Positions 1 to 64,000 of a stretch of DNA of 64,000 nt are shown here, one piece after another. Origin of the DNA: an uncultured SAR86 cluster bacterium (lineage in GTDB: Bacteria > Pseudomonadota > Gammaproteobacteria > Magnimaribacterales > D2472); assembly GCA_943789005.1 (NCBI GenBank), contig CALSSL010000002.1, positions 1 to 64,000 on the forward strand. The letters run 5' to 3'. A program made the translations under genes and the position numbers. The notes below the pieces were generated by a model. The model saw nothing but the letters and a program-made list of their open reading frames with translations. It did no database searches and was not told where the DNA came from. The stretch's first letter is position 1, and every line of letters starts with the position of its first letter.

Positions 1-347
1 CCCAATAATTCTGTCTTAAATAACAACTCAACCATAAGAAATACAGCCAAAGCTATAGCAACTGATCCAGCTACTGCATAAAGATATTTACCGCCTAAGT
101 TTGTAAATCTAGATATTAAACCAGCAACACTAAAGGCTATTGCAAAGCCTATAATAACAACACCATATAAGACTATGCCTAATCTTTGAAAATCAAAGAG
201 GAGCACCTCCAGGGATGAGCTTATGTTCACAGGCATATCTACTGAAGATAACCATATGAGATTAGAGACAGAAGAGATTGGTGTAATCAACATAACAGTA
301 AATAGAGCTGCTGATAAAACTGCAAATGGATATTTAGCTATGTTCAT
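1..347 (-). CDS. conserved membrane protein of unknown function, partial (3' end off the window)
   Basis: The ATG is at 347, two bases after the stop of the upstream sugar dehydrogenase, and the frame stays open to base 1 (about 115 codons). The visible part has three hydrophobic segments: an N-terminal one (about residues 7-25), one around residues 58-80 that follows a stretch ending FDFQRLG, and one around 90-108. It is therefore an inner-membrane protein. I do not recognise a functional family. The tight spacing suggests co-transcription with the dehydrogenase, so a partner role such as electron transfer or anchoring is possible, but that is only an inference. Confidence 0.6.
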   Translation of the reverse strand, partial: MNIAKYPFAVLSAALFTVMLITPISSVSNLIWLSSVDMPVNISSSLEVLLFDFQRLGIVLYGVVIIGFAIAFSVAGLISRFTNLGGKYLYAVAGSVAIALAVFLMVELLFKTELL

Positions 348-349
348 AA

Positions 350-1431
350 TTATTTAGGCAATACTTTAAATAATTTTCCATTAGGCCCATCAGTTAACAA
401 ATAAATGATGCCACTTGGAGAATCCTGAATATTTCTAAGTCTTAAGTTTAGATCACTAAACAATGATTCTTGAGTGTTTGTATTATTATTAAAAATAACT
501 TTTTTTACATCCTTTGAAACCAATGCTGTAACTAAGAAACTATTTGTTAATTCAGGATAATAGTCTTTTTCATAAAAAATCATATCTGATGGAGCTATAG
601 AAGGAGTCCAATGTAACAATGGTTGTTCCATACCCTCTTTCTCTGTAAAGGGACTAATAACAGCTCCAGAGTAGTCAATGCCATAAGTAATAGCTGGCCA
701 TCCATAATTCAATGAAGGCTCAATTAAATTCATTTCATCTCCACCTCTTTGGTCCGTGCTCATGCTCATAAATATCACCTGAAGAAGTAATAACAAGCCC
801 TTGCATATTTCTGTGTCCATAAGAATAAATGTCTTCTAATGCACCCTCTTTACCTACAAAAGGATTATCTTCTGGGATAGAGCCATCTACATTAATTCTT
901 ACAATCTTACCAAAATGATTATCTAACTTTTGGGCCTTTTCCCTATGATCAAAACCATCGCCGCTTGATAATAAAAGTGTTCCGTCTTTCATAAAGGCCA
1001 TTTTTGCACCTAAATGAACAGCCGTTCTTCTTGGAGCTATTGCCTCAAAAATAATTTTTTTATTCACTAGAGAGTTGTCTTGTAATTCAGCAGACATTAC
1101 AAAAAGTGTAGATTTGTTATTAGTATTTTTTGCAGAATAGCTTAAATAAATTTTATTATTAGAATTAAAATTAGGATCTAAAATAACTTCGGACAGACCT
1201 CCTTGACTCACATATTGAACATCTGGAACATTTGATATTTCAATAATAGACTTATCTAGATAATGAAGCAATCTTGAGCTTGCCTGACATTTCGGTATAT
1301 AAAATCTTATCTTCACTTAGAAAAACAAAACTCCAAGCATCATCTAAATCATCTAAGACTGTTTCATATTGATAGCTTGAATATGAAAAAATAGAAAAAA
1401 ATAAAATGAAAATAGATTTGTATAGTTTCAT
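350..1431 (-). CDS. PQQ-dependent aldose (soluble glucose/sorbosone-type) dehydrogenase, two frameshifts
   Basis: The protein resembles YliI/Asd-type periplasmic sugar dehydrogenases: six-bladed propeller proteins that oxidise aldoses with PQQ. The start is the ATG at 1431 behind a GAGGGGG ribosome site, opening a signal peptide (MKLYKSIFILFFS). Family motifs run in order across three frames: SGKLKI, then QGGLSEVILDPNF, HLGAKMAF, SYGHRNMQG, EHEHGP, then GGDEMNLI and NYGWP. Total length is about 360 residues, as expected. The reading frame slips near 1250-1265 and at an AAA run near 741-746; both look like one-base insertions, because conserved sequence resumes at once. Sequencing error is more likely than a true pseudogene. 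Confidence 0.8.
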
Positions 1432-1671
1432 AGCCCCCTCTTTATTAATAAATCTTCTTAAAGATAGCATAATTATGATTAATTAATCTTAATAACCTAT
1501 GAATAATCTAATGAAAATAACTGGTAATAGATAGTGATAAAAATAATAACAAAAGAAATTTCCATTTAGTCATAATAAATTTAATAAAGTAATTAACTAG
1601 ATAATAACAATAAGCAGATAAAAATTATATTTATATTTCTATGAGGCTTTTGAATTGATAAGATTATATCT

Positions 1672-1824
1672 ATGAGTGATATATCCTTTGTCTTTTTTGC
1701 TGTTGCATGGGGTGCAGCATTTGGGTTATATATAAACCATACAAACTTGCATGAAAAAAGATTTAAAATTTGGATGATAGCTATTCTAATTATTAGTCTT
1801 TTTGGTACTCTGCTTACATATTAG
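1672..1824 (+). CDS. small two-pass membrane protein, 50 aa, unknown
   Basis: This is a 50-codon ORF (MSDISFVFFAVAW...) with two hydrophobic stretches, about residues 5-21 and 33-50, separated by a polar linker with HTNLHEKRFK. It is the first of four tiny hydrophobic ORFs on the + strand in the 685-base interval between the sugar dehydrogenase and dmdA, which holds no longer gene. The upstream 240 bases (1432-1671) are very AT-rich, and I see no other feature there. There is no strong Shine-Dalgarno. I do not recognise the family. Membrane location is supported; function is unknown. Confidence 0.45.
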   Translation: MSDISFVFFAVAWGAAFGLYINHTNLHEKRFKIWMIAILIISLFGTLLTY

Positions 1825-1852
1825 ATCATAAGCATTTAGAATATCATTTTAT

Positions 1853-1933
1853 ATGGACTACACGACATACTTAATTGGCAATCTTATATTTATAGCTTTG
1901 TTGTATTGGGTTGTAAAAAATAAAAATAACTAA
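1853..1933 (+). CDS. tiny single-pass membrane ORF, 26 aa
   Basis: The ATG at 1853 opens 26 codons with one hydrophobic helix (LIGNLIFIALLYWVV) and a basic, polar C-terminal tail (KNKNN). This fits a single-pass peptide with a cytoplasmic tail. It lies 28 bases after the previous small ORF and one base before the next. No clear ribosome site is seen. It may be real or chance; the series of similar neighbours is the main support. Confidence 0.3.
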   Translation: MDYTTYLIGNLIFIALLYWVVKNKNN

Positions 1934-1934
1934 A

Positions 1935-2006
1935 ATGTTTTCAATATTTATCTATTCAATCATATTCCTATTTATAGCTGCAATTATGTGGTCTTTTGAA
2001 GGGTAG
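1935..2006 (+). CDS. tiny single-pass membrane ORF, 23 aa
   Basis: The ATG begins one base after the stop of the preceding ORF, a spacing that permits translational coupling. The 23 residues are almost entirely one hydrophobic helix (IFIYSIIFLFIAAIMW) ending SFEG. The composition resembles accessory peptides of membrane complexes such as CydX or KdpF, but I see no family signature. Confidence 0.28.
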   Translation: MFSIFIYSIIFLFIAAIMWSFEG

Positions 2007-2031
2007 CAAATTTACAGATCACGGTAATAAC

Positions 2032-2109
2032 ATGAGCATGCTTTTATTTTTTAAATTTAGTAAATGGTTCTTTGTAATACTTTCTTTTGTAATACCAATA
2101 GCTACTTAA
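2032..2109 (+). CDS. tiny hydrophobic ORF, 25 aa
   Basis: This is a 25-codon ORF with a short basic N-terminal part (KFSKW) and one hydrophobic segment (FFVILSFVIPIA). It is the last of four tiny + strand ORFs and ends eight bases before the 3' end of dmdA on the other strand. Ribosome site and conservation are not evident, so the call is weak. Confidence 0.25.
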   Translation: MSMLLFFKFSKWFFVILSFVIPIAT

Positions 2110-2116
2110 ATAAGTT

Positions 2117-3262
2117 CTAAGATTTTGTAAGACTCTTATTAGGATCATAAAAAGGTTTTTTAACTATTTTACAATCAAGTATCTTGGTTCCATTATTTAT
2201 CTTGAAGCTCTTCACCAATATCTGAATATTTGATATCAACCAATGCAAGACCAATATTTTGTTTTAATCTTGGTGAAAAAACTGCTGATGTTACTTTTCC
2301 AATAACAGCGCCTATTTTTAATCACATCCCAAAACCTTGTATTAGGACCAGGCATTGGATTATCTTCTATAATAATTCCAACTTGCTTCCTAGATAAACC
2401 TCTGATTAGATATATTGATTAAGGCATCTTTACCAATGAAGTCAAAGTCTTGATCTAGATTAATAAATTTATCCATACCAAGCTCTAAAGGGTTTGTATT
2501 AATAGTCATATCAGCATGATATGAAAGCATGCCTCCCTCAATCCTTCTAATTGTAGATGTATGACCTGGTTTTAAGCCCATTGGATGGCCAATATCCATA
2601 ATAGTGTTATATAAATCATTACCATGATCAGAATCTGTTAAAAAGATCTCATATCCAAGTTCACTTGACCAGCCCGTTCTTGAAATAATTAACTCAACTC
2701 CGTTATGAATAAATTTTTTAAACCAATAGTATTTTAGATCTAATATTTCATCGCCAAATATTTTGACCATAATATCTCTAGATTTAGGTCCTTGAAGTTG
2801 AAGTGGGGAAACATCTGGTTCTGATATTTCTACATCGTAATCTGAATTGGCTGCTAAACCATGAGCCCAAAATAAAATATCACTATCTGCCAAAGAGAAC
2901 CAATAAACATCTTCCTCAACTCGAAGTAGTATTGGATCATTTAGAACACCGCCATGTTGATTGGTTAATATAACGTATTTACACTGTCCAACTTGCATAG
3001 AGGATAGATCTCTAGGCGTCATCATTTGAACAAATTTTGATGCGTCTGGACCTTTGATTTGCACTTGTCTTTCAACTGCAACATCACAAAGAATAGCTTC
3101 ATTAATTAAATTCCAAAAATTTTGTTCAGGATCTCCAAAATCTCTAGGTATATACATATGATTGTAAACAGAGAAATCCTTAGCACCCCATTTAACAGTT
3201 GCATCAAAAAATGGACTTTTTCTTATTTGAGTACCAAAACCAAAATCATTTTTATTGCTCAT
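2117..3262 (-). CDS. dmdA: dimethylsulfoniopropionate demethylase, three frameshifts near the 3' end
   Basis: DmdA moves a methyl group from DMSP to tetrahydrofolate, giving methylmercaptopropionate. It is a GcvT-fold cytosolic enzyme of about 370 residues. The first 285 residues are open and carry DmdA-like stretches: VYNHMYIPRDF, WNLINEAILCDVAVERQVQI, KGPDA and VQMMTPRDL. The remainder is recovered only by changing frame near 2398 (after ISNQ), near 2323 (an A run) and near 2194 (AAA). The restored C-terminus ends KPFYDPNKSLTKS, the characteristic DmdA tail. All three slips look like +1 insertions. The start ATG follows GAGGGGAG. A plain GcvT aminomethyltransferase is less likely given the N-terminal motifs. 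Confidence 0.85.
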
Positions 3263-3349
3263 TAACTCCCCTCAATAAATACTAATATCATAAAGGTAAT
3301 ACTCTTTTAAATAATATTCAATCATTATTTATGATGTTAATATTGGTAC

Positions 3350-3682
3350 ATGAAATTTTATATATATGTTTTATCTCTCCTTTTTAGCTTAAATACTTTT
3401 GCTGAGTTTGATAAGAAATGTTCTATTCTTATAACTAAAAGATTGCAGACAAGTGAAGATGCATATAAAGATGCTATAAATAAAATAAATCAATGCAATA
3501 AATATGATATTTTATCTGTAACAAGTTTTCTTGAAGAACCAATAAGCAAGGTATATATAACTGATTTAATACAAACTTTTTGTATGTTTGATCATCAAAT
3601 CATTACATTGATTGATGTTAATACAAGCAATATGAGCTGTGTTCATAGAGGTCAAGCCGTATTGAAAGACAATTTAATGTAA
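3350..3682 (+). CDS. small secreted protein with four cysteines, unknown
   Basis: The product is 110 residues with a clear signal peptide (MKFYIYVLSLLFSLNTFA) followed by a mature part of about 90 residues. The four cysteines lie in KKCS, INQCNK, TFCMF and MSCVH, an even number that would suit two disulfides in the periplasm. It is divergent from dmdA with an 87-base spacer. I do not recognise the family. Its predicted location is periplasmic or secreted. Confidence 0.55.
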   Translation: MKFYIYVLSLLFSLNTFAEFDKKCSILITKRLQTSEDAYKDAINKINQCNKYDILSVTSFLEEPISKVYITDLIQTFCMFDHQIITLIDVNTSNMSCVHRGQAVLKDNLM

Positions 3683-3804
3683 TTCAATAATTATTGTTAC
3701 GTAGAGTTAACAATAAGTTTCAAGTCCTTAATATAAAAGTCTTATAAATTCAGTTTAATATACATCGAAAGTACTCCTAGATGCATAATCAATACTTTCA
3801 TTGG

Positions 3805-3830
3805 TAGCAGGCTTCCCCCTGAGCCTGCTA
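3805..3830. terminator. hairpin between convergent genes, probable bidirectional terminator
   Basis: TAGCAGGCT (3805-3813) pairs perfectly with AGCCTGCTA (3822-3830) around an 8-base loop. It sits between a + strand gene ending at 3682 and a - strand gene ending at 3841. Flanking T tracts are weak on both sides, so termination is an inference from position and stem quality. Confidence 0.5.
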
Positions 3831-3840
3831 TCAAAATTAA

Positions 3841-4254
3841 TTAGATATATAAATTACAACCCATACAAACTAAAACAACTATTGATGGTAGCCAAATAAT
3901 AGGTCTTATCATTTTGTATTTATAAAGATTGAATATAGCGCCAAGTAGATAAGCAATTCTTAAAACAAACCAAATTTGAGCAAGCATCAAGTTATCTACA
4001 TCCAAAATAACAGACAAAATAGCAAAAACAAAGAAAATCGGAAGTGACTGTCTTAGATTGTCAGAAGCAAGAACCATTCTTGATGACAATGAGGTTAAGT
4101 TTGAAGTATCTCCATCTGTATAGGTCCATTCAAGAAAAGGAACCTTGTGTAAAGAAAAACTCATTTTAAAAAATAAATGAAGGATATAGAACATACCCAC
4201 GCATATAATTAAATTTACCATAATAATCTCCATATTAGATTGTTTATCATACAA
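3841..4254 (-). CDS. MAPEG family membrane protein
   Basis: This small integral membrane protein of about 130 residues has four hydrophobic segments. The MAPEG-type core SSRMVLASDNLRQSLPIFFVFAI resembles the RxxxNxxExxPxF signature of the eicosanoid/glutathione family, with Q in place of E. Bacterial members are glutathione-linked or of unknown function. The first Met has a polar leader; an internal Met about 9-12 residues later, just before the first helix, is a likely start. It is followed by the hairpin at 3805-3830. Confidence 0.7.
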   Translation of the reverse strand: MYDKQSNMEIIMVNLIICVGMFYILHLFFKMSFSLHKVPFLEWTYTDGDTSNLTSLSSRMVLASDNLRQSLPIFFVFAILSVILDVDNLMLAQIWFVLRIAYLLGAIFNLYKYKMIRPIIWLPSIVVLVCMGCNLYI

Positions 4255-4287
4255 CTAATTTTATGAATATATTCAACTAAAAAGCAA

Positions 4288-6318
4288 CTAAGACTCGATA
4301 AGTGCTATATCTTCGGGATGAAGAAGATCTGAATCTAATATATTAGTAAAGGGCTTTAGATGTTTTGCGTATGGCTTCCATCTGCCCATTCCTTTTTTAT
4401 TAATTGGTTGTCTAACCTGTTCTGAACTAGCGGTTCTAACCGATCTTTCAGTTTCATGAAATGAAATACAGGATTCTTCAAATGGAACCTCAATATATTC
4501 TAATATTCTTCTAACTTGGCCATCTAGGTCATTAATTACATCTTCATTATTAACCCTTAGCACCTTATTTGGTAACACACTATCCCAATGATTCATTAGT
4601 TTTACGTAACTATTATAATAACTTGCAGCTTCTTCTAATCCATAAGTAAATTCTTGGCCTTGAGCAAATAATTGTTTGAACATACTAAAGCAACAATCTA
4701 GGGGATAACGTCTAGCATCAATTATTTTTGCATTAGGTAGAATTAAATGTATTAAGCCTATATGTCTAAAGTTATTAGGCATCTTATCTACAAACATTGG
4801 TGCACCATCTCTATGCATCATAGTTTCATCAATAAATGATTTACCCATTTCATAACGTTGTTCGGGAGTAAAACTAGACATAATTTTTGGATACTTACCT
4901 GATTTACCGTAAATATCATCTCCTCTTAAGCTTTGAGCTAATGAAAGTATATTTGGTAACTCAAGAGTTCCATCAATCATTGAGTGTGAAGCTAGAATCT
5001 GTTCAATTAATGTTGATCCAGACCTAGGTAAACCAAGGATAAAAATTGGGTCCCTGGTATCATTACCGCCCTCTCCCAAAGATTTAAAAAAATCTTTATC
5101 ACATACATCTATTTGTGATTGTAGTTCATTGTCCATTCTTTCAATAGAATATTTGCTTTGTTCTCTTTTAATCTCATTACCTTTATTTAAATGATAAAAG
5201 GCTTCATTAAACTCACCTTTTGATTCAAGAGCTTGGGATAATGCAAAATGAAAATAAACTTTTTCCTTCAATGACAAATCTATTCTATTTAACTGACTAT
5301 CAATTATCTCTATCTCATCGTCACTGAATGTATATGTTTTGAGGTTTGATAATGAGAAAAAAGCTTCACCGTGATCTGGTTTAATTTGATAAGCAGATTT
5401 ATAGCTTTCAATAGCTTCAGCAGTTTTACCAAGAGTTTTTTGAGCATGACCTCTTGATGTAAAAGAGCTAAAATTATATGGATTTATTTTAATTAAATCA
5501 TTAAATAAATCGACCGCTTTTTCATGTTCTCCGTTCTGCATAAGCTCACTTCCTTTTTGAGCTTGGTAAGTAATATTGTTAGGAAACTGTTCACATAGAA
5601 TATTTACCTGTTTCATGGTTTCAGAAAATTTTTGTTTTTTTCTTAAAACCATTGCATATTTCATTCTTAACTCACCGTCATTTGGTTTAAAATCCACAGC
5701 TTTCTTAAGCAAAGTTTCGGCATCATCAAAATAACCAAGTCTATTAGCAATTTCAGCTAACTGCGACATTGCATATGTATGAGTGGGATTTTTCTTTAGG
5801 AATTCTCTGCATCTTTTTTCTGCTATACCAAGCCTTCCTTCATTCATAATTTGATCTATATATAGCAGGGTTGGTGGTAAGGATTTAAATTTATTAATTT
5901 GTTCTAATGCGTGACCAGAGGCTGCCTTGTTATTTTGTTTAACAAAGTATTCATTTAATGAGTTCCATGAAGCTATTAATGCAGGATTTAGTTCGCATGC
6001 TTGCCTATAACTAGAAATAGCCTTTTCATCATTGTTTATGGTCTTATTTAAATGTCCAAGTTCCTGATATGCTCTAGCCATATCAGGAGCATTAACTAAT
6101 AATCGTTCAAGATAATCATTAGCCTCTTTAAATTTTTTAAGGTATCTGCATGAAACAGCTGATAAATATAATGCATCAATATTATCAGGATGATCAGACA
6201 AACTTATTTCTAAAAGATGTAAAGCGTCAGCAAAACGATTTTCTTTAACAGCCTGGGTTGCCTCTTGAAGGTCTACAACAAGACTTGAATCGTTTGAATT
6301 ATAGTTACTATCAGACAT
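4288..6318 (-). CDS. TPR-repeat sulfotransferase family protein
   Basis: The product is 676 residues. The N-terminal part (about 10-350) is a run of tetratricopeptide repeats, for example ARAYQELGHLNKTINNDEKA and GEAFFSLSNL. The C-terminal part (about 420-650) is a PAPS-dependent sulfotransferase domain. Its 5'-phosphosulfate loop is FILGLPRSGSTLIEQIL, followed by ELPNI and DKMPNNFRHIGLI. Proteins of this architecture are frequent in marine Proteobacteria; the substrate is unknown. There is no signal peptide, so it is cytosolic. No operon partner is evident. Confidence 0.85.
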   Translation of the reverse strand: MSDSNYNSNDSSLVVDLQEATQAVKENRFADALHLLEISLSDHPDNIDALYLSAVSCRYLKKFKEANDYLERLLVNAPDMARAYQELGHLNKTINNDEKAISSYRQACELNPALIASWNSLNEYFVKQNNKAASGHALEQINKFKSLPPTLLYIDQIMNEGRLGIAEKRCREFLKKNPTHTYAMSQLAEIANRLGYFDDAETLLKKAVDFKPNDGELRMKYAMVLRKKQKFSETMKQVNILCEQFPNNITYQAQKGSELMQNGEHEKAVDLFNDLIKINPYNFSSFTSRGHAQKTLGKTAEAIESYKSAYQIKPDHGEAFFSLSNLKTYTFSDDEIEIIDSQLNRIDLSLKEKVYFHFALSQALESKGEFNEAFYHLNKGNEIKREQSKYSIERMDNELQSQIDVCDKDFFKSLGEGGNDTRDPIFILGLPRSGSTLIEQILASHSMIDGTLELPNILSLAQSLRGDDIYGKSGKYPKIMSSFTPEQRYEMGKSFIDETMMHRDGAPMFVDKMPNNFRHIGLIHLILPNAKIIDARRYPLDCCFSMFKQLFAQGQEFTYGLEEAASYYNSYVKLMNHWDSVLPNKVLRVNNEDVINDLDGQVRRILEYIEVPFEESCISFHETERSVRTASSEQVRQPINKKGMGRWKPYAKHLKPFTNILDSDLLHPEDIALIES

Positions 6319-6350
6319 GCATATAAAGTATTTTTTTATTATTATAAATA

Positions 6351-6375
6351 AAAAAGGGAGTCAAAACTCCCTTTT
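6351..6375 (-). terminator. intrinsic terminator of the TonB receptor gene
   Basis: AAAAAGGGAG / CTCCCTTTT pairs around TCAAAA. Read on the minus strand, the stem is followed by a run of T, the classic rho-independent form. It lies 22 bases past the receptor stop. Confidence 0.8.
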
Positions 6376-6396
6376 AATTTTATTAGATACTAGAGA

Positions 6397-8955
6397 TTAA
6401 AAACTTCTTTTATATCTCAGACCTAATGTTCTAGGTTTAATTACAGATATTCTCTGCCTATCAAAAACAAAGGTATTGCTTATTTGAGCTCTTTGATCTG
6501 TAATATTATCTACATAAAGCTCTGCTGACCAATCATCATTACTCATTCCATACCTGAAATTAATAAAATGATGGCTACTTTGTACAGCTTTATTCGGCTC
6601 CATAATATCAGAGAAGCTCTTCTCAGATCTAGCAGCTTGGAGTTGTAAATGTCCGGTATTACCAGATGACATTCCCCATTCTTTTCTTACAGCCAAGTTT
6701 GCTTGGAAACCTGGTGCAAAAGCTAGATCAGCTCCAACAACTACATCAGCTGTAGGAACTAAGCTCTTTGTAATTTCTGTATCTAAAGATGAGAAAGCGC
6801 CTGATACTACCAATCCATTTCTATTGGTGTAATAAACAAAGTCTCCTTCAATACCACGTAATCTCAGCATCAGCTGCATTGTCAGAGAAGAACAAGTTAA
6901 CGATGCTTGGGTCGAAAATAGTACTTTGTAAGCCGCTTACATCAACCATAAAGGCACTACCATTAAATCTTAGCTGACCATCTCTCAGGACGGTTTTCCA
7001 ACCAAATTCATAGTTAGTAACTTCATCGGTATCAACTTCAGCTTTAACACTATATGTTCCGTCTGGATTTGATGCTCCAACTGGACGGTTAAGTAAACCA
7101 GGTCTAAAACCTTCAGACCATGTTACGTAGTACATAACATCTTCACTAGGATTCCAGGATAAAGTAGCTTTACCTATAACACCATCAGTTTCAGCTTTAT
7201 CTGGATAACCGTTAGGATTACCAGGAGCATATTGAGTTGATAGGTTAGCACCACAACATGTCGATTCAGTAGCGCATTGAAGTTATAGAATGATGAATTA
7301 GCACTACCCTCTAAGTCAACGGCTATATCATACCATCTAGCACCTACTGTTAGTTCCATGGTATCTGAAAGATCAACATTAACCTCACCGAAGAAACCTT
7401 TTTGTTCATCAGTACGTTTAATATCATTCCAGAAAATTACTGGAGCGGTATAAGGTCCAGGTACGGAATACCAACCAGCACCTGTGTTTCCACCGGTTGT
7501 CCCTGATTGAGGATTAGTATGAGGATAATTCATTGCCCATCCTGGCACACCATTCCAACCAAGGTTGAATTGCGAGCCGGGATAAGTGAAGAAATTAAGC
7601 TCTGTAAGAACAAGATCACTAAAGAAAGCACCAGCTGTAACTGTCATAGTGTCACTAATTGGAGCATTTACTCTAAATTCATGTGTTGTTACTTCTGTAT
7701 TAGTTAATGAATCAACATATAAGTTTGGAGCTTGACATGTACCAGCTGGACCTGCGGCACCAGGATATGTTACTGATCCATCACAAATATAGTATGGAAG
7801 ATACTGACCAACAAATAGATAATCAGTATAGTCAACTATCTGATCGGTTACTCTGTCTGTGTATGCTCCAGCATAAACAACTTCAAGATCTCCAATGGAG
7901 CCCTCAAGAGTAACACTCATATTATCAAACTCATCATTAATGGTATCTTCTGAGTATCTTTGAATCTCTAGATCATCTAATGTTGGGTCAACAAAAAATA
8001 CACCGTCTGAATCAATAGATTGTTGAGCAATAGTTACATTCGCATTCCAGTTATCATTGATTTCATGAGCAATACTAGCTCTAAAACCTTCATAATTTAC
8101 AGGGTTTGCATTTTCTTTCTCGATTGCATTTGCATTAATAAGATTCACATTACTTAAATTAGCTCCAGCCTGGAAACCAGCTCTTGATGAAGCTACAGGT
8201 AAACCATTTTGTCTAACTGTTCCAGCACTTCTAAATCTAGCTGATTCAGAAGCATTAAGTGTTCCAGCAACTTGATCTATATAACCACCTCTTTTATCTC
8301 TGTATGCAACAAATCTTAAAGCTGAAGATGAGCCTAATGGTACATTTGATACAAATTCAAATTTTCCACCATTGTCACCACCTGAAGTAAATCTTGATTC
8401 TACCTCAAGGCTACTTGATTGTTCGCCTATTACTGGTTTGTTAGTAATCATTCTAACAACACCAGCTTGTGAGCTAGCTCCAAAGAGTGTTCCTTGTGGT
8501 CCTGAAAGTACTTCAATACGTGCTATATCAGCAGCATAAACATCTAAATTTCTACCCGGCTGAGCTAAAGGTTGCTCATCAAGATAAAATGAAACATTAG
8601 GTGTTAAACCAGCAACACCAGCTGTTGTTAAGTTTGGTGTAGTAGAAGCAAGGCCTCGAATATAAATAGTACTTTGGCCTGGTCCAGATCCACCTGCAGT
8701 TACACCAGGTAATTGCAATAGGTAATCTTCAAACACATTAATACCTCTCTCTTCTAACGTCTCTTCTCTAAGCGCAGAAACAGAAACTGGAACGTCTTGC
8801 AGACTTTCAGCTTTTTTCCTGGCAGTAACAACAATCTCTTCAACTGTTGCTTGGCTTTGACCCGCTACAAGACCGCTGAAAGCAGCAGTATTGATTAGAG
8901 CAAGTGCAGATAAAGAAGGGAGAATTTTAGTTTGTATCTTTTTATTCAACATCAT
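6397..8955 (-). CDS. TonB-dependent receptor, two frameshifts
   Basis: This is an outer-membrane active transporter. The N-terminus has a signal peptide, then the Ton box EEIVVTARKKAESLQDVPVSVSA and a plug domain (IYIRGLAS, IEVLSGPQGTLFGASS, GVVRMITNKP). The barrel includes TVGARWYD and YYVTWSEGFRPG, and the protein ends in aromatic F (LGLRYKRSF). The frame changes near 7275 (a -1 or +2 slip) and near 6855 (a +1 slip). Total length is about 850 residues, normal for the FyuA/Cir-like class common in SAR86-type genomes. The substrate is unknown. It is divergent from the BCCT gene and ends in its own terminator. Confidence 0.88.
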
Positions 8956-9010
8956 AAAGTTTTCCTTTAATTAATAAAGTTATAGAATTGCCAAATAAAC
9001 AAAGACCTGG

Positions 9011-9032
9011 TTTCCCCCAGTTTTTCCCCCAG
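9011..9032 (-). repeat. 10-bp direct repeat in the 5' region of the TonB receptor
   Basis: TTTCCCCCAG occurs at 9011-9020 and again at 9023-9032, 12 bases apart, in otherwise AT-rich DNA about 56-77 bases upstream of the receptor start. On the mRNA strand this gives two CTGGGGGAAA blocks. The rest of the 263-base divergent spacer (8956-9218) is AT-rich without other obvious structure. It may be a regulator site or a leader element. Confidence 0.35.
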
Positions 9033-9218
9033 AAGAAGTTTAGCTTTATTTATAGACCAGCAATTTCATTAAATCGGTCTTAACTTATGATAACAGCTAA
9101 AATTTAGTATGCAAATTTTTTTTGATAGAAACTTATAAGCATATAAAGTTAATCTATAGAAAATTGTCTTTATTTATGTTTCACTAATTAAGTAAATTAA
9201 ATCAATTCTTAACTTAAA

Positions 9219-10700
9219 ATGAATAAACTAAACAAGCCCAGATTTATTATTTCAGCAATTCTTTTAATCTCTATAACTTTTTTAGTGTTTAATAATCTTG
9301 AGGCATCGTCAATATTTTTTAGCTCAACTCAGCTAGCTATTTCAGAATATTTGGGTTGGTTTATTATTCTAACAGCCAATGGTTTTTTAATTTTCTCTAT
9401 ATCTCTTATCTTTACAAGATATAAGAATATAAAGTTAGGAGGTAGAGATGCTAAACCCTCATACACATACACTAACTGGATTGCGATGCTGTTTAGTGCA
9501 GGTTTAGGAATAGGTCTTCTGTTCTATGGAGTTGCAGAACCTATTGGTAATTTAAATGATTACCCCGAGATGTTAGATAACAATATTTCACACAATGCAG
9601 GAAAGGCTCTAAGTTTAACCAATCTGCATTGGGGCCTTCATGGCTGGGCAGTATATGCATCCTTAGGACTTTGTTTTGCATTTGCATCCTATAACAAAAA
9701 TAAAGCTTTTAGAGTAAGTTCGCTTTTAGGAGAATCCGTAGAAAATAATAAACCCTTAGCTGCAATAATAGATATTATTGCTATTCTGACTACTGTAATT
9801 GGTATTGCTACATCTTTAGGCCTTGGCGCTTCGCAGATAAATAGCGGTTTAGATTTTGTTTTTAATATCAAACTTAATGAATTTATAATAATTAGTCTTA
9901 TAACTTTATTAGGATTGATTAGTGTATGTCTTGGTCTTGATTCGGGTATTAAGCGTCTCTCTCAGATTAATATGATTATAGCTGTGCTTCTGGTTCTGAC
10001 AGTTTTAATATTAGGCCCTACTATTTTTATTTTAAACGCTATGGTTCAGAATGCTGGAGCTTATCTTAATCAAATTATTCAATTATCAACTTGGACTGAA
10101 GCATATAATGATTCTGTGTATCAAAACGGCTATACCCTTTTTTATTTTACTTGGTGGTTTGCATGGGCTCCATTTGTATCTCTATTTATAGCAAGAATAT
10201 CTTATGGAAGAACTATAAAAGAATTTGTTATTGGTGTTTTGTTGGTTCCATCACTTATTGTCTTTATATGGATGGGTGTATTTGGTAATTCAGCCATATA
10301 TCAGGTTCTTAATAACATTGGAGATATTTCAGGAGCCGTTAGCCAAAATGCAAGCACTGCTCTTTTTGTTTTATATGATTCTATGTCCTTTTCAATTGGC
10401 TTATCTATTGCATCATTAATATTAATAGTGACGTTCTTTGTTACCTCTTCTGACTCAGGTGCATTGGTAGCATCAATGCTGTCATCACGAAAAGGTGCTG
10501 AAATTGATGGTGATTCACCACTTCTATCTAGAATTACATGGGCAATACTTTTAGGCGTAGTTGCTGCAGTACTTTTAGCTGCTGGTGGACTAGGGGCCTT
10601 GCAAACAGCAGTGGTTATATTTGGTGTTCCATTCTCAATTATTACAATATTTGCATGCAGGGAGCTTTATAGATCTTTGGAAAGTGAATTAGATAACTAA
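9219..10700 (+). CDS. BCCT family transporter (choline/betaine/DMSP-type)
   Basis: The product is 493 residues with about twelve hydrophobic segments. BCCT signatures are present: the glycine-rich GLGIGLLFYGVAEPIG in TM3 and the aromatic stretch FTWWFAWAPFVSLFIARISYGRT in TM8. Such carriers import trimethylammonium or dimethylsulfonium compounds with Na+ or H+. Because dmdA is 6 kb away and an acuI-like gene lies 18 kb further on, DMSP is an attractive substrate, but choline or glycine betaine are equally compatible with the sequence. The stop overlaps that of the convergent small ORF by four bases. Confidence 0.85.
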   Translation: MNKLNKPRFIISAILLISITFLVFNNLEASSIFFSSTQLAISEYLGWFIILTANGFLIFSISLIFTRYKNIKLGGRDAKPSYTYTNWIAMLFSAGLGIGLLFYGVAEPIGNLNDYPEMLDNNISHNAGKALSLTNLHWGLHGWAVYASLGLCFAFASYNKNKAFRVSSLLGESVENNKPLAAIIDIIAILTTVIGIATSLGLGASQINSGLDFVFNIKLNEFIIISLITLLGLISVCLGLDSGIKRLSQINMIIAVLLVLTVLILGPTIFILNAMVQNAGAYLNQIIQLSTWTEAYNDSVYQNGYTLFYFTWWFAWAPFVSLFIARISYGRTIKEFVIGVLLVPSLIVFIWMGVFGNSAIYQVLNNIGDISGAVSQNASTALFVLYDSMSFSIGLSIASLILIVTFFVTSSDSGALVASMLSSRKGAEIDGDSPLLSRITWAILLGVVAAVLLAAGGLGALQTAVVIFGVPFSIITIFACRELYRSLESELDN

Positions 10701-10849
10701 CTCAGATCATCATCTAGCTCATTTAGTTCGTCCTCTGACATTTCATCTTCAAATATGAGTGAATCATTCTCATCATTACTTTTAAATCGCTTGCTGATTA
10801 GCAATGCTGCAACTATTAAAATTAGAATTAATCCAATTTGATATAACAT
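10697..10849 (-). CDS. small membrane protein with acidic tail, 50 aa
   Basis: This is an N-terminal hydrophobic helix (IGLILILIVAALLI), then a short basic KRFK and a strongly acidic tail rich in D and E (DEMSEDELNELDDDLS). The topology would be N-out/C-in, with the acidic tail in the cytoplasm. GGAAC sits just upstream of the ATG as a modest ribosome site. The tail-to-tail CTAA overlap with the BCCT stop supports a real gene boundary. I do not recognise the family. Confidence 0.5.
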   Translation of the reverse strand: MLYQIGLILILIVAALLISKRFKSNDENDSLIFEDEMSEDELNELDDDLS

Positions 10850-10911
10850 ATTATGTTCCTTTATATTGTTTTCTAATTTATTCTATCCTCTTTACAATAA
10901 GATAACTATTT

Positions 10912-11463
10912 ATGGATGCTTTAGATAATATTTTGAACAGAGTTTCTGCTCGATTATTAAAATCCCCTCATCCGTCTCATATTGAAATGGAAAAAGTTTA
11001 TAAGGCAGCTTTAAGAGCACCTGATCATGCTTGGTTACGACCAAGTAGCTTTATTGAGGTAGTTGGAAGTGGTTTAGATAAACTATCAGAGATATTTTCA
11101 GAATTTGGAGAAACTCTTCCTGATATAACCGATGAAATAAAAGAGAAATATAGAATGGCTCCATACAGAGCTCCAATGATTATTATTTTAGTTAATACAT
11201 ACAAAAAACATCCAAAAGTACCAATAATAGAGCAAAAATTATCAACTGCAGCCAGTGCGCAAAATATACTTTTATCTCTAAATGCACTTGGATATTCAGC
11301 AATATGGAGAACGGGTAAATTTGCTTTTAACCCATTTATATCATCAAAACTAGGTTTGAATGATAACCAAGAAATATTAGGATATCTTTATGTAGGAACA
11401 TCTGATGGAGAAAATAAAAAGATACCTAGTTTAGAAATAAGCAGTTTTGTAAAAAAGCTTTAA
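10912..11463 (+). CDS. ydjA: YdjA-like nitroreductase family protein
   Basis: The product is 183 residues, matching the short FMN-dependent YdjA group. Motifs include RVSARLL near the N-terminus, AALRAPDHAWLRPSSFI (FMN site), MAPYRAPMIIILV, KVPIIEQKLSTAASAQN and GYSAIWRTG. It is predicted to be a cytosolic NAD(P)H oxidoreductase; the physiological substrate of this family is poorly defined. The next gene is convergent and directly abuts it. Confidence 0.85.
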   Translation: MDALDNILNRVSARLLKSPHPSHIEMEKVYKAALRAPDHAWLRPSSFIEVVGSGLDKLSEIFSEFGETLPDITDEIKEKYRMAPYRAPMIIILVNTYKKHPKVPIIEQKLSTAASAQNILLSLNALGYSAIWRTGKFAFNPFISSKLGLNDNQEILGYLYVGTSDGENKKIPSLEISSFVKKL

Positions 11464-11835
11464 TTATCTAAACTTATAAAGAAAAGCTGAAGTAAAAGCT
11501 ATACAAGCAAAAATTATTTCTGCTATCAGAGATGAATATGTAATTGGAGCCTCATGCAATTGAGAGGCAACAATGCTAATTATTGCAATGATTGAGAAAA
11601 TAATTCCTGAAGAAAAAACCCATTGAAATTGTTTAGTGGCAATTGATAAAAAACAAAAAATTGCTGTACTTGCAAATATAGATGTAAAGTCTCTAATTTG
11701 AGTATTTCTGCCAGAGCCTTCTAATAAAACCATTCCTAGTGAATTTGCTGAGTCTTCAGGTAGAAAAATCCAACGAATGGCTATGATAGTAAGAACAAGC
11801 CCAAGTATGCCAGAAAGTATATTTGCTAATTTCAT
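11464..11835 (-). CDS. four-helix membrane protein (DUF4345-like)
   Basis: The product is 123 residues with four hydrophobic segments. The stretch GSGRNTQIRDFTSIFAS between helices 1 and 2 resembles the polar-plus-Arg loop of the DUF4345 group, but the match is by eye only. It overlaps the upstream peptidase E gene by four bases (ATG inside the stop region), so it is the last gene of a translationally coupled operon. Confidence 0.55.
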   Translation of the reverse strand: MKLANILSGILGLVLTIIAIRWIFLPEDSANSLGMVLLEGSGRNTQIRDFTSIFASTAIFCFLSIATKQFQWVFSSGIIFSIIAIISIVASQLHEAPITYSSLIAEIIFACIAFTSAFLYKFR

Positions 11836-12530
11836 AAATCTACTCTTATAGTTTCGTTAATATTGCTGTGTTCGATTATATCATTACGAAATGATACAAG
11901 GTGACATGTCGTTTTATTACCAAAACTAACATTATATTTTGGCACATCATCTACTAGATGCAATGCTGCATAACCTTCAATTGCATAGCAAGTTGAAATC
12001 TCATTAGATTCTAAAATCCTTTTAACATAAGGTATTCTTTCTGGCTCTTCATCATAATGCGGGCAACAGACACCTTTAACAAAACCTAAACATTTAAGTG
12101 TAGCCTGATAGTCTTTCCAAGAATCAGTTATGCCTTTTTCAAACCAACATATAGCACCTGCGCTAACACCACTCATAATAATATTTTTTCTGTAAGCTTC
12201 TTCTAATATTTTATCTAAACCCCACTCTCTCCAAACAGCCAGCATACTTTTAGTGTTACCCCCACCTACATAAATAATATCTTGATTAAGTAGGTGACTC
12301 TTTAGATCGATAGTGCGTTTAAATAAATCAATATGAGATGTTATACAACCTAATGAATCAAAAGCTTTATAAAAATTATCAATATAAGATTGATCATCCC
12401 CAGTAGCTGTTGGGATAAAACATATTTTAGGATTGTCTTTTGCTGATTGAGACTTTATATATTTTTCAATTTTTAAATCTTTAATAACGCGTCCGAATCC
12501 ACCCCCTCCAATTGCTATGATTTGTCTCAT
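11832..12530 (-). CDS. pepE: peptidase E (family S51 dipeptidase-like)
   Basis: The product is 232 residues and begins MRQIIAIGGGGFGR, the family N-terminus. The nucleophile elbow is GVSAGAICWF, with the catalytic Ser. DIIYVGGGNTKSMLAVW and a late His-containing segment also match. S51 enzymes cleave N-terminal Asp-X dipeptides or act as related amidases such as cyanophycinase. It overlaps the neighbours on both sides by four bases, so it is coupled to the homocysteine methyltransferase and the membrane protein. Confidence 0.8.
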   Translation of the reverse strand: MRQIIAIGGGGFGRVIKDLKIEKYIKSQSAKDNPKICFIPTATGDDQSYIDNFYKAFDSLGCITSHIDLFKRTIDLKSHLLNQDIIYVGGGNTKSMLAVWREWGLDKILEEAYRKNIIMSGVSAGAICWFEKGITDSWKDYQATLKCLGFVKGVCCPHYDEEPERIPYVKRILESNEISTCYAIEGYAALHLVDDVPKYNVSFGNKTTCHLVSFRNDIIEHSNINETIRVDL

Positions 12531-13420
12531 AAAGTTTCTACTATTTTTTTGATCTCTTTAATATGACTTGTTGATGTTCTACAACATCCACCAATTACAT
12601 AAGCACCCTTCTCAATCCAGTCTAGTACAAACTTTTTATATTCAATGTGATTTATTGGCTGATGATTATGATAATGCCATTCTTCAGCATCACTAATAAA
12701 TCCTTCTAGCTTGTTTTTTTTATAAATAGAGGAGTTGGCATAAATACCAAAATTCTTTTGTTTAATTAGTTTATCAATAGCTAGTGTTGCTGTGTCGGCA
12801 TGGACACAGTTAACTAACTGACATTCTATATCTAAAGATAAAGCTTTAGTTATAGCATCTTCTAATAGCTCAGTACTCGGAAGTCTATTTAACTTATTAC
12901 CTCTAGTAGTCCAACTAAGCCAAACCCTATCACAATACTCCTTAGCTGTAGATGCTGAAACAATTCCCTCATATATAGAGGCCATAGTTTCACAGATAAT
13001 AATATCAACATCTTGTTTATAAATTTCACCTAAGGAGCTATAGAATTTTTTTAAAGTTTTTTCTTTGGCACTTAAGTCTGGTCTAAAAGTGACATGAATT
13101 GGTGGAAAGCAGCCAGCTATTTTTGTATCAGTGTTAGTTTTAATAATCGCCTCTTTGCATAACTCTAAGGATAGTTTTGCTAAGTCTTTATAATCAGGAG
13201 CTGAAGGTTCACGTTTTAGCAGTTCTGGTGTTGCTTGATAGTTTGAGGTAGTAATAATGTCAGCGCCTGCTTCGATATTATCAATATGTATCTGCTTAAT
13301 AACTTCTGGATTATGAATTAAGGAATATGCTGACCAAATTGAGGTCTTATAGCTAGGTAGATATTCTCCACGATTTTCTAGCTCTGTTCCTAGGGCTGAA
13401 TCTAATATTAGAGGCTTCAT
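12527..13420 (-). CDS. homocysteine S-methyltransferase family protein
   Basis: The product is 297 residues and begins with the family motif LILDSALGTELENRG. Zinc-binding cysteines are visible in LVNCVHAD and in the terminal VIGGCCRTS. The family transfers a methyl group from S-methylmethionine, betaine-type donors or similar to homocysteine. The donor here is unknown; dmdA elsewhere in the window makes a sulfonium compound conceivable. It is coupled to pepE by a four-base overlap and preceded by the nuclease gene 17 bases away. Confidence 0.85.
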   Translation of the reverse strand: MKPLILDSALGTELENRGEYLPSYKTSIWSAYSLIHNPEVIKQIHIDNIEAGADIITTSNYQATPELLKREPSAPDYKDLAKLSLELCKEAIIKTNTDTKIAGCFPPIHVTFRPDLSAKEKTLKKFYSSLGEIYKQDVDIIICETMASIYEGIVSASTAKEYCDRVWLSWTTRGNKLNRLPSTELLEDAITKALSLDIECQLVNCVHADTATLAIDKLIKQKNFGIYANSSIYKKNKLEGFISDAEEWHYHNHQPINHIEYKKFVLDWIEKGAYVIGGCCRTSTSHIKEIKKIVETL

Positions 13421-13437
13421 AAAATTTTATAACTAAA

Positions 13438-14127
13438 TTATTTATTATACTTATTATTAAAGTCAATCAATCTTCTTTTCCACTTGTTGGTCAAAATCTT
13501 AAATTCAGTAGGTCTCACAATAAATTCTTGAAATACTAGATCCCTATCAACCATTAATATTACAATTTGTTGAATATCTGAACCAAACATGACGTTATGT
13601 GCGTTGGCATATGCACAACCTTGTAAAAAATAATCCTCTATCCAGTCTCTTTTTTTTATTTTTTTTGCTGTTTTAAAATCAATTAAAGTAGGTATAGAAT
13701 TATACTCTCCGATGCAGTCTGCTGTGCCTGCGTATAAATTGTCTAAAACAAGTCCCACTTCAAGCCCCCAAATCTCCGTAATATTTTTTAAGCCATCATT
13801 AATAAATTTATGTGCAATTTTTTTTGCAATGAATTCATTTTCAGTATTTTCAAATATATCCCACAAATCACCATTTAAATACTTTTCAATTGAGTCATGA
13901 ACAGAAGAGCCAATATCGGTGCTTTGTTTAACTATTCTATCTGCCTCTGCATCACCTACCCTATTTCTCCATTGAGCAATTCCATCTTTAGACTTTGAGG
14001 TTGCAGACAAGACAGTTGTAACACTAGGTACAGGATTATTATTAGAATCTAAGTAATGACGGCCAATCTCTAGATCAACTCTTTCAAGTGAGGGATAAGT
14101 ATATTTATTAAAATTTTTTTTAGTCAT
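13438..14127 (-). CDS. PD-(D/E)XK exonuclease, MGME1/phage-type
   Basis: The product is 229 residues. The order of motifs fits the MGME1-like nuclease group often carried by cyanophages: PSVTTVLSAT near the N-terminus, WRNRVGDAEADRI, GSSVHDSIEKYL (the conserved His motif), LYAGTADCIG (metal-binding Asp) and LIDFKTAKK (the D-x-K catalytic pair). It probably degrades single-stranded or flapped DNA. It is a single gene with no helicase, recombinase or phage neighbour, and it leads an operon with mmuM-like and pepE genes. Role in repair or DNA recycling is an inference. Confidence 0.75.
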   Translation of the reverse strand: MTKKNFNKYTYPSLERVDLEIGRHYLDSNNNPVPSVTTVLSATSKSKDGIAQWRNRVGDAEADRIVKQSTDIGSSVHDSIEKYLNGDLWDIFENTENEFIAKKIAHKFINDGLKNITEIWGLEVGLVLDNLYAGTADCIGEYNSIPTLIDFKTAKKIKKRDWIEDYFLQGCAYANAHNVMFGSDIQQIVILMVDRDLVFQEFIVRPTEFKILTNKWKRRLIDFNNKYNK

Positions 14128-14221
14128 TAAGAATCTTTATATATGAATATTTTGATTTGAGGATATATAGTTTATTATAAATTATTATTAACACTGCTCC
14201 TTATTTATTCTAAATACTTTC

Positions 14222-15103
14222 ATGCATATTCAACTCGACAACTATAAAATAAATATTCATGAAATTTCAAATATAAAAAATTCACGAGAAACTATTTGTT
14301 TTATCCCGGGTGCTGGAATGGACCATAGAACATCTCAGATGATTGGATTTGATGATATGAAAGAAGAATTTAATATAATTGCAATAGATCTTCCAGGTCA
14401 TGGCTATACTACAGGACCGCAAATGAATACTATTGAGGATTATTCAGATTTTTGCTGTAAGGTTATTAAATCTCTTAATATAGAAGCACCAATCCTTATT
14501 GGTCATAGCATGGGAGGTTTGGTTGCTTTAGACTTATCAGTAAAAATTAAAAATTCAAAAACAATATTAATGAATACAGCATATCCATTAATGGTGGGTG
14601 GAATATTGTTAAACGATGCGAAAGGTAACTTAGACCAAGCTGCAGAGTTTTTAACCAAGTATGGAGTTTATAAACTGCCTGAAACCAAAATTAAATCATC
14701 AGGTTTTGGTGTGATGGGCTCAGGCTTTTATGGAAGATCAAAGGGAACAATAAAATCTCCATATGGAACAAAAAATATTGAAGCAGATCCAGATAGAGAA
14801 ATAAAACTTTACCCTTTGAAGAGATTATTTAATCAATCACAAAAAGAGATATTATCTATAGACTTGAAAGCATGTTCAAAATATAAATTAACTAAAGATG
14901 CTATTAAAAATTTAACACAAATTAAATTTATATATGGCGCTAAAGATAAACTAGCAAGATTTAATAATGAATGTGAGTTATTACTTAATTTCGATATTAA
15001 TAAAGACGTGTCTGTTATGGATGAAACGGGTCATTTTCCGTACTTTGAAAATAATAATGAATTAAATCATTTGCTCTTAAAACTAGTGAATGATTTTAAT
15101 TAA
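14222..15103 (+). CDS. alpha/beta hydrolase
   Basis: The product is 293 residues, cytosolic. The oxyanion region is FIPGAGMDHRT, followed by IIAIDLPGHGYTTG, the nucleophile elbow LIGHSMGGLVAL (Ser), a likely Asp in FIYGAKDKLA and the His in MDETGHFPYFE. Substrate is not predictable. The 3' end shares the four bases TTAA with the convergent hydrolase gene. Confidence 0.8.
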   Translation: MHIQLDNYKINIHEISNIKNSRETICFIPGAGMDHRTSQMIGFDDMKEEFNIIAIDLPGHGYTTGPQMNTIEDYSDFCCKVIKSLNIEAPILIGHSMGGLVALDLSVKIKNSKTILMNTAYPLMVGGILLNDAKGNLDQAAEFLTKYGVYKLPETKIKSSGFGVMGSGFYGRSKGTIKSPYGTKNIEADPDREIKLYPLKRLFNQSQKEILSIDLKACSKYKLTKDAIKNLTQIKFIYGAKDKLARFNNECELLLNFDINKDVSVMDETGHFPYFENNNELNHLLLKLVNDFN

Positions 15104-15999
15104 TTGTTTTTAAAGAAATTAATTATTTTTAAAAAACTTTCTTCTTTATTTATTTCAGTTAGAACTTCATGCCTAGAATCTTTAATTAAAGCCATGGAAA
15201 CATTAGTAAATATTGAATTTAAAAAAAGATATAAATCTCTTACAAGCTTACCATTTCCCCCAACAGGATCTTTATCGCCAGATATTATAAATATTGGAAC
15301 ATTAAAAGAGATATTTTTGTAATATTTAAGAGAGAAAACCTTTTTAAAACCAGTTACTAAATCTTTCCAAAGGCCTATTGTTACAATAAAGCCGCAGTTT
15401 ATATCATCAGTATAATCTTTAACACTATCGGTATCTGAGCTTATCCAATCATTAGGTGATTTGAAGGGTTTAAATAAGTTGTTATATCTTCTCATTGTTA
15501 ATTTATCCATTAGTAAACTGTAGTGATGTTTACCTTTAAAAAAATAGATAAAATTGATTAAAATTGATTGGACTAAGATTGAAAAATTATCTAATTTAGC
15601 TGATCCACACATCACAAGACCATCAATTTTAATATTCTCTTGCACAGCAGATAAAGCTATCCATGATCCCATGCTATGTCCTAAAAGATAATGCTTGAGA
15701 TTTGGATGATCAGTTTGAGCTTTCTGTATAACAGCAATCAAGTCTTGGGTGACGTGTTGCCAACCATTATTTTCTGCAAAAAAACCTTTTGGGTTATCTG
15801 TATTTATCCAAGAACCATGTCCGCGATGATTAGCGGCATATACATGATACCCCTCTTGATTAAATTTGCTAATTAACCATTTATATCTTCCAACATGTTC
15901 AGCCATGCCGTGACTAATATGAACTACACCATATATATTCATGTTAATAGAAAGAGATATATTTAGGTGTTTATTGGTATTAGCTAGATTTGTATTCAT
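15100..15999 (-). CDS. alpha/beta hydrolase, lysophospholipase/monoacylglycerol lipase type
   Basis: The product is 299 residues of the Hydrolase_4 group. Motifs are VVHISHGMAEHVGRYKWL, YAANHRGHGSW, the nucleophile LLGHSMGSWIAL (Ser), Asp in IISGDKDPVGG and His in DSRHEVLTE. Members cleave monoacylglycerols or lysophospholipids at the membrane face. It is divergent from the FabH-like gene by 37 bases. Confidence 0.82.
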   Translation of the reverse strand: MNTNLANTNKHLNISLSINMNIYGVVHISHGMAEHVGRYKWLISKFNQEGYHVYAANHRGHGSWINTDNPKGFFAENNGWQHVTQDLIAVIQKAQTDHPNLKHYLLGHSMGSWIALSAVQENIKIDGLVMCGSAKLDNFSILVQSILINFIYFFKGKHHYSLLMDKLTMRRYNNLFKPFKSPNDWISSDTDSVKDYTDDINCGFIVTIGLWKDLVTGFKKVFSLKYYKNISFNVPIFIISGDKDPVGGNGKLVRDLYLFLNSIFTNVSMALIKDSRHEVLTEINKEESFLKIINFFKNN

Positions 16000-16036
16000 A
16001 AATTATAATATTTAAAGATTAAATTACTTTTACATT

Positions 16037-17152
16037 ATGCACAACATTCACATCGCTGGAACAGGTATTTGGCATCCTGAACAGAAAGTTTCAAATGAAG
16101 AAATTGTAAATTCTTATAACTCATATGTGGATAACTATAATAGCGTTAATGAGGACAGTATAAAAGATGGCTCAGTTGCTGCGATGGAGCATTCGTCAGT
16201 AGAATTTATTGAAAAAGCATCAGGTATACAGTCAAGATATGTGATTGATAAAGAGGGAATACTTGATATTAATAGAATGATGCCACGCGTTCATAATGAA
16301 CATGAGGATCGCTTATCTATACATGCAAAAGCTGGATTAGAAGCTGCAGTAAAAGCAATGGAACAAGCTAATGTAAGAGTATCGGATATAGACGCTGTTA
16401 TTGTTGGAACATCACATGCTGCTAGAAATTATCCAGCAGTTGCAATTGAAATTCAAAATGAGCTTGGGATAAAAGGATATGCATACGATATGCTCGTTGG
16501 TTGTTCATCCACAACCTTCGCAATTAATAATGCATTTAGTGATATTGCATCAGGATTAGCAAATACAATCCTTGTTATAAATCCAGAAATTTCAACTCCA
16601 TTCGTTAATTTTACACACAGAGATAAGCATTTTATTTTTGGTGATGGATGCGCAGCTTCAATCATTCAAAAAGATAGTACTTCAGAAAAAAGCTTCAAGA
16701 TATTAGATAGAAAACTCTATACACAGTTTTCTAATAATATTCGAAGCAATTATAGTTATTTAAATAGAGCAGCAGTTGATAACAAACCAAATGATGAGCT
16801 TTTATTTCATCAAAATGGGAGAGGAGTCTTCAAAGAAGTATGTCCTCTTGTAGCTGAATTAATCTCAAGTCAACTTAAATCTAATGACATTGATCCAAAA
16901 AACATCTCAAAATTTTGGTTGCACCAAGCTAACGGAAAAATGATCAGACTAATAACATCTAAGATATTAGGCACAGATGATTTTAATCCAGAAATAGCAC
17001 CCATGCCAATTAAAGAATATGGAAATCTGGCATCAGTTGGATCCTTGTTTGCATTCAATCTTAATAATGACCTAAATTCCGGACAAAAAGGGGTAATTTG
17101 TTCTTTTGGAGCAGGTTATTCAGTATGTTCAATAATTGTCGAAAAAAATTAA
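16037..17152 (+). CDS. beta-ketoacyl-ACP synthase III-like (FabH2 / PA3286-type)
   Basis: The product is 371 residues, longer than FabH (about 320). It has the KASIII triad: Cys in LVGCSSTTF, His in FWLHQANGKM and Asn in KEYGNLASVGS. The N-terminal insert with EHSSVEFIEKASGIQSRYV is typical of the Pseudomonas PA3286 group, which condenses medium-chain acyl-CoA with malonyl-ACP and so feeds exogenous fatty acids into synthesis. Neighbouring lipases would supply such acids, but that link is an inference. Confidence 0.8.
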   Translation: MHNIHIAGTGIWHPEQKVSNEEIVNSYNSYVDNYNSVNEDSIKDGSVAAMEHSSVEFIEKASGIQSRYVIDKEGILDINRMMPRVHNEHEDRLSIHAKAGLEAAVKAMEQANVRVSDIDAVIVGTSHAARNYPAVAIEIQNELGIKGYAYDMLVGCSSTTFAINNAFSDIASGLANTILVINPEISTPFVNFTHRDKHFIFGDGCAASIIQKDSTSEKSFKILDRKLYTQFSNNIRSNYSYLNRAAVDNKPNDELLFHQNGRGVFKEVCPLVAELISSQLKSNDIDPKNISKFWLHQANGKMIRLITSKILGTDDFNPEIAPMPIKEYGNLASVGSLFAFNLNNDLNSGQKGVICSFGAGYSVCSIIVEKN

Positions 17153-17194
17153 AATATCAGAGATATAAAAAAATAAAACTATTATAATATCGCC

Positions 17195-17338
17195 ATGGGT
17201 GAATATGATGCAGTTTGGGTTTTCTTTTTTAGTGCAGTTTTTGTAGGATTCTATATTTTTATAGAAGCTAGACCAAAAGGCTCTACATTTTTAAAAGATG
17301 TCTCTGGAACTGTCTCTAGGTTTTTTAGAAAAAGATAG
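17195..17338 (+). CDS. small single-pass membrane protein, 47 aa
   Basis: The N-terminal half is one hydrophobic helix (VWVFFFSAVFVGFYIFI). The C-terminal half is soluble and basic (RPKGSTFLKDVSGTVSRFFRKR). It lies directly ahead of tspO and overlaps its long annotated frame, so the two are probably co-transcribed. No family is recognised. Confidence 0.45.
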   Translation: MGEYDAVWVFFFSAVFVGFYIFIEARPKGSTFLKDVSGTVSRFFRKR

Positions 17339-17783
17339 TTTGTTTTTAAATAATAAATATTCCATATTTCCTTTTGTTCTAACAGCTTTAATATTAGGCG
17401 GCCTCTCTTCATCTGATACTGCTAATGATTTGTGGTATTTAGAACTTAATAAATCAAACCTAAATCCACCCGGATATATATTTGGAATTGTTTGGCCTAT
17501 TTTATATATTTTAATGTCTATTTCGGCCTTTAGGACATTTACAGAAACCAGAAATTTATTTTTAATTCAACTATTTTTTAATGCTATTTGGTCATGGTTG
17601 TTTTTTGCTTTTCATATGCCGTTGATTGCTCTTTTAAACATATGGATTCTTATTGCTTTAAATGTAAAGCTTATGATGGATATGATTAAACTAGATCGAA
17701 TTTCAGGAATTCTTTTTATTCCCTATGTCATCTGGCTATTATTTGCCTCTTACTTGAATCTTTTTATTGTAATAAATAATTAA
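17298..17783 (+). CDS. tspO: TspO/MBR family membrane protein
   Basis: The family signature is clear: WYLELNKSNLNPPGYIFGIVWPILYILM, then NAIWSWLFFAFHM, with five hydrophobic segments. TspO proteins bind porphyrins or sterols and modulate stress or tetrapyrrole traffic. The ATG at 17298 lies inside the preceding small ORF. A TTG at 17340, two bases after that ORF's stop, would give a protein of 147 residues starting just before the first helix and is a plausible alternative start. The stop shares TTAA with the convergent CNT gene. Confidence 0.85.
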   Translation: MSLELSLGFLEKDSLFLNNKYSIFPFVLTALILGGLSSSDTANDLWYLELNKSNLNPPGYIFGIVWPILYILMSISAFRTFTETRNLFLIQLFFNAIWSWLFFAFHMPLIALLNIWILIALNVKLMMDMIKLDRISGILFIPYVIWLLFASYLNLFIVINN

Positions 17784-19030
17784 ATAAAACAGCCTACTAC
17801 TAGTCCTGTCATGCATGAGGCTAGAGTAGCAGCTACAAGTGCTTTAAAAGAAACGTTTATTAAATCATCCTTTCTTTCTGGCACCATAGCCCCTATTCCT
17901 GAAATTAATATGCCTACTGATGAAAAATTAGCAAATCCGCATAAACTATAGAAAGTAATTAATTTAGATCTGTCTGAAAGAGTGCCAGGTTCTAAATTGG
18001 CTAAAGCAGGATAAGCAACAAATTCATTAAGAGTTGTTTTAAGACCAAGAAGTTCCCCTGCTATGATAGCTTCATTCCATGGAATACCCATAAGCCATGT
18101 GATAGGAGCAAATAAATAACCTAACAATAACTCTATAGATAAATCTATACCAAAATATCCTCCAATTGATCCTAGAAAAGCATTAACTATATAAACTAAA
18201 GCGATTACAGCAATTAAAATTGTTCCAACGCTAACTGCTATATTTGAGCCCTGGGTTGTTCCGGTAGTAATAGCATCCATTGTACTGTTGTAGACTTTTG
18301 GTGCAGCCTCATCACTAGAATCTGTTATTTCATTTGAGGGTATCATTATATTTGCATACATAATTGCTGCAGGTATAGATAAAATTGATGCAGTTAAAAA
18401 ATGTTGGATTAAATTTACGTTGGCAAATTGCACTTCCAATATACTTATTAAAGCAACCATTACAGAACCTGCAACTGTTGCCATGCCAGCAGTCATTAGA
18501 ATAAGTAATTCTTTGTTAGAAAGTTTGCTTATGTAGGGTTTGATTAAAAGAGGTGCTTCTACCTGGCCTATAAAAACATTAGCTGCAGCACCCAATCCAA
18601 CAGGACCCCCGATATTAAAAAGTTTCTGACAACCTTTAGAAATAATATTGACTATGAATGGCAAGATGCCCCAGTACCATAAGATCGCAGATATACATGA
18701 CATTACAATAATGTACGGCAGAACCCCAAATGCAAAAGTTTCTAAAAGTGATCTGTATGGAGATGTATCTTCGGTCGGTGGATAACCAAAAACAAATCCA
18801 GCTCCCTCGATAGTGGCATTTTGAAGAATTGTTACCCCATTACCCAGGAGTTCAAAAAAATTAATAACTATAGGTAGTTTTAATAAAATTGCTGCTAGAA
18901 ATAATTGAGAAATGATTCCATAAAAAACATATCTATAATTAATAATTTTATAATTATTTGAAAAGGGAATTGCGATTGCAACAAGACCTATAAAACCAAT
19001 AAAAATATGAAGAATATTGAATGTTGTCAT
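17780..19030 (-). CDS. CNT (NupC) family concentrative nucleoside transporter
   Basis: The product is 416 residues with about ten membrane segments. CNT motifs are present: GLGAAANVFIGQVEAPLLIKPY, MTAGMATVAGSVMVA and LLGLKTTLNEFVAY, then SLCGFANFSSVGILISGIG. It imports nucleosides with Na+ or H+. It starts five bases after the stop of the upstream 2OG oxygenase, so the two are likely co-transcribed. Confidence 0.88.
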   Translation of the reverse strand: MTTFNILHIFIGFIGLVAIAIPFSNNYKIINYRYVFYGIISQLFLAAILLKLPIVINFFELLGNGVTILQNATIEGAGFVFGYPPTEDTSPYRSLLETFAFGVLPYIIVMSCISAILWYWGILPFIVNIISKGCQKLFNIGGPVGLGAAANVFIGQVEAPLLIKPYISKLSNKELLILMTAGMATVAGSVMVALISILEVQFANVNLIQHFLTASILSIPAAIMYANIMIPSNEITDSSDEAAPKVYNSTMDAITTGTTQGSNIAVSVGTILIAVIALVYIVNAFLGSIGGYFGIDLSIELLLGYLFAPITWLMGIPWNEAIIAGELLGLKTTLNEFVAYPALANLEPGTLSDRSKLITFYSLCGFANFSSVGILISGIGAMVPERKDDLINVSFKALVAATLASCMTGLVVGCFI

Positions 19031-19034
19031 TAGA

Positions 19035-19934
19035 TTAGTATAACTTAATAGCCTTTAATCTTTCATCTAAAAAGTCATGCGCAAGTACTCCCACATCATC
19101 TTCCTTATAGATAGATTTAAGAAGAGTGTCTGGTGAAGGATGTAAAAAAAATGGAATACTATATCTTGATTTAATTTCGTCAGTTTTGTATTTTACAACT
19201 CTGTGAGGAGTGCTTTTTAAAACCTTATCAGTTATTAATTGCATCATATCTCCAATATTACAAACTATATCCTCAAAAGATGAGCATACTGGAATCCATT
19301 TACCAGACTTATCTTTAACTTCTAGACCAGGCTCATTAGCACCTATTAATAAAGTAATTAAATTAATATCCGCATGCTCTCTTGCTCTGAACATATTTTC
19401 ATTGTTTGATGGTGGATAATGAATTAATCGCAGTAATGAGTTTCCTTTTGATGTAGATTTATTGAAGTAATCAGATGGCAGATCTAGGGTTAGACTGATT
19501 GATTTTAAAAGAATAGAGCCAAGATTATTCATCTCAATAAAAAGTTTGTCAAATACCTCATTAAATTTATCAACCTCGGAGACTTGAATATTTTCCATAA
19601 TTCTATGATCAAAAGTGTTATCAACTACAGGTCCATGATGCCAAAATTCTTTTAGATCTGGTACGGATTCACCTAAAGCAGTTTCTTTACCAAATGGTGT
19701 ATAACCGCGTGCGCCTGCATTTTCTCTAAATGAATACTTATTCTTAATAGTTAAATCAAGGTTAAAAAATTTTTCTGAAAATTCATATGCCTTATGAAAA
19801 AGATCATGAGGTATATTATGTTCTGTAATAACAAAAAAACCATGATTTTTTAGTGCGCTAGAAAGTGAGTTAAGTGAATCACTATTATTGGATAAAAGAT
19901 TTTTTAGTGATATTTTTGGTATTAAATTTTCCAT
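19035..19934 (-). CDS. 2-oxoglutarate/Fe(II) dioxygenase, isopenicillin N synthase-like
   Basis: I chose the ATG at 19934 (MENLIPKISL); a TTG 15 bases earlier also opens the frame. The product is 299 residues with the N-terminal DIOX_N region (LSSALKNHGFFVITEHNIP), GARGYTPFGKE, the iron ligands His and Asp in REHADINLITLLIG, and His in KSTPHRVV followed by RYSIPFF (2OG-binding Arg-x-Ser). The substrate is unknown. It precedes the nucleoside transporter by a few bases, so a nucleoside or nucleobase substrate is possible but unproven. Confidence 0.8.
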   Translation of the reverse strand: MENLIPKISLKNLLSNNSDSLNSLSSALKNHGFFVITEHNIPHDLFHKAYEFSEKFFNLDLTIKNKYSFRENAGARGYTPFGKETALGESVPDLKEFWHHGPVVDNTFDHRIMENIQVSEVDKFNEVFDKLFIEMNNLGSILLKSISLTLDLPSDYFNKSTSKGNSLLRLIHYPPSNNENMFRAREHADINLITLLIGANEPGLEVKDKSGKWIPVCSSFEDIVCNIGDMMQLITDKVLKSTPHRVVKYKTDEIKSRYSIPFFLHPSPDTLLKSIYKEDDVGVLAHDFLDERLKAIKLY

Positions 19935-19950
19935 ACGTAATTTTAGCAAA

Positions 19951-19976
19951 AAAAAAGGCAGTAAAACTGCCTTTTT
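19951..19976 (-). terminator. intrinsic terminator of the Oar-like receptor gene
   Basis: AAAAAAGGCAG pairs with CTGCCTTTTT around TAAAA; on the minus strand a long T run follows the stem. It sits 17 bases after the receptor stop and just before the oxygenase start. Confidence 0.85.
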
Positions 19977-19992
19977 AATATTTATAGAAAAA

Positions 19993-22900
19993 TTAGAATT
20001 TGTATGTAAATCCTAACTGCATTCTATATCTTGATGCATAGCTATCAAGAGTTCCTTTTCTGGTATCAACACCAGTAATAATAATTCTACCCTCAGAATC
20101 AAGTCCATTAGAATCTAAAATTCCTCTGGTTCCATAGCTTTGATAATAAACATGACCCTTATCTTCATTTATAAAGTTTAATACGTTTAGTAAATCAAAA
20201 TAAATAACTAGCTTATGGTCTTCAATATTAAAATAGCTATTATTTACAGGAATCTCTTGAGCTATTCTTAAATCAAGGCCTCTAGTGTATGGAAGTTGTC
20301 CTGAATTAGCTTCAACATGCTGTCCTGGAGTTCCAATGCCTTCTAAAGCTGATAGAACTTCACCCTCACTTACATAAGGACCATAAACTACATTTGGATC
20401 ATTGGCTGTAGGTACATACAATAAAGTGTTGTATTCACTATAACCATCATCAAACCCATCAAGCGTATAACTAAATCTCTTTCCAGAATATACCTTATAA
20501 AATAAAGAGAATTTAGTTGGAGCATTTTCGAATATGTTAGCTGTATAGTTAAGGCCAGCTACCAATCTATGCTCTATAGCCCATGGGGTTTTACCTACAC
20601 CCACATTCATTCTATCAACAGCAGCCATATTTTCTAAATTAGATGAAAGCTGTGATGAAGTTGCAACCCATCCAGACTCAGCATTGGTATTTGTATAACT
20701 AGCAAAAACATCAAGACCGTTATCAAACTTTTTATCCATTGCTAAAGTTAAGGACTCTGAGCTTGTTCCTTCAGCATTTGTTACATAAAATGCCTGTTTC
20801 GTATTGTATGTGGTTACACCACTTTTACCCACTTGATCAACTGAAGCTGAAGCATCAGAAAAACCAATTCCGTCTTCAGGATTATCAATATTAATAGCTG
20901 CTTTAAGGTTATAACCATTAGCAGTTGTTAATAATAATTCTAAATTGAACTTCCAAGTTGATGGTGTTTCATATGAAGGATCTATACCCTGAGCAGGACT
21001 TGTGGATGCAAATTCAGAATATGGAAAATCCTGATAGATTCTTTCAGGAGAGAAAAAACATGTTCTCTCAGCACCAGTTTCACAATAATCTAAACCCCAT
21101 GAGGCTGTTCTTGAACCATACTGAACAACACCTGAGTTAGCAAATGGACTTGCCAACCATACATTCGGTACTCTTCCAGCAAAAAGACCATAACCGCCTT
21201 TTAACTGTGCTGAAACGATTCTATCATTATCAAAAATACTCATACCAGTTGCATCTAAATCAAAACCAAATCTAGGTTGAATTATGCTAGTACTAGCTAT
21301 TGTGTCGTTCCTAAATCCAAGAAGTCCTGAGCCATATTCGTTATAAGCAGGACCAGCATCCATTTCAAAATTATCATACCTCAGACCATAATTGATAGTT
21401 AAGATATCTGATAAGTAATATTTATCTTGAATATAGAATGTTTCAAATGTGCCACTAAATCCGGCCATAGCATAGTATGGATCTCCGGTTGCTGATTTAT
21501 TAAATCTAAAAAATGATGGAATTCCATCATAATAATTTTGAACGCCTTCAAACTGATAGGCTCCATTTTCTCTAGAAATAAATAAGTTACCTAGTCTTTT
21601 ATCAATGCTGTCATAACCCAAAGTAATTTCATGATCGCCCATTGTGTAAACAGCTTTAAGGTTTAGGATTTCATCAAAAGCAAACCCTTCATTAGCACTT
21701 CTATACTTATCAGGGCCAAGGAAGATATTTTCATTTGTTGAACCATTAAATGACCCATCAGCAGCAGATATCTTTATTCTAACTTCAGGCCAGTCTTCTC
21801 CACCTAAAGCATCTTGATCATTTGCCCACTCAACCTCGGAGTATTTAGCCTGAACATAAAGATTATCTGAAATATCTCCATAATATGCATAGGTATCTTT
21901 TTCGGTAGTTGCAGGATAATTATAGTAATGAGAACTAAATCTAATGTCATAGTTATAAGGTCTTACAGTATTATCTTCAGAAAAACTATAAACATATTCG
22001 ACCCTATGATTATCATTAATGTACCAATCAAGTTTTAGTAATTCCTTATCAGCCATTTCTGGTGGTGGTAGGAATGAAGTTGTGCCTGGATCGTAGCCAT
22101 ATAAATCAATGGTTTTTTGTCTAATTTCATCTACCAATGCTTGAGTAGCAACTTTATATGTATATGGCTCAGCAGGTGATACAGATGTAAATTCTTCTTG
22201 GGAAACAAAGAAAAATAACTTATCTTTGATGATAGGTCCTCCTAAAACAAAACCTTTAGTTTCATCACTAAATTGGCTTGCTTTTTGTCCGTTAAGCTTA
22301 CCTACATTGTCTTCGTCAGTGCTGAATTCATAATATGAGCCTTTAAATTCATTAGTACCAGATTTGGTAACAGCATTAATACTTGCGCCAGTAAAGTTAC
22401 CCTTTGATACATCGAATGGGCTGATATCTACTTGTATTTGTTCAATGGTTTCAATACTTATTGGGTTTCTAACAGATGGGAAACCATTTGCATTCAGACC
22501 TAGCTGATCATTTTGTTCAACACCATCTACTGTGAAATTGTTATATCTATTGTTAGTACCTGAAACAGAAATTGTTGCGTTTCTTGAAGTGCCCTCAACA
22601 AAAATACGAGAATCTCTTTTAACATAATCTGAAATAGATCTTTCGATACTAGGTATGTTTTCTATATCTTGAGACGTTACTGCCAAAGAAGTTTGAACAG
22701 ATCCACTTCTTGAACCAGTAACAACAACATCATCAATATCAGCAGTTGAAACAAGAGTAACATTTAGTTTTGCAGTTTCAGATACTGTTAAAAAAACATT
22801 ATCAAGCGATTCTGTAGCATATCCTGATTTGGATATAGTAATTTTGTAAGGTCCACCAGGCTTTAAGTTTCCAACTGAAAAGACACCATTGGCATCTGAA

Positions 22901-23070
22901 GTTGTTGTCTTAGTAGTACCAGTTGAAATATTAGTCACAACTACAGTTGCAGCAGAAACGCCAGCATCACCCCTTAAGGCAGCTGTTGTATCATTTGAAG
23001 CAAATGAATTAAGTGAGAAAATAGTGACCAAAAAGAACCCAGTAATAAGGTGCTTAGATTTATTAAACAT
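19993..23070 (-). CDS. Oar-like TonB-dependent receptor with N-terminal carboxypeptidase-regulatory domain
   Basis: The product is 1025 residues. A signal peptide (to about residue 25) is followed by a CarboxypepD_reg-like beta-sandwich (about 28-110, TTKTTTSDANGVFSVGNLKPG), a plug (DDVVVTGSRSG, FTVDGVEQNDQLG, IEQIQVDISPFDVSKGNFTGASINAVTKSGTNEFKG in pieces) and a long barrel ending LGFTYKF. Oar-like receptors typically handle large substrates such as peptides or proteins in the outer membrane. It is intact, with its own terminator downstream. Confidence 0.88.
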   Translation of the reverse strand: MFNKSKHLITGFFLVTIFSLNSFASNDTTAALRGDAGVSAATVVVTNISTGTTKTTTSDANGVFSVGNLKPGGPYKITISKSGYATESLDNVFLTVSETAKLNVTLVSTADIDDVVVTGSRSGSVQTSLAVTSQDIENIPSIERSISDYVKRDSRIFVEGTSRNATISVSGTNNRYNNFTVDGVEQNDQLGLNANGFPSVRNPISIETIEQIQVDISPFDVSKGNFTGASINAVTKSGTNEFKGSYYEFSTDEDNVGKLNGQKASQFSDETKGFVLGGPIIKDKLFFFVSQEEFTSVSPAEPYTYKVATQALVDEIRQKTIDLYGYDPGTTSFLPPPEMADKELLKLDWYINDNHRVEYVYSFSEDNTVRPYNYDIRFSSHYYNYPATTEKDTYAYYGDISDNLYVQAKYSEVEWANDQDALGGEDWPEVRIKISAADGSFNGSTNENIFLGPDKYRSANEGFAFDEILNLKAVYTMGDHEITLGYDSIDKRLGNLFISRENGAYQFEGVQNYYDGIPSFFRFNKSATGDPYYAMAGFSGTFETFYIQDKYYLSDILTINYGLRYDNFEMDAGPAYNEYGSGLLGFRNDTIASTSIIQPRFGFDLDATGMSIFDNDRIVSAQLKGGYGLFAGRVPNVWLASPFANSGVVQYGSRTASWGLDYCETGAERTCFFSPERIYQDFPYSEFASTSPAQGIDPSYETPSTWKFNLELLLTTANGYNLKAAINIDNPEDGIGFSDASASVDQVGKSGVTTYNTKQAFYVTNAEGTSSESLTLAMDKKFDNGLDVFASYTNTNAESGWVATSSQLSSNLENMAAVDRMNVGVGKTPWAIEHRLVAGLNYTANIFENAPTKFSLFYKVYSGKRFSYTLDGFDDGYSEYNTLLYVPTANDPNVVYGPYVSEGEVLSALEGIGTPGQHVEANSGQLPYTRGLDLRIAQEIPVNNSYFNIEDHKLVIYFDLLNVLNFINEDKGHVYYQSYGTRGILDSNGLDSEGRIIITGVDTRKGTLDSYASRYRMQLGFTYKF

Positions 23071-23177
23071 AGAATAGTCCCCTTTAAAAGTTTATATATA
23101 CATTATGTACATAAAGTAAAAATAAACAAGAAAAAATTAAAAAGTTCTGTGACAATTAAGTAAATTTTGCTAAGAAA

Positions 23178-24422
<1,245 letters not shown>

Positions 24423-24776
24423 TTATCTAGTAATGTTAGCGCCAAAGTAAGTTGCAGCTATCGTTAAAACTATAGTCGCAATTATATAGGAACTTGCAAT
24501 TAATATATTGTTGTTAAGCATATTTATAGTTTGATGAGTAAAAGCTGACATGGTGGTAAAAGATCCTAAAAAACCAATAACAAATAGATAGTACTGACCA
24601 TCCCTAACCATTAAATTATTTCCAAGATAGTAACCAATGAAAAAACAACCAATAACATTAATAGAAAGAATACCTATAGGATATTCTGTAGGAATAAATT
24701 TTATAAAAAACTCATTAATTAAATAGCGTAATATAGCTCCCAAAGAACCTCCTAAGCCTATTAAAAAAAGATTCAT
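24423..24776 (-). CDS. crcB: fluoride efflux channel
   Basis: The product is 117 residues with four hydrophobic helices. CrcB/Fluc hallmarks are GLGGSLGAILRYL, GILSINVIGCFFIGY (with the conserved Asn) and GFLGSFTTMSAF (Phe-box region). It exports fluoride as a dual-topology dimer. It overlaps lolA by four bases and touches serS, so it is translationally coupled. Confidence 0.93.
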   Translation of the reverse strand: MNLFLIGLGGSLGAILRYLINEFFIKFIPTEYPIGILSINVIGCFFIGYYLGNNLMVRDGQYYLFVIGFLGSFTTMSAFTHQTINMLNNNILIASSYIIATIVLTIAATYFGANITR

Positions 24777-25261
24777 AGATTTGATATTGTTGTGAAAGTA
24801 ACTATATTTTTGTAACTCATATTATCTTTATAACTAATATAAAAACTTTTATCAGATATTAATTCAATATATAAAAGCTGATTATTCATGGCAAACATGA
24901 AAGATTTATCTGTTAATTCTTGAGTTTGTTCTAACATCACACCTGATTTTAAGAGATTTATTAATGGTGCTTCATTTTTAGTTATTGTCATTATTTGTGT
25001 TTGATCAAATTCAAAATCATAAACTACAAGCTCTTCATCATTGATAAGGTATTTTTCTCTAAAAGGCTCTTTAATATTTATTTCAATAGAATCACCTTTT
25101 CTTTCTATATAACCTTCTGAATAAGATTTATCATTAATATTTTTTTCAATTTCTTGCTTGAAAGATAAGTCACTTTGCAACATCGTATTAAATAATTTCA
25201 ATACCTCTTCAGAGGAAATATTGAAAGTTATTAACAGTAAAATAACAGAGAATAGTTTCAA
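24773..25261 (-). CDS. lolA: outer-membrane lipoprotein carrier LolA
   Basis: The product is 162 residues with a short signal peptide (MKLFSVILLLITFNISS), shorter than E. coli LolA (about 200). The half-barrel pattern is recognisable: SDLSFKQEIEKN, YIERKGDSIEINIKEPFREKYLIN (in part) and VVYDFEFDQTQI. It shuttles lipoproteins through the periplasm from LolCDE to LolB. Position immediately after ftsK supports the call strongly. Confidence 0.88.
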   Translation of the reverse strand: MKLFSVILLLITFNISSEEVLKLFNTMLQSDLSFKQEIEKNINDKSYSEGYIERKGDSIEINIKEPFREKYLINDEELVVYDFEFDQTQIMTITKNEAPLINLLKSGVMLEQTQELTDKSFMFAMNNQLLYIELISDKSFYISYKDNMSYKNIVTFTTISNL

Positions 25262-25263
25262 AA

Positions 25264-27558
25264 TTAATCTCTTTTTGGTACGAGAACTTCTCTTGATCCA
25301 TTGCTACTCATTTCGGATACAAGACCAGATTCTTCCATTGTCTCGATAAGGCGAGCTGCTCTGTTATAACCAATTCGTAATTTTCGCTGAACAGCTGAAA
25401 TAGATGCTCTTCTAGATTCAAGAACAAAACTTACAGCTTCGTCATATAGATCATCTGCATCTTCTGACGATGCAGTATCAGAACCTGACCAACCCGGTAT
25501 TGGTCCTGTCTCTTGAGCAGATGAAACAATGTCATCAATATAATCAGGTTCTGCCCTAGTCTTCCAATCATTAACAACTCTGTGAACTTCATCATCACCC
25601 ACAAAGGCACCATGAACCCTAATAGGAACGCCTACACCAGGAGGAAGGTATAACATATCTCCATATCCAAGCAATTGTTCTGCGCCACCCTGATCTAAGA
25701 TAGTTCTTGAATCAATTTTTGTTGAAACCTGGAAGCCAATTCGTGTGGGTATATTTGCCTTAATTAAACCTGTTATTACGTCTACAGATGGTCTTTGAGT
25801 TGCTAGTATCAAATGAATACCTGCAGCTCTAGCTTTTTGTGCGATTCTAGCTATCAAATGCTCAACTTTTTTACCCACTAACATCATCATGTCAGCAAAT
25901 TCATCAACAACTACAACAATTGAAGGAAGTACTTCTAAATACTCCTCATCCTCAGGATGCAATGGATTGATTATTTGTTTGCCATTTGCTGCAGCATCTT
26001 GAATTTTTTTATTAAATCCAGCTAAATTTCTTACTCCCATTAAAGACATTAATTTATATCTTCTATCCATTTCAACAACACACCATCTCAGTCCATTGGA
26101 AGCATCAGTCATGTCTGTTATAACTGGTGTTAATAGATGAGGAATGCCATCATAAACTGATAGCTCAAGCATTTTTGGGTCAATTAAAATCAATCTAACA
26201 TCTTTGGGATCAGATTTGAAAAGCAAGCTCAACAGCATAGCATTTACACCAACAGACTTTCCTGAGCCAGTTGTACCGGCAACTAACAAATGCGGCATTT
26301 TAGCTAAATCTACTACAACTGGATTGCCTGAAATATCATGACCCAAAGCCAATGTTAGATTTGATGGTGATTTTTTAAATGCTTGAGATGATAATATTTC
26401 AGTAAGCCTTACCATCTTCCTGTTTGTGTTTGGTATTTCTATACCAACATAGGATTTTCCTTCTATTACCTCAACAACTCTGACGCTACTAACTGAAAGA
26501 GATCTAGCGATATCTTGAGCAATATTTGTAATCTTACTAGCTTTGGTTCCTGGTGCTGGCTGTATTTCAAATCTTGTAACAACCGGTCCTGGCAAAACAG
26601 ATTCAACTGAAGCTTCAATACCAAATTCTTCAAGCTTGGTTTCTAACAAAGATGCTATTTGACTAAGCTCTTCTTGAGTTAGGGATGAACCATCGTCAAG
26701 GGCTCTATCCAGCAAAGCTGTACTTGGCATTACTGTTTTCTCTTGAGATGTTTCTATAGGTTCTTTCGCTTCAACTTCTGTTATTTTAGGTTCATTGGTA
26801 TTTGGTAAATCTGGTTGTTCAGGTATTTTATTTGAAACCTTTAAAGATTGCTCATTATCAGGCTTTGGTTCTTTTGAAATAATTTTTGCCTTTAATGCTT
26901 CAGCTTCTTTTTTTTCTTCAGTTTTTAAAGATCTAGCTTTTTTAAGCTTCACATAAACATTATTAAGATAAGTAAATAAACTATTAAATAAATTTATTAG
27001 GGAATATTGTATTTTTTTAAAAAGATTTATTAATACACGACCAAATTCTTCAATTGTTTTAAGCCAGGAAAAGTTAAAAGATAAGGACGAAGCAGGAATA
27101 ACAAATATAACTAAAAAAACTAAAGCACCAATGAAACCTATTGCATTAGATAAGTTGATAAAAAAAATCTCTCCTAAATAGCCGCCACTCCTATCATCAA
27201 AATAATACTCAAGAATGGAACAAAAACTTATTAGCAATATAAATGAACTAACAAGTCTAATAATAATTTTTATTGAGGAGTTGTAAGCATCTTTAAAGAA
27301 AATAGTTTGTAGAGCCCAAACTATTCCTATTAGCAAAATTAGAAAAGATCCTTGGCCAAATATTGTAAATAAAAAATCAGAAATATTTGCTCCCAGTGGT
27401 CCTCCTAAATTATTTATTGCTAAGGAAGATGTTTTATTAAAAAAAGCTGGATCACTGGAGTCGTATGAAACTAATGCGATAAAAATATACAGAGAAAAAG
27501 CAATTAAGAAAAAACTTAAAAAATTTAAAAGTGTATTTTTTACGTAATTGGAGATCAT
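25264..27558 (-). CDS. ftsK: DNA translocase FtsK
   Basis: The product is 764 residues. Four N-terminal membrane helices (to about residue 165) anchor it at the septum; a charged linker follows. The motor domain has Walker [14 protein letters not shown], Walker [14 protein letters not shown] and [17 protein letters not shown]. The C-terminal gamma winged-helix ([19 protein letters not shown]) reads KOPS sites. It coordinates chromosome segregation with division. It is divergent from trxB by 83 bases. Confidence 0.96.
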
Positions 27559-27590
27559 TGTATTTGTTTGACGTTAGTTTTTGTCCATAA

Positions 27591-28577
<987 letters not shown>

Positions 28578-28583
28578 TTATCA

Positions 28584-29567
28584 ATGAAATATAAGGCATA
28601 TCTTGTAGAAGAAAATGATGGTGTTTATAAGGGCTCTGTAAAAGAAATAGATATGCCTACTATTGAGCCTGGAAATGTAATTATCAAGGTTCATTATTCA
28701 TCATTAAATTATAAAGATGCCTTAGCTGCCTCTGGTGTAAAAGGAGTTGCTTCATCTTACCCTTTTGTTCCTGGAATAGATGTTGCGGGAGAAATTTTAG
28801 AATCATCATCAGACTTATTTCATGTTGGAGATAAAGTTATAGCCACAGGTTATAAAATTGGTATGAAAGTATTTGGTGGCTTTGGTGAGCTTGTTCAAAT
28901 TCCTGCTGAATGGGTTATTCCTTTGCCAGAGAATCTTTCATACAAACATGCAATGTCTTATGGAACTGCTGGTTTAACTGCTGGTGCATGCATAAAAAAA
29001 ATGATAGATGCAGATATACCAAAAGATATGCCGATAATTGTTTCTGGCTCAACTGGTGGAGTTGGATCGGTTGCTGTAAATTTATTGTCAAAATTAAACT
29101 ATGAGGTTCATGCTATTACAGGCAAACCTGAAGAAAAAAATATGTTAATGGATATGGGTGCTTCTGAAATTATTTACCGAGACGACTTTATGAGTGAACC
29201 AGTCAAAGCATTAGATAAAGGAATTTATGCTGGGGGTATAGATACTGTTGGTGGAGATATATTAGCAAAAATCATTTCTATGATATCAAACCATGGTGCT
29301 GTCTCCTGTTGTGGAAATGTTGGTGGAACAAAATTCACATCATCTGTGTTTCCTTTTATACTTCGCGGGGTTTCACTTATAGGTATTGATTCAGCAGAAT
29401 CAATATTAGAATTTAAAAAAAATATATGGAATCTATTTGCTAATGAATGGTCATTGAATTTAGATACATATACAAGAGTTTTACCATTAAATTATATCGA
29501 TGATGAGATATCTCGAATTCTTGAAGGTAAACAAGTAGGAAGAGTTGTTATAAAACATGAGGTTTAA
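28584..29567 (+). CDS. acuI: acrylyl-CoA reductase (NADPH), AcuI/YhdH family
   Basis: The product is 327 residues, zinc-independent MDR family. It has SSLNYKDALAASG, FVPGIDVAGEI, the NADPH site IVSGSTGGVGSVAVNLLSKL, and FILRGVSLIGIDS, all typical of YhdH/AcuI. The enzyme reduces the toxic acryloyl-CoA to propionyl-CoA. In marine bacteria it goes with DMSP use, which agrees with dmdA at 2.1 kb. A generic quinone oxidoreductase is less likely. Confidence 0.85.
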   Translation: MKYKAYLVEENDGVYKGSVKEIDMPTIEPGNVIIKVHYSSLNYKDALAASGVKGVASSYPFVPGIDVAGEILESSSDLFHVGDKVIATGYKIGMKVFGGFGELVQIPAEWVIPLPENLSYKHAMSYGTAGLTAGACIKKMIDADIPKDMPIIVSGSTGGVGSVAVNLLSKLNYEVHAITGKPEEKNMLMDMGASEIIYRDDFMSEPVKALDKGIYAGGIDTVGGDILAKIISMISNHGAVSCCGNVGGTKFTSSVFPFILRGVSLIGIDSAESILEFKKNIWNLFANEWSLNLDTYTRVLPLNYIDDEISRILEGKQVGRVVIKHEV

Positions 29568-29569
29568 TT

Positions 29570-29704
29570 ATGAATAAAGATGAATTTGAAAAATACTACG
29601 AGTCTCAAGAGGCAAATGAAGATAGCAAATCTGATGCTTATGTTATTTTAGTATTGGTAATAGTCAGTGTTATTGCTATGACGTATTGGGTAGCTGGCCA
29701 ATAA
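29570..29704 (+). CDS. small tail-anchored membrane protein, 44 aa
   Basis: The ATG lies three bases after the acuI stop. The first 22 residues are polar and acidic (MNKDEFEKYYESQEANEDSK); the rest is a single hydrophobic helix (AYVILVLVIVSVIAMTYWV) ending AGQ. This fits a C-terminal membrane anchor. It is likely co-transcribed with trxB and acuI. No family is recognised. Confidence 0.5.
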   Translation: MNKDEFEKYYESQEANEDSKSDAYVILVLVIVSVIAMTYWVAGQ

Positions 29705-29706
29705 AA

Positions 29707-30477
29707 CTATTTAGGCCCCATTCTCATAGCAGAATCCAGTCTAATTGTTTCACCATTTAAGTATGTATTATTAATAATGTGTTCAGCTAACTGAGCGTAC
29801 TCTTCAGGATTACCAAATCTATGCGGAAACTGAGTTTCTTTTAATAATGCCTCTTTGTTTTCATCTTTAGCAAGACTCATCAGTGGTGTATCAAAAATTC
29901 CGGGAGCTATTGTACATACTCTAATGCCATGACGAGCAAGATCTCTTGCTGCGGTTATTGTCATCCCAATTACTCCTGCCTTAGATGCTGCATAAGCTGA
30001 TTGGCCAACTTGACCTTCATAACCAGCAATTGAGGCAGTATTGATAATGACGCCCTTCTCACCCTTGTTATCTGGTTCATTTTTATCAATTAGTTCTGAG
30101 GCTAATCTCATAACATTAAATGTTCCTACTAAATTAAGATCAATAATAAATTTAAAGATATCTAATGGATGAGGTCCATTTTTTCCTAATATTCTTGCAC
30201 CATAACCAGTTCCAGCACAATTAACTGCAAAGTTAAGTTTCCCAAAAGCTTTTTCAGTGCCTTCTATTGCAGCTTTAACAGAGTCCTCTTTCATGACATC
30301 TGTATTAAAGTAAATAACATTATCTGAACCAAGAGCATTTATAGCTTCAGTAGCTTTTTCATCATTAATATCTAAAATAACAGCCTTGGCTCCTTTAGAA
30401 ACAAAAAAATCAAGAGTAGCTCTCCCTAATCCAGAAGCACCACCAGTAATTAAAGCAACATTATTATTTAAATCCAT
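29707..30477 (-). CDS. short-chain dehydrogenase, 3-hydroxyacyl-CoA dehydrogenase type II-like
   Basis: The product is 256 residues. NAD site TGGASGLGRA, FAVNCAGTG, and the catalytic triad region IINTASIAGYEGQVGQSAYAASKAG (Ser, Tyr, Lys). The IAPGIFDTPL and QFPHRFGNPEEYAQL segments match the HSD17B10/FabG-like 3-hydroxyacyl-CoA group used in beta-oxidation or branched-chain acid breakdown. It ends two bases from the convergent small ORF. Confidence 0.85.
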   Translation of the reverse strand: MDLNNNVALITGGASGLGRATLDFFVSKGAKAVILDINDEKATEAINALGSDNVIYFNTDVMKEDSVKAAIEGTEKAFGKLNFAVNCAGTGYGARILGKNGPHPLDIFKFIIDLNLVGTFNVMRLASELIDKNEPDNKGEKGVIINTASIAGYEGQVGQSAYAASKAGVIGMTITAARDLARHGIRVCTIAPGIFDTPLMSLAKDENKEALLKETQFPHRFGNPEEYAQLAEHIINNTYLNGETIRLDSAMRMGPK

Positions 30478-30542
30478 CTTAACTCCTTTAGTTGTTATTA
30501 ATGATTATAACCATAAGAGAAAATTTTAATATAAATTTAATA

Positions 30543-30560
30543 TTGGCACATAAATTGCAT
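30543..30560 (+). promoter_or_regulatory. sigma-54 (RpoN) promoter for torF-glnK-amt
   Basis: TTGGCACATAAATTGCAT matches the -24/-12 consensus (GG, ten bases, GC) with both elements perfect. It lies 46 bases before the torF ATG. RpoN promoters of glnK-amtB operons are activated by NtrC under nitrogen limitation. Confidence 0.88.
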
Positions 30561-30605
30561 TAACAAAGATAAATATAAATTATTTTTCATAATAAGGAGA
30601 AAAAA

Positions 30606-31196
30606 ATGAAAAAATTATTTTTACTTGTTGGGCTTTTATCTCTACCAACTTTTGCTAGCGTTAGTGCAAATGTTAGTTTCGCATCAGATTATATCTGGAG
30701 AGGAATGACACAGACTGATGGACCAGCAATGTCAGGTGGTTTTGATTATGAAGCAGAGAGTGGATTCTATGCAGGTATCTGGGGTTCAAACGTTAATTTT
30801 AACGATGGCGCTGGAAGTGAATTAGATTATTACTTTGGTTATGGTTTTGAAGTTGGTGGAATTGGAGTTGATTTAGGTTACGTAGCTTTTGATTATCCTA
30901 AAAACAACACTGGTTTAGATTTTGAAGAAGTTGTATTGGGATTATCAATGGGAGATTTAGGTCTTACCTTTGCACTTGGCCAAGATGGAGCTCCTGATTA
31001 CACAGAAATCTCATATGCATTTGGAGCACTGGGTGTTTCATACGGTGAGTATGATGATTATGGTGATAACTTTGCTATTTCTTATGGGTTTACATGTGGT
31101 TCATATGACTGCGGTTTAGCTTACACAGATTTTTCAGATGATGGATACGGTGCTGACGAAGACGCATTTGTATTTTCAGTCTCTGCAAGTCTTTAA
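30606..31196 (+). CDS. torF: TorF family putative outer-membrane porin
   Basis: The product is 196 residues with a signal peptide (MKKLFLLVGLLSLPTFA). The mature protein begins VSFASDYIWRGMTQTDGPA, the family signature, and is built of short alternating beta-strands ending FSVSASL. The GGAG ribosome site precedes the ATG. It is the first gene of a sigma-54 transcript that continues into glnK 16 bases later, so the porin may give ammonium or another nitrogen source passage through the outer membrane; that substrate is an inference. Confidence 0.83.
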   Translation: MKKLFLLVGLLSLPTFASVSANVSFASDYIWRGMTQTDGPAMSGGFDYEAESGFYAGIWGSNVNFNDGAGSELDYYFGYGFEVGGIGVDLGYVAFDYPKNNTGLDFEEVVLGLSMGDLGLTFALGQDGAPDYTEISYAFGALGVSYGEYDDYGDNFAISYGFTCGSYDCGLAYTDFSDDGYGADEDAFVFSVSASL

Positions 31197-31550
<354 letters not shown>

Positions 31551-31560
31551 GGAGTATAAA

Positions 31561-32799
31561 ATGGAAGAACTTGCATTTGCTTTAGATACATTTTACGCAG
31601 TTATGGCTGGAGCATTAGTTATGTTTATGGCAGCTGGTTTTACAATGCTAGAAGCTGGACTGGTTCAGAAGAAAGATGTATCTGAAATTGTAACAAAAAA
31701 TATTGGGCTATATTCTATAGCTTGTATTATGTACTTAGCCTGCGGCTTTGTAATAATGTATCCAGGATCTTATATAATTGAAGGTGTACTGCCATCAATT
31801 TTAGGCACTAGTTCATTTGGTCTTTCGACAACATTACCTAATGAAGATATTGGGATGCCTTATGGAATGGATTATTCACAACAAGCTGATTTCTTTTTCC
31901 AAGTTGTTTTTGTTGCTACAGCAATGTCTATAGTATCAGGAGCGGTGGCTGGTAGAATGAAATTAATACCTTTCTATTTATTTGCCATTGTTTTAACAGC
32001 ACTTATATACCCTATCCAAGGAGCTTGGAACTGGGGCGGTGGTTTCTTAAGTGGCATGGGTTACTCTGACTATGCTGGATCTGGAACTGTTCACCTTTGT
32101 GGTGCAGCTGCAGCTTTAGCGGTAGTTACAGTTCTTGGACCAAGGAACGGTAAATATGCAGAAGATGGAACTTCTCTTCCAATGCCAGGATCAAATATAC
32201 CAATGGCAGCATTAGGTGTATGGATTCTTTGGTTAGGATGGTTTGGTTTCAACGGCGGATCAGAATTAATTGTTAGTAATGAATCTGCAGCTATTGCTGT
32301 AAGTCAGGTATTTATGAATACCAATATGGCTGCTTGTGGTGGTGTTGTTGCTGCAATATTAACTAGTTTAATTATGACAGGCAAAATGGATGTAACTATG
32401 GCAATGAATGGAGCTATAGCTGGTCTAGTAGCAATTACAGCAGGTCCAAGCGCACCATCAGGTGGTGAGGCTGTATTAATTGGTGCTATAGGTGGTGTTT
32501 TAGTTTACTTCTCTATCTTATTCTTTGATAAGACATTAAAACTTGACGATCCTGTTGGTGCTATTTCTGCTCACGGTGTTGTAGGTATTCTAGGAGTCAT
32601 GGTAGTACCATTTACATCTGATGCATCCTTTGGCCCACAATTAGTTGGTGTTTTAGCAATAGCAGGTTTTACCTTTATTGCAAGCTTTATAACAATCTCT
32701 GTTATTAACAGCTTCATGCCAATTAGAGCGACTGATGAAGAACAGTATGCTGGTTTAGATAGTTCTGAGATAGGAGTTGAAGCTTATCCAGAATTTTAA
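31561..32799 (+). CDS. amt: ammonium transporter (Amt), glnK-linked
   Basis: I chose the ATG at 31561 (MEELAFALDTF), ten bases after glnK and behind ATAAGGAG, over a longer frame that would overlap glnK. The product is 412 residues with eleven expected helices. The twin pore histidines are in TVHLCGAAAA and SAHGVVGILG, and WNWGGGFL is present. There is no signal peptide, unlike the second copy downstream, so it belongs to a different Amt subgroup. Confidence 0.93.
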   Translation: MEELAFALDTFYAVMAGALVMFMAAGFTMLEAGLVQKKDVSEIVTKNIGLYSIACIMYLACGFVIMYPGSYIIEGVLPSILGTSSFGLSTTLPNEDIGMPYGMDYSQQADFFFQVVFVATAMSIVSGAVAGRMKLIPFYLFAIVLTALIYPIQGAWNWGGGFLSGMGYSDYAGSGTVHLCGAAAALAVVTVLGPRNGKYAEDGTSLPMPGSNIPMAALGVWILWLGWFGFNGGSELIVSNESAAIAVSQVFMNTNMAACGGVVAAILTSLIMTGKMDVTMAMNGAIAGLVAITAGPSAPSGGEAVLIGAIGGVLVYFSILFFDKTLKLDDPVGAISAHGVVGILGVMVVPFTSDASFGPQLVGVLAIAGFTFIASFITISVINSFMPIRATDEEQYAGLDSSEIGVEAYPEF

Positions 32800-32859
32800 A
32801 TTTATAGGTTAGGTACCTTATCTCTCCCCTATATAACGAGCCTAACCTGTAATACATTA

Positions 32860-32890
32860 AAGAGCCACTATCCCCCTGGTGGCTCTTTTT
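32860..32890 (+). terminator. intrinsic terminator after amt
   Basis: AAGAGCCAC (32860-32868) pairs with GTGGCTCTT (32879-32887) followed by a run of T. A second, longer-range stem, AGGTTAGG (32806-32813) with CCTAACCT (32841-32848), sits just upstream. Confidence 0.88.
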
Positions 32891-32892
32891 TT

Positions 32893-32909
32893 TGCACTAA
32901 AAATTTGCA
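32893..32909 (+). promoter_or_regulatory. possible NtrC enhancer site
   Basis: TGCACTAAAAATTTGCA is a 17-base dyad whose left half and outer right half match the NtrC site form TGCACY-N5-GGTGCA in length and ends, though GGT is lost on the right. It lies about 60 bases upstream of the second sigma-54 promoter. A lone weak site, so tentative. Confidence 0.35.
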
Positions 32910-32965
32910 TTTATTTTAATTTTTTATGTACATGATCAATATTGATAGTTATATCAGTAATATAT

Positions 32966-32983
32966 TTGGCATATAAATTGCAT
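32966..32983 (+). promoter_or_regulatory. sigma-54 (RpoN) promoter for amtB2
   Basis: TTGGCATATAAATTGCAT has the -24 GG and -12 GC exactly ten bases apart and differs from the torF promoter at one base only (T for C in GGCAC). It is 34 bases before the amtB ATG. Confidence 0.85.
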
Positions 32984-33016
32984 CATATAAATATATATAT
33001 TTTTAAGGGAGATAGA

Positions 33017-34294
33017 ATGTTTAAATCGATTATGATTCTGTGTGGTCTTATGACTACTTCTGTTCATGCAAGTGAACTAAATTCTGGTGATACCGCATGG
33101 ATACTCACCTCCACTGCATTAGTTTTATTTATGACCTTACCTGGATTAGCTCTTTTCTATGGTGGTTTAGTTAGATCAAAGAATGTTCTATCTGTTTTAA
33201 TGCAATGTTTTGCTATCGCATGTCTAATTTCAGTTTGCTGGGTTGTTTATGGTTATAGTTTAGCATTTAAAGGAGATGGTCTATTTATTGGTGATTTAAG
33301 TGCAGTGTTTTTAAATGGTGTTGAGAGAGATTCTTTATCAGGGACTTTACCAGAATCTGTTTTCATAACTTTTCAAATGACTTTTGCAATAATAACCCCT
33401 GCTCTTGTTGTAGGTGCTTTTGCTGAAAGAATGAAATTTAAAGCAATGTGTGCTTTCTCAGTAGCGTGGTTTACATTTGTTTATCTTCCAGCCTGTCATA
33501 TGGTCTGGGGAGGTGGATACCTAGGATCACTGGGTGTGATTGATTTTGCTGGTGGATTGGTTGTTCATGCCACTTGTGGTGTAGGCGCTCTTGTTGCTGC
33601 AGTATATTTAGGTCAAAGAAATGGTTTTATGAAATCACCCATGCCTCCACATAATAGAACAATGGTCATGATTGGTGCATCCATGCTTTGGGTTGGATGG
33701 TTTGGTTTTAATGCTGGAAGTGCTGTTGCTGCAGATGGTTCTGCTGGTATGGCTATGCTTGTTACACATATCAGTGCATCTGTTGGTGCTTTGACATGGA
33801 TGGGAATCGAATGGATAAAATCAGGTAAAGCAACAATGATTGGTATAGCAACTGGTATGGTTGCTGGATTAGCAACAATTACACCTGCTTCAGGAACAGT
33901 TGGACCAGCAGGAGCGCTACTAATTGGATTGATGGCAGGGATAATATGTTTTTATGCAACTCAGGCTGTCAAATCATATTTCAAAATTGATGACTCTCTT
34001 GACGTATTTCCAGTCCATGGTGTTGGTGGAATTCTAGGAATCATAATGTTAGCAATTGTAGGAAATCCGGAAGGTTTCTTAGGATCTGGTGCTTCAGGCA
34101 TTTCAGAAGATGGAGTAATTGCACAATTATTAATTCAACTTCAGGGTGTATTTATAATTTGTGCATATACAGCTGTTGTAACTTACGTAATTCTAAAAGT
34201 CGTTAATGTATTTACAGAAATTCGTGTTACTGGTGAGCAAGAAGATATAGGACTTGATATGAGTGAACATAATGAACAAGGCTATAGTTTATAA
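33017..34294 (+). CDS. amtB: ammonium transporter AmtB (second copy, with signal peptide)
   Basis: The start is the ATG at 33017 behind AAGGGAG. A cleavable signal peptide (MFKSIMILCGLMTTSVHA) precedes NSGDTAWILTSTALVLFM, as in enterobacterial AmtB. The product is 425 residues with the twin histidines in VVHATCGVGAL and PVHGVGGILG. It is separated from the first amt by a terminator and has its own sigma-54 promoter, so the two carriers can be expressed separately. Its stop abuts the stop of the convergent acyltransferase gene. Confidence 0.95.
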   Translation: MFKSIMILCGLMTTSVHASELNSGDTAWILTSTALVLFMTLPGLALFYGGLVRSKNVLSVLMQCFAIACLISVCWVVYGYSLAFKGDGLFIGDLSAVFLNGVERDSLSGTLPESVFITFQMTFAIITPALVVGAFAERMKFKAMCAFSVAWFTFVYLPACHMVWGGGYLGSLGVIDFAGGLVVHATCGVGALVAAVYLGQRNGFMKSPMPPHNRTMVMIGASMLWVGWFGFNAGSAVAADGSAGMAMLVTHISASVGALTWMGIEWIKSGKATMIGIATGMVAGLATITPASGTVGPAGALLIGLMAGIICFYATQAVKSYFKIDDSLDVFPVHGVGGILGIIMLAIVGNPEGFLGSGASGISEDGVIAQLLIQLQGVFIICAYTAVVTYVILKVVNVFTEIRVTGEQEDIGLDMSEHNEQGYSL

Positions 34295-35398
34295 AATAGA
34301 ATTACTGTATTGATTTAAATAAAATGAATGCATATCATCTTGCATGGTATGCATTCTTTCTTTTAGATATTGCATAGCATTATCTACTTCTTCGTTAGAA
34401 AAACTATGATTGGGAATATCTTTTCCCTGAATCATGCATGCAGCTATATTTGTAGAGTGTATTCTATATGATGACTTAATCTCATTTGTTATTTGTGAAG
34501 CGATGTCGTCATAACTGTCTGATACAAATACCATCTTTTTACCAATCGAGAGATGTACATTCCCCTTCTGACCTTTAATGCCATCAGCAATACTTATGAG
34601 ATCTTCTCTAGGTTCTTTTTCATAAGAAGTGTTTATTGATGTCAAATATAGTTCTCTTGTTTTTAATAAATCATTGGGGTCTTTTTCATATGAAATAGAA
34701 ACTGGGACTACGTTAAGATCATTGAAGCATTTATCTATGCTTAATAATTTTCTCTTTGATAAATGTATCATTTTGAGAACAGTGGGGTCTGTATAGTCGA
34801 TTCCATCTTTCGATCTTCCCTGTTTCTGGGCTATCCATACTGATTCTGTTTTATTTAAAATAGAATTACAAATAAATTCAGAGGCAAGATTTAAACTTTT
34901 ATAAATATCTTTTTTTGATTTATCGCTTCTATCTATAATAAAGCTTTTGTTAAGACGCATTAAATCTGAGGCCCATTTCTCATTCATTAAATTATTTCCA
35001 ACTGCATTATTAGTTGTTTGGAAACCGTTTTGATGGAGTTTAAGATTTAATAATGCTGAATCTAAAGTTATGTCTCTATGATTAGATATAAAAAGATACC
35101 CTTTATTTTTGTCTAAGTTTTCAAGCCCAGAAACTGATAAGTTATCAATACTTTGAGAAACAACTTTAGAGACTATTGATTCAAAAAGATTCTGATATTC
35201 ATGAATTGAGGTAATGTTTTTTGTTTTATGCTTTAGATATAAGGAAATAATTTTTTCTTTAAAAGGGAGTAAAGACATTAAGCTATTATCAGCAGAATCT
35301 ATTAAAGCTCTGATAACATTAATATTTGAACAAAGACTTGATAGAACTTCCTCTACCTCGCTATCTTCGTAAGGTCTTATAGAGTCAAACTTATTCAC
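34289..35398 (-). CDS. 1-acyl-sn-glycerol-3-phosphate acyltransferase family protein
   Basis: The product is 369 residues. The acyltransferase box I is LFISNHRDITLDS (NHxxxxD), followed by FIIDRSDKSKKDI and VWIAQKQGRSKDGID, in the PlsC-fold order. It has extra N- and C-terminal parts compared with PlsC (about 240 residues). A role in phospholipid or related lipid acylation at the membrane is likely. It is divergent from the GDPD gene by 66 bases. Confidence 0.75.
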   Translation of the reverse strand: MNKFDSIRPYEDSEVEEVLSSLCSNINVIRALIDSADNSLMSLLPFKEKIISLYLKHKTKNITSIHEYQNLFESIVSKVVSQSIDNLSVSGLENLDKNKGYLFISNHRDITLDSALLNLKLHQNGFQTTNNAVGNNLMNEKWASDLMRLNKSFIIDRSDKSKKDIYKSLNLASEFICNSILNKTESVWIAQKQGRSKDGIDYTDPTVLKMIHLSKRKLLSIDKCFNDLNVVPVSISYEKDPNDLLKTRELYLTSINTSYEKEPREDLISIADGIKGQKGNVHLSIGKKMVFVSDSYDDIASQITNEIKSSYRIHSTNIAACMIQGKDIPNHSFSNEEVDNAMQYLKERMHTMQDDMHSFYLNQYSNSIL

Positions 35399-35464
35399 GA
35401 ATAGATAATTATTAAATTGTTAGTTTCTTATATTTTACATTATTAGTGTATACAATAACCAAAC

Positions 35465-36208
35465 ATGAAACCTTATCTGAACTACCAAGGTATAGCTGTG
35501 CTAGCTCATAGAGGTGGCTCAATTGAATCACTTGAAAATACCATTGAATCATTTCAGTACTCAAAATCTATTGGTTGTGAGTTTATTGAAACAGATGTTC
35601 AAGTATCATCAGATGGAATTCCTTATATTTTTCATGATGAAACACTTACGAGACTCTTAAATAGAAATGATGTATTCAGTTCTCTTCATTCAAGCGAAAT
35701 AGATAAACTTAAAATCTTTAAAGAGCATTCCATACCAAAGCTTGAAACTGTTCTAATAATGTTCCCTGACATGAAGTTTCAAATTGATGTAAAGACAGAT
35801 GAAGTGGCAATGCCAGCATTAGCAGTTATTCAAGAAAATAATGCTATGGATAGAGTCTGTATAGCAAGCTTTAATAGCAAACGATTAAGTTTAGTAAATA
35901 ATAATTATCCAGATATTTGTATATCAATGGGGCCATATGAGGTTGCTAAGATGCTTTTATCTAGTTTTGGTTTATATAAAAAAACAATCTTAGGTAACTG
36001 TCTTCAAATTCCTATTTATGAATATGGCATTAAACTGGTAACAAAAAGATTTGTAAAATTTATTCATAGCAAAGGTTTGAAAGTTTGTGTTTGGACAATT
36101 AACGATGAGAAAACTTTTAAATATTTAATAGATCTAGGGGTTGATGGAATTATTACTGACAAACCAAAGCTTTTGTTTGAAGTTCTAAATTCAGTCTCTA
36201 ATCAATAA
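35465..36208 (+). CDS. glycerophosphodiester phosphodiesterase family protein
   Basis: The product is 247 residues without signal peptide. The GDPD core is AHRGGSIESLENTIESF, EFIETDVQVSSDG and IFHDETLTRLLNR, and the end has VDGIITDKPKLL. It releases glycerol-3-phosphate from phosphodiesters in the cytosol, so it can recycle lipid phosphate. It ends inside the convergent 62-residue ORF (11-base overlap). Confidence 0.88.
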   Translation: MKPYLNYQGIAVLAHRGGSIESLENTIESFQYSKSIGCEFIETDVQVSSDGIPYIFHDETLTRLLNRNDVFSSLHSSEIDKLKIFKEHSIPKLETVLIMFPDMKFQIDVKTDEVAMPALAVIQENNAMDRVCIASFNSKRLSLVNNNYPDICISMGPYEVAKMLLSSFGLYKKTILGNCLQIPIYEYGIKLVTKRFVKFIHSKGLKVCVWTINDEKTFKYLIDLGVDGIITDKPKLLFEVLNSVSNQ

Positions 36209-36386
36209 ATTTAATAAGTACTCTTTTTGCTATTATATAAATAGGAATAATAATTGAGGTCGTTATAAGTATTTCAATTAAGGTCGAATAATCCATTAAG
36301 CTTCTTATAAAAGGAGCTAAGATAAAGCCAGATATTGCACCTAAAATACTATAAAAAATTATTGATTCTTTACTAAACAATTTCAT
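36198..36386 (-). CDS. small two-pass membrane protein, 62 aa
   Basis: Two hydrophobic segments (IIFYSILGAISGFILAPFI and LIEILITTSIIIPIYIIA) flank a short polar loop. The start overlaps the 3' end of the MFS gene by 14 bases, so it is probably translated from the same mRNA. Unknown function; it may be a partner of that transporter. Confidence 0.55.
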   Translation of the reverse strand: MKLFSKESIIFYSILGAISGFILAPFIRSLMDYSTLIEILITTSIIIPIYIIAKRVLIKFID

Positions 36387-37629
36387 TTTTTACTCTAGTA
36401 AGCAATAGTCCACCAATGATAAATAAAACTGCGATAGGAAGTAGAGCTATTCTTACATTTCCATATAAAGTTAAAAGAGTTCCAACCATCAGTGGTCCTA
36501 GTATCGCCCCTGCTCTCCCCATAACATTGTATAGCCCAAAAAATTCACCAGCTTTCTCTTTGGGTATAAGCTTTCCAAACATTCCTCTAGAGCTTCCTTG
36601 AATACCCCCTTGAACAAAACCAACCCAGGCAGCTAATAAATAAAACTCAAGTGCACTTGATAAGGTTGTACTGTAAATGATGATACAAATATATGAAGCA
36701 ATAGTGATATAAAGCACTAGCTTGTCTCCATACTTATTAGCTACATATCCCCACAAAAGTGTTGCAGGAAATGCTACAAACTGTACCAATATTAAAGCTT
36801 GGATAATTGAGCTAGTTTCTAAACCTAAGTTAAGTGCAAAAGTTGATGCTAGATATATGACGGTGTGAGCGCCATCAATGAACAAAAAAAATGCTATCAA
36901 GAACAAGAAAGCATTTTTATATTGATAAACTGATTTAAGTGTATTAAAAATATTTTTAAATGAAGAGATAAAAACGCTCATGGAATGCTGTTCTGTTTTA
37001 TTTTCTTTAAAGTTTAAAAACAATGGTATTAAAAATAAAAGCCACCAAATTGAAACCATTAGGAAAGACACTCTGATAGCCTCAGCCTGTGAAGCTAAAC
37101 CAAAAGAACTGGGATATATGCTCATTAAAGCATTCAATAAAAATAATGCCCCTCCTCCAAAATAACCCCATGCATAACCTTGATTTGAAATAATGGAAAA
37201 ATTATTAGGTGTAGTTATCTTTGTTAAAATTTTGTCATATGGGATTTGCGCAACACAAAAACAATAATTGGCAACTCCAAAAAAAATTAGTGCATAAAGC
37301 CAAGAACCAACATCAATAAAAAAAAGAGATCCGACAAAAAGAGCTCCAACTATAGTAAACATATTAAGTGCGCTTTTAGTTGATCTATTAATATCTGTGT
37401 ATGCACCAATAACTGGACCAGAAAGCAATATTAAGGAATTACATATAACTAATGTCCAATTTAAATAGATTGATGCTTCAACTTTAGGCATCGTAGACGC
37501 CCAAAATTCAAGATAGAAAATTGGAAAAAATGCTGCAACCACAGTTGTAGCAAAGGCTGAATTACCAGCATCATAGGCAATCCATGACTTAACCGTTTTT
37601 GTAAAAGTTTTTTGCGAAGAGATATCCAA
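36373..37629 (-). CDS. MFS transporter, UMF1/Atg22-like
   Basis: The product is 418 residues with about twelve hydrophobic segments. The N-terminal SWIAYDAGNSAFATTVVAAFFPIFY is the signature of the UMF1 (vacuole effluxer Atg22-like) group. ANKYGDKLVLYI and GGIQGSSRGMFGKLIPKEKAGEFFG are typical MFS loops. Substrates of bacterial members are unknown; amino-acid export is suggested for the fungal relative. Confidence 0.85.
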   Translation of the reverse strand: MDISSQKTFTKTVKSWIAYDAGNSAFATTVVAAFFPIFYLEFWASTMPKVEASIYLNWTLVICNSLILLSGPVIGAYTDINRSTKSALNMFTIVGALFVGSLFFIDVGSWLYALIFFGVANYCFCVAQIPYDKILTKITTPNNFSIISNQGYAWGYFGGGALFLLNALMSIYPSSFGLASQAEAIRVSFLMVSIWWLLFLIPLFLNFKENKTEQHSMSVFISSFKNIFNTLKSVYQYKNAFLFLIAFFLFIDGAHTVIYLASTFALNLGLETSSIIQALILVQFVAFPATLLWGYVANKYGDKLVLYITIASYICIIIYSTTLSSALEFYLLAAWVGFVQGGIQGSSRGMFGKLIPKEKAGEFFGLYNVMGRAGAILGPLMVGTLLTLYGNVRIALLPIAVLFIIGGLLLTRVKNEIV

Positions 37630-37684
37630 GTTAGCTCACTATAAATTTATAGTTTTATTTTATATGGAATAATATTAAATAACC

Positions 37685-37712
37685 TTGTAAATGAGCATAT
37701 TTTTGATATATT
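37685..37712 (+). promoter_or_regulatory. sigma-70-type promoter for the 32-aa membrane peptide
   Basis: TTGTAA (37685-37690), 16 bases, then TATATT (37707-37712). It ends 21 bases before the small ORF start and is followed by a strong Shine-Dalgarno. Confidence 0.5.
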
Positions 37713-37733
37713 TTTTAGAGGGAGGAGAAAATC

Positions 37734-37832
37734 ATGAGTGATAGTCAAACTATTAAGCTTGGTGGATACTTTGTAATAGGTATTGGTTCTATAGTATTTT
37801 TATTGGGACTTGGTGCTTATCTCTTTTATTAG
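37734..37832 (+). CDS. single-pass membrane micropeptide, 32 aa
   Basis: This 32-codon ORF has a polar start (MSDSQTIKLGG) and one hydrophobic helix (YFVIGIGSIVFLLGLGAYLFY) with Gly spaced along one face. It has a near-consensus promoter and GGGAGGAG eight bases before the ATG, unusually strong signals for this AT-rich DNA. The stop shares TTAG with the convergent HIT gene. No family is recognised. Confidence 0.6.
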   Translation: MSDSQTIKLGGYFVIGIGSIVFLLGLGAYLFY

Positions 37833-38170
37833 CCTGGGGGCCAATTAAGAGATCTGCCGGATAAAAGGTGCAAATGCAGGTGAAATACACTTTGACCTGC
37901 TTTAGCTCCATTATTAATAACAATCCTAAAAGTATTATCTAGATTTAATAAATCTGCTACCTTTCCAGCCACTAGCATCAAATGACCTAATGTCTCTTTA
38001 TCTTCTTCCGTGCCATCAGAAAGTTTTGGAATAACTTTTTTTGGAATAATTAATAGATGAGTAGGAGCCTGTGGTTGTATATCTTTTATAACAATCGAAA
38101 GCTCATCCTCATAGATAATATCTGCGGGAATTTCTCTATTAATAATCTTTTCAAATAAAGTTAAAGACAT
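37829..38170 (-). CDS. hinT: HIT family nucleotide-binding protein (HinT-like)
   Basis: The product is 113 residues with N-terminal LFEKIINREIPADIIYED, NNGAKAGQSV and the histidine triad FHLHLHLLSGR. It hydrolyses AMP-linked phosphoramidates such as adenylated lysine. It is followed by no terminator; the convergent micropeptide overlaps its stop. Confidence 0.95.
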   Translation of the reverse strand: MSLTLFEKIINREIPADIIYEDELSIVIKDIQPQAPTHLLIIPKKVIPKLSDGTEEDKETLGHLMLVAGKVADLLNLDNTFRIVINNGAKAGQSVFHLHLHLLSGRSLNWPPG

Positions 38171-38179
38171 TAATAAGAA

Positions 38180-38365
38180 TTAAAATGCTCTAAAAAATCT
38201 GTAGCCAATATAAAAAATGGCAGCAGTCATAAGGATTGCTAGAAGAATAATAAATAAATCTCTTAATGTTTGTAAAAACCTGCCTTGCTGTTTAGCTTTT
38301 ACTAGCTGAATTAATAAATAAACTAAAGCTATAGTGCTTACAACTAATATAAAAATACTTAACAT
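38180..38365 (-). CDS. small two-pass membrane protein, 61 aa
   Basis: Two hydrophobic helices (IFILVVSTIALVYLLIQLV and LFIILLAILMTAAIFYIGY) are joined by a basic loop (KAKQQGRFLQTLR). It lies four bases after dedA and nine before the HIT gene, so the three form an operon. Unknown family. Confidence 0.6.
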   Translation of the reverse strand: MLSIFILVVSTIALVYLLIQLVKAKQQGRFLQTLRDLFIILLAILMTAAIFYIGYRFFRAF

Positions 38366-38369
38366 AATA

Positions 38370-38873
38370 TTATCCTAGTACTGAACCTACTCCTGTTACT
38401 AAAAAACCCAATGCTAAGCCCCAACAAATACAAGCAATAACATCAGCCAAATAAAATCTTACAATCTTTAGATCAGAAATACCAAGTAAAAATGGAACTA
38501 TAGGTCTTATAGCTGGAATAAATCTTCCTAAAATTACAGTATAGGACCCAGTTTTATCTAAAAATTTTTGAGCTCTAGCTATCGTTTTTTTTCTTTTAGC
38601 TACAACCTTTGTGGACATAATCTGAGGGCCTATGGTTTTCCCAAACATAAATCCAAACATATCACCCGCATGCGCTCCAATAATCGCAACAGGAACAATA
38701 GCAGTTATTGGCATTAAATCTGTATTGTAAATAAGGATACAGATTGAAAAAAGAATTGCGCTTGATACTATTACGCCAGATAGAATAAACGACTCAAGAA
38801 AAGCAAAGAATAAAACAAATATCCATGCATATTCAGCATTAGCATTTAAATAGATTTCTATTTTTTCAAACAT
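38370..38873 (-). CDS. DedA family membrane protein
   Basis: The product is 167 residues. DedA motifs are FLESFILSGVIVSSA, IGAHAGDMFGFMFGKTIG and GSYTVILGRFIPAIRPIVPFLLGIS. The family (SNARE-associated/DedA) includes undecaprenyl-phosphate and lipid flippases of the inner membrane. It leads an operon with the 61-residue protein and hinT. Confidence 0.9.
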   Translation of the reverse strand: MFEKIEIYLNANAEYAWIFVLFFAFLESFILSGVIVSSAILFSICILIYNTDLMPITAIVPVAIIGAHAGDMFGFMFGKTIGPQIMSTKVVAKRKKTIARAQKFLDKTGSYTVILGRFIPAIRPIVPFLLGISDLKIVRFYLADVIACICWGLALGFLVTGVGSVLG

Positions 38874-38960
38874 ACGTTATTCAATTATTATCAAAGTATG
38901 TATTTTACTTTATTTAATAAGATACCTTATAGTTTACATACATATTTTTGGAAAACATAA

Positions 38961-40082
38961 ATGATAAACGAATTCATAATCAATGTACCTGATGAACAAA
39001 TTTCTGATTTGCATAACAGAATAAAGCATACGAGATGGCCAGATGAAATAAATGATCAATACTGGTCTCATGGAACAAAAATGTCATTTCTTAAAGACCT
39101 CTCAAAATACTGGGTAGATGAGTTTAATTGGAAAGATCAAGAAAAAAAGATTAACGATATAGGCAGTTTTAAATTTAAAACAAACTCAGGTTTGAGTATT
39201 CATTTCTTACATGCTAAATCTAATCATAAAGACGCAGTGCCTCTTGTAATGACGCATGGCTGGCCTGGCAGTATCCAAGAATTCATTAAAATTATTCCAA
39301 TAATACAAAAGGAATCTAAAATTCCAGTAGATATAATTTGTCCCTCACTGCCAGGGTTTGGCTTTTCTGATAAACCAAAATCAACTGGTATGAATTCTAA
39401 AGAAATTGCAAAATTACAACATGAGTTAGTGATGGCGCTAGGATATAAAAAGTATGTAGTTCAAGGAGGAGATTGGGGAGCTACAGTGAGTAAATGGATG
39501 GCTGAGCTATTTCCTGACCATTGTGTTGGAATCCATTTAAACCTTGTAATAGCCTTCCCTCCTGAAGGTGAAAATCCAATGGATGGAGTAACGGATCATG
39601 AATTAGCTATGTTAGAAAATTATAATAAATATAAAGAAAATGGTTTTGGGTATTATGAAATTCAGAAAACAAAGCCACAAACTATAGGCTATGGTTTAAA
39701 TGACTCTCCAGTTGGTCTAGCAGCATGGATTTCTGAAAAATTCTATGGGTGGTTTGAAGGAAATGATAACAATCTTGTTGTTACTAATGATGAGGTCTTA
39801 AGTATTATTTCTTTATACTGGTTCACTGAATCAATAACATCGTCTGCTAGGCTTTATAAAGAGAATGGAGATTTTGGGTTTTCTTTTAATTCAATAAAGC
39901 AACCTATGGGTGGAGCAATATTTAAAAAAGATATAATGCTGCCCCCCAAAGTATGGGCGGAAAATATTTATAACATAGTGCAGTGGAATGAGTATGATGG
40001 TGGGCATTTCGCTGCACTGGAAAAGCCAATGCAGCTCGCAAGGGATATTAATTTATTTATTCAAAAATTAAATTTAGATTAG
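38961..40082 (+). CDS. epoxide hydrolase (EHN-domain alpha/beta hydrolase)
   Basis: The product is 373 residues. The N-terminal EHN domain (FIINVPDEQISDLHNRIKHTRWPDE) is followed by the HGWPGS oxyanion motif, the nucleophile Asp in QGGDWGATVSKW and the His in GGHFAALEKP. It opens epoxides to diols in the cytosol; substrate unknown. The TTAG stop overlap joins it to the porin gene. Confidence 0.88.
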   Translation: MINEFIINVPDEQISDLHNRIKHTRWPDEINDQYWSHGTKMSFLKDLSKYWVDEFNWKDQEKKINDIGSFKFKTNSGLSIHFLHAKSNHKDAVPLVMTHGWPGSIQEFIKIIPIIQKESKIPVDIICPSLPGFGFSDKPKSTGMNSKEIAKLQHELVMALGYKKYVVQGGDWGATVSKWMAELFPDHCVGIHLNLVIAFPPEGENPMDGVTDHELAMLENYNKYKENGFGYYEIQKTKPQTIGYGLNDSPVGLAAWISEKFYGWFEGNDNNLVVTNDEVLSIISLYWFTESITSSARLYKENGDFGFSFNSIKQPMGGAIFKKDIMLPPKVWAENIYNIVQWNEYDGGHFAALEKPMQLARDINLFIQKLNLD

Positions 40083-41002
40083 AACTTATACTCAAAGCCT
40101 AAAGTAATCCAATCTTTATCAGGTGAATTATCTTTTGATAATTGTGAATAGGCTGTAAAAACTTTTAACTCTGTTCTTATTTGATGATTGTACCCAAAAC
40201 TTGTTTGTTTACCGCCCGTTACCTTCATATCTGATTTAGCTTCTTGAAATAATAAAGAACCCTTTTTGGAAATTTTATGCTTAATACTATAAACATAACC
40301 AGATTCATTATTTCCAATACTAGTTTTTTCTGAGTCTTGGTATATGACACCTAATGTAGTTTTGTTAAATATATAAGATGAGGCTATTCTCTGACTATCA
40401 TAACCTTTGAGTCCTGTATCAATGCTATAAGAAGCTTTAAATGAATCAGAGTTGTAATTTAATGAATATGACTGGTAAGATTTATCAGAAGTTTTTATGT
40501 TATTAATCACAATCTTAATCCCATTAAATAATTCTGGTGATTCATAACCTACTAAATCTTGCATTCTATTCTCACCACGTAAAATATTCTTTATATCAGA
40601 CTGAGTATCATTAAAAAGATCAACTTTTAATTGAGCTTTTTTGAAAGCGGTATCGTGTGTTCCAACAAAAAACTTGCCAAAATTTCCTGATATGCCAATA
40701 AAGGTATTTCTCTGTTTAAAAACTTTATCCCCATCTGCTCTTCCGTCAGTAGGATCTATTTCATTTTCAATTTGTATTAAAAAATTAAGATTATCTGATA
40801 GTTTTAATTTAGATTTAAAACCAACTCTTGAAGCATTATTTAAAGTATCTGTTTCTGTATCTAGACCATCGTCAATTTGAGCTATGCTCATATTAATTTT
40901 TCCATAGAAATCACTAGATGCATTTAAGGTAAAGTTAAATGTCATACATGTTATTAAAAAAAGCTTTGTTGCTAGAGAGGTTAAAGTTAGTTTATTTTTC
41001 AT
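40079..41002 (-). CDS. outer-membrane porin (Gram-negative porin family)
   Basis: The product is 307 residues with a signal peptide (to about residue 29), the start SSDFYGKINMSIAQIDDG, RVGFKSKLKLSDNLNFLIQIEN and FGKFFVGTHDTAF (loop 3 region), and a terminal Phe in TLGFEYKF, the sorting signal of 16-stranded porins. A PHO-box-like repeat lies 118 bases upstream, so it could be a phosphate-limitation porin as in PhoE/OprP, but sequence alone does not show selectivity. Confidence 0.85.
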   Translation of the reverse strand: MKNKLTLTSLATKLFLITCMTFNFTLNASSDFYGKINMSIAQIDDGLDTETDTLNNASRVGFKSKLKLSDNLNFLIQIENEIDPTDGRADGDKVFKQRNTFIGISGNFGKFFVGTHDTAFKKAQLKVDLFNDTQSDIKNILRGENRMQDLVGYESPELFNGIKIVINNIKTSDKSYQSYSLNYNSDSFKASYSIDTGLKGYDSQRIASSYIFNKTTLGVIYQDSEKTSIGNNESGYVYSIKHKISKKGSLLFQEAKSDMKVTGGKQTSFGYNHQIRTELKVFTAYSQLSKDNSPDKDWITLGFEYKF

Positions 41003-41101
41003 AATTTAATATTAATAGTTAATTTAATGTTGCTATTAAATCATATATTTTTTTCATGTATTCACTCAAAATTAAGTGTTTTCATAAAAATTACTACCAA
41101 G

Positions 41102-41113
41102 ACACATATGTGT
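41102..41113. promoter_or_regulatory. perfect palindrome between porin and TetR genes
   Basis: ACACATATGTGT is a 12-base perfect palindrome in the 183-base divergent spacer, 72 bases before the tetR start. TetR-type proteins commonly bind such dyads beside their own gene. Operator function is inferred. Confidence 0.4.
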
Positions 41114-41119
41114 AACTTC

Positions 41120-41136
41120 AAAACAATTTTGTAACA
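41120..41136 (-). promoter_or_regulatory. PHO-box-like direct repeat upstream of the porin
   Basis: Read on the minus strand: TGTTACAAAATTGTTTT, two TGT half sites spaced 11 bases, as PhoB requires. It is weaker than the box at 54599-54626. Confidence 0.35.
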
Positions 41137-41185
41137 AAAAACTATTAATATTTACTTTTTATAAACATTTGTCGATAATCTATGA

Positions 41186-41779
41186 ATGCCTGAAGCCAAA
41201 CAAGAGCGAAGTAAAAAAAGAATACAAATAATTCTTGATACTGCAGAAAAAATTCTTTTAGATGAGGGTTTAGAATCTTTAACGATTGCAAATATATCAA
41301 AATATTCAGGCTTAAAGAGAACATCAACATATAAATTTTTTCCAACAGCTGATAGTCTTAAGGAAGCTTTAATTATTAAATATATAAATGACTGTTCAGA
41401 ATATTTTGAAGAAAAATCATATAATATTAATACTGAAAACTTATCAGTTGTAATTTTAAGGTATGTCGAAATACTTTATGACTATTTTCAAGAATCAAGT
41501 TCAGCCCAAATAATTATATTAAAAAATACAGTTAATCCACCTATTGATTCATCGGTTATCAGAATACTTTCAACAACTATCCAATCCTATATAGAATCAA
41601 ATATTAAACTTCCAGACATGCATAATAAGGACGGAATTTATAGAGTTCTTACCCAAGTTGTAATTTCTATATTTTCATTAAATGTTAAAGAAAGCGGTTT
41701 ACTTAATGAGACAGGTAAAATTGAAGCTCATAGAGCTGGATATTCTTATATGCAAAACTGGGTTAATCAGAGTTCTTAA
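41186..41779 (+). CDS. TetR family transcriptional regulator
   Basis: The product is 197 residues. The N-terminal helix-turn-helix (about 8-58) has RIQIILDTAEKILLDEGLESLTIANIS and TYKFFPTADSLKEAL, as in the family (the usual YYHF is YKFF). The ligand domain is not recognisable. It is divergent from the porin with a palindrome between, so it may regulate that gene and itself. Confidence 0.88.
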   Translation: MPEAKQERSKKRIQIILDTAEKILLDEGLESLTIANISKYSGLKRTSTYKFFPTADSLKEALIIKYINDCSEYFEEKSYNINTENLSVVILRYVEILYDYFQESSSAQIIILKNTVNPPIDSSVIRILSTTIQSYIESNIKLPDMHNKDGIYRVLTQVVISIFSLNVKESGLLNETGKIEAHRAGYSYMQNWVNQSS

Positions 41780-41973
41780 AATCTATATAAAAATATAGGC
41801 CAGATCCAGTTGTAATTGTCTTTACAATGAGAGGCGTGAATAAATCATAAAAGAGATTTTGTGCCATGATTCTAGATCTAATAATAATCATAACGAAAAA
41901 ATAAGTGTTAACAAACTTAAATAATAAATTTTTTAAAAGTCTAATTTTTTTTAAATTAATTTTTATTATCCAA

Positions 41974-43188
41974 TCAAACCCCTGTAACAAGCCTGATTAA
42001 TACATAGAAAAGAACAGTCAAGGAAGCTCCAGCAGGTATTGTTACAACCCAGGATAAAATGATTCTACCAATAGAACTTAAATCTAAATGCGATACACCT
42101 TTTGCTAATCCAACACCAATTACAGCACCTACTAAAGTATGAGTTGTTGATATTGGAAAACCAATATAAGTAGCGGCAACAACAGTTGACGCTGCAGCCA
42201 TTTCAGCAGAAAAACCTAGACTTGGAGTTAGGTGAGTAATTTTACTTCCAACTGTCCTGATGACACGTCCACCAAGCATAGATAAACCAAAAACAATACC
42301 AATACCACCAATTAATAAAACCCAAGGGCTTACAGCAGCTTTTGCGCCTATTGCTCCTTCAGAGGCAACACTGATGATAGCAGACATAGGACCAATAGCA
42401 TTTGCAACATCATTAGAGCCATGAGCAAAAGCCATAGCACATGCAGTTACGATCATTAAAATGGCAAAAGCAGATTCAACACCATGTTCTCTAATTTTTT
42501 CTTTGTTTATATTTAATAAAATTGAAGAAATTATTGAAACAATAATACCCAAGCCGATAGTAACTATGACTACTTCATTGTCAGTCAAAGGAATGCCGAC
42601 ATGCTTAAGACCCTTTCTAGCAGTAACAAGTCCTATTATTACTGCAACAAAAAAACTATAAACTGGAATTAAAGTAACCGCTGCCTGAGATGGGTCTCTT
42701 CTATCTAAAATAAATTTCTTTGCACTCAAGAACAAAAGAAATGCAAATGTTCCAGATATAGCTGGTGATACGATCCAGCTAGCTGCAATAGTTCCAACCT
42801 TATCCCAAGAAACAGCTTCAAATCCTGCTGAAATTATTACAAAACCTACTATAGAACCAACGATTGAATGAGTGGTTGAAACAGGCCAGCCTTTGGAACT
42901 AGCAATTAAGAGCCATGTTCCAGCTGCGCAAAGTGAAGACATCATACCAATAATAAATATATTCTCTTTTCCAACATATAAATCAGGATCAACAATACCC
43001 TTTCTTATGGTTGAGGTTACCTCTCCGCCAGCTAAATATGCTCCAAGAAATTCAAATATTGCAGCTATAAAAATAGCTTGCTTAAATGTAATCGCCTTAC
43101 TTCCAACAGAAGTACCCATTGCATTAGCAACATCATTAGCACCAATACCAAATGCCATGAAAAAGCCAGCAAATGCAGCTATAATCAA
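41974..43188 (-). CDS. pit: inorganic phosphate transporter, PiT family
   Basis: The product is about 404-416 residues with ten to twelve helices and the two inverted PiT signatures GIGANDVANAMGTSVGSKAI and FAHGSNDVANAIGPM. It imports phosphate with H+ or Na+. The first start codon in frame is a TTG at 43188, which trims the first helix. The open frame continues upstream to an in-frame ATT at 43224 (IETLFLDPTLIL), giving a more normal N-terminus behind GGTGA, so a rare start or an indel is likely. It is divergent from ppk2, with a PHO-like box between. Confidence 0.92.
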   Translation of the reverse strand: MIIAAFAGFFMAFGIGANDVANAMGTSVGSKAITFKQAIFIAAIFEFLGAYLAGGEVTSTIRKGIVDPDLYVGKENIFIIGMMSSLCAAGTWLLIASSKGWPVSTTHSIVGSIVGFVIISAGFEAVSWDKVGTIAASWIVSPAISGTFAFLLFLSAKKFILDRRDPSQAAVTLIPVYSFFVAVIIGLVTARKGLKHVGIPLTDNEVVIVTIGLGIIVSIISSILLNINKEKIREHGVESAFAILMIVTACAMAFAHGSNDVANAIGPMSAIISVASEGAIGAKAAVSPWVLLIGGIGIVFGLSMLGGRVIRTVGSKITHLTPSLGFSAEMAAASTVVAATYIGFPISTTHTLVGAVIGVGLAKGVSHLDLSSIGRIILSWVVTIPAGASLTVLFYVLIRLVTGV

Positions 43189-43267
43189 TATTAAAGTCGG
43201 ATCTAAAAATAAAGTTTCGATAATAGTTCACCAATTAGAAAATATAGTATGTATTTTGAATCTATTT

Positions 43268-43296
43268 TGTTACATTAATGTGACTTTTAATGAGAC
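43268..43296 (+). promoter_or_regulatory. PHO-box-like tandem repeat upstream of ppk2
   Basis: TGTTAC (43268), TGTGAC (43279) and TGAGAC (43291) follow each other at 11 and 12 bases with AT-rich spacers, 39-67 bases before the ppk2 start. Spacing and TGTxAC form resemble the stronger box near phoR. Confidence 0.45.
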
Positions 43297-43334
43297 TTTT
43301 TGTGAATTTAATTTCTTTAATTTAAAACTTATAT

Positions 43335-44120
43335 ATGAATCTAATATCGCTTGATCAATCAGAATATAAGAGACTTGATACCAAAGCTTATACTTTGGAA
43401 AAAAGAAGACTTCAGATTGAATTATTAAAACTTCAAGAAGATGTTATAAAAAATAACAGAAAAATTTGCATACTTTTTGAAGGGAGAGATACTGCAGGAA
43501 AAAGTTCTGCAATAAAATTTTTTTCAGAATATTTAAGACCTAATAATTTTAATTATGTACAACTGGGCATTCCTTCAAAATGGGAATCATCCCATTGGTT
43601 TCAAAGATGGGCAAAGGTCATTCCAAAAGAGGGGGAAATGTCATTTTTAGATAGATCTTGGTACACAAGAGCTATCACAGAGCCAATAATGGGATACTGC
43701 ACAGAAAATCAATACAGACTTTTTATGAACAAAGTAAATGACTGGGAAATGAAATTGATTGATGATGGGGTTGAGTTGATAAAATTCTATTTCTCTCTTT
43801 CCAAGGACCAGCAAACAAGAAGAATGCAAGCAAGAAAAAACTCTCAATTGAAGTATTGGAAATTATCAAAAAATGATGAAAAGATAGTTACAAAATGGGA
43901 TGCATTTACTTTATACAAAGATCAAATGTTCAAGAAAACTAGTACGGAAGTTTCACCATGGGTGTCAATCAATTCAAACAATAAAATGATAAGTAGATTA
44001 ACTTCCCTAAGATATCTGTTAATACAGACTGATTATGAAAATAAAAAAATTCTGAAGCCTGCTAAATATTCAAAAGATATGGCAAACTATAGCGCTTCAA
44101 TTGAAGGTGTTAAGATTTGA
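43335..44120 (+). CDS. ppk2: polyphosphate kinase 2 family protein
   Basis: The product is 261 residues. Walker A is FEGRDTAGKSSAI, followed by YVQLGIPSKWESSHWFQRW and the Walker B/lid SFLDRSWYTRAITEPIMG, the usual PPK2 order. It phosphorylates nucleotides from polyphosphate, or the reverse. The ppx gene follows 54 bases downstream, so making and breaking polyphosphate are linked. Confidence 0.93.
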   Translation: MNLISLDQSEYKRLDTKAYTLEKRRLQIELLKLQEDVIKNNRKICILFEGRDTAGKSSAIKFFSEYLRPNNFNYVQLGIPSKWESSHWFQRWAKVIPKEGEMSFLDRSWYTRAITEPIMGYCTENQYRLFMNKVNDWEMKLIDDGVELIKFYFSLSKDQQTRRMQARKNSQLKYWKLSKNDEKIVTKWDAFTLYKDQMFKKTSTEVSPWVSINSNNKMISRLTSLRYLLIQTDYENKKILKPAKYSKDMANYSASIEGVKI

Positions 44121-44174
44121 TAATCTAACTTACGAACAATTTATGATAATTACAAAATATAGTGATGATACCTA

Positions 44175-45037
44175 ATGAAAATAGCTTCAATTGATATAGG
44201 TACGAATGCTATAAAATCAAAGATATTTAAAACCACACCTACTTCTATAGAATTTATTGAAGGCATAAGATCGCCCATAAGGTTAGGAACAGATGTTTTT
44301 AATACTGGTTTCTTAACTAAAGATAAATTGAATCTTCTTATAAACACATTAAAAAAATATCAGAAACAATTCATTAAACATCAATATTACTATGTATGAA
44401 ATTGTAGCAACTAGTGCATTCAGAGAAACTCAAAACTCAGAAGAAGCTAGAAGATACGTTGAAAATGAAATAGAGCATCCAATTAGAATAATTTCTGGTC
44501 TTAGAAGAAGCAAAATTAATTAGATTTCATCCAAAAGCACAATCTAAAGCTAGCAAAGTATATGTTGATGTTGGTGGCGGTAGCACCGAAATATACATAT
44601 ATGAAGATGATAAGCACATAATTCAATCATTTCAGCTGGGTGCTGTAAGAAGTATGCTAAATAAAGATAATTCTAATGAGTGGTTAAGGTTAAAAAAATG
44701 GCTAAGTAAGCAATCAAAAACTAAAACCCTTGTTGGGCTTGGGGGTAACATTAGATCGTTCTTGAACCTTAATAAGGTAAAAAAAATGGGAACAAATAAT
44801 TTTATCAAAAAAGCATTAGTTCTTAGCAAGCTTGATGTTGATAAAAAAATATCTAAATACAGTCTGCAACAAGATAGAGCTGACGTTATAGATTATGCAT
44901 TAAATATATATATTGAAGTAATTAAGACTCTTGAAATTAATGAAGTTAAATCAACAAAATGGGGCGTTTCAGACTCTATTGCTGTAAAAACATTTCATGA
45001 ACTTTATTCTAAAAAAATTTCAATATCTAGAAGTTAA
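44175..45037 (+). CDS. ppx: exopolyphosphatase (short Ppx/GppA), two frameshifts
   Basis: The parts are MKIASIDIGTNAIKSKIFK (phosphate-1 loop), EIVATSAFRET, then in a third frame KVYVDVGGGSTEIYIYE (phosphate-2) and LVGLGGNIRSFLNL. Frame changes near 44393 and at CTTAGAAG near 44502 both look like +1 insertions. Length is about 285 residues, the short type lacking the C-terminal HD-like part of E. coli Ppx. It removes terminal phosphate from polyphosphate. The end overlaps gspM by 11 bases. Confidence 0.85.
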
Positions 45038-45476
45038 AAATAAGAGTCACGCCAATACTGTCATTAAAATTTTTATAATTAATCTTTTTTATATTTAAAT
45101 CGGTTTTATTGATAATATTTTCAGAAAGAGTCGCCGCACTATTAATGTTATTTGCTGTAAAAGTTACTGTAAATAATTCGTTTGTTTTAGTTATATTAAG
45201 CTCAGAAATTAAATCAATTAAATCATTTTTTGTAATTATTAAATTAATATAAGATTCACTAAGAGAAGATCTTTCCATGGTTGATTTAAGCTTAGAGGCT
45301 TTATAGAAGACATACTCGTAATCAGATTTTGCTTTATTTAAATTTTTTGAAGAAATTTTATAATCATCATAGACTCCCTTGATAAGAATAATCAAAATAA
45401 AGAAAATTATTAAAATTAAAGCGATTGCTAATAATTTTTTTTCTCTATCTTGTAGGTTATTAAAAAAGTTAATCAT
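45027..45476 (-). CDS. gspM: type II secretion protein GspM
   Basis: The product is 149 residues: a short cytoplasmic N-terminus (FNNLQDREKKLLA), one membrane helix (about 16-36), then a periplasmic ferredoxin-like domain. Sequence is poorly conserved in this family; the call rests on topology and position after gspL (eight-base overlap). It holds GspL in the inner-membrane platform. Confidence 0.75.
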   Translation of the reverse strand: MINFFNNLQDREKKLLAIALILIIFFILIILIKGVYDDYKISSKNLNKAKSDYEYVFYKASKLKSTMERSSLSESYINLIITKNDLIDLISELNITKTNELFTVTFTANNINSAATLSENIINKTDLNIKKINYKNFNDSIGVTLIFNF

Positions 45477-46623
45477 TGTTATTCAATCCAGCTTTAAGAG
45501 TGCCGCTTATGAGGCCATCAATTGACTCAAGATCATTATCAATAATTTGGATATTAAACCTTGAAGCATTATTTTTTAAAATATTTAATTGGAATTCAGG
45601 CATGGAGTTAATCTTTATAGATGCATAAGAGGCATCAATATCAATTGAAATATCCGAAATATATTCAGACCCATATTTAAAAAATACATCTAAATCAGGA
45701 ATTTTTACTGAAATTAAATTTGATTCAGGTATTTGTTTATAAATTTGATCAATTTGAGATTTGGGATCAATGACCTCTATTGATATCTTTATCGATGGCT
45801 TTAAAAATATCAAATGTTGAAGATGCTATAAAGACTAGCATTAGCATTATTTTTGTATGTTAAAAAAAATGGTCCTGCGATAATGAAGCCAATAGCTACT
45901 GCACATAATAAAATTTGAAGTTTTGATAAATTAAGTTTCTTAAATAATAAATTTAGGGATATATCTAAGCTATAAAAATTAGGTAGAGAATCAATTTGTG
46001 ATAAATTAATTTTAGTTAAATCAAATAATTTATCTACAGGCTTGTCTTGAAACTTATTAATAAGATTTTTATTTGAGCTATAAATTAAAGGGCTGAAATT
46101 TGGTTTATTATTTATAACAATATCTAAATACTGATTCTAAAGAAGATTGATCGCATGAAAAACCAGTTTTATTTGAATAAGAAATCATATATTTATCTTC
46201 AAATTCTGTAATTACATCTTCTCCAGGTATTATGTTTATTAAATACTCTGGGAAAACATGAATTTGTGCATTTAATTCACTTAAAGATTTATTTAAGTTT
46301 TTTAAAAAAACCTTATTTACAACATACGCTGCGCCATTAAATAAAAAATACTCATTATCAGATACTGCTTCAGCAAATATAGAGTCAACATCAGAGATGA
46401 AGTTAGCGGTATTTATTTGAGGAGATAGTGACTTGTTTTCTTCAAATTCATATGATGTTACTTGTGAGGATGGAATTAAAACAAGAAGTTTATCAGACTC
46501 ATTTAGATTATTTAATTCATCAAAATTATTAATACTGAACTTCGATTTATTATCATCAGAAATATTATAAATATTGATAGAATTGGTATCTTTATGCGAT
46601 AGGTTTGCTAAATATAGGCTCAT
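45469..46623 (-). CDS. gspL: type II secretion protein GspL, two frameshifts
   Basis: The N-terminal part (46108-46623) is the actin-like cytoplasmic domain (LLVLIPSSQVTSYEFE). A frame change near 46130 (+1) leads to about 95 more residues including the single membrane helix (ILLCAVAIGFIIAGPFFL). Another near 45830 (-1 or +2) leads to the periplasmic domain (VIDPKSQIDQIYKQIPESN). GspL recruits the GspE ATPase. Its ATG overlaps nothing but lies directly after the restored gspK stop. Confidence 0.75.
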
Positions 46624-47589
46624 TTAAATACCATTATAAGTTCTTGAGATAATATAGCTATTATTATGGTCCATAGTATATTTTACTTTCAGATTCTGAA
46701 TAATAGTTCTCATAGGTAAGATTTGTTATTAATTCAAAGTTTATAGAGGAAAAAGCAATGTAATTCTGGGATATTTCTAAATTATATGCATGGAAAAAGA
46801 TTTTTTAATTCATTCAGATCTTTAATTCCCTCTCTCAGGAATGTTATCAATAATATATTCAGCATCACTATATGAAAGATTTTCAAATAATGAACTAAGC
46901 AATGCAACTTGATTGGTTGAAATTGTATTGAGATTTATTGATAGATTGTTATCTGGTCTTGCACAAAAGTTTTGATCAAATAAATTCCAACCAATAGCTC
47001 TGATTGCTGGTAAACTTTTTATTTCATCAATATGTAAAAAAATTCTTCCTGATGTATATTCTTTTGGATTATTAAGCTGTCCTGAATAATAATAATCTTC
47101 GTGACCAAAAGCTCTAGGGTTTGAATCTTCGTCAATCCAATCTAATACTTGATCAATAGCTTCATCTATTAAATTATTCTCAACTTCATTTAAGACCATT
47201 AATCTTTTAAAAACAGCAATATTTTCTTTATTAGGTTTGTATGTGTTATTGATTTTTGTTACTAGTGCATTAATGTTAAAACAGTTTGATGTATCTATCA
47301 ATTTTCCACTCACCAAACCTTTACTGGTCTCAAAAATAAAAACATTAACAAAAAGTGCGTTATTTTTTGCATGCATTTTTGAATTAAACCTAAGCTCGTT
47401 GTCTATTTTTTTTAAAGCCAAAGATTCCATGCTTGTAAAAATATTTAAAGAAACAGTTTGAAATTCTAAATATTGAGCTCTTTTAAAGGATACAAAATAA
47501 TTATTACCAATTAAGACTGCAATAGATGATAGCAATAAGACAGTTAAAAGAACTGATATTAATACAACTCCTTTAGTCTTGAATTGCAT
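46624..47589 (-). CDS. gspK: type II secretion minor pseudopilin GspK, two frameshifts
   Basis: The prepilin-like start is MQFKTKG then VVLISVLLTVLLLSSIAVLIG. LIDEAIDQVLDWIDEDSNPR and INLNTISTNQVALLSSLF are the GspK alpha-domain. The frame slips near 46835 (IPERG / REGIKDLNEL) and near 46790; the restored end is RTYNGI directly before gspL. Both slips look like +1 insertions. Pilus tip component. Confidence 0.78.
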
Positions 47590-48169
47590 ATTTAATATCT
47601 GGATTAATAATCCAGTTGTATTCTTTATTATCTACTATGAATTCGATCTTGATTAAAGTTGGTATTTTTTTTGAGGTAATTAGGCTAATTGGCCAAGATT
47701 GATGCCATTTATTTTCATAAAGAAAAGAGATTTGAATATCTTTTATATCATTTATTATAGTAGAGCTTATATAGTCATCTGCGCTATATGGATTGGAAGA
47801 AAAATATTGTCTTCTGAGAAGGTTATTATCCTCAACAATATACTGAATTCTTTTTAAGGGCGAAACATCGTTAGAGAAAGACTTTACTTTAGTTGTAAAC
47901 ATTATATTTTCAGAGCCCAGTTCACTGATAAAGGTTCCGTAGATTTTATTACCATAAAAATCTTTTATAGGCACATTCACTAACTGTCTAATATCTCTTC
48001 TTAAAATACTAGATGCTAAACTAAGTTCTTTTATTGCATTTAAACGTTCTGAGGATTCTGATTCAGAAGCTAATGATGATTGTAAAATGTTTGATGAGAT
48101 GACTGCTATCATCGATAAAATAATAAGCGTAACCAATACTTCAATTATCGTAAAACCATTTTTATTCAT
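47573..48169 (-). CDS. gspJ: type II secretion minor pseudopilin GspJ
   Basis: The product is 198 residues with the cleavage motif MNKNG-FTIIEVLVTLIILSMIAV (Gly-1, Phe+1, Glu+5), LRRDIRQLVNVPIKD and an all-beta globular part. It overlaps gspK by 17 and gspI by 8 bases. Confidence 0.88.
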   Translation of the reverse strand: MNKNGFTIIEVLVTLIILSMIAVISSNILQSSLASESESSERLNAIKELSLASSILRRDIRQLVNVPIKDFYGNKIYGTFISELGSENIMFTTKVKSFSNDVSPLKRIQYIVEDNNLLRRQYFSSNPYSADDYISSTIINDIKDIQISFLYENKWHQSWPISLITSKKIPTLIKIEFIVDNKEYNWIINPDIKYAIQD

Positions 48170-48548
48170 TAGCTATGTAACCTTGTGTTCTATATATATA
48201 CTTATTTGAATCTTTTAATTTAATTAAGATTTCATATTGTAAAAAATCTTTTGTATCGCCCTCTTTGAAATTTTCTTGCCATTCCCATGTTTTACCCCCC
48301 ATATCTATAAAGCCATTTCTATTTGAATTTATACTTGGTTTATCAATAGAGTGAATTAAAGCGATTCTATTATTAGCAACTTCTTTGGATAGGTAATGAT
48401 CTTGTAAATTAAAAATAGAAACATTAGTTGAAAGGATTAGGTTATATAACACAATTATAGATGTGCTTAATATAAATAAAGCTACAACAACCTCTATTAA
48501 GCTAAAGCCTTTTTTAGTAGGAGATGATTTGTGAAACGATTTTTCCAT
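48162..48548 (-). CDS. gspI: type II secretion minor pseudopilin GspI
   Basis: The product is 128 residues with prepilin motif KKG-FSLIEVVVALFILSTS after a 13-residue leader. ANNRIALIHSI and KEVANNR match the family. It overlaps gspH by 35 bases because the leader is encoded within the end of gspH. Confidence 0.85.
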   Translation of the reverse strand: MEKSFHKSSPTKKGFSLIEVVVALFILSTSIIVLYNLILSTNVSIFNLQDHYLSKEVANNRIALIHSIDKPSINSNRNGFIDMGGKTWEWQENFKEGDTKDFLQYEILIKLKDSNKYIYRTQGYIANE

Positions 48549-49029
48549 TTTTATTTATTGTGATCTTTTGAGTATATTCATTAAGAAAAATATTAATTAT
48601 GCCGCCTGAGTTTTCTCCAGAAGGATAGAATATTATCAAAGGAATATTTTTATCATAGTTTTGAAAATCAATAATAGCTCCATCAAATGATTTAAAGGTT
48701 TTTTTATATTCTGAAAAATCATCCCAATTTAAAGAATACGGATTATCTATATCTTTGATATTAATATTTTTATAATCTAAAAAATAAGAAAATTCATCTT
48801 TATTATTTGCATGCCATCCAATTATATTTCCTGTAACAATGCTCTCTTCAGTAAGAAAATCAAAAGCATTCTTAAATGAAGATTGATTTTTTGATATTGA
48901 GGTAGCTGTACTAAAATTTAAAAAAATTAATGATGAAGCTATACCAATTACTATTAGTACTACTAATATCTCTATGAGAGTAAAGCCCTTAGATAACTTA
49001 TTCCATCCAATTTCCGATGTCAGTGTCAT
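48514..49029 (-). CDS. gspH: type II secretion minor pseudopilin GspH
   Basis: I chose the ATG at 49029 (MTLTSEIGWNKLSKG-FTLIEILVVLIVIGIASSL); the frame is open further upstream but inside gspG. The prepilin site is normal. The globular part is beta-rich and ends KNGKIVSQIISY. Leader and end of gspG overlap by 32 bases. Confidence 0.82.
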   Translation of the reverse strand: MTLTSEIGWNKLSKGFTLIEILVVLIVIGIASSLIFLNFSTATSISKNQSSFKNAFDFLTEESIVTGNIIGWHANNKDEFSYFLDYKNINIKDIDNPYSLNWDDFSEYKKTFKSFDGAIIDFQNYDKNIPLIIFYPSGENSGGIINIFLNEYTQKITINKNGKIVSQIISY

Positions 49030-49426
49030 CACCAGTACCGCCCTCCATTCCATCTGCTCCTAGAGTATATAAATCAAATTTTTTTGATTTTCTTGGGGGA
49101 TATTCATAAATATATTCTCTACCCCACGGATCTATAGGAAGAGATGATATATAACCATCTTCTGGAAATAGATATGGATTTTTTAAAGCAGTGTTTGGAA
49201 TGATAAGTGCCTCAAGGCCTTGAGAGGTTGATGGGTACTGTAATTCATTAAATTTGTACATTTCTAAGGCTTTTTCTGTTTGAGCCATGTCAGCCTTAAT
49301 TTTTTCTAAATTAGCTCTTTGAAATACAGGTGCTACATTAACAACTACTATTGTTCCAAGAATCCCAAGTATAACTAAAACCGCCATTAGCTCTATCAAT
49401 GTAAAACCTTTTTGATGTTTCTTCAT
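48998..49426 (-). CDS. gspG: type II secretion major pseudopilin GspG
   Basis: The product is 142 residues: leader MKKHQKG-FTLIELMAVLVILGILGTI, ADMAQTEKALEMYKFNELQYPSTSQGLEAL, DPWGREYIYEYP and the calcium-loop end LGADGMEGGTGDDTDIGNW. This is the main subunit of the pseudopilus. It starts three bases after the gspF stop. Confidence 0.95.
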   Translation of the reverse strand: MKKHQKGFTLIELMAVLVILGILGTIVVVNVAPVFQRANLEKIKADMAQTEKALEMYKFNELQYPSTSQGLEALIIPNTALKNPYLFPEDGYISSLPIDPWGREYIYEYPPRKSKKFDLYTLGADGMEGGTGDDTDIGNWME

Positions 49427-49429
49427 AAT

Positions 49430-50627
49430 TTATCCTAGAGAAAGAGTATTCATTTGCATTATCGGTATTAGTATAGCTAGAACTATTAACATTATAAATC
49501 CACCCATAAAAATAATAACAAGCGGTTCTAAGAGTGATAGAAATATTGATCTTTTGGATTCAATTTCATTTTTTAAAAAGCTTGAGGCTTTATTAAACAT
49601 TTTAATTAAGTTTCCTGACCTGTAACCGCTTGAAATAAGTTGAATAAAAATTTCTGGGAAAATACTTGCCTGGTTTAATGAATATACAAAATCCTTACCT
49701 TCTATCACATCATTTTTTAGCTTCCATTACCATACTATATAAATACTTGTTATTTAAAACTTTTGCTGATTCAGTCAAAGCTGTATCTAGATTAGATCCA
49801 GACTCCATAATTAAAGCCATTGTGCTTGAAAATCTTTCAATTTCTGAAACTAATATAAAATTACCCGCAAGAGGAATTTTTAATAATTGCTTGTGTGCTG
49901 AGATGTGATTGTTTATCTTAGAGATATACCTTTTATAGATAAATGATACGGTCGCAACTACAAACAATATTGCTAAAAGAATAATAAATATATTATTTGA
50001 TAGGCCTAGTAACAACTTTGTTATTAGTGGTAATTCAACTCCAGCCTTAATGAATTGGCTTATTACTTGAGGTAATACAAAAACCAATAATGCTATTATA
50101 ACTATTATTGAAAAACCTATTAATATAAAAGGATATGTTAATGCTGAAAAAACTTTTTGACGAATGGAGGCACTTTCTTCAAGATAGTCTGCTAACTTAC
50201 TAAATATAGTATCTAAACTTCCAGATGAATCACCTGCAGTAATTAAAGATGAGTATGTATTATCAAATACACTAGGATATTTCATCATTGATTGACCAAG
50301 TCTTTTTCCTTGAACAACATCCTCTCTAAGGCTATATAAGATATTAATTAAATCTTTATTATTTAATTGATCTGCTGTAATTTTTAATGCATCTACTATT
50401 GAAGTATTTGCTTCTAAAAGTGTTGCAATTTGTCTTGTCATAATTACTACATCTTTATTTTTAACTTTAGATTTTATCCCTTTTAGGCCATGAGATTCAA
50501 TTACATTAATAGGGGTAAGATTGAGTTCTTTTATAAACTTTCTTGCCTCTCTTTCAGATTGTGCGCTAAGAACTCCTTTTTTCTTTTTACCGGCATTGTC
50601 AGAGCTGCTATAGTTAAATGTTGACAT
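49430..50627 (-). CDS. gspF: type II secretion inner-membrane protein GspF, one frameshift
   Basis: The start is MSTFNYSSSDNAGKKKKG at 50627, five bases after the gspE stop. T2SSF domains have VVIMTRQIATLLEANTSIVDALK and IRQKVFSALTYPF. An AAAAAA run at 49709-49714 shifts the frame (+1), and the protein continues VIEGKDFVYSLNQ to LEPLVIIFMGGFIMLIVLAIL. Total about 400 residues, as normal. Confidence 0.88.
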
Positions 50628-50632
50628 CTTCT

Positions 50633-52117
50633 TTAAGATTTCCAACTCTTATTAGCTCTTCGCAGAGAGTTAGTACCATTTTTTAATAATTCCAAAGATG
50701 CATCATCAATTGATTGATTTTCTTTAAATACATGGTTTGCTATTGCATTTTCTGATGCATTGTTATGAATTAATTCCTTTAATTCTTTGTCAACCTGTAT
50801 GCATTCAGCAATAGCGATTCTTCCTTGATAGCCTGTATGAGAGCATGAACGACATCCAGATGATCTCCATACTTTTTGCGATGAATCCAAACTAAATAAT
50901 TTTTGTGTCTTGAGTGGATGCTGCTCTCTTCTTTTTTGCAATCTAAACACAATCTTCTTACAAGTCTTTGCGATATTATTGTTCTTAAGGCTAGATGCTA
51001 ACAGAAATGATTCAATACCCATATCTCGCAATCTTGTAATTGCTGCAATAGCACTATTGGTATGAACTGTTGATAGTACTAAATGACCTGTTAAGCTTGC
51101 CTGTATACCAATCTGAGCGGTCTCTACATCCCTCATCTCACCAACCATTACCACATCTGGATCTTGTCTTAGAATAGCTCTTAAACCTTTTGCAAAAGTG
51201 TAGCCTGTTTTAGTATTTACTTGTGTTTGTCCAATCCCGTTCAAAGTGTATTCAATCGGGTCCTCTACTGTAAGTATATTTTGAGACGAATCACTTAAGT
51301 ATCTTAGGCCTGCATATAAAGTGGTTGTTTTTCCAGAACCAGTAGGACCTGTAAATAAAATTATGCCCTCAGGATTTTTTAGTGATGACTTGTAATTTGA
51401 GAGTATTTTAGATGGTAATCCTAAATCTTCTATATTTATTTGGGCAGATTGTTTATCGAGAAGTCTTAAAACGACCCTTTCTCCATATGATGAAGGAAGA
51501 GTAGAAACTCTGACATCAACACTTTTATCACCCAATGATAGAGACACTCTTCCATCTTGAGGAAGCCTTCTTTCTGATATATCTAATCCTGAAATAATTT
51601 TTATTCTTGATATTAAAACAGATGATATTTTACTATCTTGTGATAAAACTTCTCTAAGAATTCCATCCACCCTAAAACGAACAATAATTCTTTCTTCGTA
51701 TGGCTCAAAATGTATATCTGATGCTTTAGCTTTAATTGCTTGACTTATAACACCATTAATTAACTTTATTATGGGTGTATCATTCGAACCACTTAAAAGA
51801 TCTTCAGTGGCAGAGATAGATCCGGCAAAAGTTTGTAAATCAAATTCATCTGATAGTTCTTCAGATATATCATTAGAAGCATCTTCAATACTAAAGGTGT
51901 TAGTTAATAATTCATTAAATTTAGATGTATTGCACGTGGTTAGAAGAAAATCAGTTTTTAAAAATTTATGTATCTCATGATATAAATCAGGTGAAATTTT
52001 AATTGGAGAAATAACTTCAAAGCCATCTGAAGTTTTTGTTGCTATAACTTGATTCTCTTTAACAAAATCATAGGGAAATATATTAAATCTATTTTGTCTT
52101 AATGAAATATCAGACAT
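50633..52117 (-). CDS. gspE: type II secretion ATPase GspE (with a self-compensating frameshift)
   Basis: The product is 494 residues: ASDIHFEPYEERIIVRFRVDG, Walker A FTGPTGSGKTTTLYAGLRYL, MVGEMRDVETAQIGIQASLTGHLVLSTVHTN and SGCRSCSHTGYQGR. Between about 50925 and 50992 the annotated frame is odd, but the next frame encodes the conserved SQRLVRRLCLDCKKEE. So a +1 insertion near 50990 is cancelled by an opposite slip further on, and the first CxxC of the zinc motif is hidden. The ATPase drives pseudopilus assembly. Confidence 0.92.
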   Translation of the reverse strand: MSDISLRQNRFNIFPYDFVKENQVIATKTSDGFEVISPIKISPDLYHEIHKFLKTDFLLTTCNTSKFNELLTNTFSIEDASNDISEELSDEFDLQTFAGSISATEDLLSGSNDTPIIKLINGVISQAIKAKASDIHFEPYEERIIVRFRVDGILREVLSQDSKISSVLISRIKIISGLDISERRLPQDGRVSLSLGDKSVDVRVSTLPSSYGERVVLRLLDKQSAQINIEDLGLPSKILSNYKSSLKNPEGIILFTGPTGSGKTTTLYAGLRYLSDSSQNILTVEDPIEYTLNGIGQTQVNTKTGYTFAKGLRAILRQDPDVVMVGEMRDVETAQIGIQASLTGHLVLSTVHTNSAIAAITRLRDMGIESFLLASSLKNNNIAKTCKKIVFRLQKRREQHPLKTQKLFSLDSSQKVWRSSGCRSCSHTGYQGRIAIAECIQVDKELKELIHNNASENAIANHVFKENQSIDDASLELLKNGTNSLRRANKSWKS

Positions 52118-52124
52118 GATTTTA

Positions 52125-53981
52125 TCAATCTTTAGATTCAGTTAAATCAATTAATTCCGTTGATTCACCTGTTAGAATTTGTTTTGCTTTTATATAATTA
52201 TATTTTTCATTAGAGGTTGCGTTTGCTGAAGCAGAATCAATAATTATTGTTGGTCTAAGGAAAACCATCAAGTTTTTCTTAACAGTTGTCGATGATGATG
52301 ATTGAAATAACCTACCCAAAACAGGTATCGAGCCTAATAATGGCACCTTCGAAATACTATCTTGCGTGTCCTCATCAACAAGACCGCCTAGAACAATAAT
52401 CTGATTATTATCTACCAATGCTGTTGTCTCAATAGCTCTTTTATTAGTGATAATATCTATTCCACTCATAGGCACTCCAGCAACCCCAGATACTTCAATT
52501 TTAATCTGCAGTACAACTGAACTTCCTTCATTTATTTGTGGAGTGACTTCAAGTTTAATACCAACCTCTTCTCTTGAGGTGGTTCTAAAGGGATTAGAGT
52601 TATTTGTACCTAAACTTTCACCGGTTGTGATTGGTATTTCTTGTCCAATAATTGATGTTGCAAGTTCATTATCCATTGCCAATATTGATGGTGTTGAGAG
52701 AATGTTAGAATTTGAGTCTTGAGCAATAGCATTAATAATACCTACAAAATTATCTTTACCTGGAGTTAAATCACCAAAACCAGCTATTAGACCTTGGGTA
52801 TTTAATAGTGATGCGGATGCTGCTGTTGATAAAGTTACATCAGTGGAGTCTGCTGCAGATCCGACGATAGAAAGTAAATCAGGACCAGACCCCCCAAATC
52901 TTGTTACTCCAATTGGAATACTGTCTTTATCGGTGCCATTAAAGATAGTCTCAATACCAAGACTTTTGGCTGCAGTTTCTGAAAGTTCTACTATAATTGC
53001 TTCAACTAATACCTGAGCCCTTCTGATATCTAGCTGAGAAATAATATTCCTAATTGTTCCAAGGTTAGATTCTGCTGATGATATTATAAGAGAGTTAGTT
53101 GGTACATGATGTGTGATTACAGTTTTAGCGCCGTCAGCATCTGGCGGGAAACCGCCAGAAATTGAATTTAAAATAGACGATATATCATCAGACTTTGCAT
53201 ACTTTAAATAAATAACATCAATTGAATCATTAGATCTAATATCTCCATCAAGAGATTTTAATGTTTCTTTTATATTGGAGGTTACAAACTCATTAGCAGA
53301 AACAATTACTGAATTAGAAGGGCTAAATGGAATAGCAATAAATTTATTTATTGTTGGATTGTTTTGTGCCTTTAATTTGTCTAATATTCTAACCGCCTCT
53401 ATTGATGATAAGTTTTCAAGTTTTATTATAGAAATTTTAGCGGTATTATTTTTATCAAGATCCTTGATCAAACTCTTAATCCTATCAAGGTTGCTTATCC
53501 TATCTACCAATAAGATGGAATTAATTGAAGGGATGCTAGATAAATGAGACTGTCTTCCAGTAATCGGTTTAATCATTGGTAATATTTCTTCCGTAGATCT
53601 ATTTATTAGAGGTATAACAAGAGTTTGGTAGTCTCCTGAAGACATAGATAACAGACTATCATCTCTTGTGGCTTCATTTTCAGGGACAACTCTAACAAAG
53701 CCTTCTTCAACAATAGCACTAAAACCATTTACCTGAATTGTCCTTAAATAAACATCCCATACCTGCTTTCTGTTTAAATTTGCATTTGAATAAATCGTTA
53801 CTCTTCCCTTTACCCTAGGATCAAGAATAATTGTTTTTTTAGAAAACTGAGCAATATCTTGGGTTACTTTAGTAATATCAACATCTTCATAATTTAGGAT
53901 AAAAGAATCTTGAGAGTAAAGTGAATTAATATTTCCAATGGAAAACATTAATACTAGTAAAATTTTATTAAAAGTTTGCAT
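52125..53981 (-). CDS. gspD: type II secretion secretin GspD
   Basis: The product is 618 residues: signal peptide (to about 24), N0 domain (FILNYEDVDITKVTQDIAQFSKKTIILDPRV), N1-N3 repeats (VPTNSLIISSAESNLGTIRNIISQLDIRRAQVLVEAIIVEL in part) and the secretin core (VGIKLEVTPQIN, VVLGGLVDEDTQDSISKVPLLGSIPVLGRLF). It forms the outer-membrane channel. It is followed by gspE after seven bases. Confidence 0.95.
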   Translation of the reverse strand: MQTFNKILLVLMFSIGNINSLYSQDSFILNYEDVDITKVTQDIAQFSKKTIILDPRVKGRVTIYSNANLNRKQVWDVYLRTIQVNGFSAIVEEGFVRVVPENEATRDDSLLSMSSGDYQTLVIPLINRSTEEILPMIKPITGRQSHLSSIPSINSILLVDRISNLDRIKSLIKDLDKNNTAKISIIKLENLSSIEAVRILDKLKAQNNPTINKFIAIPFSPSNSVIVSANEFVTSNIKETLKSLDGDIRSNDSIDVIYLKYAKSDDISSILNSISGGFPPDADGAKTVITHHVPTNSLIISSAESNLGTIRNIISQLDIRRAQVLVEAIIVELSETAAKSLGIETIFNGTDKDSIPIGVTRFGGSGPDLLSIVGSAADSTDVTLSTAASASLLNTQGLIAGFGDLTPGKDNFVGIINAIAQDSNSNILSTPSILAMDNELATSIIGQEIPITTGESLGTNNSNPFRTTSREEVGIKLEVTPQINEGSSVVLQIKIEVSGVAGVPMSGIDIITNKRAIETTALVDNNQIIVLGGLVDEDTQDSISKVPLLGSIPVLGRLFQSSSSTTVKKNLMVFLRPTIIIDSASANATSNEKYNYIKAKQILTGESTELIDLTESKD

Positions 53982-53986
53982 ATTAT

Positions 53987-54388
53987 CTATTTATCCTTTT
54001 GTTTCTCAATTTTATATATTTTTTGCCCTTGACGGAATAAGGCATCATTTTGATTTACTTCAACAAGCTCAAATGAACCTTCAAGAAAATCTCCAAGTGC
54101 AACAAGAAATTGATTATTACCTTTTTTAACAATTACGGAAGAGTCTTGATTGCCAGACCTTATACCAATTAATTTATAATCAAATTCTACTTGGTTATTT
54201 TCGTCAACAAGAAACTCATCTACTTTTGATGATGAAGAGTTAGTTTTAAAATCATTAAGATTTATGTTATCTAGTGTTAATATTTTTGGTTCATCCATAT
54301 TAGAAGAAATAATTAAAAATATAATAAATACTAAAGGTAACATTAGTGTGGATAAAAATATTTTTTTTATAATTCTAAAATTTATCAT
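53987..54388 (-). CDS. gspC: type II secretion protein GspC, short form
   Basis: The product is only 133 residues: one N-terminal membrane helix (about 10-28), a linker, and an HR-type domain (YKLIGIRSGNQDSSVIVKKGNNQFLVALGDFL). The C-terminal PDZ or coiled-coil domain of classical GspC is absent, so the protein ends KIEKQKDK. First gene of the gsp operon, five bases before gspD. Confidence 0.8.
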   Translation of the reverse strand: MINFRIIKKIFLSTLMLPLVFIIFLIISSNMDEPKILTLDNINLNDFKTNSSSSKVDEFLVDENNQVEFDYKLIGIRSGNQDSSVIVKKGNNQFLVALGDFLEGSFELVEVNQNDALFRQGQKIYKIEKQKDK

Positions 54389-54464
54389 AAATATAAGAAA
54401 TGATTGTAGCTCATATTAATAATAAAAAATAAATAAATTAACCCCTAATGAGACTATGGTACCT

Positions 54465-54487
54465 AGTTTATATTGGAAATATAAACT
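54465..54487 (-). terminator. perfect AT-rich hairpin after the micropeptide
   Basis: AGTTTATATT pairs perfectly with AATATAAACT around a three-base loop. It begins at the last base of the micropeptide stop codon. No immediate T tract follows, but a T-rich stretch begins about 25 bases on. It may attenuate or process the transcript before gspC. Confidence 0.4.
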
Positions 54488-54573
54488 TAATTTATGCCTG
54501 AAATTTTGATTACTTTATTTAGTCTCCCGGACTTCATGAAAGAATGAAATTTTTTCCAAATTGACTTTACCAT
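54487..54573 (-). CDS. basic micropeptide, 28 aa, behind a PHO box
   Basis: This 28-codon ORF begins MVKSIWKKFHSFMKSGRL and ends ISGIN. Seven Lys/Arg plus a His, and no Asp or Glu, make it strongly cationic; aromatic and aliphatic residues alternate with basic ones as in an amphipathic helix. AAAGGAG stands eight bases before the ATG, one of the best ribosome sites in the window. Three PhoB-type repeats and a -10-like TATGTA lie directly upstream. It is in the 270-base phoR-gspC spacer. No family is recognised; it is likely made under phosphate limitation. Confidence 0.6.
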   Translation of the reverse strand: MVKSIWKKFHSFMKSGRLNKVIKISGIN

Positions 54574-54590
54574 TTTATGGGCTCCTTTAT

Positions 54591-54626
54591 TACATAAATG
54601 AAACATTTATGTGACATTTATGTGAC
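54591..54626 (-). promoter_or_regulatory. triple PHO box and -10 for micropeptide / gsp operon
   Basis: On the minus strand GTCACA (54621-54626), GTCACA (54610-54615) and GTTTCA (54599-54604) are spaced exactly 11 bases, and the first two share the spacer TAAAT. This is the direct-repeat form PhoB binds. TATGTA at 54591-54596 can serve as -10, about 13 bases after the second unit. Confidence 0.65.
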
Positions 54627-54658
54627 ATCATAAATCTTTAATATTTACTTGTAAAGTT

Positions 54659-56419
54659 TTATTTTTTTACAGGCAAGGTAAACCAAAAAATACTTCCAGC
54701 ATCTTTATTATTTAAAACACCAACTTCTCCATTTAAACTGTTTATTAAATTTTTAACGATAGCTAAACCCAGGCCACTTCCTTTATTATCAGAAGCTCTT
54801 GCTGCTGCAGTTCTATAAAACCTATCAAATAAAAACTCTTGATCGTTTTTTGAAACTCCATCTCCTTCATCTGCGACCTCTACTTTAATGTATTCATGAT
54901 TTTCGGTTGTTGATATATTAATTACCGAATTTTTTGGTGAATATTTAAATGCATTATCAATTAAATTATTCATAACTCTTTCAATTGATTGTTTATCAGC
55001 TTTTATAAGGCTTTTGTGATTAGATTTATAAACAATATCGATATGTTTTTTCATTGTTACACTTTTCATTGAGTGAATATATGACTCAATAAACTCATCT
55101 AAATTAATATCGACTATATTTAGATTTAAGTCTCCATATTCAATTCTAGATAAATCAATTAAATCAGATACCATAGAAGTCAATCTCTCGGCATTATGAA
55201 GAATAGCCTTTGAAAATACCTTTGCATCTTTTTTATTCTCAAGAGCTCCATCTAACAAGGTTTCAGAATTTGCTCTTATTACGCTTACAGGTGTTCTTAA
55301 TTCATGAGATAAATTAGATATAAAATCTCTTCTCATTGAATTAAGCTGTCTTAGTTGTGTTATATCATGGAGAACAAGAATGAATTGACCGGTGGTCTTT
55401 GATTGATTCATTGATCCTAACACCCATTTTGTATATCTTCTATTAATATGAATTTCGAATTCAATATCAGCTCTTTTTTTATTTTTAACCCTTTTAAATA
55501 AATAATTTAAAGCAGGAATATTAAAATTCTTTATATTTTCATTTATCAGGCTATCTATATTCAAAATAACTGAAGCTTGTTCATTTGTAAAAACAACATC
55601 TCCTGTTTTATTGGTAACTAATATACCCTCTCCTAAATCATCTAAAACAAGTCCAAACTGATCTCTTTGTTTAGCAATAATCTTGATTTGATTTTTTAAA
55701 TTTTCAGATAATTGTGAAATTGATCTAGCAACGGTTCCAAATTCATCTACTCTTTGTGTTGGCAGTAATTTAATATTATCTTTCAGAGATTTGCCTTTGG
55801 ATATACTTGCAGCAACGTTTGCTAAATCTTGAATATTTGAATATAAATAATTAGCGGCAACTCCACTAGCAATAATAGAGACTATAAAAACTACTAAATA
55901 AAGAAGAATAAGGGATAGGCCAAGAGTACCTGTAATATTTTCTAGATAGTTTAGAGGTACAGCTATTCTAATGATATTTGGATCTGGTTGTTGCATATCC
56001 TGGATAGCAAAATATATTAAATCCTTATTAAGAGTGTTGCTGTATCTCGAGGACCATCCTGTTTTTAACTCAAGGGCTTCTATTACTTCTGATCTATTTC
56101 CATGGTTATCAATAGTTTCTATTTCTTCAGGGCTTAATTCTGAATCTCCAATAACAATACCGTTATTACTTATAAAAGTTACTCTTGAATTTGAGGCAAT
56201 AGCAAACTTATCAGCAATAATATCTGCTTCTTGAATTGAATTGAATTTATTTAAATTATCAACAGATAAAACCAAAAGGTTGGCTTTTTTTTCTAGCTCA
56301 TTAACTGTTTGTAATTTTAAAGTATTTGTTAAGTCTCTTTCAGCAACAACATAAGTTATTGAGATGCTAATTGTTAGTAAGCAAAAAACAATTAAGAAAA
56401 TTCGGGATCTTATTCCCAT
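54659..56419 (-). CDS. phoR: phosphate-regulon-type sensor histidine kinase PhoR
   Basis: The start is MGIRSRIFLIVFCLL at 56419, four bases after phoB; a longer frame overlaps phoB. The product is 586 residues: TM1, a periplasmic sensor (about 30-155), TM2, HAMP (ASISKGKSL), PAS (VLDDLGEGILVTNKTG), HisKA with FISNLSHELRTPVSVIRAN, and HATPase (NLIDNAFKYS, DEGDGV, GSGLGLAIV). The large periplasmic domain is unlike E. coli PhoR and more like the Bacillus type. Pairing with phoB and the local PHO box support the name. Confidence 0.85.
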   Translation of the reverse strand: MGIRSRIFLIVFCLLTISISITYVVAERDLTNTLKLQTVNELEKKANLLVLSVDNLNKFNSIQEADIIADKFAIASNSRVTFISNNGIVIGDSELSPEEIETIDNHGNRSEVIEALELKTGWSSRYSNTLNKDLIYFAIQDMQQPDPNIIRIAVPLNYLENITGTLGLSLILLYLVVFIVSIIASGVAANYLYSNIQDLANVAASISKGKSLKDNIKLLPTQRVDEFGTVARSISQLSENLKNQIKIIAKQRDQFGLVLDDLGEGILVTNKTGDVVFTNEQASVILNIDSLINENIKNFNIPALNYLFKRVKNKKRADIEFEIHINRRYTKWVLGSMNQSKTTGQFILVLHDITQLRQLNSMRRDFISNLSHELRTPVSVIRANSETLLDGALENKKDAKVFSKAILHNAERLTSMVSDLIDLSRIEYGDLNLNIVDINLDEFIESYIHSMKSVTMKKHIDIVYKSNHKSLIKADKQSIERVMNNLIDNAFKYSPKNSVINISTTENHEYIKVEVADEGDGVSKNDQEFLFDRFYRTAAARASDNKGSGLGLAIVKNLINSLNGEVGVLNNKDAGSIFWFTLPVKK

Positions 56420-56423
56420 ATGC

Positions 56424-57117
56424 TTACTCGGGTATTCTTGAGAATTTATAACCAACACCTCTGATGGTTTGGACATACTTACCCATAGTACCAAGTTTTT
56501 CTCTTAATCTTTTTATATGGGTGTCAACAGTTCTTGTAGTAACTTCAGCACTATACCCCCAAACATCTGAAAGTAGCTGATCTCTAGACTGTACTCTACC
56601 TCTTCTATCAACTAATTGACGCAAAAGCTTAAATTCAAGTGCTGTTAAGTATAACTGTTCATTATTTACAAATACTTCATGGGAATCTGTGTCATTACAT
56701 AAATCACCAAATTGTCTTTTTACTTCAAGGTTATCTGATTTTTACATCACTCTTTTTAATACTAGCTTTTACTCTTAATATAAGCTCTCTTACACTAAAT
56801 GGTTTAGTAACATAATCGTCAGCTCCAAGCTCAAAACCAACAACTTTATCAACCTCATCATCTTTTGCAGTAAGAATAATTATTGGTATTGATGAAAAAA
56901 TTTTATCTGATTTAATTTCTCGACATAAATCCAACCCAGATCCATCAGGTAACATTAGATCAAGAAGTATTAATGAAAAGGAGTTGGACTCTAAAGAATT
57001 TCTCCCCTCAGCCAGGGAGGAAGTTGAAATTACACCATATCCTTCCCTTGAAAGATTATATTCAAGAGTTTTGCGAATATCTGGCTCATCTTCAATGAGC
57101 AATATTTTTTTTGACAT
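56424..57117 (-). CDS. phoB: phosphate regulon response regulator PhoB, one frameshift
   Basis: The start is MSKKILLIEDEPDIRKTLEYNL at 57117. The receiver has the phospho-Asp in LILLDLMLPDGSGLDL and Lys in DYVTKPFSVRELI. After an AAAAA run near 56740 (+1 slip) the frame continues KSDNLEVKRQFGDL, LTALEFKLLRQLV and SDVWGY, TRTVDTHIKRLREKLG, the winged-helix domain. Restored length is 231 residues, as PhoB. Confidence 0.88.
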
Positions 57118-57164
57118 ATAATAATTTAATTTTAATTCAACCTGTCTATTTATACTCTTTTTTT

Positions 57165-58870
57165 TTATAAAATAAGATTTTCTATTATACATTTTAAATT
57201 CTTTTAAAAACTGTTCTCTAAGATTTGGTTTATCAAATTTTCCAGATCCAACTTTTGGAAGATTACTTGTACAAAATTTAATATTTACGGGTATTTTAAA
57301 TGCAGCAAGCTTCGTGCTAAAAATGACTGGAGCTTCATCATGAGATAATGTCGATCTTCTCTTAAATAAATTGCTGCGCACAGAATCTCTCCAAGTCTTT
57401 CATCTGGTATCCCAAATACACATGCTTCTAAGAATATCTTTATGCTCATAGATTGCTGCCTTCAACTTCTGGACAAGCAATATTTTCACCACCTCTGATG
57501 ACAATATCTTTTACCCTATCCAATATATATAGAAAAGGTCCTTCAAACTTTCCAAGATCGCCAGATTTAAACCATCCATCATCACTCATACATTCTTTTG
57601 TAGCTTCAGGATTTTTCCAATAACAAATCATGTTTCCTAAAGACTTTATAGCAATCTCACCTACTTCACCCTCTTTAAGTTCATTCCAATTTTTATCTAT
57701 AATTTTAATTTCTGTTAAAGGAGGGACAACTCTTCCTGTTGATTGAGGGTGATCAACATATTCATCTCCACTTCCAAGAGCTCCTAATGCATTTGTTTCT
57801 GAAAGACCATAACCAATACCAGGTCTAGCTTCGAATTCGGAATCAAGCTGTCTAACATGTTCTGCTGGTCTTGGTGCTCCGCCTGCACCAAGTGTCTTTA
57901 AAGATGAAAGGTCATAATTTAGTCTCTCGGGATGATTTAATAACTCCCATGTTTGTGTTGGCACACCGGTAATATCTGATATTTTTTCTTGTTCTATCAG
58001 TTGCAATGCTATGCCTGCATCCCATTTTTTCATCATAACAATTTTGCGACCAACCAAAATAGACATAAACATGCCAGCATGGCTTCCCGTAACATGGAAA
58101 AGCGGAACACAAAGTAAAATTGCTGAAGCTTCTTCGAGCAAAGAAGAGGTGATTGGATTTTTTTGAGCATCAACTTCTTTCATAATAGAAGAAAAACATG
58201 CCCAGCTAAATACAGTTGATATTATTGCTTTTTGAGAAGACAGAACACCTTTTGGCTTCCCTGTAGATCCAGATGTGTAATAGATAGTTGCATGATCATT
58301 TCTACCAATGTCTACTTCAGGAAATGAGGTTGAGTGTTCTTTAATAAAATCTGAAAAAGATTTAAATGAAGAGTCAGGAGTGTAAGTTGTTACAATTTTT
58401 TTAATATTTTCAAGAGATTCTAAGCCTTGCATTCTCTTTTTATCTGCAAATAAAAGTTTTGCATCTGAGTGCTCTAGACCGTATATAACCTCAGATGGGA
58501 TCCACCAGGAATTAAGAGGAACACAAACCGCACCAATACCAACTATTCCTAAATATGCAAAAATAAATTCTGGATTATTCTGCATGCAAATTGCAACTTT
58601 ATCTCCCTTCTTTATGCCTTCTTTAATTAAAGCGTTTCCTGTCTGAGCGCTTTTTTCAAATACTTCTTTGTATGTATATCTTTCACCCTCATATACAAGA
58701 CATTCTTTATCTGAATGTAAAAGAGCAAAATCTAAATAACCTCTGATACTGTCTGGAAAATTGATATATTCATTAAATGTAACTCCAGAATCATTAACAA
58801 CTTCTTTGGTTTCAAACATTTGACCAGGTGAAGTGAGTTGAGATAAAGTCTCTTGATATAAGTCTTTCAT
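57165..58870 (-). CDS. AMP-dependent acyl-CoA synthetase, several frameshifts
   Basis: The first 465 residues are open: ATP/AMP motifs TIYYTSGSTGKPKGVLSS, GYGLSETNALGALG, GWFKSGDLG and RVKDIVIRGGENIACPEVE. The C-terminal part is restored by slips at GG near 57458 (+1), CTTAGAAG near 57427 (+1) and near 57352 (-1), giving VFGIPDERLGEILCAAIYL and LPKVGSGKFDKPNLREQFLKE with the catalytic Lys. No stop is seen before phoB in that frame, so a further indel is likely; the end at 57165 is my estimate. It activates a carboxylic acid, substrate unknown. Confidence 0.8.
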
Positions 58871-58950
58871 TAATAATGTATATAATTTATTTAAAAAAGT
58901 TATTATAGCTAAACTTAAACTTTAGTATATTTTCTATAAGAAGTTTTATT

Positions 58951-60729
58951 ATGCACATACATTCTTATTTTCAAAGCCTTAATATTTTCAAGAAAATATT
59001 GTTATCTGTTTTTATATTCCTCATATACTCTGTAAATATATCAGCACAATCCTATGAAGCTATCGGGACAGTCAATCCTAGTGATTATGAGCCTGCTCAA
59101 AAAAATATAGCACAAGGCAAAAATGGTATGGTTACAACTCAGCATTTTTTAGCTACAGCAGTAGGAGAAAAAATTCTTAATAACGGAGGTAATGCATATG
59201 ATGCAGCTATTGCTGTTGGTTTCACATTAGCAGTAGTTCTTCCACGAGCTGGAAATATTGGCGGAGGAGGTTTTATGGTAATGCATGATTCTGCTTTAAA
59301 TAAACAATTCTCAATTGATTTTAGAGAAAAGGCACCGATAGATGCTGATAAAGATATGTACCTAAATACAGATGGTACATTTAATGATCAAAAATTATCA
59401 ACATTTGGATACCTTGCAAGCGGAGTGCCGGGAACAGTGGCGGGTCTTTGGGAGGTTCATTCAAAGTTTGGATCATTAGAATGGAGCAAGCTTCTAGAAG
59501 ATGCTATTTACTATGCTGAAAATGGTTTTGATATAACCCCATACCTTTCTAACATATTAATTAAATATGAATCAAAATTATCTTTTTATCCAGAGACACA
59601 AAAAATATTCCTGAAACATAATCCAAATTTTAAAAATAAAAAATTAGTACAAAAAGATTTAGCTAACACATTAAAATTAATAGCTAAATATGGTAGAGAT
59701 GGTTTCTATCAAGGCTCTGTTGCTCAAAAAATACATACTCAAATGCAATTAAATGGTGGCTTAATAACAAAAAATGATTTAAAAAATTATCAACCAGTTT
59801 GGAGGACTCCACTAAAATCAACCTATAGAGATACTGAAATTATTACTATGGGACCTCCGTCTTCTGGTGGAGTTCATGTTATTCAAATGCTAAATATTCT
59901 TGAGAACTATGATCTTTCAGAGTTTAAACATAATTCATCTGAATATATAAATCTCCTAACAGAAACTATGAAATATGCATATGCTGATAGATCTAAGTAT
60001 CTTGGTGATCCTGATTATTATGAAGTACCTGTATCTCAAATTATTAGCAAAGATTATGCCAGAGCTATAAATAAAAATATTAAGATTGGAAGTGTGACAC
60101 CGTCTTCTGAAATTTATCCTGGCACATTTGATGATTATGAAAGTAATGAGACTACGCATTTTTCAGTTGTTGATAGAGATGGGAATGCTGTGTCCTCCAC
60201 ATATACACTTAATTCTACATTTGGATCTGGAGTCGTTATAAAAGATACTGGTATTCTCATGAATAATGAAATGGACGATTTTGCTGCTGCACCTGGAATA
60301 CCTAACCAGTTTGGTCTTCTTGGATCTGAAGCTAATGAGATAGTTCCAGGTAAAAGGCCGTTGAGTTCCATGACACCAACAATAGTTATGAAAAATAATA
60401 ATTTATATTTCACAACCGGAAGTCCAGGCGGATCCAGAATAATTACTGCTGTTTTGCAATCAATTATTAATATTGTTGACTATGGTATGAATCTTGAAGA
60501 TGCTAACGCAGCAATACGTATTCATCATCAATGGCAACCTGATTTACTTCAAATTGAATCATTTATCGACCCGGAACTAAAAAATCAGCTACTCAGACTA
60601 AAATACAATATAAAGATCATAAACCCAGCTACATGTCTTCAAACTATAATGTATAAAGATAATATGTATTATGGCTATGGAGATTTTAGAAGGCCGGACG
60701 CGTTTGCATCAGGAGAAATACATGATTGA
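58951..60729 (+). CDS. ggt: gamma-glutamyltransferase
   Basis: The product is 592 residues with signal peptide (to about residue 32). The large-subunit start NGMVTTQHFLATAVGEKIL, GNIGGGGFMV, the autocleavage Thr in NETTHFSVVDRDGNAVSS, and SMTPTIVMKNN and GSPGGSRIITAVLQSI are the family marks. It is periplasmic, cleaves glutathione and other gamma-glutamyl compounds, and self-processes into two chains. Confidence 0.94.
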   Translation: MHIHSYFQSLNIFKKILLSVFIFLIYSVNISAQSYEAIGTVNPSDYEPAQKNIAQGKNGMVTTQHFLATAVGEKILNNGGNAYDAAIAVGFTLAVVLPRAGNIGGGGFMVMHDSALNKQFSIDFREKAPIDADKDMYLNTDGTFNDQKLSTFGYLASGVPGTVAGLWEVHSKFGSLEWSKLLEDAIYYAENGFDITPYLSNILIKYESKLSFYPETQKIFLKHNPNFKNKKLVQKDLANTLKLIAKYGRDGFYQGSVAQKIHTQMQLNGGLITKNDLKNYQPVWRTPLKSTYRDTEIITMGPPSSGGVHVIQMLNILENYDLSEFKHNSSEYINLLTETMKYAYADRSKYLGDPDYYEVPVSQIISKDYARAINKNIKIGSVTPSSEIYPGTFDDYESNETTHFSVVDRDGNAVSSTYTLNSTFGSGVVIKDTGILMNNEMDDFAAAPGIPNQFGLLGSEANEIVPGKRPLSSMTPTIVMKNNNLYFTTGSPGGSRIITAVLQSIINIVDYGMNLEDANAAIRIHHQWQPDLLQIESFIDPELKNQLLRLKYNIKIINPATCLQTIMYKDNMYYGYGDFRRPDAFASGEIHD

Positions 60730-60808
60730 TAAGCTAATGGTAATCTCAGCATATGGCATTCCAGCTATAATTTTGCTAGTTGTATGTTTTTGGATAACTA
60801 GAAAGTAG
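60722..60808 (+). CDS. single-pass membrane micropeptide, 28 aa
   Basis: The ATG lies inside the last codons of ggt (eight-base overlap), suggesting translational coupling. It is one hydrophobic helix (YGIPAIILLVVCFWI) with a TRK tail. It ends ten bases before pilD. No family is recognised. Confidence 0.4.
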   Translation: MIDKLMVISAYGIPAIILLVVCFWITRK

Positions 60809-60818
60809 TTATTTCCTT

Positions 60819-61622
60819 ATGGATATCTTTTTAATACTATTATTAAGTATCATTTTTTTATCAATTGGTAGTTTTAGTTCTGTTTTAATTCATAGGCTGA
60901 TCCTCATAGAATTTGAGGATACCGATATTAATCTCTTTTATCCACGATCTCACTGTACAAGTTGTGGTAAACAATTATCGTTAATAAATATAGTCCCGTT
61001 AATTGGATATATCCTTCAAAAAGGACGATGTATTAATTGCGATAGATCAATTTCAATAACATATGTATTACATGAAATTACTCATCTATCAGTAGGATTA
61101 AGTATTTATTTTTTTGAAGGATTTTCATATTTTACTTCAATAATATATCTACTATTTTCTATATATTATGTGCTTTTAGTTTGTGATTTGAAGAAATTTT
61201 ATTTACCCTTCTATCTCAATATATCAATTTTATTGATTGCCGCTTTTTCTTCATTCTATCAAATAATTTTAATACCTAATTACGGTTTCTTAACTATTTC
61301 TAATATTTCTTTATCGCTAATAGGTTTTCTTTTGGGATATTTCTTTCTTTGGTCTATAAATTTTATATATAAGTTATTTAGGGAAAGGGATGGAATTGGT
61401 GGTGGTGATTTTATTTTGCTTGGTGGGATTGGTTCAGTTGTTGGACCATTATCAATTGCCCCAGTAATACTGTTAGGGTCAATATCTACACTCATAATAA
61501 TGTTTTTCAATTATAAAAAATATTCAAAAGAACTACCTTTGGGTGCTGGTTTAATCTTAGGTTTATTTTCTTATGGAATTTTGAAATATTTTGAACTATT
61601 TCCAGCCATTTATGTCATATAA
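60819..61622 (+). CDS. pilD: prepilin peptidase (GspO/PilD)
   Basis: The product is 267 residues with about eight helices. The N-terminal methyltransferase domain has GSFSSVLIHRL and the zinc pairs HCTSCG and GRCINCD. The catalytic aspartates are in LLVCDLKKFYLP and GIGGGDFILLGGIG. It cleaves and N-methylates the Gsp pseudopilins; it completes the secretion set in this window, 6 kb from gspC. Confidence 0.92.
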   Translation: MDIFLILLLSIIFLSIGSFSSVLIHRLILIEFEDTDINLFYPRSHCTSCGKQLSLINIVPLIGYILQKGRCINCDRSISITYVLHEITHLSVGLSIYFFEGFSYFTSIIYLLFSIYYVLLVCDLKKFYLPFYLNISILLIAAFSSFYQIILIPNYGFLTISNISLSLIGFLLGYFFLWSINFIYKLFRERDGIGGGDFILLGGIGSVVGPLSIAPVILLGSISTLIIMFFNYKKYSKELPLGAGLILGLFSYGILKYFELFPAIYVI

Positions 61623-61671
61623 GTATAGACCTTTGAATATCCTCTTTTATTCATAATCCCCTAGGTCGCTT

Positions 61672-61698
61672 AAAGCAGGTATAACTACCTGCTTTTTT
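61672..61698 (+). terminator. intrinsic terminator after pilD
   Basis: AAAGCAGGTA pairs with TACCTGCTTT around TAAC and is followed by a T run. It lies 50 bases after the pilD stop. Confidence 0.88.
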
Positions 61699-61743
61699 TA
61701 TGCAGATAGTATAAATAAAAACTTTTTAACTAGATATTTCGAA

Positions 61744-61818
61744 TGGAGCGGGTAGAGAGGATCGAACTCTCATCAAAAGGTTGGAAACCTCTTATAATAG
61801 CCATTATACGATACCCGC
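61744..61818 (-). tRNA. glyT: tRNA-Gly (anticodon TCC)
   Basis: Reading the minus strand, GCGGGTA ... TACCCGC form the acceptor stem; ATCGTATAATGGCTATTA is the D-arm typical of tRNA-Gly(TCC); the anticodon loop is TTTCCAA; the T-arm has GTTCGATCC. CCA is encoded at the 3' end. It is close to the E. coli glyT sequence in layout. Confidence 0.95.
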
Positions 61819-61904
61819 TTGAGAGCAATTATAGTAAAAAAAACTTGTAATATCTCTATCTTTTATGAATTAAATAATTTTTTTAAAAGATTTTAGTAAA
61901 AAAA

Positions 61905-62651
61905 TTAAAATAAGTTATATCCCTTATATTTTTTTGCATCTATGCATGTAGCATTCTCATTGAACTCATCTTTAATTTCTATAGCATCTTTTTGATTAAT
62001 CCAATTTTTTATAAGATTAGATTGATAATCTCTATCATAAAAAGAATTGATCCATACAAAATCATTATTGAATGAATTATCCTCAACGAAGGATATAGAA
62101 TATGCAGAATCAAGTTTTTTAATATTATTTATAAACCTATTAACTGAAATTTGAAAAGTGCCAAAATTATATCCATCATTGTATGAGCATCTTAAAATTT
62201 CGATATTTATAAAACCATTTTTATTAAGAAGATCTAGATTACTAATTAAATCCAGGGCTTTGTTTTGATAAATAGCAAACGAACAGTTTGCAATATTGTC
62301 AAAGCCGTCAGATTTTATTTCATCAATAAAATTCTTTACGCCTATGTGATTAGCTTTTGATGAAACTGAGATTAAGAAATTTTTTACACTAGTGCTGTTT
62401 TCAGGAAATAAAACTGAAACAGTTAATTTATCACTCTTAGTCAAAATTGAATATTTGTTTGAATTGTTTGAAAAAAATGACTCTAAACTAATAAGAGATA
62501 AGTCCTTATTTAGGCTACAGTTAAATAGATCAAGATTGTGGGTGAAGTTAGGCTCTATTAACGTACTTAATTTTATTTTATTAAGAGCTTTGTCATTCTC
62601 ACAAGAGACTATGAAAAATATTAATATTAAAATAGTAATTGGTCTTAGCAT
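61905..62651 (-). CDS. putative lipoprotein with repeated CS motifs, unknown
   Basis: The product is 248 residues with a lipobox (FFIVSC, Cys 17). Further cysteines lie in FNCSLN, ANCSFA, LRCSYNDGYNFGTF and ATCIDA; the three Cys-Ser motifs are spaced by roughly 70 and 35 residues, hinting at degenerate repeats. It is divergent from the PhoD-like gene with only 25 bases between starts, so they probably share regulation. Likely periplasmic face, membrane-anchored. No family is recognised. Confidence 0.55.
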   Translation of the reverse strand: MLRPITILILIFFIVSCENDKALNKIKLSTLIEPNFTHNLDLFNCSLNKDLSLISLESFFSNNSNKYSILTKSDKLTVSVLFPENSTSVKNFLISVSSKANHIGVKNFIDEIKSDGFDNIANCSFAIYQNKALDLISNLDLLNKNGFINIEILRCSYNDGYNFGTFQISVNRFINNIKKLDSAYSISFVEDNSFNNDFVWINSFYDRDYQSNLIKNWINQKDAIEIKDEFNENATCIDAKKYKGYNLF

Positions 62652-62676
62652 ATTATAAATATTGTTATACTGAATT

Positions 62677-63684
62677 ATGCATAAATATATTCAATCATTT
62701 TTTACACTTCTTATAGTATTAACAAATACAAATTTTATCATAGCAGATACTTATAAAATTGCTTTTGGATCTTGTCTTGATCAGGATTATCCACAGCCAA
62801 TTTGGAATTCAATTAAAAAAGAAGGGATTGATACTTTTATTTTTCTTGGTGATAACGTTTATGGAGATGTTCCTTCTGGGCATTTAGATAAAATGAAAAA
62901 GGCATATTCTAAACAAAAGAAAATGATTCCGAAATGGTTATTTGATATAGATTTGCATGTGATATGGGATGATCATGACTATGGTATTAATGATGGAGGG
63001 GGAACTTATTCCTTGAAAGAAAATGCTCAAGACATGTATCTAGACTTCTGGAATATACCCACAAATGATATCAGAAGAACAAGAGCAGGAATATATACAA
63101 ATAAAATGATTAATATTGATGGGTTCAAAGTTCATCTTATTCTTCTCGATACTAGATATTTCAGGTCTGATTTATATAAAACAATAGGAATAAGTCCTGT
63201 GTACAAAAAAAATATAAGCCCAGACGCAACTATCTTAGGTCAAGATCAGTGGGCTTGGTTAGAGGAAACTATCAACAAAAAAGCAGACTTAGTAATTATT
63301 TCAACTTCAATACAGTTACTGGCAACCTCTCATAGATTTGAAAAATGGTCTAATTTTCCTCATGAACATATAAGAATGAAAAGATTATTGAAACAATCAA
63401 AAATTCCAGTATTAATTGTTTCGGGTGATAGACATCAGGGTGCTATTTATGAAGAAGATAATTTATTTGAAATTACATCTTCATCACTTAACAAGGCATT
63501 ATCACCATCAAAATTTATTGGAAGACCAAAAGAAATTGATGATGCAATGGTTGGTGATATGTATTCAGGTGAAAACTATGGTTTGATTACCATTGATACT
63601 GAAAAAAAAGAATATCTAATTGAATTAAAGGACTTGAAAGGTCAAAAAGTTAGAGAGTTATTAGTACCTCTGAGTGCAAATTAA
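62677..63684 (+). CDS. PhoD-like alkaline phosphatase/phosphodiesterase
   Basis: The product is 335 residues with a signal peptide (to about residue 23), so exported. Metal-site motifs follow in order: FGSCLDQ, FLGDNVYGD, HVIWDDHDYGIND, LILLDTRYFRSD and LIVSGDRHQGAI. This is the short PhoD-type metallophosphatase that releases phosphate from esters or diesters. It may be a substrate of the periplasm or of type II secretion; which one is not shown. Confidence 0.87.
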   Translation: MHKYIQSFFTLLIVLTNTNFIIADTYKIAFGSCLDQDYPQPIWNSIKKEGIDTFIFLGDNVYGDVPSGHLDKMKKAYSKQKKMIPKWLFDIDLHVIWDDHDYGINDGGGTYSLKENAQDMYLDFWNIPTNDIRRTRAGIYTNKMINIDGFKVHLILLDTRYFRSDLYKTIGISPVYKKNISPDATILGQDQWAWLEETINKKADLVIISTSIQLLATSHRFEKWSNFPHEHIRMKRLLKQSKIPVLIVSGDRHQGAIYEEDNLFEITSSSLNKALSPSKFIGRPKEIDDAMVGDMYSGENYGLITIDTEKKEYLIELKDLKGQKVRELLVPLSAN

Positions 63685-63750
63685 GACATAATTTTTTTGA
63701 ATTATAAATTTAATACCGTATTTATATTAATTTTGCTAAATTGAAAGAGT

Positions 63751-64000
63751 ATGAAATCATTACTGTTAATTTTTCCTGATCAGTTATCAAAGAATAATAA
63801 AGTCTTTGAGCGCTTAGATGAGCAGAATCTACTACTTATGTATGAACCTCATGATAGTTTTTATGAGATTGCACATCATAAACATAAATTAGTATTTCAA
63901 ATTAGTTCTTTTAGGCATTTTATCGAACAAATTCAATATAAAAATATTAAACATGAAAAAATATCCAAAGAGTCTCCTAAACTAATAGATTATCTCTCTA
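63751..64000 (+). CDS. photolyase-related protein (cryptochrome/(6-4) photolyase, PhrB-type), partial
   Basis: The ATG is at 63751 and the frame is open to the window end (83 codons). The start MKSLLLIFPDQLSKNN, LLMYEPHDSFYEIAHHKHKL and SSFRHFIEQIQYK match the N-terminus of the iron-sulfur bacterial photolyase family (DPRP), where the text is usually GDQL, E, HHKQK and SAMRHFA. It would repair (6-4) photoproducts. Only the N-terminal Rossmann part is in view. Confidence 0.75.
   Translation, partial: MKSLLLIFPDQLSKNNKVFERLDEQNLLLMYEPHDSFYEIAHHKHKLVFQISSFRHFIEQIQYKNIKHEKISKESPKLIDYLS

Follow-up and report, generated by a model that had tools for sequence, protein, structure and literature searches.

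Between a PhoR-type histidine kinase gene and the first gene of a type II secretion operon, the minus strand of the window (the whole stretch of 64,000 nucleotides that was analysed) carries a 28-codon open reading frame that starts with ATG at 54573 and stops with TAA at 54487 (Table 1). The encoded micropeptide contains no aspartate or glutamate, and its basic residues are six lysines, one arginine and one histidine. The original prediction had described an open reading frame with eight basic residues and no acidic one, a ribosome-binding site at an 8-base spacer, three repeats spaced by 11 bp and a -10-like element, and all of these are present on the minus strand. The repeats read TGTCACA (54627-54621), TGTCACA (54616-54610) and TGTTTCA (54605-54599) and are exactly 11 bp apart. 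An upstream ATG at 54606 opens a longer frame in the window; relatives keep only the form of 28-29 residues. By itself the open reading frame is unremarkable, and it is conservation that lifts the micropeptide above chance.

The hairpin that was predicted at the stop codon also exists (10 bp stem, 3-nt loop, -6.4 kcal/mol, z -2.3), but as a conserved part of the unit it failed, as nucleotide similarity with relatives stops short of it and the relatives do not share it. A role as terminator was rejected, since the hairpin is AT-rich, lacks a T-tract and was not called by a terminator scan of the window.

The PhoR-type kinase resembles TIGR02966/PnpS and scores below the equivalog cut-offs. The GspC-like gene is a neighbour of the micropeptide and probably lies outside its unit. 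In the window the phoB gene changes frame near 56749-56768, and the adjacent gene for an AMP-forming ligase (57199-58870, minus strand) does so near 57455-57576. Both genes are intact in relatives such as the SAR86 locus L080, and the breaks are probably assembly indels.

Table 1. Features of the micropeptide locus and related sites. Coordinates refer to the window, except in the last row, where they refer to the contigs named.
Feature	Position	Strand	Remarks
Micropeptide open reading frame	54487..54573	minus	28 aa, MVKSIWKKFHSFMKSGRLNKVIKISGIN; conserved, under purifying selection
Ribosome-binding site AAAGGAG	54582..54588	minus	8-base spacer to ATG; read from sequence
-10-like element TATGTAAT	54589..54596	minus	read from sequence; function only inferred
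PHO box (very likely), three TGTCACA-type repeats, 11-bp spacing, TGTCACATAAATGTCACATAAATGTTTCA	54599..54627	minus	best pattern match of the genome (1.27 Mb)
AT-rich hairpin at stop codon	54465..54487	minus	no T-tract; not common to relatives
Second PHO-type site	43268..43285	.	divergent PiT/PPK2 promoter
PiT-type phosphate transporter (PF01384)	41974..43188	minus	probable fellow member of the Pho regulon
Polyphosphate kinase 2 (PF03976)	43335..44120	plus	probable fellow member of the Pho regulon
PhoR-type histidine kinase	54659..56494	minus	directly upstream; HisKA, HATPase_c
PhoB-type response regulator	56427..57117	minus	read in two frames in this assembly
GspC-like protein (T2SSC, below gathering score)	53987..54388	minus	first type II secretion gene
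Secreted two-cysteine companion	L080 5704-5985; L142 4699-5001; L093 4688-4996; L095 4688-4996		about 94-103 aa

Conservation of the micropeptide and its upstream repeats in SAR86

When 150 relatives were searched at the nucleotide level, the segment from the repeats to the stop codon was found to recur at the phoR-gspC junction of SAR86 genomes. The SAR86 peptides are 64-82% identical to that of the window, comprise 28-29 residues and align without internal gaps, compared with 27-63% identity for the neighbouring GspC (loci where GspC aligned); the micropeptide is better conserved than the adjacent GspC. Twelve positions are invariant in the first eleven peptides (M1, W6, K8, F9, H10, M13, K14, G16, R17, L18, S25 and G26). 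Pairwise differences among the SAR86 members at codon positions 1, 2 and 3 number 1061, 540 and 1819, with third positions dominating, and the pooled pN/pS is 0.28, a value that rests on largely saturated comparisons. The test set by the original prediction, that start, frame and basic pattern be kept in SAR86 relatives at this junction, was run and passed, and the Ka/Ks check suggested along with it indicates purifying selection. The micropeptide is a real protein-coding gene.

A profile search found clear members (E < 0.001) in 24 of the 203 genomes of the order and, the window's own genome excepted, none among 369 genomes sampled from the class and 399 sampled from the phylum. For peptides of this length an E-value can be trusted no further than the profile behind it, and completeness varies among the genomes of the relatives. 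Among 84,980 species scanned with a pattern, 20 loci were recovered; nearly all of them carry the SAR86 label or the same phoR junction, and one labelled Pelagibacter (L081) has neighbours otherwise known from the viral set described below. Several SAR86 genomes possess phoR and lack the peptide, which must therefore be dispensable.

Only two loci in the 1.27-Mb genome match TGTNACA-N4-TGTNACA with at most one mismatch, and because the sole locus besides the micropeptide promoter is the promoter shared by the PiT and PPK2 genes, the repeats are very probably a PHO box, binding of PhoB being inferred. Two criteria for membership of a Pho regulon are met, namely 11-bp-spaced repeats of TGTCA-type half sites ahead of the micropeptide gene and the same motif ahead of the phosphate genes of the genome. 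Pairs of repeats at 11 bp lie upstream of the peptide in 23 of the 24 SAR86 members, and the heptamers are most often 11 bp (50 pairs) or 22 bp (25 pairs) apart. Of the 24 members, 22 agree with the E. coli consensus at 11 or more of its 14 positions, as against 1.6% of shuffles. In all 12 peptide-bearing relatives that were scanned, every listed perfect repeat match sits at the peptide.

No box is present at five phoR-gspC junctions that lack the peptide, and in many other genomes without it phoR does not stand at that position. Two of those five junctions belong to G050 and G067, genomes that have a variant, RFHxFMKSGRIxKVWN, elsewhere, where it is accompanied by 11-bp-type repeats and a T-tract terminator. 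Box and peptide are thus largely gained and lost together in SAR86 and, since the peptide-less junctions are boxless and the variant at the second locus has repeats, the box goes with the peptide rather than with the secretion operon. The site at PiT/PPK2 and this co-occurrence support the predicted PHO box, with binding of PhoB and induction at low phosphate remaining inferences.

Other secreted proteins were observed at comparable positions. In G019 (L015, about 1500-1850) the place of the micropeptide at the PHO-box position behind phoR is filled by a secreted protein of another kind, about 100 aa long. Another secreted family, of about 141-149 aa, lies beside PHO-type repeats (L282 1534-1956, L274 1545-1967, L272 1031-1477) in the SAR86 genomes G016, G021 and G018. 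It follows a photolyase-like gene in G016 and G021, as the second-locus micropeptide does in G050, and adjoins a PiT gene in G018.

As a separate observation, made in the gspC spacers of loci such as L046 and L049, several relatives have a hairpin of the form GAGCTAC...GTAGCTC with a T-tract directly ahead of gspC. A motif GCTACA(A/C)T also recurs ahead of gspC and could perhaps be the -10 element of a separate gspC promoter.

Viral relatives and a secreted companion

The largest fact of the analysis could not be seen from the sequence alone. In a scan of IMG/VR the core KFHxxMKSGRLNKVxK was present in 120 viral contigs, and with a broader profile the number rose to at least 278, both counts being lower bounds from a pattern scan. 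Removal of near-identical copies from the fetched loci left 71 distinct viral members. The neighbours of the main viral groups are T4-like as judged by PHROG (RegA, gp62, gp45, Hsp20, the major head protein gp23 and tail tube), and the DNA polymerase gp43 also neighbours viral copies. Beside other viral groups are predicted genes that we take, from reading of the sequence alone, to be terminase, MetK or curli-like genes. Recurrence at several unrelated viral positions is a sign of repeated selection.

The gp43 proteins that were tested are at most 48%, and the gp23 proteins at most 63%, identical to their counterparts in the best-listed cultured phages. A tblastn search of INPHARED with the peptide gave no matches, or only chance matches within phage RNA polymerase genes. 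A profile search of five isolates (C48C1, Melnitz-3, HTVC008M, P-RSM4 and HTVC103P) found none, which is weak evidence since there was no positive control. In an attempt at host assignment a phage-encoded MetK was 53-59% identical to nearly all Pseudomonadota listed and so singled out no host.

An 11-bp heptamer pair precedes the gene in 19 of the 70 distinct viral members with enough upstream sequence (27%), as compared with 2.3% of background windows from the same loci, and the distances peak at 11 bp (28 pairs) and 22 bp (9 pairs). The viral members are not independent; the boxes nonetheless occur in several distinct contexts. In twelve other viral members TATAAATA, which we take to be the core of the T4 late promoter, lies no more than 110 bp away, and this element and the 11-bp pair never occur in the same member. 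As TGTNACA is palindromic, the orientation of the phage boxes is ambiguous. Host PhoB controls genes of T4-like cyanophages, and the same cyanophage study warns that Pho boxes predicted in phages are unreliable and require proof by experiment (PMC10976474). The viral micropeptide genes with PHO-type repeats upstream meet the criterion for phage auxiliary genes under host control, PhoB binding again being inferred. The majority of viral members, however, have no PHO-type repeats and are set in clusters of replication or structural genes, suggesting that the role in phages need not involve phosphate.

In SAR86, at locus L080, the gene between phoR and the micropeptide encodes a secreted protein that is 94 residues long and has two cysteines, and relatives of this companion (35-39% identical) directly precede the peptide in three viral contigs (Table 1). 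The companion has no significant match in Pfam and its viral version none in PHROGs. Its structure model is beta-rich, and a fold search of the PDB with this model gave no significant match. That the pair of companion and peptide is common to SAR86 and phages argues for exchange of a cassette, in a direction that is undetermined. The possibility that L080 is itself a phage contig was considered and rejected, as a capsid search was empty and L080 is an ordinary SAR86 phoB-phoR-gsp locus. In the phage contig L149 (about 4900-5062) the start of the micropeptide resembles the start of the companion's signal sequence, which looks as though a deletion had removed the companion and joined its beginning to the peptide.

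Predicted structure and possible roles

Some long viral forms have an N-terminal transmembrane helix ahead of the core, and by the positive-inside rule the basic core of these anchored forms is inferred to be cytoplasmic. A hydrophobic membrane segment is present in these forms only and is not evident in the alignment of the SAR86 peptides. An AlphaFold2 model of one long form predicts helices at 3-24 and 32-41, a Ser-Gly break and a helix at 44-52. Mapped onto the peptide of the window it predicts a helix at 5-14, Ser-Gly, and a helix at 17-25. The model is of moderate confidence (mean pLDDT 74) and was built from the viral form, not from the window peptide. Glycine commonly ends a helix, and Asn, Thr, Asp or His commonly starts one, so that Gly at 16 and N/T/D/H at 19 fit two helices. 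The first helix is amphipathic (hydrophobic moment 0.62, permutation p ~0.005), the second not significantly so. A fold search with the model gave no significant match.

The explanation that we consider likely as a whole is that the micropeptide gene, a protein-coding one, belongs to a small Pho regulon and encodes an intracellular effector that is induced by PhoB and also carried by phages. At low phosphate PhoB would bind the 11-bp repeats and a short mRNA for the cationic peptide would be made. The peptide would fold into a pair of short helices (residues about 5-14 and about 17-25) that meet at the conserved Ser-Gly, the first of them amphipathic, and the pair would present the conserved F9, H10, M13, K14, R17, K20 and V21. 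Both the pattern of conserved residues and the existence of membrane-anchored variants suggest that the peptide docks to a conserved host component on the inner side of the membrane. It may act within the cytoplasm, probably on the inner surface of the inner membrane, and by such docking put the cell into a low-phosphate mode. The core is also found in uncultured marine T4-like phages, in some putatively under host PhoB and in others apparently under promoters of their own, and these phages would presumably impose or exploit the low-phosphate state during infection. Coding capacity, conservation, association with the motif, spread among phages and anchored viral forms are observed, whereas PhoB binding, expression, fold, location and effector role are inferred without expression, binding or phenotype data.

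Four other explanations can be weighed against this one. The peptide might be a feedback regulator that binds to PhoR (or PstB/PhoU) on the cytoplasmic side and adjusts signalling in the manner of MgrB with PhoQ, and in phages it would hold the host Pho response in a useful state. This possibility is favoured by the PhoB-type repeats, the position beside phoR in most carriers, the predicted cytoplasmic side of the core in anchored viral forms and the two-helix model. On the other hand, a relative sits away from phoR in some SAR86, other phoR-bearing SAR86 lack the peptide, and phage copies are often found in core replication or capsid clusters, which need not follow phosphate. It is equally conceivable that the peptide binds rRNA or mRNA and, in starved or infected cells, slows translation or aids recycling of ribosomal phosphate. 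All viral members are indeed basic, with a mean net charge of +8.2, His, Lys and Arg residues are invariant or nearly so, and the gene is frequently found beside regA, which encodes a phage translational repressor. However, transmembrane anchors would hinder action on a soluble RNA target, and no similarity to known families was found.

A leader peptide or attenuator for the downstream gsp operon under phosphate starvation would be consistent with a position directly upstream of gspC on the same strand and with the absence of an intrinsic terminator between the two in the terminator scan of the window. It is nevertheless very unlikely: where the peptide is missing from a phoR-gspC junction the PHO box is missing too, four copies at the second locus are closed by a T-tract terminator and lie among different neighbours, a terminator-like hairpin precedes gspC in several junction copies, and no gsp genes were found among the examined neighbours of viral copies. 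Constant linkage to gsp fails, as the second SAR86 locus and the viral loci have no gsp genes nearby. GspC or GspL, which the original prediction named as possible targets, are for similar reasons improbable, given the boxless junctions and relatives that have repeats at unrelated loci. Finally, a non-coding RNA or a chance open reading frame behind a promoter might be suspected from the very short length and the absence from the protein family databases searched. This is all but excluded by the codon-position pattern and the pN/pS, by conservation at the protein level across unrelated viral contexts and N-terminal extensions, and by the lack of a match in Rfam.

Under the preferred reading, a PhoB-induced effector, the target is not settled. 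PhoR, the membrane and RNA, all named beforehand, remain live candidates between which the evidence does not decide. A membrane-associated partner other than PhoR may be marginally the best candidate, feedback on PhoR/Pst and action on RNA or the ribosome are tentative options of equal standing just behind it, and a target outside these three is only slightly less likely. A bolder reading, which as one joint claim we would sooner doubt than accept, if only by a little, is that SAR86 bacteria and uncultured T4-like marine phages exchange a new family of phosphate-starvation micropeptides, that the peptide is a compact takeover module which attaches to a conserved component of the host and brings infected or starved cells into a low-phosphate state, and that some phages put it under the host's own PhoB.

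SAR86 bacteria are among the most abundant in the surface ocean, much of which is limited by phosphate. Peptides this short are normally omitted from annotation, and this one combines the strongest PHO-type site of the window's genome with recurrence in hundreds of viral contigs, pointing to a peptide that has gone unrecognised and that serves both cells and viruses where seawater is poor in phosphate. If the interpretation is true, phage auxiliary genes can be micropeptides, and the coupling of phosphate starvation and infection in the ocean would have a testable and very small handle, with a core of about 16 residues whose size permits synthesis for pull-downs.

Relation to known small proteins and phage genes

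The best that Pfam and NCBIfam offered for the peptide were insignificant scores with other families; PHROGs and a profile search of the PDB gave no match, and the literature searched, with the peptide letters included, holds no description of the family. It is thus likely to be new, in agreement with the prediction that no phosphate-starvation micropeptide of this type had been described, albeit small proteins activated by PhoB do exist.

Among phage genes the closest parallels are those controlled by PhoB, such as pstS of cyanophage P-SSM2 and genes of S-PM2d (PMC10976474). They resemble the viral micropeptide genes in lying behind host PhoB sites in T4-like marine phages, the gp43 region included. 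They differ in that they encode transport and replication proteins or longer hypothetical proteins, whereas here a micropeptide of uncultured phages is encoded that was not found in the cultured phages searched. NblA, a small cyanobacterial protein induced by starvation that is also present in cyanophage Ma-LMM01 (PMC4103541), is likewise a nutrient-starvation protein of the host carried by phages. NblA is about 60 aa long and acts on phycobilisomes; no sequence relation to the micropeptide was found, and no NblA family model in Pfam, NCBIfam or PHROGs matched it.

MgrB is activated by PhoP and inhibits PhoQ in a feedback loop, acting with a periplasmic part and with cysteines that are conserved. 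It is also a small protein induced by a response regulator and would be analogous if the micropeptide acts on PhoR, but the core of the latter has no conserved cysteine and is predicted to be cytoplasmic. The E. coli protein YoaI, of 34 aa, is activated by PhoB and links PhoR-PhoB to EnvZ-OmpR. YoaI is a hydrophobic membrane protein, in contrast to the SAR86 peptide, which is cationic and has no membrane segment; the likeness lies in a tiny protein under control of PhoB, inferred in the case of the micropeptide, that may connect two-component systems.
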